This document shows, one piece after another, positions 1 through 34,870 of a stretch of 34,870 nucleotides of DNA. The DNA comes from a virus, in the IMG/VR virus record IMGVR_UViG_3300020438_000126, positions 1 through 34,870 of that record. One strand, given 5' to 3'. Made by a program: the position numbers and the translations under genes. The notes beneath the pieces are model-generated. The model was not told the DNA's origin, searched no databases, and saw nothing but the letters and a program-made list of their open reading frames with translations. Numbering within the stretch: the stretch's first letter is position 1; every line of letters starts with the position of its first letter.

Positions 1-71
1 AGGTAGACACAAGAGACTTAAAATCTCTCGCTAGTAATGGCGTCCCAGTTCGAGTCTGGGTGGAGGCACCA
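1..71 (+). tRNA. tRNA-Leu(UAA), 5' end outside window
   Basis: The anticodon stem AGAGA (12-16) pairs with TCTCT (24-28) around the loop CTTAAAA, giving anticodon TAA. A long variable arm (about 29-42) marks a class II tRNA, which with TAA means leucine. The T arm is CCCAG-TTCGAGT-CTGGG, followed by the 3' acceptor strand TGGAGGC, discriminator A and an encoded CCA at 69-71. The 5' acceptor strand and part of the D arm lie before the window. Phage tRNAs commonly carry an encoded CCA; here it directly precedes the first promoter cassette. Confidence 0.93.
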
Positions 72-81
72 AAATTAGGGG

Positions 82-140
82 TTGACAAACCCACAGATAG
101 ATCGTATACTGTATAAACAATAAGGGCAAAGGGCAACACA
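82..140 (+). promoter_or_regulatory. Promoter-leader cassette 1
   Basis: TTGACA (82-87), 17 bp spacer, TATACT (105-110): a consensus sigma70-type promoter. The leader AAGGGCAAAGGGCAA follows and ends at the ATG at 141. First of nine near-copies in the first 4.5 kb. Confidence 0.9.
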
Positions 141-341
141 ATGAGAAGATCTTATCGTATATACGGAATCAAGGACGGTGGCAAAGAAGAATATGTCACT
201 TCAGTATCAAACGCCGCAGACGGCAAGCAGGCACATCAGGACATGAAGAAGCAGGGATACTTTGATGTTCTACGCTGTCGTGATGTGCTGGGCGGGTTGC
301 GCTTTGAATATAATCTAATTACTGGCAAAAAAACTGCATAA
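141..341 (+). CDS. Small hypothetical protein, 66 aa
   Basis: No family recognised. The product is short, basic and soluble, with no membrane segment or cysteine motif. It has its own promoter cassette and leader just upstream and ends 5 bases before the next cassette region, so it is a one-gene transcription unit. The ATG at 141 lies 9 bases after the second GGGCA of the leader, which probably serves as the ribosome binding site. Small early phage proteins of this kind often act on host targets, but nothing in the sequence shows which. The dedicated promoter is the main evidence that it is real. Confidence 0.8.
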   Translation: MRRSYRIYGIKDGGKEEYVTSVSNAADGKQAHQDMKKQGYFDVLRCRDVLGGLRFEYNLITGKKTA

Positions 342-346
342 AGTGG

Positions 347-410
347 TTGACAGCCTAGCATAATGGTGCTATAATATATACATATTAACAATTAGGGCAA
401 AGGGCAAAAT
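347..410 (+). promoter_or_regulatory. Promoter-leader cassette 2
   Basis: TTGACA (347-352), 17 bp spacer, TATAAT (370-375), then the leader TTAGGGCAAAGGGCA before the ATG at 411. It has the best -10 of the series and lacks the clear ACTGT dyad seen in cassettes 3, 5 and 6. Confidence 0.9.
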
Positions 411-629
411 ATGAAAACTCCATCTTATGATATGTTCACTCCTGAAGGCAACTATATGGTCCACAGGATTGTTGAAGCAGGGTTAAAGCTCAAAGAGACC
501 GACGGCGCTGAGCGTGTGTGGGACTGGGCAATGCGAGAACTTGAGAAGTTATCCACAAGCGATCAGTTTGGGGAAGCAACGGACACAGCCGTTAGAGATG
601 TTGTGTACGACAGATTAATTTGCAATTAA
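411..629 (+). CDS. Small hypothetical protein, 72 aa
   Basis: No family recognised. A mildly acidic protein, predicted largely helical (for example the stretch around WDWAMRELEKL), with a single Cys near the C-terminus. It has its own consensus promoter and the GGGCAAAGGGCA leader directly in front of the ATG, and its stop is followed within 20 bases by the next promoter. It is another single-gene unit of the accessory block. No function can be assigned. Confidence 0.78.
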   Translation: MKTPSYDMFTPEGNYMVHRIVEAGLKLKETDGAERVWDWAMRELEKLSTSDQFGEATDTAVRDVVYDRLICN

Positions 630-643
630 TTGCAAATTAGGGG

Positions 644-731
644 TTGACATCTCCCTAAAAGATGTTATACTGTATATAACAGTTAGAGAAAGACTGTTAA
701 AAACTTAAACTAAGGCAAACGGAGAAACTAT
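644..731 (+). promoter_or_regulatory. Promoter-leader cassette 3, variant leader
   Basis: TTGACA (644-649), 16 bp spacer, TATACT (666-671). The dyad ACTGT-ATATA-ACAGT (669-683) overlaps the -10 and the expected start point. The leader is longer than in the other cassettes (about 50 nt), can form an AACAG/CTGTT hairpin, and uses AAGGCAAACGGAG instead of the GGGCAAAGGGCA motif. Confidence 0.85.
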
Positions 732-977
732 ATGTCATTTACTACACTAACAACTGATCAGAAGACTTTCCTTGAAACGTACCTACGTGGTACAGGTAAG
801 ACTCTGACAGCCGCTGATGCAAGCGCTCGGTTCGGTATTCAAAACTTGACTGCACGAATGAGTGAACTGCGAGCTGCTGGTTTGAATGTGAAGACTGATG
901 TAGCGACAACCGGCAAGACACGCTATGCTGTAACAGCACGTGATGTCAACGGTAGCCGCGCAAAAATCTTTGCGTAA
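732..977 (+). CDS. Small winged-helix/HTH DNA-binding protein
   Basis: An 81 aa protein whose centre (about residues 23-60) reads as a helix-turn-helix followed by a wing. LTAADASARFGIQNLTARMS matches the pattern of the small phage 'helix-turn-helix domain' family (HTH_39 type), and TGKTRYAV resembles the wing strand. A regulatory role in DNA binding is likely. It is the only gene of the block with a non-standard leader. Its promoter carries a perfect ACTGT-N5-ACAGT dyad, so it is a candidate regulator of the repeated promoters and perhaps of itself; that link is inference. The start fits GGAG 8 bases upstream. Confidence 0.82.
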   Translation: MSFTTLTTDQKTFLETYLRGTGKTLTAADASARFGIQNLTARMSELRAAGLNVKTDVATTGKTRYAVTARDVNGSRAKIFA

Positions 978-992
978 AACATTAAATAGGGG

Positions 993-1056
993 TTGACAAT
1001 TGCGTTAACCCCTGTTATACTGTTTGTATAAGTTAATAAAGCAATGAGGGCAAGTC
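993..1056 (+). promoter_or_regulatory. Promoter-leader cassette 4
   Basis: TTGACA (993-998), 17 bp spacer, TATACT (1016-1021). The leader contains TGAGGGCA (1045-1052) just before the ATG at 1057. This 8-mer is the exact complement of a hairpin loop at 2734-2741. Confidence 0.9.
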
Positions 1057-1248
1057 ATGCAAATCACAAGAACTAATCCATTCAACGGCGAAACTAACAC
1101 CCTGAACATCGATGTTACTGATGAGCAGGTGCAAGCGTACATGGATGGAGCATTGATTCAAGATGCTTTCCCCCAGCTAACAGCAGGTGAACGAGAGTTC
1201 ATCAAGACAGGCATCACCGAAGAAGCCTGGGACGAGATGTTCTCGTGA
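1057..1248 (+). CDS. Small conserved-type phage protein, 63 aa
   Basis: An acidic protein beginning MQITRTNPFNGE with a C-terminal GITEEAWDEMF. I recognise this overall pattern as a small protein found in many marine phages and some bacteria, without a known function. It is the first gene of a three-gene unit. Its TGA stop overlaps a GTG start (GTGA, 1245-1248) for a small membrane protein, which in turn overlaps the next gene. GAGGG 7 bases before the ATG is a good ribosome binding site. Confidence 0.85.
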   Translation: MQITRTNPFNGETNTLNIDVTDEQVQAYMDGALIQDAFPQLTAGEREFIKTGITEEAWDEMFS

Positions 1249-1388
1249 GGACATTACTCAAATTCATTATTGTTTTAATCCTATGGCAAACAGGTATCCT
1301 TAGCGGTATCCTTGCTCTAGGCGGTGGCATCCTACTTTGGGCTGCTGCTATGCTACAACCATCTGTGATGATCGGAGTGCTAGGATGA
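1245..1388 (+). CDS. Small membrane protein, 47 aa, GTG start
   Basis: Starts at GTG overlapping the upstream stop (GTGA) and ends at TGA overlapping the downstream ATG (ATGA, 1385-1388). The product is almost entirely hydrophobic: a basic N-terminus (RTLLK), then two stretches that could span the membrane, the second containing GGGILLWAAAML. No cysteine or catalytic motif. The double overlap and the clean hydrophobic pattern support a real, translationally coupled gene; its GTG start and length make it easy to miss. A partner role with the next gene, also a membrane protein, is inference. Confidence 0.65.
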   Translation: MRTLLKFIIVLILWQTGILSGILALGGGILLWAAAMLQPSVMIGVLG

Positions 1389-1552
1389 GCATCTGTCCAG
1401 AGTGTCATACTTTAGATAAAAACTTCTTCGCACCCAAGTGCCACGCATGTAATACTGAGGTTGGCTTCTTGATGCAGTGTGCTGCTAGTTTGGTATATAC
1501 TGCAACATGGGCGGTAGGAATTATTTTTCTTTTATGGCTATTTTTAGGTTGA
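1385..1552 (+). CDS. Zinc-ribbon membrane protein, 55 aa
   Basis: The N-terminus has two Cys pairs, CPEC (residues 4-7) and CHAC (about 19-22), typical of a small zinc ribbon. A single transmembrane segment rich in I, L, W and F ends the protein. The ATG at 1385 overlaps the previous stop by 4 nt, which is preferred over an upstream in-frame ATG at 1337 that would sit inside the membrane-protein gene. The next promoter begins inside its last codons (TTGACA at 1549). The product probably faces the cytoplasm with its zinc ribbon; the function is unknown. Confidence 0.75.
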   Translation: MSICPECHTLDKNFFAPKCHACNTEVGFLMQCAASLVYTATWAVGIIFLLWLFLG

Positions 1553-1615
1553 CAAGTAGCATGTTAGATCATATACTGTATATAACAGTTAGGCAAACAA
1601 TGAATGAGGGTTCAA
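1549..1615 (+). promoter_or_regulatory. Promoter-leader cassette 5
   Basis: TTGACA (1549-1554), 17 bp spacer, TATACT (1572-1577), perfect dyad ACTGT-ATATA-ACAGT (1575-1589). Two ATGs follow. The one at 1616 has GAGGG 7 bases upstream and is the likelier start; the ATG at 1604 would overlap the ribosome binding site. Confidence 0.9.
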
Positions 1616-2617
1616 ATGCAAAATATCAAAATAGTTGAAGGCACGTACAAGATCAGAGGTAACGACACAGACATGATGGGCTTAGTCTTTCCAATGGTCG
1701 AAGAATTTAAAGTAGGAGCCAAAGGCGGTTACGTAACCGTTGATGGTGCAGCAGTAAACGGTTTTCCGGACCGAAACATCAAAATTAAGGTGTCAGGCCC
1801 GGAGGGTTACGAGCTTGTTGGGGAGAATGTCCAAGCAACCGTTCGGGAAGAGTCAGACGCTGAAATTGTAGAGCGCATCCGAGAACGATTCGAAATGCTT
1901 AAGGACATGACCAAAGCCGTTAAGAAGGGAGACGTACGAGCAATGATCGTCTCCGGCCCTCCGGGCGTGGGCAAGAGCCACGGTGTCGAAGAAGTACTCG
2001 ACCGCTACAAGACTATGGAGTCGTTGGGCGCCGGAAAATCGTTCGAAGTGATCAAGGGTGCAATGAGCCCAATCGGACTATACTGTAAACTGTTCAAGAT
2101 GGCAGACAAAGGTAACGTTGTAGTGTTCGATGACTGTGACAGCATCTTCCAAGATGATCTGAGCTTGAACATTCTAAAAGCTGCTCTGGACTCCAAGAAG
2201 ACTCGAATGATTCACTGGAACACTGACAGCTTCAAACTACGCAACGAAGGTGTGCCAGATAGCTTCCGCTTTGAAGCAAGTGCAATCTTCATTACCAATA
2301 TGAAGTTCGACAAAGTCAAGGGCAAGTTGCGTGAGCACTTGAGTGCGCTAGAGTCACGCTGTCACTATATGGACTTGACCATTGACAGCGAGAAGGACAA
2401 GATGTTGCGTATCAAGCAGGTCACACAAGACGGCATGCTTGACTCATACGACATCGAAGATGAAACCAAAGAGGAGATTATGGACTTCATCGACATTAAT
2501 AAGAATCGCCTGAGAGAACTGAGTTTGCGCACAGTGCTCAAGGTAGCAGACTTGGCCAAAGCATTCCCTACTAAATGGGAAGCGATGGCTGAGAATACAG
2601 TGATGCGTCGAGCTTGA
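1616..2617 (+). CDS. AAA+ family ATPase
   Basis: A 333 aa protein. It has a Walker A motif GPPGVGKS (about residues 114-121), a Walker B VVVFDDCDS (about 168-176), and a following Asn in IFITN (sensor 1 position), so it is an AAA+ ATPase with a roughly 110-residue N-terminal domain of unknown type. It is by far the largest gene of the accessory block and has its own promoter. It lacks the features of the T4 clamp-loader gp44 that I would expect, so I do not call it that. A remodelling role on a nucleic acid or protein complex is likely, but the target is unknown. Its 3' end runs into the five-hairpin region at 2605-2801. Confidence 0.85.
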   Translation: MQNIKIVEGTYKIRGNDTDMMGLVFPMVEEFKVGAKGGYVTVDGAAVNGFPDRNIKIKVSGPEGYELVGENVQATVREESDAEIVERIRERFEMLKDMTKAVKKGDVRAMIVSGPPGVGKSHGVEEVLDRYKTMESLGAGKSFEVIKGAMSPIGLYCKLFKMADKGNVVVFDDCDSIFQDDLSLNILKAALDSKKTRMIHWNTDSFKLRNEGVPDSFRFEASAIFITNMKFDKVKGKLREHLSALESRCHYMDLTIDSEKDKMLRIKQVTQDGMLDSYDIEDETKEEIMDFIDINKNRLRELSLRTVLKVADLAKAFPTKWEAMAENTVMRRA

Positions 2618-2801
2618 GCCCTCACGCTCCGCTTACTGTATACAGCAGTCAAGGACCGCCCTCATCCGAAGGCTGCTGTACAAAGGACAAGACGGCTTAG
2701 ATCGTCAAGTCCACTAGATAATGCTTGAGAGTATGCCCTCACGCTCAACATTATCACCCTGGTCCTCACTAGTGTGCCCTCGCTAGTGGGGACTTTTTTT
2801 T
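2605..2801 (+). ncRNA. Five-hairpin RNA with GCCCTC loops
   Basis: Five consecutive hairpins can be drawn. H1: GCG..GAGC / GCTCCGC, loop 2614-2625. H2: TACAGCAG (2641-2648) / CTGCTGTA (2673-2680). H3: GGAC-AA-GACG (2685-2694) / CGTC-AA-GTCC (2703-2712). H4: GATAATG-c-TTGAG (2717-2729) / CTCAACATTATC (2744-2755). H5: 11 bp, 2762-2772 / 2783-2793, then T8. H1, H2, H4 and H5 each place GCCCTC in the loop (2618, 2658, 2735, 2776). It could be a processed 3' UTR, an independent small RNA or a protein-binding element. Its complementarity to the leader motif is described in the findings. Confidence 0.7.
2762..2801 (+). terminator. Rho-independent terminator after the AAA+ gene
   Basis: An 11 bp stem (GTCCTCACTAG with CTAGTGGGGAC, one G-U pair), a 10-nt loop TGTGCCCTCG, and eight T residues at 2794-2801. 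It closes the five-hairpin region; the next promoter starts 23 bases later. Confidence 0.93.
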
Positions 2802-2823
2802 GGCAAATAATTCAAAATAATGG

Positions 2824-2884
2824 TTGACAAACACTCAATTAGATCGTATACTGTATATAACAGTTAGGGCAAAGGGCACAGCAC
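2824..2884 (+). promoter_or_regulatory. Promoter-leader cassette 6
   Basis: TTGACA (2824-2829), 17 bp spacer, TATACT (2847-2852), perfect dyad ACTGT-ATATA-ACAGT (2850-2864), leader TTAGGGCAAAGGGCA, ATG at 2885. The most typical copy of the series. Confidence 0.93.
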
Positions 2885-3163
2885 ATGGCATATTACACCT
2901 ACACCAAAGATCCAATAGGTTGCTTCGTAGAGAAGGAAGTGGGCAATTACTTTGAATACTCACTCAACGATGATCCTATGAACTGGTGCGAAGACTTTCC
3001 GCACAAGGTTTGGGTAGGTGGACAAGGTGTATGCGGCATGACCGGCTACCGTTATGCTATAGTCAAGAAGACCGTGGCATACGTGGCTGTGGACGAAGAC
3101 GAGTTTGGTCTTCCTGTGCTGGAGAAATGGCACCTAAAAAAGAATACAGAATACCTAAATTAG
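2885..3163 (+). CDS. Hypothetical protein, 92 aa
   Basis: No family recognised. An aromatic-rich, acidic soluble protein with three Cys residues not arranged as a zinc motif, and a central segment VWVGGQGVCGMTGYRYAIV. It has its own cassette promoter, and its stop TAG is part of the TTAGGGGTTGACA element of the next cassette, showing how tightly gene and promoter units are packed. No function can be inferred beyond being an early accessory phage protein. Confidence 0.8.
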   Translation: MAYYTYTKDPIGCFVEKEVGNYFEYSLNDDPMNWCEDFPHKVWVGGQGVCGMTGYRYAIVKKTVAYVAVDEDEFGLPVLEKWHLKKNTEYLN

Positions 3164-3166
3164 GGG

Positions 3167-3231
3167 TTGACAAACTCAACTTTAGATCATATAATGTATG
3201 TATAAGTTAAACAAAGCGAGGGCAAACGCAG
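3167..3231 (+). promoter_or_regulatory. Promoter-leader cassette 7
   Basis: TTGACA (3167-3172), 17 bp spacer, TATAAT (3190-3195). The leader contains GCGAGGGCA (3216-3224), an exact 9-nt complement of TGCCCTCGC (2775-2783) in the loop of the terminator hairpin upstream. ATG at 3232. Confidence 0.9.
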
Positions 3232-3447
3232 ATGGCAAACTACAGAGATATCGCATTAGAGCTTGTTGAGAACGGTATGGTATCAGCAGAAGAGCTGCTG
3301 ACTATGGCGCTCAAGTATATGAGCAACGATGATGTTGAAGACATGCTTGACACTAACGAGTTGAGTGAACGATTCTTCGAAGACGAAGATGATGGGCAAC
3401 CTACCTGGGAGCAGGAATGGGCAGACTTTGGAGAGTCATATGAATAA
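3232..3447 (+). CDS. Small acidic hypothetical protein, 71 aa
   Basis: Strongly acidic, especially its C-terminal half (runs of D and E around residues 50-58), with no membrane segment. The first half (RDIALELVENGMVSAEELL) looks helical. It is the first gene of a three-gene unit: its last codons overlap the next gene by 8 nt (3440-3447), and that gene overlaps the third by 1 nt. Highly acidic small phage proteins can mimic nucleic acid, but nothing here proves that. Function unknown. Confidence 0.78.
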   Translation: MANYRDIALELVENGMVSAEELLTMALKYMSNDDVEDMLDTNELSERFFEDEDDGQPTWEQEWADFGESYE

Positions 3448-3652
3448 TGAAATGATGCAACGCTTGGAGCAGATCCAAGAAGAACTGGCAGCACTGGGTG
3501 CAGAAGCTGCTGAAATTTTCCAAGAGAACTGTCCCAGTTTGCACGATCAAGGCGAAGCCTACGGTGCATTTGAGTTTGGTACTAGTTCTAATCCTTATGA
3601 TACAACCCTAGCGAGCTTGATTGAATCAGCTCAGGAAGAAGAGTACGCTTAA
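3440..3652 (+). CDS. Small acidic hypothetical protein, 70 aa
   Basis: Start taken at 3440, overlapping the previous stop by 8 nt; another in-frame ATG at 3452 is possible. The N-terminal half, including MMQRLEQIQEELAALGAEAAE, has a heptad-like pattern and is a likely coiled coil. The remainder is acidic and rich in small residues, ending EEEYA. It ends in TAATG, whose last A is the first base of the next gene. Function unknown; the coupling suggests it is made together with its two neighbours. Confidence 0.72.
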   Translation: MNNEMMQRLEQIQEELAALGAEAAEIFQENCPSLHDQGEAYGAFEFGTSSNPYDTTLASLIESAQEEEYA

Positions 3653-4089
3653 TGACACATACCTTTTTTGAAAACAACTCCAACTATCAAGTAGAAGAAC
3701 AGTTCGATCGAGATCAGTTCATTGTTGAGATTGCATTCGCACCAGACGACACGCAATTAGATCTCCTGTTTGATACAGATGCAGACTACTATCCAGAGCT
3801 GATCGAGAACCTAGAGTCAGGCTTTTGGCAGCACATGATCTGTAGAGTACAAGCCAAGTATGACGGCAAGGTCATGGGCGAGAGCTATCTAGGCTCTATC
3901 GTAAGTGAGACACCTGCCAAGTGGCTGGCAAACGATGGGCAAGATCAAGTAGAAGATCTAGTAGATGATGCTATCAGCGAAGCTCAACAAGAAGCTGTTC
4001 GTATGATAGAGATCCTCAAACGTGACTTCTTGGGCATGAAAGTTTTTAAAGATATCAGTCAAAAAGAGGTTGACAACGAGTTCAACTGA
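3652..4089 (+). CDS. Acidic hypothetical protein, 145 aa
   Basis: Third gene of the 3232-4089 unit, starting in TAATG with a 1-nt overlap. A soluble, acidic protein (many D and E, for example DDTQLDLLFDTDADYYPE) with a predicted helical C-terminal third. No known motif recognised. The following promoter (TTGACA at 4070) lies inside its last codons, so its coding sequence and the next cassette overlap. Function unknown. Confidence 0.8.
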   Translation: MTHTFFENNSNYQVEEQFDRDQFIVEIAFAPDDTQLDLLFDTDADYYPELIENLESGFWQHMICRVQAKYDGKVMGESYLGSIVSETPAKWLANDGQDQVEDLVDDAISEAQQEAVRMIEILKRDFLGMKVFKDISQKEVDNEFN

Positions 4090-4130
4090 TAGTATACTGT
4101 ATATAACAATTAGGGCAAAGGGCAAAAACT
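4070..4130 (+). promoter_or_regulatory. Promoter-leader cassette 8
   Basis: TTGACA (4070-4075), 17 bp spacer, TATACT (4093-4098), imperfect dyad ACTGT-ATATA-ACAAT, leader TTAGGGCAAAGGGCA, ATG at 4131. The -35 lies inside the upstream coding region. Confidence 0.92.
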
Positions 4131-4409
4131 ATGAAAACATTCAATACACTTAACGAGTACGTAGAACAGATGAACCGTTGGAACTCAATCTTCGGAACTG
4201 AGAACATGGACTTCCCACTACGTCAGCACAACGTAAACGATCTAATGAACAAGATCGCAGGCGAACTATCACCAGAGAACCTCTGCTGTGATGGAGAGCT
4301 GTCACAGTCAGCTGTTCAACAGAAGTTCAACTATCTCACAACTGTACGCACAGAGCTAGAACAGTACTGTTTGGACAACTGGTTAGAAACCCCCGAGTGC
4401 GTATATTAG
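4131..4409 (+). CDS. Hypothetical protein, 92 aa
   Basis: No family recognised. A soluble, slightly acidic protein with several Cys (CC at about residues 52-53, single Cys later) that do not form a clear zinc motif. It has its own cassette promoter, and its stop TAG merges with the TTAGGGGTTGACA of the next cassette. Function unknown. Confidence 0.8.
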   Translation: MKTFNTLNEYVEQMNRWNSIFGTENMDFPLRQHNVNDLMNKIAGELSPENLCCDGELSQSAVQQKFNYLTTVRTELEQYCLDNWLETPECVY

Positions 4410-4412
4410 GGG

Positions 4413-4475
4413 TTGACAAACTGAACTTTAGATCGTATACTGTATAGACACTAACAAATTAAGAGGGCTTCTTAA
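4413..4475 (+). promoter_or_regulatory. Promoter-leader cassette 9
   Basis: TTGACA (4413-4418), 17 bp spacer, TATACT (4436-4441). The leader has AAGAGGGCTTCTTAA before the ATG at 4476. GAGGGCT (4463-4469) is complementary to AGCCCTC (2617-2623) in the first GCCCTC hairpin. The AAGA/TCTT ends could form a small hairpin around the ribosome binding site. Confidence 0.88.
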
Positions 4476-4841
4476 ATGACTACATTAAACCTAACAACTA
4501 CTAACCTTAACGACTACACTGTAGCAGACCTGCAAACTATCAAGGCAGCGGCACTACAGCATGCACAAGATGCGGCTGTAGAGTATATGGACACACACGG
4601 CGAGCATGCCTACTGTGGCTTTGCTTGGGTTAACATCTACGGCATTAAAGGCAGCACCAAGCTAGGACGCCGTATGAAGCAGGCAGGCTTTGAGAAGGAC
4701 TACAGTGGAGCCTACTCAATATGGAATCCAAGTGGCCTAGGCACACAGTGTATGAGCACCAAGGAAGCAGGTGCATACGCAGCAGCTAAGGTGTTCTCAG
4801 CAGCAGGCTTTACAGCATACGCAGGAAGCAGAGCTGACTAA
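4476..4841 (+). CDS. Conserved-type phage protein, 121 aa
   Basis: The central segment, with GFAWVNIYG, KGSTKLGRRM and SGAYSIWNPSG, resembles a protein seen in several marine phages with no known function; I rely on memory of the pattern, not a search. It is soluble and alanine-rich toward the C-terminus (AGAYAAAKVFSAAGF). It is the last gene of the plus-strand cassette block and is followed by a structured non-coding stretch ending in a strong terminator. Confidence 0.82.
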   Translation: MTTLNLTTTNLNDYTVADLQTIKAAALQHAQDAAVEYMDTHGEHAYCGFAWVNIYGIKGSTKLGRRMKQAGFEKDYSGAYSIWNPSGLGTQCMSTKEAGAYAAAKVFSAAGFTAYAGSRAD

Positions 4842-4998
4842 CAGCTGGCTAGGCTGAAGTGCTACGCTGAACAACTAGTAAGCGTAGCCGACTAGTACAG
4901 GTACAGTACAGTTACAACACACTCGACCGCTAGACTGTATCGATACAAAGAACTGAGTGTGGGGAGAATCCTTAGTGTAACAGCTAGGGATTTTTTTT
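4842..4998 (+). ncRNA. Structured 3' region or small RNA
   Basis: No gene. Two hairpins precede the terminator: GCTACGCT (4861-4868) pairs with AGCGTAGC (4881-4888) around a 12-nt loop, and CACACTC (4918-4924) pairs with GAGTGTG (4955-4961). The second encloses the 12-nt palindrome TGTATCGATACA (4936-4947). The palindromic ACTAGT occurs twice (4874-4879 and 4891-4896), offering an alternative fold. It does not contain the GCCCTC loop motif of 2605-2801. Confidence 0.5.
4968..4998 (+). terminator. Rho-independent terminator of the accessory block
   Basis: ATCCTTAG (4968-4975) pairs with CTAGGGAT (4984-4991) around an 8-nt loop and is followed by a run of T residues to 4998. It ends the last cassette transcript. 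Confidence 0.9.
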
Positions 4999-5201
4999 GA
5001 CTTTAGAAAAAAAATATTTTCAAAAAAAAAATTTTCATTCTCGAGGGGTGGGGGGTATAGAAATCACCAGGGCGAAACTGTAAGTACTATGCTTAATGAA
5101 ACCGCGCAACCATTTTTTCTATCTCCAAAAACCAATTTGCTCGAATAGAATTTGGTTCTAAATTTTTTTGCGCACAATTTTTTTTACTCTATAGGGGGAA
5201 T
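4999..5201. other. Non-coding, A/T-tract rich spacer
   Basis: No gene seen. It holds several A and T tracts of 7-10 bases (about 5007-5035 and 5160-5190), a G-run GGGGTGGGGGG (about 5045-5055), and a weak inverted repeat AACCAA (5130-5135) / TTGGTT (5152-5157) followed by T-rich sequence. The repeat could act as a weak terminator for the minus-strand gene at 5202. A-tracts suggest bent DNA; an origin or attachment role is possible but unsupported. Confidence 0.45.
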
Positions 5202-5414
5202 TTAGGTATTACAGCCACAGCCACTCTTGCACTTGTGTTGAAACCATGGTGTAACATGAAACACAGCCATCAGCGCATACATCACAGTCATGCTCTTTAG
5301 TAGGGGAGTGACAGCTGTACATATGCTCACGGGCTGTAGTTCTGTGTACACAGCTAACACAAGGAATGTAGGTGTTGCTGCCAATTGTAAGAATCTTATT
5401 ATCGTAGTTTTCAT
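5202..5414 (-). CDS. Small membrane protein, 70 aa, Cys-rich tail
   Basis: Start taken at the ATG at 5414, giving a basic N-terminus (MKTTIIRF) followed by two hydrophobic stretches that could be membrane segments. The C-terminus, HKCKSGCGCNT, has three closely spaced Cys residues that may bind metal or form a disulphide. An upstream in-frame ATG at 5438 is possible. It stands alone on the minus strand between non-coding regions, with no clear promoter, so it is less certain than the cassette genes. Confidence 0.5.
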   Translation of the reverse strand: MKTTIIRFLQLAATPTFLVLAVYTELQPVSICTAVTPLLKSMTVMYALMAVFHVTPWFQHKCKSGCGCNT

Positions 5415-5442
5415 ACTGTATTTAAGCGAAGCTGTCAAATGC

Positions 5443-5520
5443 GACTCACAAGAGCATTTAGAGCTTTAGCTCTAGTACGCTCTAAACAAGAACCTCTTAG
5501 CTGTACGCTTACAGTGAGTC
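5443..5520. other. Cloverleaf-like inverted repeat
   Basis: GACTCAC (5443-5449) and GTGAGTC (5514-5520) form a closing 7 bp stem. Inside are the small hairpins TAGAGC-TTTA-GCTCTA (5459-5474), AAGA-ACC-TCTT and TGTA-CGCT-TACA. The length (78 nt) and closing stem recall a tRNA, but there is no TTCRA T-loop, no GG in the D-loop position and no proper anticodon arm. Confidence 0.4.
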
Positions 5521-5536
5521 TAGCATAACTACACAT

Positions 5537-5770
5537 ATGCACACCATACGCTTACAGTTTACATCAACCACACACAAAGGCATACCTGACAGACTCAACT
5601 ACAGAAACGTCATAACTGAAACAGCATGTACACTACTGTTGGTAAACCATAACATACACACTGTACAAACTGATGCGTCAACTATTCAATTTGAAAGTGA
5701 GCGTGACTGCATGTTTGCGTTTATAAAGCTCAGTAATAGTGCTGCATACACTCCTAGGATTGTAGATTAA
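5537..5770 (+). CDS. Hypothetical protein, 77 aa
   Basis: A small soluble protein beginning MHTIRLQFTS, with alternating hydrophobic residues suggesting beta strands and a C-terminal helix around ERDCMFAFIKLS. That pattern is like a small alpha-beta domain. No family recognised and no strong promoter or ribosome binding site seen, so it is moderately supported. It follows the cloverleaf-like inverted repeat by 16 bases. Confidence 0.45.
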   Translation: MHTIRLQFTSTTHKGIPDRLNYRNVITETACTLLLVNHNIHTVQTDASTIQFESERDCMFAFIKLSNSAAYTPRIVD

Positions 5771-6008
5771 GACTCATCTATTTGTTAACCGGCTGTTACG
5801 GGGTATTACACAGTGTTGCAAATGGTGTTAACGCATGGTTGTGAAGTTTCTTTTTTTATATGCGCTGCTGCGATAGTTATACGTTGTGTAAATTTTTGCT
5901 GTAGGTAAACGCTAATTTTTTGTAAAAAGCGTTTACCGCTTCGCGGCTTTGGAATCTAGCGCAAGCCGCTCTGCGGGTCTGGGCTTCTGCACCGTGCGTA
6001 AATACACT
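5771..6008. other. Non-coding stretch with inverted repeats
   Basis: No convincing gene. It contains a perfect 9 bp inverted repeat, GGTAAACGC (5904-5912) / GCGTTTACC (5929-5937), with an inner TTTTT/AAAAA extension. Two mini-hairpins of the same form follow: CCGC-TTC-GCGG (5936-5946) and CCGC-TCT-GCGG (5966-5976). GTTAAC occurs twice upstream (near 5784 and 5828). It may be a structured RNA or a protein-binding site. Confidence 0.45.
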
Positions 6009-6218
6009 ATGCAAGAAACATATCACTGCACTACTAGTGAAGGGTGGGATGGTTGGTGTAGAATGTGTTTACACATACATCAAGCATATCCTGTACACTC
6101 ACCATCAGACATAGAACACATAGCACTATCACGCTGGGGAGTTCGTGTTGTGGGTGAACAATTGGTGTTTACAGATCAACGACTGCACACACTGTGGATG
6201 TTAGAGTTTGGCGGTTGA
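6009..6218 (+). CDS. Hypothetical protein, 69 aa
   Basis: Start placed at 6009 (MQETYHCTTSEGWDGW), because the in-frame sequence before it overlaps the hairpin-rich region and looks non-coding. The protein has CRMCLHIH, a Cys/His cluster that might bind metal, and a C-terminal half with SRWGVRVVGEQLVFTDQ, suggestive of a small alpha-beta fold. It converges on and overlaps the minus-strand gene at 6201 by 18 bases. No family recognised and no clear ribosome binding site. Confidence 0.42.
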   Translation: MQETYHCTTSEGWDGWCRMCLHIHQAYPVHSPSDIEHIALSRWGVRVVGEQLVFTDQRLHTLWMLEFGG

Positions 6219-6551
6219 TGTGTACAGCGTAGTGGTTTGTGTTTGTGCGCTTAGATCAATACCCAACTCACTTGCTCTAGCACTGCAACGATCACTAGCT
6301 GTTGTGCCAAAGAACTCTTGTGTTGCAACACCCTGAAGTCTACTCACTATCACATAGTATTCACAAAAAGGATCGTGTGCTGCGGCCACAGTAGCAACTC
6401 CGGGTATGTGTTCAACTACTTCCCACCATTTGATTGAGTCAACACCGGGCGTAAGCGTATAGTCCCAGTCTGAACTTGTGGGAGCTGTTATAGTGCCCTC
6501 TAAGGTCCATACACTGTGTTGTAGTTGTTGCGTTGTGCAATAGAATGTCAT
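6201..6551 (-). CDS. Paralogue of the 11641-12075 protein, 116 aa
   Basis: Start chosen at 6551 because from there the protein aligns along its length with the product of 11641-12075. Shared positions include (S/N)WDY, the W-E-(C/V) segment, A-A-H-(D/S)-PF-E-(Y/F)-Y, (E/Q)-(T/E)-(Y/F)-(Y/F)-G, and A-R-A near the end, followed by (M/L)G-(L/I)-(N/D)-L. Upstream in-frame ATGs would add a hydrophobic extension that the paralogue lacks. I recall similar proteins near tail genes of marine T4-like phages, without a known function. The two copies flank the oxygenase operon on the opposite strand. TAAATAT, resembling a T4-type late promoter, lies a few bases before the ATG. Confidence 0.7.
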   Translation of the reverse strand: MTFYCTTQQLQHSVWTLEGTITAPTSSDWDYTLTPGVDSIKWWEVVEHIPGVATVAAAHDPFCEYYVIVSRLQGVATQEFFGTTASDRCSARASELGIDLSAQTQTTTLYTSTAKL

Positions 6552-6760
6552 ACAAATATTTAGCCAGGTTATATATGCACTTAATGAAACTGTAATAAGT
6601 ATTTGTATGATTAGATGGTACGATATAGTTTTCAGCATTTGGTATGCATGGCTCATACAATTTTCATTTTTTAACATAGGCATCACAGGTGGTGTTATGG
6701 CATATGCGCTATGGGTCATGTGGTGCGAATACTATTGCGTATGGAGAAGGAAACAAGAAC

Positions 6761-7384
6761 ATGGCTACTAACATCAATGGATTCTTTGTTGGTGAAATTG
6801 AACCCACAACAACTATAGCAGGATGCATTTCAATATACGAACGTGCATGGCCTAACCCTGAACAAACTGTAGCTAGAATAGAACAGGAGTGTGCAGACAC
6901 TGACAACTTGGTCAGCTGGCAACGTGCAGAAACCATAGGCAGAGGCGTACATCAAACAAGGCGCACCAATCTAAATCTAGGTATTACCTATCTAGCTGAC
7001 GTTGATGATAATGCTGTTATGCAGAACACACACAATCAAATGAACATGCTGCTCAACGCAACAGTTGAACCCTACTGTAAACGCATGGGCATAGAAGGTG
7101 ATACACGCTACGAAGACTACAGTCTACTCAAATATTCGGGCGGTCAAAACTACGGAGCGCACCACGACGGCAGCGGAACAAGCACAAGGATTGTAAGTGC
7201 TATCTGTTATCTCAATGACGACTATGAAGGTGGTGAACTTGAGTTTCCGCACTTTGGTGTAAAGATCAAACCACAAGCAGGTATGCTGATAGTGTTCCCC
7301 AGTAACTTTGCATATGCACACATTGCACATCCAGTCACTGACGGCACCAAGTATGCTATAGTAACTTGGATCAATGAAGTATGA
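6761..7384 (+). CDS. 2OG-Fe(II) oxygenase, prolyl 4-hydroxylase type
   Basis: A 207 aa member of the 2-oxoglutarate/Fe(II) dioxygenase superfamily. The Fe-binding facial triad is visible: H134-x-D136 in GAHHDGS and H190 in AHIAHPV, with K197 as the probable 2OG carboxylate ligand. The strand ICYLNDDYEGGELEF between them is typical of the P4Hc family, which hydroxylates prolyl or similar side chains using 2OG and O2. Start at 6761 (MATNING) follows AGAAGGA; an in-frame ATG at 6689 would overlap the minus-strand neighbour region. It is the first gene of an eight-gene operon and overlaps the next gene by ATGA. Confidence 0.9.
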   Translation: MATNINGFFVGEIEPTTTIAGCISIYERAWPNPEQTVARIEQECADTDNLVSWQRAETIGRGVHQTRRTNLNLGITYLADVDDNAVMQNTHNQMNMLLNATVEPYCKRMGIEGDTRYEDYSLLKYSGGQNYGAHHDGSGTSTRIVSAICYLNDDYEGGELEFPHFGVKIKPQAGMLIVFPSNFAYAHIAHPVTDGTKYAIVTWINEV

Positions 7385-7974
7385 TACACATAAATGAAAT
7401 CTTTCCACTGTTTGTTGCTACGCATACTAGCGAAGCTGATCTAGTTCCTGTACTAGCAGCGTGTCTTAGTATGGAACAACAGCTCGATAGTGTAACCAAA
7501 AGCAATGTAGGTGGATGGCAGTCACCTAATATAGAACTTACTGCTGCACCGTTTGATGTATTGATACCTAACATACTGGGCTGTCTACAGGGAGTTGTGA
7601 ACTACGGCAAATTAAATAATGGGTACACACTAATGAACAGCTGGATCAACATCAATAGGGCTGCATGTAATAATTCACCACATGTTCATCCTGACTCAAC
7701 AATTAGCGGAGTTGTGTATATTAATGTGCCCCAAGACAGCGGCCGGATACGTTTTTTAAATCCTGCTAGGACAGCAATAGCAAGCTATATTGATTCGCCA
7801 CAACACCAAGGGGACGTAGCACAAGGTCCATTTAGTGAAGTATGGGAGTATGAGCCAGTTGCAGGAGAGATACTGTTGTTTCCTAGTTGGCTAGAACACT
7901 ATGTAGAAAACAATAATAATGCTGACGGCGAACCTAGAGTAAGCATCGCATTTAACATCAAGGTACACGAATGA
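7381..7974 (+). CDS. 2OG-Fe(II) oxygenase-like, TIGR02466 type
   Basis: A 197 aa protein with the layout of the putative 2OG-Fe(II) oxygenase family TIGR02466. It has an N-terminal 'FP' start (NEIFPLF), SWININRAACNNSPHVHPDSTISG, a jelly-roll core, FPSWLEHYV (H173) and a C-terminal R186 in PRVSIAFN. The usual HxD is replaced by HxH (H101, H103), as in the three sister genes at 7971, 9923 and 10546. It overlaps both neighbours by ATGA, so it is probably translationally coupled. Substrate unknown; modification of a phage or host protein is possible. Confidence 0.85.
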   Translation: MIHINEIFPLFVATHTSEADLVPVLAACLSMEQQLDSVTKSNVGGWQSPNIELTAAPFDVLIPNILGCLQGVVNYGKLNNGYTLMNSWININRAACNNSPHVHPDSTISGVVYINVPQDSGRIRFLNPARTAIASYIDSPQHQGDVAQGPFSEVWEYEPVAGEILLFPSWLEHYVENNNNADGEPRVSIAFNIKVHE

Positions 7975-8567
7975 AAAGTAACACTTGGAATTTATTTCCT
8001 ACACCCGTAACTAGATTTACTGAGGTGTTTACTGCACAGCAACTACAAGATATCAATCAATATCTATCTACGCTGCGTAGTGGACCGCACAGTGCTATAG
8101 ACGGTGACGGTGTTAGTTCACACGATGAAACTACAGATATTATAAAAAGTATTACATCCAGTGTACCAGGTTGTCAAGACTTTAGTGATACTATACAGCA
8201 TATGCTAAATGAATATACATACACGTATGGCCTTGACCCAGTTGAGGTAACCAACAGTTGGTATAGTGTACAAAGACCGGGCAGCAGACTTGTAACACAT
8301 CTACATGCAAACAGTATTGTAAGTTGTGTAATCTATACACAAACAGACAGCGACAGCAGTAGAATATACTTTGATAATCCAAACAAAATGGTAGCCTATT
8401 GTAATCAAACATCGCATCCTACAGACTATAACTTTGAATACTTTTATATACAGCCTGAAGTTGGAGACGTACTAATGTTTCCTAGTTGGTTAACACACGG
8501 TAGTAAGAGCGAACATAATCAATCACAACAAAGAACTATACTAAGTTTTAACGCGAGGTACAAGTGA
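7971..8567 (+). CDS. 2OG-Fe(II) oxygenase-like, TIGR02466 type
   Basis: A 198 aa sister of the preceding gene, with the same order of elements: NLFPTPV near the N-terminus, NSWYSVQRPGS, H110-x-H112 followed by NSIVS, a core strand RIYFDNP, FPSWLTHG (H176) and R188 before TILSFN. Sequence identity to its neighbours is modest outside these motifs, so the copies are old or divergent. It begins in an ATGA overlap. Predicted Fe(II)/2OG-dependent hydroxylase; substrate unknown. Confidence 0.85.
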   Translation: MKSNTWNLFPTPVTRFTEVFTAQQLQDINQYLSTLRSGPHSAIDGDGVSSHDETTDIIKSITSSVPGCQDFSDTIQHMLNEYTYTYGLDPVEVTNSWYSVQRPGSRLVTHLHANSIVSCVIYTQTDSDSSRIYFDNPNKMVAYCNQTSHPTDYNFEYFYIQPEVGDVLMFPSWLTHGSKSEHNQSQQRTILSFNARYK

Positions 8568-9334
8568 TGTTTAAGAAAAAAGATATCGTTCTCGATTGCT
8601 ACACATACGTACCCTGGGTTTATGATCATGCTAAAATAAACTATGGTAACAAATACATGCCACAATGGTGGAAGGATACACCTAGCAGAACAAATAATGG
8701 CGACGATACAATACGAGTGTGTCAGGGGTTGATCGATTATTACAAATCAGGAATAGTTATTCCTAGTTGGTTTGAAATTGACTTTCATATTAACTCTAAG
8801 TATAATACCAAAGAGAATGCATACACTTGGGAAGCAAGTAACCCTGCTGTAAATACTGACGGTAGTCATTCATTTGACCAATGGGGATTATACAGTGAAG
8901 ACAACGGCAGTAATTTAAAATTTGATTCTCCGTGGGTATTTAAAACTCAAGAGCTTGTGCAATTTACTTGGACACAACCTACTTGGAGTATGCGTGATAA
9001 AATAGATCAAATAACAGTTTTACCTGCTGTAGTAGACTACAAGTATCAACACTGGACTAATATAAATTGGTTAGTTTTAAATAAAGACGATCCCAAAGAC
9101 ATTAATATTCCTTCATTAACTCCTATGGTTATAATGCATCCTATGACTGATCGTAATGTTATAATTAAGAATCATCTTGTTTCAAAAGAACAATGGAGTC
9201 GAATTGGTGAAGGAAGTGAATACATGTTTTTAAAAGGAAACAAAAATATCTATCAAAGTAAGAAACGTTTAATTGATAACGTTGAAAAGATAGAAGGATG
9301 TCCGTACATGAGTAAAGGAAAATTGGATGAATAA
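8567..9334 (+). CDS. Unknown protein inside the oxygenase operon, 255 aa
   Basis: No family recognised. A soluble protein very rich in aromatic residues, notably Trp, with motifs YMPQWWKDTP (about 30-40), a CQGLIDYY segment and IPSWFEIDFH. I recall proteins with 'PQWWK' segments in marine T4-like phages, of unknown function. Start taken at ATG 8567 (TGATG overlap with the previous stop); GTG at 8564 is also possible. It is the only gene of the eight without an oxygenase pattern: there is no HxD...H arrangement with a following R. It may be the substrate partner or a companion enzyme; this is inference from position only. Confidence 0.8.
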   Translation: MFKKKDIVLDCYTYVPWVYDHAKINYGNKYMPQWWKDTPSRTNNGDDTIRVCQGLIDYYKSGIVIPSWFEIDFHINSKYNTKENAYTWEASNPAVNTDGSHSFDQWGLYSEDNGSNLKFDSPWVFKTQELVQFTWTQPTWSMRDKIDQITVLPAVVDYKYQHWTNINWLVLNKDDPKDINIPSLTPMVIMHPMTDRNVIIKNHLVSKEQWSRIGEGSEYMFLKGNKNIYQSKKRLIDNVEKIEGCPYMSKGKLDE

Positions 9335-9926
9335 AAAATTTGCCGACTTAGGTTACTGTGTTGTAAAGAATGCAATAACACCTGAACTTCGAGACTTTAT
9401 AACTCAATATACATTCTTTGATGAGATGCAAAACGAATCTAAAGATGACATTCAAGTTCCAAATGCATTTAGCAAGTATGCTGATCCTGCAATGGAAACA
9501 GTGTTAACAACTTTATTACCTACTATGGAAAAAGAAACAGGACTTGAACTAGACCCAACATATTCTTATTATAGAATTTATTACCCTGGAGATAGATTAG
9601 AAAAACATAAGGATAGACCAAGTTGTGAAATATCATGTACACTATGTTTTAACTACAACTATGAAAATTATGAATGGCCTATCTATATGGAAGGTGAAGG
9701 CATTGTTTTAGAGCCCGGCGATATGGTCATATATAAAGGCATGGATCTAGAGCATTGGCGTAATACATTTGATATCAAAGACGACGATGCTTGGCACGTA
9801 CAAGGATTTTTTCATTACGTAAACAAAAAAGGTTCGTGTGCTGAATGGAAATGGGACAAGCGTGATAGTATTGGATCATTAAACAAACAAACAACTACGC
9901 CTAGTTATATAGAGTATACAAAATGA
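9327..9926 (+). CDS. 2OG-Fe(II) oxygenase
   Basis: A 199 aa protein with a clean 2OG-oxygenase core. YYRIYYPGDRLEKHKDRPSC provides H94-x-D96, the strand EISCTLCFNY follows, and LEPGDMVIYKG precedes EHWR with the distal H143 and R145. The N-terminus, FADLGYCVVKNAITPEL, is typical of small phage and bacterial dioxygenases. It overlaps the previous gene by 8 nt and the next by ATGA. It belongs to a different subfamily from its TIGR02466-like neighbours, with the canonical HxD triad. Substrate unknown. Confidence 0.9.
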   Translation: MNKKFADLGYCVVKNAITPELRDFITQYTFFDEMQNESKDDIQVPNAFSKYADPAMETVLTTLLPTMEKETGLELDPTYSYYRIYYPGDRLEKHKDRPSCEISCTLCFNYNYENYEWPIYMEGEGIVLEPGDMVIYKGMDLEHWRNTFDIKDDDAWHVQGFFHYVNKKGSCAEWKWDKRDSIGSLNKQTTTPSYIEYTK

Positions 9927-10549
9927 ATATTGAATTAATTTTTCCTACTGCAATAGCTGTTGTAGATAACAATGTATTTGACGATCACCCAGCACTTTTA
10001 GATCTCGAATATAATGTTAATAACGACAGTTCTAACGGAATGTTTGAACAGACTGCAGATACATATGTACTAGATAATCATGTTCCGAATCTAAGAAATT
10101 GGTTACAACAACAATTAGATAATTTTTCAAAGTATTCTCTATCTACTGATCAAAAATTAAAATTTACACAGAGCTGGTGTTTAAAACATAACAATACAAA
10201 ACAAGAAGTATTTCCACATTCACATCCTAACAGTATCATTAGTGGAGCTTATTATATAGCAGCCGATGAAGATAGTGCTAAACTAAAATTTCATAGGACA
10301 GGTGTTTCAACATATCCAAGTATACAATGGGAAATGGATTCTAACAAGTCAAAGGATGCTCCGTGGAACTGGGACTGGCAGAAAATTTCTGTACATACAG
10401 GACGTCTAGTTTTGTTCCCTTCACAACTTATGCACTCAGTTGAAAGTGAAATGCACAACAGTGGAATACGATGTGTATTAAGTTTTAACACATGGTTTGA
10501 AGGCAGTATTGGATCTGACCATATGTTTAACAAGTTAGGTCCGCTATGA
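9923..10549 (+). CDS. 2OG-Fe(II) oxygenase-like, TIGR02466 type
   Basis: A 208 aa protein with the family layout: IELIFPTAI at the N-terminus, SWCLKHNNTKQEVFPHSHPNS with H99-x-H101, ISGAYYI, FPSQLMHSV (H171) and R183 before CVLSFNTWF. Of the four HxH copies it is among the closest to the family pattern (HSHPNS, SGAYY). It overlaps both neighbours by ATGA. Predicted Fe(II)/2OG oxygenase with unknown substrate. Confidence 0.86.
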   Translation: MNIELIFPTAIAVVDNNVFDDHPALLDLEYNVNNDSSNGMFEQTADTYVLDNHVPNLRNWLQQQLDNFSKYSLSTDQKLKFTQSWCLKHNNTKQEVFPHSHPNSIISGAYYIAADEDSAKLKFHRTGVSTYPSIQWEMDSNKSKDAPWNWDWQKISVHTGRLVLFPSQLMHSVESEMHNSGIRCVLSFNTWFEGSIGSDHMFNKLGPL

Positions 10550-11160
10550 TTGAACAATGGTTTCCTACACTAATATATTATGATTTTTTAGATGAAATTG
10601 ATAACCAATCTTTAGCTAAACGTGCTTATCAACTGCACGATGAATTGAATAAAGATGTTCACACGCAATGGAACTGTGATACATGGAATAGTCTTAACAC
10701 AAATTTGTTTTTTAAAGATGACGATATTGATGATGTTATTGAACAGTTAGTTAATACAACAATTTTACACACAGAAAAATATGCTGCTGAATATGATGCA
10801 GATTTAGAAAACTATAAAATTACATGCACAGATTTTTGGTTTAATATTGCCCAACCAATGAACTATCAAGAATATCATCAGCATCCAAACAATCATTTTA
10901 GTGCTGTTTACTATGTAGACGCACAGCCTAATTCAGGTAACATTAGATTTAAAAGTATGGATAGTATTGCAACAGGTAATACTATACCTACAAAGGTGCC
11001 GCTTGAAAGAATATCCGGATCAACAGAAACATGTTTTTATGAGCCGCAACCTAGCAAACTATTAATCTTTAAATCTAATCTACTACATATGGTAGAAAAG
11101 AATCTTAGTGATAGTGATAGAATTAGTGTAGCAATGAATTTTAGAATGGAGGCAAAATGA
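10546..11160 (+). CDS. 2OG-Fe(II) oxygenase-like, TIGR02466 type
   Basis: A 204 aa protein: EQWFPTLIYYDFL start, FWFNIAQPMNYQEYHQHPNN with H111-x-H113, FSAVYYV, then LLIFKSNLLHMVE (H181) and R192 in DRISVAMNF. The usual FPSWL before the distal His is changed to FKSNLL, the most divergent of the set. ATGA overlaps on both sides. Predicted oxygenase, substrate unknown. Confidence 0.84.
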   Translation: MIEQWFPTLIYYDFLDEIDNQSLAKRAYQLHDELNKDVHTQWNCDTWNSLNTNLFFKDDDIDDVIEQLVNTTILHTEKYAAEYDADLENYKITCTDFWFNIAQPMNYQEYHQHPNNHFSAVYYVDAQPNSGNIRFKSMDSIATGNTIPTKVPLERISGSTETCFYEPQPSKLLIFKSNLLHMVEKNLSDSDRISVAMNFRMEAK

Positions 11161-11672
11161 TAGAAGTAATTGATAACTGTGTGTCACAAGAACATCTACA
11201 ACATATACAAAATATTATGCTTAATAATTCATTTCCGTGGTTTTTTAGTAATACCAAAGTAGGAAATAATTTGCCTTCACAACAAGAAAATTATGATTGT
11301 CAATTTATACATTTATTTTATCACAACATGAAACCAAGTAGTAATTACGGAGATATTATTGAACCTATACTAGATATTTTGCAACCAAGTGCTTTGGTCA
11401 GGATAAAAGCAAATCTAACTACTTGCGCCGATAAAGTTTATAACTATCCTCCACATGTAGACTTTTTTAATTTTAACGGAAAAACTGCAATATTCTATCT
11501 AAACACAAATAATGGATATACAGAATTTGCTACTGGAGAAAAAATTGAGTCTGTTGAAAATAGACTTGTAATATTTGATGGAAATATGGAACATTCAGGC
11601 ACTACACACACCGATGCTAAAACAAGAGCTGTAATTAATTTTAACTATTATACCTGGTTAACGGCTGAGTGA
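11157..11672 (+). CDS. 2OG-Fe(II) oxygenase, 171 aa
   Basis: A compact protein with a full canonical triad: H100-x-D102 in YPPHVDFFNF, H146 in DGNMEHSG and R157 in TRAVINFNYYTW. It resembles short phage dioxygenases more than the TIGR02466-like group. It is the last gene of the operon and runs 32 bases into the end of the convergent minus-strand gene at 11641. The operon therefore ends with overlapping convergent 3' ends and no visible intrinsic terminator. Confidence 0.9.
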   Translation: MIEVIDNCVSQEHLQHIQNIMLNNSFPWFFSNTKVGNNLPSQQENYDCQFIHLFYHNMKPSSNYGDIIEPILDILQPSALVRIKANLTTCADKVYNYPPHVDFFNFNGKTAIFYLNTNNGYTEFATGEKIESVENRLVIFDGNMEHSGTTHTDAKTRAVINFNYYTWLTAE

Positions 11673-12075
11673 CATTGTCGTGTAACCATAACTCATCTGG
11701 TTCCGCCCATTGATCATATGTTGCTAAATTCAATCCCATTTGTTTGGCACGAGCAAAAACTTTAGTTTGTGCGTTTGGCCCGTAGTATGTTTCTGTAAGA
11801 TGTTTATCGTGATAAGTAGGATCAGAAAAATCCCATCCTGTAGTAATTAAATAAAACTCAGCAAAAGGACTGTGTGCTGCATATATACCAATCCCTCCGC
11901 TTGCCTCAACCAAGCATTCCCATATATCAACATCGTCTATGCGCATTTCACGCTTATAGTCCCAGTTTTGGGTTGGAGGAATATACGGAGTATTGCCATC
12001 CATCCATTTGGATTCAAACAGCTCGTCGCCGCTAGGATCAGTTAATATGTTTAAAGTAGACTTGTATTGCGGCAT
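11641..12075 (-). CDS. Paralogue of the 6201-6551 protein, 144 aa
   Basis: An acidic soluble protein with NWDYKREM, DVDIWECL, AAHSPFAEFYLI, ETYYGPNAQ and ARAKQMGLNL. The same elements occur in the same order in the 116 aa protein at 6201-6551. I recall this pattern next to tail and fibre genes of marine T4-like phages; function unknown. It follows the glycine-rich adhesin-like gene by 2 bases on the same strand, so it is probably co-transcribed with it and could be an adhesin-associated virion protein or chaperone. That role is inference. Confidence 0.8.
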   Translation of the reverse strand: MPQYKSTLNILTDPSGDELFESKWMDGNTPYIPPTQNWDYKREMRIDDVDIWECLVEASGGIGIYAAHSPFAEFYLITTGWDFSDPTYHDKHLTETYYGPNAQTKVFARAKQMGLNLATYDQWAEPDELWLHDNVTQPLTRYNS

Positions 12076-12077
12076 TA

Positions 12078-13004
12078 TTAGTTTGGATATCTAACAATAA
12101 CTACGCCCTTAGCTCCTGCACCACTTGGATCACTTCCGCCTTGATGACTTACACCGCCACCACCGCCACCATAGTTGGCAGTGCCTGCTTGTCCTTGCTT
12201 AGGTGAATAGCCGCCGTTGCCACCACCACCACGACCTGGTCCACCGCCACCGCTTCGTGGGCCGCCACCGCCGCCACCGCCGCCGCCGCGCGAAATAGAC
12301 GATCCTGAAATTGAACTTGCTCTACCACTGCCACCATGTTGTGTACTATACGCAGGACCAGCATTGCCACCTGCTCCGCCACCACCTGCTCCGCGCCAGC
12401 TTTGGCCATTTTGTCCGCCATCATATCCTTGACCGCCAACATTACTGCCACCGTATCGATATCCATAGCGGGCATCGCCGCCGCCACCACCTGAGCCTCC
12501 AGGTTGTCCATTGTTAGTGTAGCTGCCACCACCACCGCCACCGGTAGTTGGTGATCCGTTAAACGATGAAGGGTCTCCTCTTTGACCTGTGCTGCCGCTG
12601 CTTCCTTGACGTTGGCTGCCACCGTCTCCAACAGTTGCTGGGAATGGGCCATCACCTACAACTCGATCAGCTAAGGTTCCGCTGAGGTATCCACCTCCGC
12701 CGCCGCCTCCTGCGCCGCCTTGGTCACTACCTTCTGCTCCACCCGAGCCGCCTCCAGCAATAATAATATATTCTAAATCTAGTTCAGTAACTAGCTGCAT
12801 TGCTTCTTTATAATTATTTTTATATTTGTTCTTTAGATTAAAACTTAAATCGTGTTCGCCTACAGTGGTAAAGGCATGTATAGTGTAGCCGCCGGCTGTA
12901 TAAATTTGGTCGCCACCTGTTACATCAAAAATATCATTAATTTTTGTTGTTTCTTTATGCTGTTGCGGCCCTCGACCTTTTCTAATACTTTTAATAAATG
13001 GCAT
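12078..13004 (-). CDS. Glycine-rich tail adhesin-like protein
   Basis: A 308 aa protein. Residues about 35-60 contain AGGYTIHAFTTVGEHDLSF; then LEYIIIAGGGSGG opens a long glycine-rich domain made of GGGGG runs separated by short loops, ending GVVIVRYPN. This architecture (GGY-IH-F followed by an IIIAGGG start and a VVIVRYP end) is that of phage glycine-rich receptor-binding domains, thought to form polyglycine-II-like sandwiches as in the gp38-type tip adhesins. AAGGA 8 bases before the ATG at 13004 is a good ribosome binding site. It probably contacts the host receptor. The opposite strand shows long proline-rich frames, which are shadows of the glycine codons. Confidence 0.85.
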   Translation of the reverse strand: MPFIKSIRKGRGPQQHKETTKINDIFDVTGGDQIYTAGGYTIHAFTTVGEHDLSFNLKNKYKNNYKEAMQLVTELDLEYIIIAGGGSGGAEGSDQGGAGGGGGGGYLSGTLADRVVGDGPFPATVGDGGSQRQGSSGSTGQRGDPSSFNGSPTTGGGGGGSYTNNGQPGGSGGGGGDARYGYRYGGSNVGGQGYDGGQNGQSWRGAGGGGAGGNAGPAYSTQHGGSGRASSISGSSISRGGGGGGGGGPRSGGGGPGRGGGGNGGYSPKQGQAGTANYGGGGGGVSHQGGSDPSGAGAKGVVIVRYPN

Positions 13005-13015
13005 TTATCGTTTCC

Positions 13016-13786
13016 TTATGCATTCTCAATTTCAAAATTACCGGATGAGTTAAAGACGTGTATGTTATATCCGCCAGATTCTGACTCTATTCCGCCTGCA
13101 CCAGTAATATATTGTGCAGGTGGTGCAGTTGATGTATCGTTAATAATAACGCTATCAGTTTCACCAGTAGATAATGTAAAGACTAATGTGTCTGCTCCGT
13201 CTGGAGTTTCATCAGCAGTTGTAGGAATACTTAAACTTGCAAATCCATTGTTTACTGTTAGATTTCCTGTCAATGCCATGCCGCCGATATCTGATGTATC
13301 TACACCAGATATAGTATAACCTATTACAGTTCCGTTAAGAACTCCTGTTGTTGCAAGTGTAATTGAAATACTAGCGCCTTCGTCGATATTAGTAGTGGGC
13401 GTCATAGTTAGTGTTCTAGTTACAGGTTCAACATATGATTCTGCAGTTGCAGGTGCCTGTACTGTTGTTACACTAGTTGTTCCAAAAATTGTTGCGCTAA
13501 GATCACCTTGGTAACTTCTAACAATTACTCTTTCATCAGCATTTACATATATGCCGCCTTTTTGGTAAACGTCATTAGCTTCAAGTATACCTTCGAATAT
13601 TGTGTTTATGTCACTCCAGCTATCGTTTGTGCTTGTACATACACCAAAGTCTGCTTGGTTTGCACTTGATCTGTTTACGATGTTTAAGTTAAGTACAGCG
13701 TCATTCCCGGCAGCATCGTATACATGATATACAACATTGCTTGTACCAGCAGTTACATCTACAGCTCCTAATCTTCCTGTTTGCAT
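13016..13786 (-). CDS. Tail-type structural protein, Calx-beta-like domain
   Basis: A 256 aa protein. The N-terminal 110 residues, with VYHVYDAAGNDAVLNLNIVN and a later EGILEANDVYQKGGIYV, resemble phage virion proteins of unknown fold. Residues about 130-220 (TRTLTMTP, NIDEGASISITL, GMALTGNLTV, DETPDGADTLVFTLS) form a Calx-beta-like domain. The last 20 residues are GGYNIHVF followed by a short tail, the same motif that precedes the glycine-rich domain in the next gene, but here the protein stops without one. AAGGAAA before the ATG at 13786 is the ribosome binding site; two ATAAATATA late-promoter-like motifs lie upstream. Confidence 0.75.
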   Translation of the reverse strand: MQTGRLGAVDVTAGTSNVVYHVYDAAGNDAVLNLNIVNRSSANQADFGVCTSTNDSWSDINTIFEGILEANDVYQKGGIYVNADERVIVRSYQGDLSATIFGTTSVTTVQAPATAESYVEPVTRTLTMTPTTNIDEGASISITLATTGVLNGTVIGYTISGVDTSDIGGMALTGNLTVNNGFASLSIPTTADETPDGADTLVFTLSTGETDSVIINDTSTAPPAQYITGAGGIESESGGYNIHVFNSSGNFEIENA

Positions 13787-13814
13787 TTATATTTCCTTGC
13801 GCATAAAATATACA

Positions 13815-13848
13815 TATATTTATCAGTTTTACTTAATATATTTATGCA
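13815..13848 (-). promoter_or_regulatory. Two late-promoter-like ATAAATATA motifs
   Basis: Read on the minus strand, TGCATAAATATA (13837-13848) and TGATAAATATA (13815-13825) lie upstream of the structural gene starting at 13786. The T4 late promoter core is TATAAATA; these match 7 of 8 bases. Distance to the ATG (about 28 nt) suits a late promoter with a short leader. Confidence 0.5.
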
Positions 13849-13859
13849 GTTAAGAAAAT

Positions 13860-15278
13860 TTAATCGTTATCTAGATTGTTTAAAAACGATCTTAGTTTAG
13901 TAGAATCTGTTTGTTCTTTAATTTTAGGCGCTGTAGTTCCTTCATTTGGCACATCAGAAACTGTTGATACAACATTTGTACGTTTGAGTGCTGCGGCAAT
14001 AGCACTGGCTCCTCCTTGCGGTGCTGTCGATTGCTCATCTTCGTCGCCGATATCAATAATTCGAAGAGTATCTAAGTCAAAGCCTAGATCAATCTTTTGT
14101 CCTACGCCACTTGAGTTACGTGTCTTCATTAGCTGTAGCTGATAGCGTCCACGTTCACGCATTGCTCTACTTGTAAAGATACCAAACACGTTATCCGCAG
14201 TCTGGATCTTACTAAGTCCACCTGAGATATGCGAGTGATCAAATTCAATTTCTTCAACAGCACCACGGTTCAACTGTGCCGCTGTAACAAACACTGTGTT
14301 CAATTCCATTGCTAGGTTACGTAGTTCTTCACTTACGTACTTGTCTTTGATAAACAAGTTCTCTGCACTTACCTTTGTGCTTGCTGGCATTAACAAGTCT
14401 AAGTAGTCAATCAGTAGCACGTCTACCTTCTTGCCAGTTTTAATTTCATATTCTTTAATGTAACTACGTACATCGTTTGCTGTCTTGCCTGAAGGCATAT
14501 ACTTGACTTGGAATGCACCGTTCTTCTTGCCAATAATCTTAACCTTCATTTCAACATCGTCAATGCTCTTAAACACGTCACGACTTGGAATACCCGTAGT
14601 CATACTATCAAGTCTCATACTAACTAGACTCTCTGCAAGCTCTAGTGTCAAATAAACTACGTTTAAGCCTTTCTCGGCCATGTTAACACCAATGTTAGCA
14701 AGGAACAAACTCTTGCCTGCACCCGAGCCACCTGCAAAGATATTCAGCTCGCCTCTGTTAAAGCCACCAAACAGTTTCTTATCCATAGCTGGCCAGCCTG
14801 TGCTTACCTGTCCGTTAGTACTCTTGATGCCTTCTAGTCTTGCTCTTGGATCAGCATAGTAGTCTGTACCCAAGTCTTTTTGTAAGCCTATCTGTACAGC
14901 CTTCTTAACTAAGTCTTCACACTGTCCATAGTCGCCTGACTCTAACAAGTCTGCACTTTTAAGAATTGCTGCTTCTAGTGCTTTGTGCTTAGAGAACGTT
15001 TCAAACTCTTGTAACAACCAATCATAATGATTTTCTTGTAGTTGCCCCGGATCTTTTAGATCTGCTTTGGTAGCGGCGTTTAACATGTCCATTGTTGGAA
15101 GTGCATTGTGTTCGCTAACATAATCAGTTAAGAACTTAGCACCCTCCTGTAAGCGTCTATCAAACGCTTCAGGATCAAACACTGCTTGACAGCGCACAAA
15201 ACTTTCTGCGTCTGTCATAAACATTTCTAGATATACTTTTTGTATATCATATCCGTAATCTGTATTTTGTCTAGTCAT
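13860..15278 (-). CDS. 41: Replicative DNA helicase, T4 gp41 (DnaB) type
   Basis: A 472 aa hexameric helicase of the DnaB/gp41 family, which unwinds DNA 5' to 3' at the phage replication fork. Visible features: an N-terminal helical domain (to about residue 150), GWPAMDKKLFGGFNRGEL leading to Walker A GGSGAGKS (183-190), Walker B VDVLLIDYLDLL near residue 290, and ISGGLSKIQTADNVF in the recombinase-like core. The length matches T4 gp41 (about 475 aa). A start at 15278 keeps NTDYGYDIQ, which I recall from marine gp41 homologues. A consensus sigma70 promoter ends 5 bases before the ATG, so the message may be leaderless. It should work with the primase at 16413. Confidence 0.95.
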   Translation of the reverse strand: MTRQNTDYGYDIQKVYLEMFMTDAESFVRCQAVFDPEAFDRRLQEGAKFLTDYVSEHNALPTMDMLNAATKADLKDPGQLQENHYDWLLQEFETFSKHKALEAAILKSADLLESGDYGQCEDLVKKAVQIGLQKDLGTDYYADPRARLEGIKSTNGQVSTGWPAMDKKLFGGFNRGELNIFAGGSGAGKSLFLANIGVNMAEKGLNVVYLTLELAESLVSMRLDSMTTGIPSRDVFKSIDDVEMKVKIIGKKNGAFQVKYMPSGKTANDVRSYIKEYEIKTGKKVDVLLIDYLDLLMPASTKVSAENLFIKDKYVSEELRNLAMELNTVFVTAAQLNRGAVEEIEFDHSHISGGLSKIQTADNVFGIFTSRAMRERGRYQLQLMKTRNSSGVGQKIDLGFDLDTLRIIDIGDEDEQSTAPQGGASAIAAALKRTNVVSTVSDVPNEGTTAPKIKEQTDSTKLRSFLNNLDND

Positions 15279-15283
15279 ACTAT

Positions 15284-15312
15284 AGTATATTACCTTTATG
15301 CGTTACTGTCAA
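15284..15312 (-). promoter_or_regulatory. Sigma70-type promoter abutting gp41 start
   Basis: On the minus strand: TTGACA (15307-15312), 17 bp spacer, TATACT (15284-15289), then 5 bases to the ATG at 15278. The expected transcription start falls on or beside the start codon. There is no properly spaced Shine-Dalgarno sequence. Confidence 0.75.
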
Positions 15313-15322
15313 GTTTTTATTA

Positions 15323-16282
15323 TTATTCAACCCACTTTCCTTCTAGGTCTACTTTTGTTTTTGTTTTTGCTAAAACAGCGCCAATACAGCTACCAGGGTC
15401 TCCAGGGTTTTGGGGTACGTGTATATTATTCCATTGCAGACGAATTTTATCTACAGCCTGTCGATTAAGTGCGCCACCCCCTGCTAGTGCTAAGTTAGGG
15501 CTTTTGGTTTTCCATTGAGCCCATGTACTAAGTCCACTAACTGCTTCCTCAAAAACTTTTTGGGTAGTTGCTGCAAGTCTACCCATAGCTTCATTATCAG
15601 TAGCTTCAGGTAAAAACCAATTACACCCTCGGTGTAAATTAGTCTTAAACTTCCAGGCTGGGTTACTAGCTGTGGGAATTTTTAGTATAATCTCGTCCAT
15701 CATTGCACTTCTGTAATACTCAGGGTCATGATCTTTACCCATGCCAGCTATCATATATTCATCTCTTTGTGCAACGCCACCAACACGTTGAGTCATTGAA
15801 GAGTAAAATAAACCTGGGCTATGTGGATAACTTTGACTGTAAATCTTTTTTAGTTTATTGTTCTTTCCATGCCATATGGTTAGTGTTTCAAATTCACCAA
15901 TACTATCTAAGCATATTACAGCACAGTTGTCATGTGGCTGAGTGTAATAAGCATATGCTGCATGTGAATGGTGATGCTGAGTGTACTGTATTGGACGAAC
16001 AATATTGTGTTCATAAAGATATGAAGCTATATCGTTCTCTTTGCCTAACCAACCTTGTCCTGCTCGCCATTGTCTAATAGTTTTTAAGAAAGGACGTTCA
16101 TACCAAATAATTTCTTTTGGTGCTCCAAATTTAAGTGCCTTTTTAATTAGTTTCTTATTTAGATGAGGATCGTTAGGCACACCGCTAAAATCTTTAGCAA
16201 GTGCTGCCCATAACAATTTTTCATTATTAAATACTGCTAAACTAGCATCGTGGCTATTGCCAACTATCCCCCAGATAATCAT
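15323..16282 (-). CDS. NodU/Kae1-type carbamoyltransferase, short form
   Basis: A 319 aa protein homologous to the N-terminal Kae1-like domain of NodU/TobZ carbamoyltransferases. It has GIVGNSHDASLAVF at the N-terminus, HHHSHAAYAYY (metal/ATP-binding His cluster, about residues 104-114), CLDSIGEFET and LALAGGGALN with GDPGSCIGAVLA at the C-terminus. Full-length family members are about 550-600 aa and carry a second, C-terminal carbamoyltransferase domain, which is absent here. The protein would be able to bind ATP and carbamoyl phosphate-derived intermediates, but its acceptor is unknown. It lies between primase and helicase genes; its ATG overlaps the stop of the 44 aa gene (ATGA). Confidence 0.87.
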   Translation of the reverse strand: MIIWGIVGNSHDASLAVFNNEKLLWAALAKDFSGVPNDPHLNKKLIKKALKFGAPKEIIWYERPFLKTIRQWRAGQGWLGKENDIASYLYEHNIVRPIQYTQHHHSHAAYAYYTQPHDNCAVICLDSIGEFETLTIWHGKNNKLKKIYSQSYPHSPGLFYSSMTQRVGGVAQRDEYMIAGMGKDHDPEYYRSAMMDEIILKIPTASNPAWKFKTNLHRGCNWFLPEATDNEAMGRLAATTQKVFEEAVSGLSTWAQWKTKSPNLALAGGGALNRQAVDKIRLQWNNIHVPQNPGDPGSCIGAVLAKTKTKVDLEGKWVE

Positions 16283-16413
16283 TTGTAAATAAACGGGTCC
16301 TGTTCCCGTAACTTCTTTATACGTTTTCTAAATTCTATTTCTTCTTTAATCTTTCTATATGGCCATGTAATAATAGACCATAAAAACTTCAATACTTTTT
16401 TAATTGTTTTCAT
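16279..16413 (-). CDS. Small basic protein, 44 aa, between gp61 and carbamoyltransferase
   Basis: Begins in TAATG overlapping the primase stop by 1 nt and ends in ATGA overlapping the carbamoyltransferase start. The sequence has a hydrophobic first half (VLKFLWSIITWPYRKI), then a highly charged helix (KEEIEFRKRIKKLREQDP) ending FIYK. I recall a very similar small protein near gp41 in marine T4-like phages. It may be a peripheral membrane or amphipathic-helix protein. Function unknown; the double overlap makes it a firm gene despite its size. Confidence 0.8.
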   Translation of the reverse strand: MKTIKKVLKFLWSIITWPYRKIKEEIEFRKRIKKLREQDPFIYK

Positions 16414-17402
16414 TAGTTACTCCCAAACCATTTTTTTGCTTTTAACCTAATTTTAAGTGCGCTATCTGTAGCTTCACTTGCTATACTATGTAATGTATAC
16501 AGTCTACCGTACTTATCTACAGCATCGCCGATATCATTAATACCTTTAGCCCAGGTTGGTAAACTAACATGCCAGCCTAGTTCAATAGCACGTTCAACTA
16601 GTTTGCTTCCTGCTTTATCTCTATCAGGTACAACAATAATATCCTTCTGTAATCTATTTAGTAGCATAGATTGCTGATCGCTTATTTCACTGCCTCCTAA
16701 CGCACATCCTTCTATATGTATAGCATCAATCTGGCCTTCGCATACAATAGCAAATACTTTATTATATGTTTGATCATCTAAGCCGTACACAAACCCAGGC
16801 TGTACTTCTGTTAAGTACTTAGGCTTTTTATCTTCAAGTATACTACGACCAGTCCATCCTACTATGTTACCTTCATAATAAAATGGTATAATTAATCTAT
16901 CACGATATCCTAGACTCGGCGACCAGTAATAATCTGTGTCATCTAGATTTAGTCTACGTTGTGCCATATACTCTAATATAGCCAAACTATATTTGTTGAA
17001 ATCTGTAATATCAGCAACTTTAATTGCATCGTCTGGTAACGGAACTGTATTGAACGAAGGTAGTTCAGCAATACGTTCTTTTGCTTGCACACCTTCGTTC
17101 TCTCTCATCACTTCAAGTGCCACCTTATTGATTATATCGTCAGGCGCTCCCATCCATTGCAGGAGCCTTCGCAGTTTATGTGAAAAGTTACGCCCTGGTT
17201 GCCATGAAGCTTTAAATCCGCAGTTAAAACAGTGATAGCTTATGCCTCCGTCTGCGTTATCTATAAGTCCTCCTCTGCCTCTATTATCAGCAGCATGTCC
17301 GTTATGATGACAGCAGGGCGCATTGAATGATAGCCAGCCACTAGGAGTTGTTTTTCTCTTAGAAGGTAAGTATGTCAGAACTGTTTCGCTTACTACACTC
17401 AT
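16413..17402 (-). CDS. 61: DNA primase, T4 gp61 (DnaG) type
   Basis: A 329 aa primase that makes RNA primers for lagging-strand synthesis with the gp41 helicase. The N-terminal zinc-binding domain has CC (30-31), nearby His residues (32, 33, 36), and CFNC (58-61). The TOPRIM catalytic core shows AIVCEGQIDAIHIEG, with the catalytic Glu of CEG and the downstream VPDRDKAG (DxD). T4 gp61 is about 340 aa, so length fits. A perfect consensus sigma70 promoter ends 6 bases before the ATG at 17402, with no Shine-Dalgarno sequence. Confidence 0.94.
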   Translation of the reverse strand: MSVVSETVLTYLPSKRKTTPSGWLSFNAPCCHHNGHAADNRGRGGLIDNADGGISYHCFNCGFKASWQPGRNFSHKLRRLLQWMGAPDDIINKVALEVMRENEGVQAKERIAELPSFNTVPLPDDAIKVADITDFNKYSLAILEYMAQRRLNLDDTDYYWSPSLGYRDRLIIPFYYEGNIVGWTGRSILEDKKPKYLTEVQPGFVYGLDDQTYNKVFAIVCEGQIDAIHIEGCALGGSEISDQQSMLLNRLQKDIIVVPDRDKAGSKLVERAIELGWHVSLPTWAKGINDIGDAVDKYGRLYTLHSIASEATDSALKIRLKAKKWFGSN

Positions 17403-17408
17403 ACTATT

Positions 17409-17437
17409 ATTATAGCGTAGTTATGCTAGTTTGTCAA
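17409..17437 (-). promoter_or_regulatory. Consensus sigma70 promoter abutting gp61 start
   Basis: On the minus strand: TTGACA (17432-17437), 17 bp spacer, TATAAT (17409-17414), 6 bases, ATG at 17402. Both hexamers are perfect. Transcription should begin at or within a base or two of the start codon. Confidence 0.85.
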
Positions 17438-18223
17438 TCAATTTCTAACTAGAATTTGTGTGATTTTATCTGCTGGATTTGCTGTTACTTTGAATCGTAA
17501 GTGACTAAACACTCCGTTAAAGTTTACTGGTGTTGGCATAGTTTCATTACCAGTAAATGTCAACGTTGCTATGTCAGCCCAGCTAGTAGTATCTGATACT
17601 TGATTATCTAAAGTAGCTTGTACTACAAGATCACCAATGTATGATGCTGTATACGCTGCTGCTGTATGCAGAGCTTCGTTGCCGTTGATACCTGGTTGTG
17701 CGTCAATTGTACTGCTATACCATGTGTTAACTCCAACACCTTCTTGTTGGAATGATGCTATTGATCGCGTAGCAAGAGGACCAGGGAATGTTTTTGCGTT
17801 GACATAGATAGTTGCGTCATTGTCAAAGTTACTGTGCGAGTAAGTAAGAACCTTATCACCATCTGCTTCTTGTAAGTATATGTTGTAACTTAAATACTGT
17901 TGTTTAATATTAAGTAGATCATTTTCAGTAACAGTTACACTAAACTTGCCGCGTTTTGGTACGCTGCCGTCGTCTAAAATAGTTGCATCTTTTTCTAATA
18001 CCATATTATTAGCTTCGTCAAATGCGACAAATTTTGGTGTGTAAGTTGATATGTTTATAGGTCTTTGATCTGCATTATATGTTCTAAATTCTAATACATT
18101 ATCGATGCCTTTATATACTTGAAGTTGTTTGCTATACACTGGTCTATACTCCGTTACGAATCCAGCCACATCTGCTACTATGGTGGTTATATTTTTTACT
18201 AAATATCTAGGTACTAATTGCAT
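17438..18223 (-). CDS. Putative virion structural protein, 261 aa
   Basis: A beta-rich protein starting at the ATG at 18223 (MQLVPRYLVKN); an upstream in-frame ATG at 18253 would overlap the divergent gene at 18244. The first part (YKGIDNVLEFRTYNADQRPINISTY) resembles N-terminal immunoglobulin-like domains of phage baseplate or fibre proteins (BppU-N type). The C-terminal part (ATLDNQVSDTTSWADIATLTF and a final HLRFKVTANP) looks like a carbohydrate-binding-like beta sandwich. The family is recognised only by general pattern. It lies between primase and a divergent small gene, with GATAAATATA directly before its ATG. Confidence 0.68.
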   Translation of the reverse strand: MQLVPRYLVKNITTIVADVAGFVTEYRPVYSKQLQVYKGIDNVLEFRTYNADQRPINISTYTPKFVAFDEANNMVLEKDATILDDGSVPKRGKFSVTVTENDLLNIKQQYLSYNIYLQEADGDKVLTYSHSNFDNDATIYVNAKTFPGPLATRSIASFQQEGVGVNTWYSSTIDAQPGINGNEALHTAAAYTASYIGDLVVQATLDNQVSDTTSWADIATLTFTGNETMPTPVNFNGVFSHLRFKVTANPADKITQILVRN

Positions 18224-18243
18224 ATTATATTTATCGGAAAAAC

Positions 18244-18615
18244 ATGTTAACAAAAGACATACAAGAAAATTTTCCTTTTTTAAGCGTTGTAACTTATGGC
18301 GGCAACGAATATATCGGGATTGTTATAAATCAAGACGCTACTGTTACAAGCATGTACGTGTATACTGATTTGAAAACTAGAGAAGATGAACTAAAGTTTT
18401 TAGAGTTAGGTGATGTATGGTGGTGGGAATCAAATCGTTTGATTCCGATCAACATCTTTCTAAAGAAAGAAATGGACATTTTTAAGTATTCTATTATTAC
18501 TATGAATAGTAAAGATGTCAGAGTAACATTAGGACCTTGTGTAAATTTAAATAATCTAACAGTCAAACGAATAAAAAGACGTAGTGTACAACTAGTACGT
18601 AAACCTAAGAACTAA
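18244..18615 (+). CDS. Conserved-type hypothetical protein, 123 aa
   Basis: The sequence includes YGGNEYIGIVINQD, ELGDVWWWESNRLIPINIFL and GPCVNLNNLTVKRIKRR. The WWWESNRLIPI segment is distinctive, and I recall it in small proteins of marine T4-like phages with unknown role. The protein is soluble with a basic C-terminus (KRIKRRSVQLVRKPKN), which could bind nucleic acid. It is the only plus-strand gene in the right half of the window. It is divergent from the structural gene at 17438-18223 and its end overlaps the 3' end of the Pol III-like gene by 11 bases. Confidence 0.83.
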   Translation: MLTKDIQENFPFLSVVTYGGNEYIGIVINQDATVTSMYVYTDLKTREDELKFLELGDVWWWESNRLIPINIFLKKEMDIFKYSIITMNSKDVRVTLGPCVNLNNLTVKRIKRRSVQLVRKPKN

Positions 18616-19165
18616 CCTTTTCGCATATTAAATTCATATGCACTACAACAGCCATTGCATAAGAAACAGCATGTGCTTTCTTAAAGTAATAACTATTGTC
18701 CGTTGGTTTAATCCAAACTTCCTTCATCACCTTTTCCCAAGTTTCTCCGACTAAGTGTCTTTTGGCTGGACGTATCATTGCTAGTACTGCCGCTAGTTGT
18801 TCTATTGTTTTCGGACGCATTGTCTTTAATATAGTTCCATGTCCTGCGACGTGAAATACTAGACTGCTGAAATCGTCGTGTTCGAGGAGTTCCCATTGTG
18901 GTTCCTTAGTCATTAGTTGTTGAAGATGTTCCTCATTTGTAACATCTTTGTATATACTTACATTTAAAAAATCTAATTTAAAATAGCCACGTTCGTCAGC
19001 AGTCTTGTGTTCAATAGTACTTAGATTATCTACTGGGTTGTGCGGAATCTCAGTAGCATATACTCCAGTATTATGTTTTTTGCCCGTGTTTAATTTTGCC
19101 ACACGATGTGTAAGTTTAGATAGTATTACATCTCGATCAGCAAAATCTATATCAATATCAGGCAA
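18605..19165 (-). CDS. Miniature DNA polymerase III alpha-like protein
   Basis: A 186 aa protein carrying, in order, the catalytic-core motifs of bacterial DnaE. MPDIDIDF at residues 1-8 has D5 and D7 at the positions of E. coli D401 and D403. TGVYATEIP (33-41) matches the HAGGVVIAP segment, and YFKLDFL (61-67) has D65 at the third catalytic Asp (D555). FHVAGHGTILKTMRPKTIEQ with LAMIRPA (104-134) matches FQLESRGM...ALFRPGP, and FKKAHAVSYAMA (161-172) matches FNKSHSAAYALV. The loops between motifs are drastically shortened, and no PHP, tau-binding or beta-binding parts remain. DnaE is about 1,100 aa. Activity is uncertain. The gene starts inside the deformylase end (8-nt overlap) and is last in its operon. 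Confidence 0.85.
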   Translation of the reverse strand: MPDIDIDFADRDVILSKLTHRVAKLNTGKKHNTGVYATEIPHNPVDNLSTIEHKTADERGYFKLDFLNVSIYKDVTNEEHLQQLMTKEPQWELLEHDDFSSLVFHVAGHGTILKTMRPKTIEQLAAVLAMIRPAKRHLVGETWEKVMKEVWIKPTDNSYYFKKAHAVSYAMAVVVHMNLICEKVSS

Positions 19166-19655
19166 CTTTCTTCTCCATCTTACGTGCTTTTTTCTTTGCC
19201 ATATCCCATTTTATTTTACTACATCTATCTTTCATAGTAATACCCAAACAATGATCCAATTCGTGTAGATAAACTCTAGCACTATATCCTGTAATTTTAA
19301 CCGTTTGTTTCTTTAAAAATTCGTCATAGTATTCTGCAAGTATTTCAGCTGGACGTTTTACTTTTACAAACATACCAGGAAAACTTAAACAACCTTCAAT
19401 CTCTGTACTAACTTCTTCTGTATATTGTAGCACAGTTGGGTTAATATGTAAAGTAACATTTTCAGCTTTGTCACCCATTGTAAACACTTTATAGTCCAAG
19501 CCGACTTGTGATGCTGTTAATCCTATGCCGTTGTTTAACAGCATAGCTACAGCCATATCTTTTTTTAGGCGCAAAGGATCAAACTGCGGTTCTTCAATAT
19601 TTACATCTTGTAATTCTTTACTTAGAATAGGATCTGGATAATATACTAATTCCAT
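19158..19655 (-). CDS. def: Peptide deformylase
   Basis: A 165 aa deformylase that removes the N-formyl group from new proteins. All three family motifs are present: GIGLTASQVG (43-52, normally GxGLAAxQ), EGCLSFPG (87-94) with the metal ligand C89, and HELDH (131-135) with the two metal-binding His and the catalytic Glu. The highly basic tail (KKKARKMEKKVA) is unusual. AGGAAA 7 bases before the ATG at 19655 is a good ribosome binding site. Phage-encoded deformylases are known in marine T4-like phages and may speed processing of phage or host proteins during infection. Confidence 0.96.
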   Translation of the reverse strand: MELVYYPDPILSKELQDVNIEEPQFDPLRLKKDMAVAMLLNNGIGLTASQVGLDYKVFTMGDKAENVTLHINPTVLQYTEEVSTEIEGCLSFPGMFVKVKRPAEILAEYYDEFLKKQTVKITGYSARVYLHELDHCLGITMKDRCSKIKWDMAKKKARKMEKKVA

Positions 19656-19658
19656 AAT

Positions 19659-20012
19659 TTATTTCCTTTTTGTGGATGTGCCGCTAGTGCGGCGAACAAT
19701 GTCATCGTGATTAAATTCTGCCCAGTACAGTTCAAAAGCAACACCATCCTCTAAACCTTCAAACTGATGTACCTTGCCAGGCTTTACTTGTGTAAAGTCT
19801 CCAGCTTCAAGAATAGTTTCATCAACTAGTCCTTGATCATCTTGCCAAACACGTACAATCATTTTTCCTGACTCTACATAAAATCCATTCCATTTAAACT
19901 GATGCTCGTGTTCTGAACACTTGTATCCTGCTTTATATTCAATACGGTGAAATTCTAACACACCGTTTGCGTGAATCAGTTCTGTCTGACCCCAAATTTT
20001 TCCTGCTTTCAT
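19659..20012 (-). CDS. Cupin-domain protein, 117 aa
   Basis: A single-domain cupin: CSEHEHQFKWNGFYVESG gives motif 1 (HxH plus the G), and PGKVHQFEGLEDG gives motif 2 with its His. The layout resembles small sugar-phosphate isomerase-like cupins (mannose-6-phosphate isomerase cupin_2). It begins in ATGA overlap with the gp59-like gene and lies in the same operon as KdsA and KdsB. It could act on a sugar in the Kdo pathway, for example supplying an isomerised pentose, but this is inference. A second cupin domain occurs in the fusion at 30469-31245. Confidence 0.85.
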   Translation of the reverse strand: MKAGKIWGQTELIHANGVLEFHRIEYKAGYKCSEHEHQFKWNGFYVESGKMIVRVWQDDQGLVDETILEAGDFTQVKPGKVHQFEGLEDGVAFELYWAEFNHDDIVRRTSGTSTKRK

Positions 20013-20698
20013 AACTTTGATTCCTTTGCTATATCTTTAACTAACTGCATATCATTTGGAAGCCTTTTGAAGCGCATGGCCCAATGTTGTGGATTAATAA
20101 CATGATATACAAGGCTAAGCTGCTCATCAGTAAACTTACTTAGCATGTCTTTACCGCTCTTACAATTAAGTATTAGCCATGGAGATATTTTTCCGTCTTT
20201 AATATCCCATACCGCTTTGTTAAGACTTACATGATGAAAGTAATGATTCCATGGAGCACTTTTGTCTTCTGCCCATTCCATCATTGTTTTAACACTTCTT
20301 TCTAATGCTGTAGTCACATCTTCTTTAAGTATGAACTCTAATACATACTTTTCATATAATTCGTCTCTGGCCCAGTGATCTAATTTAACTCCACTAGTTA
20401 CAACGTAGTCAATATATTTTTCAGGATATAAAGGACGCACATTGCTAATAAAGGAGCCAAACTTAACAAAAGCATTATAATAGGGTGACCCGACAAAATC
20501 TTCATACGTTTTTTCTTTTTTGTTCCCTGCTGAGAGGGTGTAGAATCTTTGGAATGCATATAAACCGTACCTCACTCTTTTTTCATCTTTTTGTAGCCAA
20601 CGTCTTTTTGGCTCACACATATGCGCGGCTAATGTTTTTTCTTTCATATAACCGTTGCCGCAATATTCGCATTTGTATGGCTTTTCAGAGTTTGACAT
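20009..20698 (-). CDS. Zn-finger protein, possible gp59-like helicase loader
   Basis: A 229 aa protein starting at MSNSEKP (20698), 14 bases inside the previous gene's end. The N-terminus has a C2H2-like finger, CEYC (about 9-12) and HMC (about 25-27). The rest is helical: YNAFVKFGSFISNVRPLYPEKYIDY, then DHWARDELYEKYVLEF, then KISPWLILNCKSGKDML. The last part resembles T4 gp59 (YIFKLLQSNIISFETFILL), the protein that loads gp41 helicase onto DNA; I also recall similar 'ISPW' proteins in marine phages. T4 gp59 is 217 aa, so length fits. The match is by eye and modest. If correct, the phage has a zinc-containing version. Confidence 0.55.
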   Translation of the reverse strand: MSNSEKPYKCEYCGNGYMKEKTLAAHMCEPKRRWLQKDEKRVRYGLYAFQRFYTLSAGNKKEKTYEDFVGSPYYNAFVKFGSFISNVRPLYPEKYIDYVVTSGVKLDHWARDELYEKYVLEFILKEDVTTALERSVKTMMEWAEDKSAPWNHYFHHVSLNKAVWDIKDGKISPWLILNCKSGKDMLSKFTDEQLSLVYHVINPQHWAMRFKRLPNDMQLVKDIAKESKL

Positions 20699-21143
20699 CG
20701 ATGTCATATTCTTTAGCCAATTCTTTGAGTTCTTTTTTTGTAGATAATCTAGCAAGTAACTCTACCTCATCTGTTTTCATATTAGGATATATTTTTTCTA
20801 GCAGTTTTACGCCTTTACTATTATCGCCTGACTTTTTCTTAAAGCCAATCCATACATGTCGTCTTATATCACTGTTTGCGTTATGCAGAGAACATAGTAA
20901 CTGCCATTGTAGTTTAGGATGTCGTGCTCCTAGCTCATTCCAGTTTTTGTTATAGATTTGGTTAGTCATAACAACAGCAAGCTCTTGTGCTTCTCTGCTG
21001 CCTGCAACTGAACTTGCATATCTATTCAACAGCCAAAAGTTTACACCTTTTTTCTGTTCGTCTGTAAGTTCGTCCCAAACACCTTTAGCATTGCTGTCTA
21101 AACATGCTAGTACATCTTTTACTGGAAATGCTTGCTGTGCCAT
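20685..21143 (-). CDS. Unknown replication-region protein, 152 aa
   Basis: A helical protein with FWLLNRYASSVAG (about 36-48), RHPKLQWQLLCSL (74-87) and a C-terminus LLARLSTKKELKELAKEYDID. I recall this pattern as a conserved small protein in marine T4-like phages. The C-terminal 'K-E-L-K-E-LA' end is faintly like T4 gp62, the clamp-loader small subunit, but gp62 normally sits beside gp44, which is not nearby, so I do not assign it. It overlaps KdsB by 25 bases and the Zn-finger gene by 14. Confidence 0.7.
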   Translation of the reverse strand: MAQQAFPVKDVLACLDSNAKGVWDELTDEQKKGVNFWLLNRYASSVAGSREAQELAVVMTNQIYNKNWNELGARHPKLQWQLLCSLHNANSDIRRHVWIGFKKKSGDNSKGVKLLEKIYPNMKTDEVELLARLSTKKELKELAKEYDIDVKL

Positions 21144-21802
21144 TCTTCTACATCCTCTGGAGAATTTATTTCTACTCCATTATATTGTACACTCAAACAA
21201 CCAATTTGCCAACCGTTTTTTAACCAACGTAGTTGTTCTAATTTTTCTACTTGTTCTTCTTGTGTTACTTCTAGTCCACTATACATTTCTAACGGATTAC
21301 GTTTGTATCCATATACTCCTAAGTGCCAGTCGCCGTAACCAGTCATGCCTCTACCAAACCATAGTGCTTGATCACCACCGCGTACCATCTTAACTGAGTT
21401 TGGATCGTTTTGTTTATCCTCAGGCATGTCTGTAAATATTGTTGTTACTGAATAATTCTTAAGGTGCCAAAGTACTTGTTGAATCAATGCAACAGTTACA
21501 TCGGGCATGTCGCCTTGTACGTTTATAAACTGATCGTACTTGTCAAACATTGCATTCTTAATTGCGCCTGCGCATCTTTCTGTACCGTTTTCGTATTTTG
21601 CCGAATCTAACAATACATGTTCTGGATCAAATTTATCAGCAATACGATCGTCATCAGTAAGCACGTATGTTGGTATCTTAGACGCAACACAAGCGTCATA
21701 CACACGTTTTATCATAGGAACGCCATCTAACTGTATTAAAGGCTTTCCGGGCAGGCGTGTGCTTGCGTAACGTGCTGGAATTAGTATTGCTGTTTTCTTC
21801 AT
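21119..21802 (-). CDS. kdsB: CMP-Kdo synthetase (KdsB)
   Basis: A 227 aa cytidylyltransferase joining Kdo to CMP (CTP + Kdo to CMP-Kdo + PPi). The N-terminal nucleotide-binding signature IPARYASTRLPGKPL is diagnostic. NVQGDMPDV (E. coli NVQGDEPMI) carries the metal-binding Asp, and HLGVYGYKR, EKLEQLRWL and INSPEDVEEW match the rest of the family. The start at 21802 gives MKKTAILIPAR; an upstream ATG at 21826 is less likely. It follows the 53 aa gene by one base and KdsA shortly before. With KdsA it gives two of the steps needed for activated Kdo; a KdsC phosphatase is not seen. Confidence 0.95.
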   Translation of the reverse strand: MKKTAILIPARYASTRLPGKPLIQLDGVPMIKRVYDACVASKIPTYVLTDDDRIADKFDPEHVLLDSAKYENGTERCAGAIKNAMFDKYDQFINVQGDMPDVTVALIQQVLWHLKNYSVTTIFTDMPEDKQNDPNSVKMVRGGDQALWFGRGMTGYGDWHLGVYGYKRNPLEMYSGLEVTQEEQVEKLEQLRWLKNGWQIGCLSVQYNGVEINSPEDVEEWHSKHFQ

Positions 21803-21803
21803 T

Positions 21804-21965
21804 CTACTTACGTGTCCGTGTTGCAATCAAATTGATAAGTTCTTGCTGCTCATCATATAATCGTCTAGATACACGTAATACATCTAATGTCTTAAAACGG
21901 CCTTTGCCATCTTTTTTACATTCGCGATTAATAATTTCCATATACGGAGACTTCTCTTTTTTCAT
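21804..21965 (-). CDS. Small basic protein, 53 aa
   Basis: Starts in ATGA (21962-21965) overlapping the KdsA stop and ends one base before the KdsB start. A basic, helical protein (KGRFKTLDVLRVSRRLYDEQQELINLIATRTRK). No family recognised. The exact overlap on one side and single-base spacing on the other are strong evidence for a gene between the two Kdo enzymes. Whether it belongs to the pathway or is a small insertion is unknown. Confidence 0.78.
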   Translation of the reverse strand: MKKEKSPYMEIINRECKKDGKGRFKTLDVLRVSRRLYDEQQELINLIATRTRK

Positions 21966-22738
21966 TCTACTGCCTTTCTAATTGCAATAATATCTTTAAC
22001 AACCTTTTCAAAGTCGTCTAAGCGTAACATATTTGGTCCGTCGCTGGGTGCGTTATCTGGGTCAGGGTGTGTCTCTATAAAGAAGTCTCTAACACCCAAA
22101 GCACTTGCCGCGCGAAGTAAACCAGGAACGTAATCCCTATTGCCGCCGCTACTACCTCCAAGGCCACCCGGCTTCTGTACGCTGTGTGTGGCATCAAAAA
22201 CCACAGGGCAATCAAAAGTAGAAAGCATATAATCAATGCCGGTAAAATCAACAACCAAGTTGTTATATCCAAAACTAGTTCCTCGTTCAGTGATCCAAAC
22301 TTCCTTAGCACCATCGGTTTTAGACAAAATGCCTTTCATGTCCCAGGGTGCTAGAAACTGTCCTTTTTTAATATTAACAATTTTATCTGTAGCACATACT
22401 GCTTTTAGTAGATCAGTTTGTCTACACAAAAATGCAGGAATCTGATAGACATCAACTGCATATTTAAATTCTCTTTCGATACGTGCAACTTGTACATGAT
22501 CATGAACATCAGTAAGTGTTTTTACACCTAGTTCTACTTTTAGTTCTAGGAAGTGGTTAAGTGTTGCATTTATTCCAAGACCGCGCACTCCCTGTAAACT
22601 ACTTCGATTAGCTTTATCATAACTTGCTTTAAAGTAATAATCAATATCATACTTGTCGCATACACGTTTGCATTCTTTTGCAATCTCTAAACTTTGCTGT
22701 AGTGATTCATGTTGGCAGGGTCCTGCTATAATTCTCAT
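21962..22738 (-). CDS. kdsA: Kdo-8-phosphate synthase (KdsA)
   Basis: A 258 aa aldolase making Kdo-8-P from arabinose-5-phosphate and PEP. Family segments in order: AGPCQHES, YYFKASYDKANRSS, GVKTLTDVH, QIPAFLCRQTDLL, IVNIKKGQFLAPW, ERGTSFGYNNLVVD, VVFDATHSVQ with GGxSGG, and ETHPDPDNAPSDGPNML. C8 in AGPC is the metal ligand found in metal-dependent KdsA (Aquifex type); E. coli KdsA has Asn there. The length matches (about 280 aa). It overlaps both neighbours by ATGA. It gives the phage its own entry point into Kdo synthesis. Confidence 0.96.
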   Translation of the reverse strand: MRIIAGPCQHESLQQSLEIAKECKRVCDKYDIDYYFKASYDKANRSSLQGVRGLGINATLNHFLELKVELGVKTLTDVHDHVQVARIEREFKYAVDVYQIPAFLCRQTDLLKAVCATDKIVNIKKGQFLAPWDMKGILSKTDGAKEVWITERGTSFGYNNLVVDFTGIDYMLSTFDCPVVFDATHSVQKPGGLGGSSGGNRDYVPGLLRAASALGVRDFFIETHPDPDNAPSDGPNMLRLDDFEKVVKDIIAIRKAVE

Positions 22739-22983
22739 TGTTCTTCCTTTACAATGTAATAAGTTGTTACTAACTTATCCATTAATTTTTTAAGAGTAGT
22801 ATTTGTTTTTGCCAATTTACACAAGTTTTGCCATTCACTGTAGTCAAATAAATCACCTTGTGCTCTAGCCATTCCTCCCGGATCTCCTCCAACAATCCAA
22901 CGATCAATATCAGGCATATCTCGATAACGAGCATAGACAACTCCGTCAACTCGTTCGTATATCAGTGTCTCGCCGGGTATCAT
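22735..22983 (-). CDS. Conserved-type hypothetical protein, 82 aa
   Basis: Start placed at 22983, where TAATG overlaps the previous stop; an earlier ATG at 23016 would need a 34-base overlap. The protein has TLIYERVDGVVYARYRDMPD and IVGGDP, a short beta-hairpin-like region, then a helical C-terminus (LCKLAKTNTTLKKLMDKLV). I recall proteins with 'ERVDGVVYAR' near uvsW in marine phages. Function unknown. Confidence 0.8.
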   Translation of the reverse strand: MIPGETLIYERVDGVVYARYRDMPDIDRWIVGGDPGGMARAQGDLFDYSEWQNLCKLAKTNTTLKKLMDKLVTTYYIVKEEQ

Positions 22984-23489
22984 TACATCAATAGACTGTA
23001 TTCTATAACTTCGCATTGTCTGCTAATATCTTTTACAAAAAATGCACAATCAGGTTTATGTCCGTCTCCTATTGGTACACTTAGTAATTGTCCATTTTTT
23101 AATTTTGGAAAATACCATTTTACATCTGTATAAAAATTTACAATATTAATATCTGCAAAGTTAGGTTTAAAACTTGATAACGGATTAAATATGAATGCTT
23201 CAAATCCTCTATCATTAATACTTGTTAAGGGTAGTATTTCTAGATCATTGCCGCTTTCTGAACAGCCTACAGCAATACTCCAATCAACTGGCATTGTAAT
23301 TTCTTTGCCGCCAATTTCTAATACCATTGCCGGAGAACTAAACGATTCTAAAAAGATTAAAGGCACAAAAAAGAAATCAGGGTTTTTTGGATCACTGTTA
23401 TCAAGTACACTAAAGCGTACATCGTCTTCTATTGTATCTGGTAGTTCGTCTAAATTGAAGCATTGGTTTTCTAAGGTTAATATTTTCAT
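22983..23489 (-). CDS. Conserved-type hypothetical protein, 168 aa
   Basis: Start at 23489 in TAATG, overlapping the UvsW stop. A soluble, beta-rich protein with MPVDWSIAVGCSES, FEAFIFNPLSSFKPNF, DVKWYFPKLKNGQLLSVPI and PDCAFFVKDISR. The pattern is one I associate with a gene directly after uvsW in marine T4-like phages; no function known to me. It has no visible catalytic motif or membrane segment. Confidence 0.8.
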   Translation of the reverse strand: MKILTLENQCFNLDELPDTIEDDVRFSVLDNSDPKNPDFFFVPLIFLESFSSPAMVLEIGGKEITMPVDWSIAVGCSESGNDLEILPLTSINDRGFEAFIFNPLSSFKPNFADINIVNFYTDVKWYFPKLKNGQLLSVPIGDGHKPDCAFFVKDISRQCEVIEYSLLM

Positions 23490-24952
23490 TAATTCCATTC
23501 CACTTTTTCTATTGTAAATGGGTACTCTGCTTCTTTGTAAAATTTCTTACGTTGGGTCAGATGTCGCTTCGCGAACTTACATGTTGATGTAAGATCCCAT
23601 ATTTGTACGAAGTCTTTGTCTTTTGCCTTTCTTACGCCTCTACCAATAGATTGGATTACCCGAACAAAAGACTTTCCAGGTTCAATAAGTACAAGATTAA
23701 AAATTCTAGGTATATTAAGTCCTACTGCCGCAACTCCATATGTTGCGATAATGACTTCATTGGTACCTTCTCTAATTGTATCATATGTTTCCTTACGGTC
23801 TTTTACTTTAACACTTCCACTAATGAAAGTACTATTGGGTATTAGTTCTGCTAACATTTCTCCTGCGGAGATTCTGTCTACTAATATAAGTGTGTTGCCT
23901 GATTCTTTTACTGTGTTTAATAGCTTGCCTATGTATTCAATTCTGTCTTTATTTGTAACAAGATATTTTAATTCTTCTTGATAACCAGTATGTGCTACGG
24001 TATCGATTAATTGTACTACGTTAACATGACATTTGGATAATACTCCTTTATCTTGTAACTCCTTGGCACTAATCTGCCCAATCACAGGACCTAGACTAGC
24101 ATGAATACTTTCAAACTCAAACTTTTCTTTAGGAACAGTGCCGGTTAGTCCCCAGCGTATTGGAGCGTTGCGTAGGTTGCGAGTGAGAAGATTCTTGAGT
24201 ACTTCTGCTTTGGCTTGGTGTACTTCGTCGACAATGATCGTGCTCACACCTTCTAGGAACTCAGCAAGTGATAACACTGCGCTGCCGTCCTTGTGCTTCT
24301 TGTCGAGAATATTTAAACTCTGCCAAGTGCAAATAGTGTGAGTCTTACCTAATTGTTTCCTGTCGCCGAAGTACACCCCTACGTCCAATCCACAGTTAAT
24401 ATAGTCTTCCTCTGTTTGCTCAACTAAGGACTTATTAGGCACAATTACAAGGCTACGCCCGTAAGGTTCACTGATGTGTGATAACGTAGCAGTTGTAATC
24501 GTCTTGCCTGCGCCTGTAGCAATTTGCTGTAGACTCTGTGGATTAGAAATAAAGTTGTTGATTGCATCAACTTGGTAATCTCGCAGAATAATTTCTTCAC
24601 CTTCTGCAGGGTGTCCTTCCGGCCACACAACACCTTGGTCTGCCCAATAGCGTTCTGTTACTGGTTGAAATTCTAATTTAATTGGATGACGTCGATCTTC
24701 AATATCTACTATTTCAACATTATTTTTTTGTAACACTTGACTAACAACGTCAAGATGATTGACATAGCCAGTGCCGCCAATACCAAAAAAAGCAACCTTT
24801 CCATCCCATCGACCAAGTTTATATTGTGGCATGTACTTTGCGTAAGGCACTTCAAACTTGAGAGCGTTCGCGAGCTTCCTTCGTACGTCAATTTCTAGTC
24901 CTTCTATTTTGATGTTTACTTCATCTTCAATTATTAATTTACAACTAGCCAT
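23489..24952 (-). CDS. uvsW: UvsW-type superfamily 2 DNA helicase
   Basis: A 487 aa helicase of the T4 UvsW family, which unwinds branched DNA and R-loops and helps switch from origin- to recombination-dependent replication. An N-terminal domain (KYMPQYKLGRWDGKVAFF) is followed by helicase motifs: Q-like RDYQVDAINNF, I IATGAGKT (about 143-150), II VDEVHQAK (about 240), III GLTGT, and C-terminal YGVAAVGLNIPR and VIQSIGRGVRK (motif VI). T4 UvsW is about 500 aa. The start at 24952 (MASCKLIIEDE) gives an 8-base overlap with the preceding gene. Confidence 0.96.
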   Translation of the reverse strand: MASCKLIIEDEVNIKIEGLEIDVRRKLANALKFEVPYAKYMPQYKLGRWDGKVAFFGIGGTGYVNHLDVVSQVLQKNNVEIVDIEDRRHPIKLEFQPVTERYWADQGVVWPEGHPAEGEEIILRDYQVDAINNFISNPQSLQQIATGAGKTITTATLSHISEPYGRSLVIVPNKSLVEQTEEDYINCGLDVGVYFGDRKQLGKTHTICTWQSLNILDKKHKDGSAVLSLAEFLEGVSTIIVDEVHQAKAEVLKNLLTRNLRNAPIRWGLTGTVPKEKFEFESIHASLGPVIGQISAKELQDKGVLSKCHVNVVQLIDTVAHTGYQEELKYLVTNKDRIEYIGKLLNTVKESGNTLILVDRISAGEMLAELIPNSTFISGSVKVKDRKETYDTIREGTNEVIIATYGVAAVGLNIPRIFNLVLIEPGKSFVRVIQSIGRGVRKAKDKDFVQIWDLTSTCKFAKRHLTQRKKFYKEAEYPFTIEKVEWN

Positions 24953-26114
24953 ATAACTTTGAATACTCCCTAAACGGTGATATACTATCTTCTCTCCAAA
25001 CAACTAAATCACAGTTAAAGCCTATATACGTATTAATTATACGATGTAGACTACTGCTAAAAGCAAACGCAGTTTGCGGTTTCCACTCTCCGCTTACTAA
25101 TAATTTGGGTAACTTATCTTTACTAATATACACTATTTTTGTTGATTTGTCAACCCAATTATTTAATTTTCTATCTTTAATTAATTGATTAAATCCTGCA
25201 TTGTTATCTTCTAGTCTAAATAAAACACTTTGTTCTTGTGGATCGATAATATCTCTATAATATGTAATCATAGAATGTAGTTGATCTTCTGCTTGTTCTT
25301 TATCTAAAATTACAAGCATCGGAAATCTATCAAGATCAAATAAACTGGTTAACAACTCATTTAGTCTTACGTCGGCTGGACGACAATGTACATAGATATC
25401 TTTTCTATATGCAATATCTTGTGTTAAGGAGTTAGCGTCACGTTTTACAAAGTCAGTTAGTCCATATCTAAATTTTCTGTCAATTAATTTTATAGGATCG
25501 TTGTTAATTTCTTCATCAATAATAGTTTTTAATTTATTGCTAACATTAATATTAGTAGCCGATTCATCAAATATACCGGGCACATGATCTTGGGGTGATA
25601 ACTGTATATTCTTAATGTCCTTGTATACTTCTAATAGTTCCTCGTCAATTACAAATTCTTTGTTAGTAAATCGATCTAACAAATTTATTACATTACATTC
25701 AGTAAATTCAAAAGAATGTTTGTGAGAACCTTTTTGATGATGATATCCGTCACCTGCTCTAGTTGCAGCTTCTTGAACTAACACTATTTCTGTTTTTCTA
25801 AATGGAAATCTAACTACAATCCAATCTTCTACAATCTTAATATATTTGCTACGATCAATGTGTCGCAATGGTTGACGCAACTGATCAATAGCAAAATCAA
25901 AATCAATTTCTAAATTTATAAACTGATCTTTATAATGCGTTAACTTTTCTTGCATCAATGCAAGTTGTCTATCAGTTAGTGCTGTACCTTTAAACACTTG
26001 TCTAGCAATACTATGCATAATAGTCATGTCAGAAACATCGAGTTTTATAGGAGGTGCCTTCCGCAGATTAGCAGAGCATTCGAGTAAATCTTCAATAGTA
26101 GTTACGTTTATCAT
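24945..26114 (-). CDS. Unknown protein upstream of UvsW, 389 aa
   Basis: No family recognised. A soluble, mixed alpha-beta protein beginning INVTTIEDLLECSANLRKAP. It has a helical segment ALTDRQLALMQEKLTHYKDQ, a His-rich stretch YHHQKGSHKHSFEF (about 122-135), and a C-terminal half with repeated beta-alpha pattern (FPMLVILD, STKIVYIS, FNCDLVVWRED) that could be a degenerate nucleotide-binding or helicase-like domain. No Walker A motif is present. It starts directly after a perfect sigma70 promoter and is coupled to UvsW, so a replication or recombination role is plausible. Confidence 0.82.
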   Translation of the reverse strand: MINVTTIEDLLECSANLRKAPPIKLDVSDMTIMHSIARQVFKGTALTDRQLALMQEKLTHYKDQFINLEIDFDFAIDQLRQPLRHIDRSKYIKIVEDWIVVRFPFRKTEIVLVQEAATRAGDGYHHQKGSHKHSFEFTECNVINLLDRFTNKEFVIDEELLEVYKDIKNIQLSPQDHVPGIFDESATNINVSNKLKTIIDEEINNDPIKLIDRKFRYGLTDFVKRDANSLTQDIAYRKDIYVHCRPADVRLNELLTSLFDLDRFPMLVILDKEQAEDQLHSMITYYRDIIDPQEQSVLFRLEDNNAGFNQLIKDRKLNNWVDKSTKIVYISKDKLPKLLVSGEWKPQTAFAFSSSLHRIINTYIGFNCDLVVWREDSISPFREYSKLYG

Positions 26115-26120
26115 ATTACT

Positions 26121-26149
26121 ATTATAACTTATAATAGCATAGATGTCAA
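26121..26149 (-). promoter_or_regulatory. Consensus sigma70 promoter abutting the 26114 start
   Basis: On the minus strand: TTGACA (26144-26149), 17 bp spacer, TATAAT (26121-26126), 6 bases, ATG at 26114. It overlaps the end of the preceding gene. The arrangement is identical in spacing to the gp61 promoter and has no Shine-Dalgarno sequence. Confidence 0.85.
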
Positions 26150-27007
26150 GTATTTAAGTGGGGTACCTTGAGATATTTCTTCAATTGTGTATTCAGTATG
26201 TGCGTAGTCATTGAGCCATTGTTGCCTATCTGGCATTAGAGGATCTTCTATATCGTAAAGAAAGTCTATGTCATTACCAACATCATAAGCAAGACTATGG
26301 GTGCTAACAAAAGCAGGAACACCATTGATACAAGAGTGTGTCCCTGGATTTGAGCTGTAACTGACAGTAGCCCACACGTTACTAAACCCCATATCAAAAT
26401 CGTCATAGGTGCCGTTAACATGGTGTGGTTCCTGTCTGTGTACATTTTTAAGTCCACGTTCTATGTGTTCTAGTCTACAACGAGGATGTGGCCGAAATAC
26501 AATCGGACGCTGTGTGTATTTACGTATTTCATCGTATGTATTTAAGAACCAATTACTCATACGTGGCATGTTTTGCCACTGTAAACTTTTATCGTGCTGT
26601 CCGCATACTAGAATAAAATCGCCGTTGGATCTCCAAGGCTTACAAACCAGTCCCAAGCTATCAGCCCTAGTCCTATCATTGTCTTTGTCACCAAAGTAAG
26701 CATCTCTGTTGATTCCATTTAATCCTACCTTCCATGTTGTTCCGCGTTCAATGCCACCTACTTCTAAAACAATAACTGGTCGATTTAGTTTGCGGTTTTG
26801 CTCCCACACTTGTTTATTGCGTGTCATACGTCCGTTCCACAAAACACTCCATATGACTGCAACATCATAATTACTATAATGATCCATTACTCTGTATGGT
26901 TCGTTATATATTACGGTATGCCCTGCATCGGTTATACTTTTTGCAAACGCTTCAAATACAGGCTTGGAATTTAATGCCCCATAATCTGTATATAAACAAA
27001 AAATCAT
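26129..27007 (-). CDS. KpsC/KpsS-like capsule polysaccharide protein
   Basis: A 292 aa protein starting in ATGA overlap at 27007 (MIFCLYTDYGA). Its second half shows the pattern shared with three other proteins here: YTQRPIVFRPHPRCR (about 165-180), ATVSYSSNPGTHSCINGVPAF, then LYDIEDPLMPDRQQWLNDYAHTEYTIEEISQGT. The R-x-HP motif and the S/N-S-x-(A/G)-x(6)-G-(I/V/K)-P motif are those of capsule polysaccharide (PF05159-like) proteins, which in KpsC and KpsS transfer Kdo. A GT-B-type transferase using CMP-Kdo from KdsB is plausible; the exact reaction is inference. Confidence 0.78.
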   Translation of the reverse strand: MIFCLYTDYGALNSKPVFEAFAKSITDAGHTVIYNEPYRVMDHYSNYDVAVIWSVLWNGRMTRNKQVWEQNRKLNRPVIVLEVGGIERGTTWKVGLNGINRDAYFGDKDNDRTRADSLGLVCKPWRSNGDFILVCGQHDKSLQWQNMPRMSNWFLNTYDEIRKYTQRPIVFRPHPRCRLEHIERGLKNVHRQEPHHVNGTYDDFDMGFSNVWATVSYSSNPGTHSCINGVPAFVSTHSLAYDVGNDIDFLYDIEDPLMPDRQQWLNDYAHTEYTIEEISQGTPLKYLTSMLL

Positions 27008-27870
27008 TTTACTGTTTGCCAATACGATTCTGTTCTATCGGTCATTAGGTCTTTACGTTTTGACTTACCGTCAAACTTCCGTGCGCCTTTCATATGGTCC
27101 ATCCATTTACCTAATTCACTATTAATTAACGGATGTCCGCCGCCTCCAGTTTTTGCAGTCTTATTATATATGTTTGCACTATAGTCGTGTGCTTTATCTT
27201 TAAAATCTAAAAATTTATTGTTTAATAGTTCTCCAAACACATAGCTGTCGTGCCACTCTTCAAGTTTAAAAATACCGTTGTCTGCATCTTCATACATGCG
27301 TTCGAATTCTTCAACAAAGCTGCACCCTACAGGATGATTCATATTAATACCATAGAACCCGCATTCTGGCCATGTCTGTGACCCTTTGCCTCTACCAACA
27401 TATGTTATCCAATTATTATAAGGCAGTAGCTCTTCAAACTGTTTTAGACTCCAAGGCGAATGTACAAACGTATCTGCATCCATCCATACTACCCATTTAC
27501 CAGTACCATAATTTTTTTCACAAGCATCAAACACAGCATAAGTTTTATTTGCAAAACGAATAGCATGCCATTTAAATTCCTTATGCCAATCTCTTGGTCT
27601 ACGTGCTTTAATATCGGCAGGCGGTATACCATTTGCTTTCGGATCGTCCTTCCAACGCTCTTTAAATGCATTTAACTTAGGTAATGCTTCTTTTGCATCT
27701 AATATAGTAATTTGATTTGGGTCTGGATTAACTGGATTGCAATCTTCTGCATATACAACTAATTTTACTGCTTTGGCAACATTTTGTGCAAAGCTATCAA
27801 TAAAACGCTGTCCGTATACTTCCATACCTTCCGGATGAAATGTTGTTACTACTATTATTTCTTGGCCCAT
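27004..27870 (-). CDS. Glycosyltransferase, GT-A fold
   Basis: Start taken at 27870 (MGQEIIVVTTFHPEG); an upstream ATG at 27888 is possible. 288 aa. The DxD motif lies in WVVWMDADTFV (about 128-138), the donor-sugar metal site of GT-A enzymes. WPECGFYGINMNHPVG and EEWHDSYVFGELLNN are typical of the acceptor half of small phage and bacterial transferases. It overlaps its neighbours by 16 and 4 bases, within the glycan cluster. Donor and acceptor unknown. Confidence 0.83.
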   Translation of the reverse strand: MGQEIIVVTTFHPEGMEVYGQRFIDSFAQNVAKAVKLVVYAEDCNPVNPDPNQITILDAKEALPKLNAFKERWKDDPKANGIPPADIKARRPRDWHKEFKWHAIRFANKTYAVFDACEKNYGTGKWVVWMDADTFVHSPWSLKQFEELLPYNNWITYVGRGKGSQTWPECGFYGINMNHPVGCSFVEEFERMYEDADNGIFKLEEWHDSYVFGELLNNKFLDFKDKAHDYSANIYNKTAKTGGGGHPLINSELGKWMDHMKGARKFDGKSKRKDLMTDRTESYWQTVK

Positions 27871-28787
27871 TGTCGTAGATGCCTCCATGCTGTTCCGTCT
27901 GTAAGCTCATTTGATGTCCAATGCATTTGAGCAAGTTTCTGTATCCATACGTTTCTATCGTATAGTATTGGATTTTCTATTTTACTAATATCTGTGTTAG
28001 CAATATCTTTAGCTTGACTTCTTTCTGGATCTAATACAAATACTGGTACGCCTTCAATTGCTGCTGCAACAGCTGGACTTGAATTATAATTTACTACAAC
28101 ATGTGCCATTTCAAAATCAGTAAGAATTGATTCATTAGTTGTAACAAAAACATTTTGTAATTTATATTTGAGTAAGGAGGCTCTATGATTAGATGAATGA
28201 CGGTCGCCTGGATGAAATCTAACTACTATTTTTCTATCTGAATGTTTTTTAATTTCCATTATTGTTTTTACAAGCCATGGCATAAGTTGTTGTCCGTCCA
28301 TACTCCAGCCGCCATCACGTTGACAACAAATTAAAATAGTTTCTTTATTAGTACTCCACGGCTTTAATGACAAATTAAGATCTTTACTAATTTGCTCCCA
28401 ACGATTAAGAGTAGGTTGCGAATTACAATATTCGCCTGTAGTAGGAAAAATTCCATCATAACTATATCTTAAATATTTTTTAGTATTTCCCGGATCAGCA
28501 TATAAAAACAAATTAGAATCAATTATAATACTACGTTTATTATTTTTTTGTTGTGTATCAAACACATTCTTTCTTAAATTTAAATGTGTTACATTTTTAC
28601 TTCCAGGATGTACAAAGCCTTGTACAACAGCAACATCGCTGTCAATTACTTTCCACTCATCTACAACTTTACCAATATCACCTACAGCATTTACACCCTT
28701 AATAAAGTTTATTAACACTTCGGGCTTTTCTGGGTTTCTATTTTTAGGTGGAATACCTTTTAGATAAGAAGCAACAGTTAACATCAA
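27855..28787 (-). CDS. KpsC/KpsS-like capsule polysaccharide protein
   Basis: A 310 aa member of the four-copy family. It shows KKHSDRKIVVRFHPGDR (about 193-209), VVVNYNSSPAVAAAIEGVPVFVL, DISKIENPILYDRNVWIQKLAQMHW and a final DGTAWRHLRQW. The N-terminal half (residues 1-130) contains AVVQGFVHPGSK and is less alike between copies. Likely a glycosyltransferase with a Kdo-type donor, by family. It overlaps the upstream fusion gene by ATGA (28784-28787). Confidence 0.8.
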   Translation of the reverse strand: MMLTVASYLKGIPPKNRNPEKPEVLINFIKGVNAVGDIGKVVDEWKVIDSDVAVVQGFVHPGSKNVTHLNLRKNVFDTQQKNNKRSIIIDSNLFLYADPGNTKKYLRYSYDGIFPTTGEYCNSQPTLNRWEQISKDLNLSLKPWSTNKETILICCQRDGGWSMDGQQLMPWLVKTIMEIKKHSDRKIVVRFHPGDRHSSNHRASLLKYKLQNVFVTTNESILTDFEMAHVVVNYNSSPAVAAAIEGVPVFVLDPERSQAKDIANTDISKIENPILYDRNVWIQKLAQMHWTSNELTDGTAWRHLRQWAKK

Positions 28788-30469
28788 TCATCACCATTTA
28801 TCATGCGCCAGGCTGTTCCGTCTAGCATCTCTTGATGTGTAAATTGGCAATATGACAAATGTGCCATAAAAGCCGTCATAGTATCTTTGTCATGTACAGG
28901 AAGTTTTTCTACCTGTGACAAGTCATTGCCGGCTAAACTTGATGCAGCATTAGGACCTAGTGTAATAGCTGGCTTGCCATTTACTAATGCTTCTACTGCG
29001 GCAATACTGTTGTAGGTTATCAAACAATGTACATCATCTGATAATGCATCTTCAATAGTATCTGTTGATATCCGTTCTGATCTAATAGGCTTCATTCTTA
29101 TTTCAATTGGTCTATCTGTATATTTTTTTAGTTCAGCTAATACATTCTTTGTCCACTCTTCTGCTACAGGTTGTCCAAATATTTTCATTACTTTATCACT
29201 AGGAGGACAAATAAGAATTTTACTTCCTGGCTTAAATTTTCTATACTTCCATGCATGTCTACGTAATCTATCTGTAGGACGATCAATTATTTCAAGTTGC
29301 TGTAAATTATTTTTAGTTATTCTATGCCAAATTTTTGCTTTACTTCTTTCATTGCCAAAGTATCCAGTGTCTATTGCGTAAAAGTCTCTTCCAGTATCCC
29401 AACAATGATTAATTGCTCGTTGACTGTTGCCACCCAGCCCTCTAATAACTAACGGAATTGAGGTATCTAATTCTTGATCAAAATCGCCAAGGCGTCCGTG
29501 AGTACCGCTACAAAATGCTTCTAATAAACGATCGTATGATAAATGCTTTTTGTCTATGTTTACATCTTCCGGATGTATTGCTACTACTTTGTAACCGCTT
29601 TTCTTTTTATTTCTAACCATATCGTCTATCTCTCTAATTACGTTGTCTGCCTTTACATTATAAAATTGACCAGTGGGATCAACTAAAGTTTTTAATAAAT
29701 CATCAACTAATTTTTTTTTTGAATCGCTAAGTGTTAGCTGTGTTGGATATGTTACTGTATCTTTGTAGTCGTCTATAAGTTGCTGTTGATATTTGCGTTC
29801 AACTTTATAATATTCATTTGCATATTCACAGTCTTGATATTGTTCAAACCAAGGACCACCTTCTGTATAATGTAGCATTTTAGGCTTGCCATCTTTTGGC
29901 TCTTTATACCAGCCAACTAACCAATTCCATTCGTGTGAAATTTCTCCAATTTGATTGTCTGTTAACCAGCTAAATCTATGTAAGTAGGCTCCTGTAGTAT
30001 CTAGATTATTAATTAACCCTAAGTTTAATTTAGCATTAGATATATGTGAACAATTAAACAATACACACGAACTCCAATTTTTACGTGGGTATACAGTTTG
30101 CTTCTGCCCGTCCATTTTTATACCTTCCTTAGGAGTATAATCATGGTGCGCACACATTACTGCATACTGATCGTCTGCTTGATCAAATAGTTCTTTAATA
30201 TCAGTGAGGGCTACGAAGTCGCAATCAATGAATAATGCCCAGCCGTTGTACTCTGTTAGGTGTGGAACTAGGAAACGTGTAAATGTAAATTCAGTACTTG
30301 CTAACGGGTCTACTGGACGTTTGTATAGTTTTTCTTTTCTTAACACTCGTTGATTAAGTGGAATAATTTCTACAGGTACACTAACAGTATCGAGAATACT
30401 TTGTTTACATACTTGAAATGCAATATCCTCTCTCGTGTCGTATCCTACAAAAATTTTTAGTGGTTGCAT
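28784..30469 (-). CDS. Two-domain protein: GT-A glycosyltransferase + KpsC/S-like
   Basis: A 561 aa fusion. Residues 1-240 form a GT-A/GT8-like transferase: LKIFVGYDTREDIAFQVCK at the start, FTFTRFLVPHL, then the DxD in ALFIDCDFVAL (about 79-89) and HEWNWLVGW. From about residue 290 to the end lies the KpsC/S-like domain: KKYTDRPIEIRMKPIRS, CLITYNSIAAVEALVNGKPAITL and LSYCQFTHQEMLDGTAWRM. In the other copies the two domains are separate genes, so this looks like a true fusion that may add two sugars in sequence. TAATG overlap with the upstream gene at 30469. Confidence 0.85.
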   Translation of the reverse strand: MQPLKIFVGYDTREDIAFQVCKQSILDTVSVPVEIIPLNQRVLRKEKLYKRPVDPLASTEFTFTRFLVPHLTEYNGWALFIDCDFVALTDIKELFDQADDQYAVMCAHHDYTPKEGIKMDGQKQTVYPRKNWSSCVLFNCSHISNAKLNLGLINNLDTTGAYLHRFSWLTDNQIGEISHEWNWLVGWYKEPKDGKPKMLHYTEGGPWFEQYQDCEYANEYYKVERKYQQQLIDDYKDTVTYPTQLTLSDSKKKLVDDLLKTLVDPTGQFYNVKADNVIREIDDMVRNKKKSGYKVVAIHPEDVNIDKKHLSYDRLLEAFCSGTHGRLGDFDQELDTSIPLVIRGLGGNSQRAINHCWDTGRDFYAIDTGYFGNERSKAKIWHRITKNNLQQLEIIDRPTDRLRRHAWKYRKFKPGSKILICPPSDKVMKIFGQPVAEEWTKNVLAELKKYTDRPIEIRMKPIRSERISTDTIEDALSDDVHCLITYNSIAAVEALVNGKPAITLGPNAASSLAGNDLSQVEKLPVHDKDTMTAFMAHLSYCQFTHQEMLDGTAWRMINGDD

Positions 30470-31245
30470 TAGTCTCTTCTTTCGATATCTTCTTCAATGC
30501 ACTCACTACCCCATTGTATTTCTAGTATGTGTGCGTTTTCTGTTCCGGGGTTACTTGGCTTGTGCCAAACTTCTTTGCCAATTTCATAAGGCAATCTGTG
30601 CGGTTCTAATAATACTGTGCTAGTTGTAGATTTCCATTCAGTTTTCATATCTACAACACCTTCTAATATCATCCATTGTTCAGAACGTTTAAAATGTTTT
30701 TGATCACTTAAACTTTTGCCAGGATAAATTACAAGTTCTTTTACTTTATAACCTTTTTCAGGTTTATGATCTAACACACGCCAGTAACCCCAGTCACGTT
30801 CTGTCTTTTGTGTTTTCCATTCGTCAAGTATCCAACTGCTACTATTGGCTTTGTTCTCACCGCCGATGCCAAACGCAAAATCTACATAAGGCATGTTACC
30901 GTATGTTGCATACTCAGGCGTAGTTGTGTTAGTTCTATCGCCGCCGTTAGCAAAAATAAGTTTTGTTCCACTACTGTGTGTGCTTAGTGTTTGAAAAATT
31001 GCTTGGCATGCGCTATCATCGCTATCATCAAATCCTATAACTTTGTCTACAACACTAAGTTCTTTAATGATAGCAGCACGTTCTTCAAAAGGCATAAACG
31101 GTCTACCTTTCTTGCGTGTTAGCCAATCGTCTGAATTCACTCCAACAATTAACTTTGTACCTAATTTTTTTGCTTCTTTAAAATAGGCTATGTGCCCTGA
31201 GTGTAAGGGATCAAAGCCGCCTGTTACTAATACAACATTGCTCAT
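30469..31245 (-). CDS. Nucleotidyltransferase-cupin fusion
   Basis: A 258 aa protein. Residues 1-130 are a cytidylyltransferase of the RfaE/TagD type: GGFDPLHSGHIAYFKEAKKLG (the HxGH motif is HSGH), VGVNSDDWLTRKKG and the later FEERAAII. Residues about 160-258 are a cupin of the phosphomannose isomerase type II style: WGYWRVL, VKELVIYPGKSLSDQKHFKRSEQW and EEVWHKPSN-like ends. The pair suggests an enzyme that activates a sugar phosphate and isomerises or regulates it. The order differs from RfaE (kinase plus nucleotidyltransferase). Upstream of the ATG is ATAAATAT. Confidence 0.87.
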   Translation of the reverse strand: MSNVVLVTGGFDPLHSGHIAYFKEAKKLGTKLIVGVNSDDWLTRKKGRPFMPFEERAAIIKELSVVDKVIGFDDSDDSACQAIFQTLSTHSSGTKLIFANGGDRTNTTTPEYATYGNMPYVDFAFGIGGENKANSSSWILDEWKTQKTERDWGYWRVLDHKPEKGYKVKELVIYPGKSLSDQKHFKRSEQWMILEGVVDMKTEWKSTTSTVLLEPHRLPYEIGKEVWHKPSNPGTENAHILEIQWGSECIEEDIERRD

Positions 31246-31250
31246 GTAGA

Positions 31251-31259
31251 TATTTATGT
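31251..31259 (-). promoter_or_regulatory. Late-promoter-like ATAAATAT
   Basis: On the minus strand CATAAATATC lies 5 bases before the ATG at 31245, in the only non-overlapping junction of the upper glycan cluster. It resembles the T4 late core TATAAATA, but if used the message would be nearly leaderless. It could equally be AT-rich spacer. Confidence 0.3.
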
Positions 31260-31266
31260 ACGCAGT

Positions 31267-32166
31267 TTATGTGTGTTTTGATAAATGAAACCACGGATCA
31301 CCTCTAGCTATTTCATCTTCTCGCCACTGGCAATATCCTAAATTATAAAGCCATTGATTGCGATCAAACATTATAGGATTTTCTAAATCTTTTAAATCCT
31401 TGTTGCTACAGTCCCATGCCATTGAACTAGCACACATACTAAAAGTTGGTATACCTTCACATATACTTTCTGTCAGTGCATTTGAGTTGAATCCTACTAC
31501 TGCCCAAGCATTACCAAAGTCAGCATACAGCCCATCTCCGCCTTCTAACAATGCTGCACCGTGTGTATTTTTACTAATGTCTACATCAAAATCTTTTAGA
31601 GCTTCTAGTTGCCTATCTTGACGTAAAGGATGCATACGTACACGTATTGGCCTATCTGTATACTTTTTAATTTCTTGTATAGTATATTTTATAAACTGTT
31701 GATACGATCCATGTTTGTCTATAAGTTTTTTTAAACTACTGTCGCCAGGACGTTGTAATACTAATAATATATAATCGCCAGTTGTGCGCCAATCTTTTAT
31801 TTCTATTGATTGTTCTTTTTGTATACGTAGCCAGCGATCTGAAGGACTATTAGCATTACAATAGTTGCCATCGTCTTGATAATAACTTGTCCAACTATAC
31901 CTATGATAGGACATAGGATTTGGAGGTTGTATCATGTTGCGTCTAAACACAGCACTTTCAACAACTAAAAATGGTTTGTTACTGTCTAATATAAATTGAT
32001 AATATTGATTAAGTTTTTTACGCTTTTGTCCTAAAATATTATTTTGTATATAAACATCTGCAGATTGTATTGTATCTTGATCTGCCCATGGGACTATTTT
32101 AAAATTAGGAAGATTTGGTATAGGATGATTCCTATACATTTCTTCAATGCCAATTACTAATTCCAT
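31267..32166 (-). CDS. KpsC/KpsS-like capsule polysaccharide protein
   Basis: A 299 aa protein with KKYTDRPIRVRMHPLRQDR (about 169-187), AVVGFNSNALTESICEGIPTF, DLENPIMFDRNQWLYNLGYCQW and REDEIARGDPW. It is the first of the four family members in transcription order and shares the closing 'Q-W-L/I...W/F' block with the others. It overlaps the FkbM methyltransferase by 10 bases. Likely transferase acting with CMP-Kdo, by family only. Confidence 0.8.
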   Translation of the reverse strand: MELVIGIEEMYRNHPIPNLPNFKIVPWADQDTIQSADVYIQNNILGQKRKKLNQYYQFILDSNKPFLVVESAVFRRNMIQPPNPMSYHRYSWTSYYQDDGNYCNANSPSDRWLRIQKEQSIEIKDWRTTGDYILLVLQRPGDSSLKKLIDKHGSYQQFIKYTIQEIKKYTDRPIRVRMHPLRQDRQLEALKDFDVDISKNTHGAALLEGGDGLYADFGNAWAVVGFNSNALTESICEGIPTFSMCASSMAWDCSNKDLKDLENPIMFDRNQWLYNLGYCQWREDEIARGDPWFHLSKHT

Positions 32167-32780
32167 GCAAATATATAATCTTTTCTAACGTTTGACATTT
32201 CAATAGCACCTAATGACTTTAGGTATTCGCCAGCACAGTATTCAGTATCAGGATGTTGCTCAACTACAATTACAGGTTTGTATTTCATAATAGTTTTTTC
32301 AGCACCCTGTAACACTTGCATGTCGTGGCGTTCACAATCAACTTTTAGTAATCCAAATTTAGATAGGTTTAAGTCGTCTAATTTTTTAATTTCTATTGGT
32401 CCTGTGCCTATGTTAGAAACATGACTCGCTCCGGTATTTACTTGATTGAATTGCATTTCTATATTACTATTAACGTTACCTAATGCATGTTCGTGTATTG
32501 TAACAGGTAAACCTTTTACGTTAAGTTTTAAACATTCGAGTACTTGATTCATAGGCTCAAATGCAATTACACTATTAAATTTTTCTGTTAAAGGCTTTGC
32601 CCATAAACCTACGTTTGCTCCAACATCAATTGCTAGGTTAAAGTCTACAACATATTTGTATGCTTCATCTCTAACATCATTTTGATATTGTGGCAATCCG
32701 CCATTGTTTACTTGCTTTTGAATTAATCTACTAAAATGGATATCACTGTCAGGCATCCAATAATTAAATACTTCTTTCAT
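32157..32780 (-). CDS. FkbM-family methyltransferase
   Basis: A 207 aa SAM-dependent methyltransferase. FNLAIDVGANVGLWAKPL (about 48-65) is the glycine-rich SAM-binding loop, VIAFEPMNQVLECLKLNV is motif 2 with the acidic residue that binds SAM ribose, and LLKVDCERHDMQVLQGAE and VIVVEQHPD are typical FkbM motifs. FkbM enzymes O-methylate sugars, often caps of surface glycans. It overlaps the next gene by ATGA. It sits inside the glycan cluster and would methylate a sugar there. Confidence 0.92.
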   Translation of the reverse strand: MKEVFNYWMPDSDIHFSRLIQKQVNNGGLPQYQNDVRDEAYKYVVDFNLAIDVGANVGLWAKPLTEKFNSVIAFEPMNQVLECLKLNVKGLPVTIHEHALGNVNSNIEMQFNQVNTGASHVSNIGTGPIEIKKLDDLNLSKFGLLKVDCERHDMQVLQGAEKTIMKYKPVIVVEQHPDTEYCAGEYLKSLGAIEMSNVRKDYIFAWN

Positions 32781-33409
32781 TTTATGAATCCCTTAAATGG
32801 CACCAAATACTTTTCTGTAACTTTTTGTTCACCTTTGAGAGTTAAAAATACAGTGTCAGGTTTGGGCTTTGCTATCCTTATCCATTTATTATCAATTGGC
32901 GTATAGTTGTACTTATCTGCTAGACTACATAATATATCTTGGTCTCGGCCCCACAGCCAATCATCAACAGGTTCTTCTAGTAATCTACTAGCATATACAT
33001 TCCTAAAGTCGTCACTCTTAAACGCAACTAATCCGGCTAACCATCTGTCTGCCTTATGATGTTTTAGTACATGTTGATGTGAGAATATAGATGCAAATTC
33101 ATCTATACTAAACGGCCTTGCACATATAGTGTCTGCATCAAGTGTAATAAATTGTTCTTCTATTGGTATTTTTGATGCGCACAAAAATCTTACAGCTTGT
33201 AAATATGCAATCCTTGATTCGTCATTTTTAAAAGTTTTAGTTTCAAGTGTATACTTTACATAAGGAAGTTGTATTAGTTTATTATGATTTACTACGTGAC
33301 AGCGGAGTGTTAACTTAGGGCAGTGGTAGTGTATACTTTTAAGTAAATTTTCTGCCCAGTCGTTATAATATTTTTGATCACATGCAATTAATATACTATA
33401 TTGAGGCAT
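32777..33409 (-). CDS. Glycosyltransferase, GT-A fold
   Basis: Start taken at 33409 (MPQYSILIACDQKYYNDW); an upstream ATG at 33424 is possible. 210 aa. YSILIACDQ opens a Rossmann-type fold, FITLDADTICARPF (about 85-98) holds the DxD, and DDWLWGRDQDILCSLAD resembles the acceptor part of GT8-like enzymes. It overlaps UvsY by 14 bases and FkbM by 4, marking the start of the glycan cluster in an operon that begins with recombination genes. Confidence 0.83.
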   Translation of the reverse strand: MPQYSILIACDQKYYNDWAENLLKSIHYHCPKLTLRCHVVNHNKLIQLPYVKYTLETKTFKNDESRIAYLQAVRFLCASKIPIEEQFITLDADTICARPFSIDEFASIFSHQHVLKHHKADRWLAGLVAFKSDDFRNVYASRLLEEPVDDWLWGRDQDILCSLADKYNYTPIDNKWIRIAKPKPDTVFLTLKGEQKVTEKYLVPFKGFIK

Positions 33410-33851
33410 CTTCCATGCCTGCAACTCTTAGCTTAACTACATTAGTAATTTGCCATTGTTTTTGATCCAGTGCTTTAAGAACACCTAACCATTTGTTTCG
33501 TACAAGTGCAAACTCGTTGATAATTTTTTCGTAGTCAACAACGTCTGCCTCACCGTCTACGTATTTTTCAACGTCACGGCTTGACAGAGCTCGTTGATAA
33601 TTTTCGAGATATTTCTTAAAGAACGAACTGCGCAATCTACGCAGTTCGATATTTAAGTAGTTTAAGATTGCTTCAATTTCTTGTAACTGATTAAAACGGT
33701 GTTCAACAAGGCCTGGCATAGCAGCCGCAGACTTTTCAACATTACCTACAAGTTTGCATTCTGCACGAGCTTGGATTAATTCTTGCTCGAAGTGTGCTAT
33801 TGCATCAGGTATTCTACTTATGTCGCGACTTACTTCGCTATACCATCCCAT
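33396..33851 (-). CDS. uvsY: UvsY-like recombination mediator
   Basis: A 151 aa helical protein with LRRLRSSFFKKYLENYQRAL, SSRDVEKYVDGEADVV and LDQKQWQITNVVKLR. The order (basic helix, DVEKY-DGE, C-terminal QWQI-V) is that of marine T4-like UvsY, which helps load UvsX on gp32-covered DNA. T4 UvsY is 137 aa. It lies directly after UvsX and a small gene, as expected for this function. It begins in TAATG (33849-33853) overlapping the previous stop. Confidence 0.85.
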   Translation of the reverse strand: MGWYSEVSRDISRIPDAIAHFEQELIQARAECKLVGNVEKSAAAMPGLVEHRFNQLQEIEAILNYLNIELRRLRSSFFKKYLENYQRALSSRDVEKYVDGEADVVDYEKIINEFALVRNKWLGVLKALDQKQWQITNVVKLRVAGMEDASI

Positions 33852-34078
33852 TATTCATCCCATTCTTCTTCATCGTCATCTATATTATCTAGGTCTAGAT
33901 AATAATGAATAGCTTCATCTAATGTTGCATCATGACCCATTACTTCTTTCAACATTTCATCTGAAACTCCGTAATCGGCCATAAGATCAATAAATTTTTC
34001 AGCTACAATTTCTATTTGTTTTTTGTCTAGATATTCCTTAAACAAAGTCCAAATGTCGGCAATGTTCTCTTCATTCAT
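33851..34078 (-). CDS. Small acidic protein between UvsX and UvsY, 75 aa
   Basis: Start placed at 34078 (MNEENIADIWTLFKEYLDKK), overlapping the UvsX stop by 8 bases; upstream in-frame sequence is antisense to UvsX only. The protein is helical with a very acidic tail (DLDNIDDDEEEWDE), similar in acidity to the UvsX tail. I recall a small protein in this position in marine T4-like phages; function unknown. Confidence 0.82.
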   Translation of the reverse strand: MNEENIADIWTLFKEYLDKKQIEIVAEKFIDLMADYGVSDEMLKEVMGHDATLDEAIHYYLDLDNIDDDEEEWDE

Positions 34079-34870
34079 TAAACGCTTCCTCAATAAGATT
34101 ATCGTCAGTTGCTTCTTCGTCGTCAACTTCAGCGGTATTTACCACTTGTGACTCTTTTACTAAGTAGTCTGACATAACTTTATCGAGGTTTTCGCCTACC
34201 CACTTTTTACGATAGTCAAGGATCTCTTCACCATCAAGTGTAGTGTACGCAAGTCTGTTTCCTTGCTTTTTAATAATGTCTTTTGCTTCAAACAGTTCAA
34301 GCAAGCCACTATACGGATTCATACCAGTTTCGTATGGAATCTTAACTTGTACACCTTCAAAAGGTTTAGCGTAACGAGTCTTCATAACTTTACAGCCAGC
34401 ACGGATACCCATAACTTGACTGATCTTGTTACCATCTTCGTCTTCTTTTAGTTTAAGTTTCTTCATAGCAACAACAATACTTGATGCATAAATGAAGCCT
34501 TGTCCACCACTGATCTTGTCATCTGGATCAAACATATCTTGTGATGCATATGTGTGATTAGTACATACAAGTCCTACGTTATGTGAACCAATCATGTTAA
34601 CTGTGTTACGAACAAGTGAAGTTAATGCCTTAGGCTTACGACCCATATCACCTTTCATGTCACCTTTGTTAAACTGATCAACATCTGTAGGTGTTAGCAA
34701 CATACCTAAACTATCAATAACGAACAACACCTTAGGACGGTCTTCTTCGTTCATTGCTTTGTAGTCTATCATAAACGTACTAATAGTTTTAGCAACGTCA
34801 TCAATCATTGACATGTTGAGTTTTAGTAGTTTGTCCTCTGATGTGTCTACATTAAGAGCATGTAGCCACG
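34071..34870 (-). CDS. uvsX: UvsX/RecA-type recombinase, N-terminus outside window
   Basis: About 266 residues of the C-terminal part of the T4 UvsX recombinase, reading open to the window edge (the in-frame ATG at 34814 is internal). Evidence: VLFVIDSLGMLLTP (Walker B), CTNHTYASQDMF (T4: INHTYETQEMF), ISGGQGFIYASS (loop L2 region) and the acidic tail ending IEEAFNE (T4: MEEFNE). It forms filaments on single-stranded DNA and pairs homologous strands, working with UvsY and UvsW here. First gene of the large minus-strand array as far as the window shows. Confidence 0.95.
   Translation of the reverse strand, partial: WLHALNVDTSEDKLLKLNMSMIDDVAKTISTFMIDYKAMNEEDRPKVLFVIDSLGMLLTPTDVDQFNKGDMKGDMGRKPKALTSLVRNTVNMIGSHNVGLVCTNHTYASQDMFDPDDKISGGQGFIYASSIVVAMKKLKLKEDEDGNKISQVMGIRAGCKVMKTRYAKPFEGVQVKIPYETGMNPYSGLLELFEAKDIIKKQGNRLAYTTLDGEEILDYRKKWVGENLDKVMSDYLVKESQVVNTAEVDDEEATDDNLIEEAFNE

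Follow-up and report, generated by a model that had tools for sequence, protein, structure and literature searches.

Loops of a hairpin array behind a phage AAA+ gene very likely pair with early-gene leaders of the same phage

We describe, in a group of large phages known only from uncultured material, an array of RNA hairpins at the 3' end of an early gene for an AAA+ ATPase; the loops are complementary to the ribosome-binding sites (RBSs) of the phage's early genes. Comparison of relatives shows that the array is conserved, that the loop motif keeps one orientation, that loops and leaders co-vary and that the putative regulon is confined to the early region. Based on these results, we consider it likely (probability of roughly 0.72) that the array is a multi-loop 3' untranslated region (3'UTR) RNA that base-pairs with the RBSs of early genes, among them its own host gene, and represses these genes; no transcript data are available.

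Hairpin array and early leaders of the window

The window, that is, the whole stretch of DNA analysed, comprises 34,870 bases (IMG/VR record IMGVR_UViG_3300020438_000126, positions 1-34,870). A run of small + strand genes occupies the first 4.9 kb, and the majority have their own promoter: nine sigma70 promoters of the form TTGACA-TATACT/TATAAT, with 11-12 of 12 consensus matches, are found there, and the early-gene leaders are ~24-32 nt long. The AAA+ protein encoded in this run matches the phrog_1250 profile (E = 3e-82) and also T4-like nrdC.10 homologues, which places it in that family. Its gene probably begins at 1616 rather than 1604, because alignments with relatives begin at about residue 4-7 of the longer open reading frame, and its stop codon lies at 2615-2617. 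Because a promoter scan of the window found none of comparable quality from the AAA+ promoter up to the array, the simplest and in our view probable reading is that the array forms the 3'UTR of the AAA+ message; a free RNA species is inferred.

The array (~2595-2801) consists of five hairpins, and GCCCTC occurs in four of them, at 2618, 2658, 2735 and 2776 (Table 1). The folding energy of region 2605-2805 is -77.3 kcal/mol compared to -55.3 +/- 3.9 kcal/mol for dinucleotide shuffles (z = -5.6), none of 200 shuffles being as stable. Four copies of GCCCTC in ~190 nt of one strand are far above chance, since the whole window contains only 12 on both strands together (4.5 expected). The motif lies clearly in the loop of hairpins H2, H4 and H5. 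H1 starts ~20 nt within the AAA+ coding sequence and is ambiguous: its minimum-energy fold pairs the first G and C (2 of 6 motif bases), and an alternative fold leaves the entire motif in a 12-nt loop. The original prediction, made without database searches, had placed five hairpins after the AAA+ gene, GCCCTC in four loops and a terminator at the end of the array. The hairpin count and the terminator (H5 followed by T8) held, except that H1 in fact begins inside the gene, and the loop placement held for all but the ambiguous H1. Its three exact complements, between loops and the leaders of genes 1057, 3232 and 4476, are all correct. Extra hairpins resembling H3 are found in near relatives (for example, L009, L013 and L042), with loops CAUUAGAA, UAAGAACU or CAUCAAGA; hairpins of this type, which lack GCCCTC, may possibly have a different partner.

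Table 1 Features of the AAA+/array unit and leader targets in the window
Feature	Positions	Strand	Description
Leader target AAGGGCAAAGGGCA	123..135	+	Precedes gene 141
Leader target AGGGCAAAGGGCA	394..406	+	Precedes gene 411
Leader target TGAGGGCA	1045..1052	+	Precedes gene 1057; exact complement of 2734-2741
Sigma70-type promoter of AAA+/array unit	1549..1577	+	TTGACA-17-TATACT, 11/12 consensus matches
AAA+ leader with target motif TGAGGGTTCAA	1605..1615	+	Complementary to H1 loop over 11 positions, including one G-U
AAA+ ATPase gene	1616..2617	+	T4 nrdC.10 family, phrog_1250, clamp-loader-like
Hairpin 1 (H1)	2595..2641	+	Outer stem ATACAGT/ACTGTAT; GCCCTC at 2618-2623; AAA+ stop codon inside
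Hairpin 2 (H2)	2641..2680	+	Loop CCGCCCUCA, type T2
Hairpin 3 (H3)	2685..2712	+	Loop CUUAGA; GCCCTC absent
Hairpin 4 (H4)	2717..2755	+	Loop AUGCCCUC
Hairpin 5 (H5), intrinsic terminator	2761..2801	+	14 pairs then T8; loop UGUGCCCUCG, type T1; hairpin itself 2761-2794
Leader target AGGGCAAAGGGCA	2866..2878	+	Precedes gene 2885
Leader target GCGAGGGCA	3216..3224	+	Precedes gene 3232; 9 nt with H5 (2775-2783), -18.8 kcal/mol
Leader target AGGGCAAAGGGCA	4112..4124	+	Precedes gene 4131
Leader target GAGGGCT	4463..4469	+	Precedes gene 4476; exact complement of 2617-2623

The complementary motif is present in eight of the nine promoter-linked leaders of the window, the exception being that of gene 732. 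Calculated without loop or leader structure, duplexes between loops and motif leaders mostly reach -10 to -19 kcal/mol, compared to about -6 to -8 kcal/mol when these leaders are paired with the canonical anti-Shine-Dalgarno (anti-SD) sequence; the AAA+ leader itself (UGAGGGUUCAA) gives -17.1 kcal/mol with H1. Pairing should hide the RBS, since the element involved spans the SD core (GAGG or GGAG) just 5' of the start codon, within a few bases of it. Leaders of the early cluster pair with the loops far better than do 27 other gene starts of the window (P = 2e-5), but when the loops were shuffled the advantage was only moderate, with 6 of 200 shuffles giving equally low energies. Two further points weigh against our explanation: the free loops measure 8-10 nt, which makes for short duplexes, and the leader motifs are predicted to be only moderately accessible (probability of being unpaired, 0.2-0.8). 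The compelling evidence for loop-leader pairing is comparative and does not come from the window alone.

Three other parts of the window may be noted. At positions 1-73, a tRNA-Leu(TAA) gene is truncated by the contig end to its 3' part, which is 88% identical over 59 bases to its counterpart in EBPR podovirus 3. The interval 4842-5200, 3' of gene 4476, has no convincing gene and includes a terminator-like repeat, aatccttagtgtaacagctagggatttttttt. Leaders in the gene run at 6689-11672, whose first gene matches 2OG-Fe(II) oxygenases and whose neighbours look similar by eye, are without the motif.

Arrays, leaders and early regions of related contigs

A first-round search with the AAA+ protein yielded 42 viral loci (L009-L050), and GCCCTC hairpins directly follow the AAA+ stop codon in all 42 of these relatives (clade A). 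Loop types UGUGCCCUCG, CCGCCCUCA and UAUGCCCUCA recur, and stems differ even among close relatives. Across 54 arrays, GCCCTC was counted 135 times and GAGGGC 0 times, and 89% of motif bases were unpaired compared to 40% for all array positions. For the T1 loop type (33 distinct hairpins), stem positions 1-3 were 100% paired using 3-4 pair types, and pairing dropped to 0.39-0.52 once the alignment was slid by one base; stems of the T2 type covary as well (13 distinct hairpins). The H1 stem reaches into the gene in relatives, where the 3'UTR pairs with the codons ACN GTN. Of 31 distinct sequences in which a partner of the synonymous letter N was recognised, 26 show covariation between the two (T-T 18, A-A 6, G-G 1 and C-C 1 versus 5 other); 22 sequences without a recognised partner were left out of this count. 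When a 16-mer loop pattern was searched in viral contigs, every true array found lay behind an AAA+ gene or the remnant of one, the remaining matches being chance coding hits, and a 15-mer pattern searched in genome_contigs gave chance hits only.

Two contigs depart from this arrangement. In L083 (2810-3090), the array is complete and does not differ from that of L058, but the AAA+ gene before it is reduced to roughly its last ten codons, and the sequence upstream of this remnant is unrelated; either recombination preserved the array and not the gene, or the contig is a chimaera. The 144-kb contig L034 has a degenerate array of two hairpins, with no terminator hairpin seen, and plain AAGGAG leaders, loop and leader motif apparently having been lost together. 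Homologues of the AAA+ protein also occur in the T4-like phages Acj9 and RB18, in phiA8-29 and in PA5oct, in the last of which an array cannot fit behind the gene because the next gene is only 44 bases away.

Between clades, the loops change and the leaders change with them. Both other clades were found among more distant AAA+ relatives. In clade B (L285-L291), a sister clade, the hairpins occupy the position seen in clade A, but their loops are AUUCGCUCC, AUCCUCGCUCC or UUACCCUCGCUC; the UUCGCUCC of its loops goes with GGAGCGAA in its leaders. Clade C (L297, L303, L311, L312 and others) has no array directly behind the AAA+ gene; CCG-AUUCGCUCC-CGG hairpins are found there in the 3'UTRs of two other nearby early genes, and the leaders read GGAGCGA. 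These are single hairpins (L311:11888-11930 and 19020-19065, with equivalents in L303, L312 and L340), one after a 90-aa gene and the other after a 100-aa gene whose stop codon is in the stem. A maximum-likelihood tree of the AAA+ proteins separates A, B and C, with weak support for A as a single group. An unsupervised count of 6-mers before gene starts returned GAGGGC/AGGGCA in clade A and GGAGCG/GAGCGA in clades B and C, to which the loops UGCCCUC (A) and UUCGCUCC and AUUCGCUCC (B and C) correspond, and the AAA+ leader of nearly all relatives carries the motif of its own clade.

We compared loops and leaders on the basis of matches of at least 7 nt, taking loops from predicted folds (clade C loops were typed from sequence). 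Own loops matched 0.30 of clade A leaders compared to 0.007 for C loops, 0.29 of clade B leaders compared to 0.016 for A loops and 0.19 of clade C leaders compared to 0.007 for A loops; shuffled loops matched 0.02-0.03. Clades B and C have a common motif, and their loops and leaders cross-match. Separation of A from B is incomplete, with clade B loops matching 8% of clade A leaders over 7 nt because some of them contain CCCUCGCUC. The leader letters outside the SD core switch with the loops (GCA versus CGAA): GAGGG is mostly followed by C and then A in clade A, and GGAG by CG in about half of cases in B and C. These results show that co-variation maintains complementarity to the target start regions, which is one of the criteria for a base-pairing, trans-acting antisense RNA; the others, a separate stable RNA, action in trans and repression of translation, are inferred here.

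Some caution is needed in counting the events involved. No correlation was found within clade A between the seventh base, next to the core, of loops and leaders, so the co-variation rests on switches between clades, possibly very few. Contig L209, with GAGGGAA leaders yet GCCCTC loops, counts against the proposal. In L230 the terminator loop is UUCCCUC and most leaders are GAGGGAA, possibly a small-scale instance of loop and leader changing together; L209 has such leaders without that loop. Nonetheless, the refutation test named in the original prediction, conservation of loops while stems change freely, was passed in relatives, as was the harder test that loop changes in a related clade be accompanied by leader changes. 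Its proposal that the loops bind the start regions of many early genes is supported comparatively as regards pairing, but the action in trans and the inhibitor or sponge outcome that it added remain inferred, and a free RNA as opposed to an AAA+ 3'UTR has not been shown.

Motif leaders are confined mainly to early-type regions in the four large contigs used for a regulon test (116-364 kb). Beside the hairpins, they precede 13 of 42 genes in G008 (7 of 407 elsewhere), 15 of 37 in G009 (9 of 326 elsewhere), 12 of 43 in G003 (12 of 422 elsewhere) and 7 of 30 in G007 (0 of 137 elsewhere), with P values for this clustering of 3e-6 to 5e-11. Sigma70-type TTGAC-TATA promoters accompany 45 of 75 motif leaders versus 110 of 1,369 others (odds ratio 17, P = 3e-27), and in G003 and G008 the gp23-type capsid genes are located well away from the motif-leader region. 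The early regulators RegA (PF01818) and RegB (PF10715) were not found in G003, G006, G007, G008 or G009, which may be incomplete; as positive controls, both were detected in RB18 and RegA in Acj9. PA5oct was likewise found to have neither protein, and no array directly 3' of its AAA+ gene.

Proposed mechanism and rival explanations

We propose that the array is a multivalent antisense RNA at the 3' end of the early AAA+ message. Its loops (GCCCUC here) would pair with the GAGGGCA or AGGGCA element covering the RBS of promoter-linked early leaders. As early transcripts accumulate, copies of the array, on AAA+ mRNA or cut free, would rise in number, hide the RBSs and shut down early translation; the AAA+ message, with a target in its own leader, would also be shut down, a delayed negative feedback. 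The pairing itself is strongly supported by comparison and very likely. Repression, its timing, action in trans and processing or release as a separate stable RNA are inferences.

The rival hardest to set aside, though unlikely, accepts the pairing and changes its outcome: array-leader complexes might protect, store or co-locate early messages or create RNase III sites. The comparative data show complementarity and co-variation but not the outcome, and several loops per RNA could link several messages. Against this, the SD core is covered near the start codon, making occlusion the simplest result, and the leaders have no strong inhibitory structure that pairing could open. We consider it very unlikely that the resemblance is chance SD complementarity, with C-rich loops that merely look like RBS complements in ordinary 3'UTR or terminator hairpins. 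The CCUC/GAGG core is indeed plain SD complementarity, and, judged on the window by itself, 6 of 200 sets of shuffled loops perform equally well. However, this moderate result becomes clear across clades (19-30% for own loops versus 2-3% for shuffled ones), the switching letters lie beyond the SD core, and loop identity survives complete turnover of the stems.

Two further explanations invoke a protein. In one, the motif would be a protein-binding site in double-stranded DNA, a single operator that leaders and loops show on opposite strands, and the clade switch would be a change of protein specificity. Such a site would appear as GAGGGC or as GCCCTC depending on the strand, so co-variation alone cannot exclude this, but an operator requires neither the fixed orientation seen in arrays (135 versus 0) nor a hairpin, and the motif sits in loops with covarying stems; we judge this very improbable. 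The alternative offered in the original prediction, a CsrA-like or other RNA-binding protein that the loops titrate and that has the leaders as a second site of action, has in its favour the form of the array, with identical loops on several hairpins as in a CsrB sponge, and loop types that extend beyond GCCCUC (UGUGCCCUCG and CCGCCCUCA). It is disfavoured, to the point of being very unlikely, because loops and leaders carry complementary rather than identical sequences, and the change of loop to UUCGCUCC was accompanied by a complementary change in the leaders.

Known systems and what the array would mean

The closest likeness is to the alpha-r14 'cuckoo' RNAs of alpha-proteobacteria (for example, NfeR1), in which three hairpins with highly different stems present an identical unpaired anti-SD motif, CCUCCUCCC, to many targets (PMC10746234). 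The array shares the repeated anti-SD motif in unpaired regions and the variable stems, but instead of CCUCCUCCC it carries GCCCUC, replaced by UUCGCUCC in sister clades. Moreover, alpha-r14 is a free bacterial sRNA with a generic anti-SD, whereas the array lies in the 3'UTR of a phage gene and its motif reaches beyond the SD, is specific to the phage's own early leaders and changes with them between clades. LhrC of Listeria and other sRNAs with UCCC loops, such as RNAIII of S. aureus, block translation at G-rich starts through redundant C-rich sites, which in LhrC include the terminator loop (PMC4132741). The array also has several such sites, one of them in its terminator loop; LhrC and RNAIII differ in being host-encoded, with few targets, another motif and no co-evolving leader element common to a regulon. 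Neither the array nor those of eight relatives matched any Rfam family (the presence of alpha-r14 in Rfam was itself unchecked). Because the alpha-r14 motif is absent and nothing matches in Rfam, we describe the array as working like alpha-r14 and LhrC without membership.

CsrB and RsmZ sponges carry the same motif as the mRNA targets of their protein. The array resembles them as a set of hairpins with one repeated loop motif, but its loops are the complement of the leaders and the arrays contain no GAGGGC, contrary to what a sponge would require. In T4, RegA competes with ribosomes on ~30 early mRNAs and RegB cuts GGAG in early leaders (PMC3014915), the same job of early-gene shut-off as proposed here, but done by proteins. 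In line with the original prediction, which knew of no phage RNA of this kind, no phage counterpart was found described in the open-access literature searched, and a review of phage-derived sRNAs (PMC12197685), searched by key terms only, contains none. Thus, what is probably new is the self-targeting and the early-regulon code that co-evolves with the leaders, the architecture and mode being known from alpha-r14 and LhrC.

A bolder reading, which could as easily prove wrong as right, is that a large T4-like phage lineage exchanged RegA/RegB early shut-off for a self-encoded pairing code, made of an extended anti-SD array and an early-only leader element that were re-coded together at least once (GCCCUC/GAGGGC versus UUCGCUCC/GGAGCGAA). 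In this scenario, H1, which spans the stop codon, would couple folding of the array to translation of its own message. Replacement is only suggestive, because the contigs may be incomplete and PA5oct lacks both proteins without having an array.

Most of the phage regulatory RNAs described to date act on one or a few targets, or on host sRNAs. If our main reading is true, one RNA element would address the whole early regulon of a phage through a common leader code, and would do so in dozens of environmental contigs. It would offer a possible answer to how early translation is shut off in large phages without RegA and RegB, may be a source of orthogonal translation controls and, as a natural case in which an RNA was re-coded along with its many targets, would bear on how regulons evolve.
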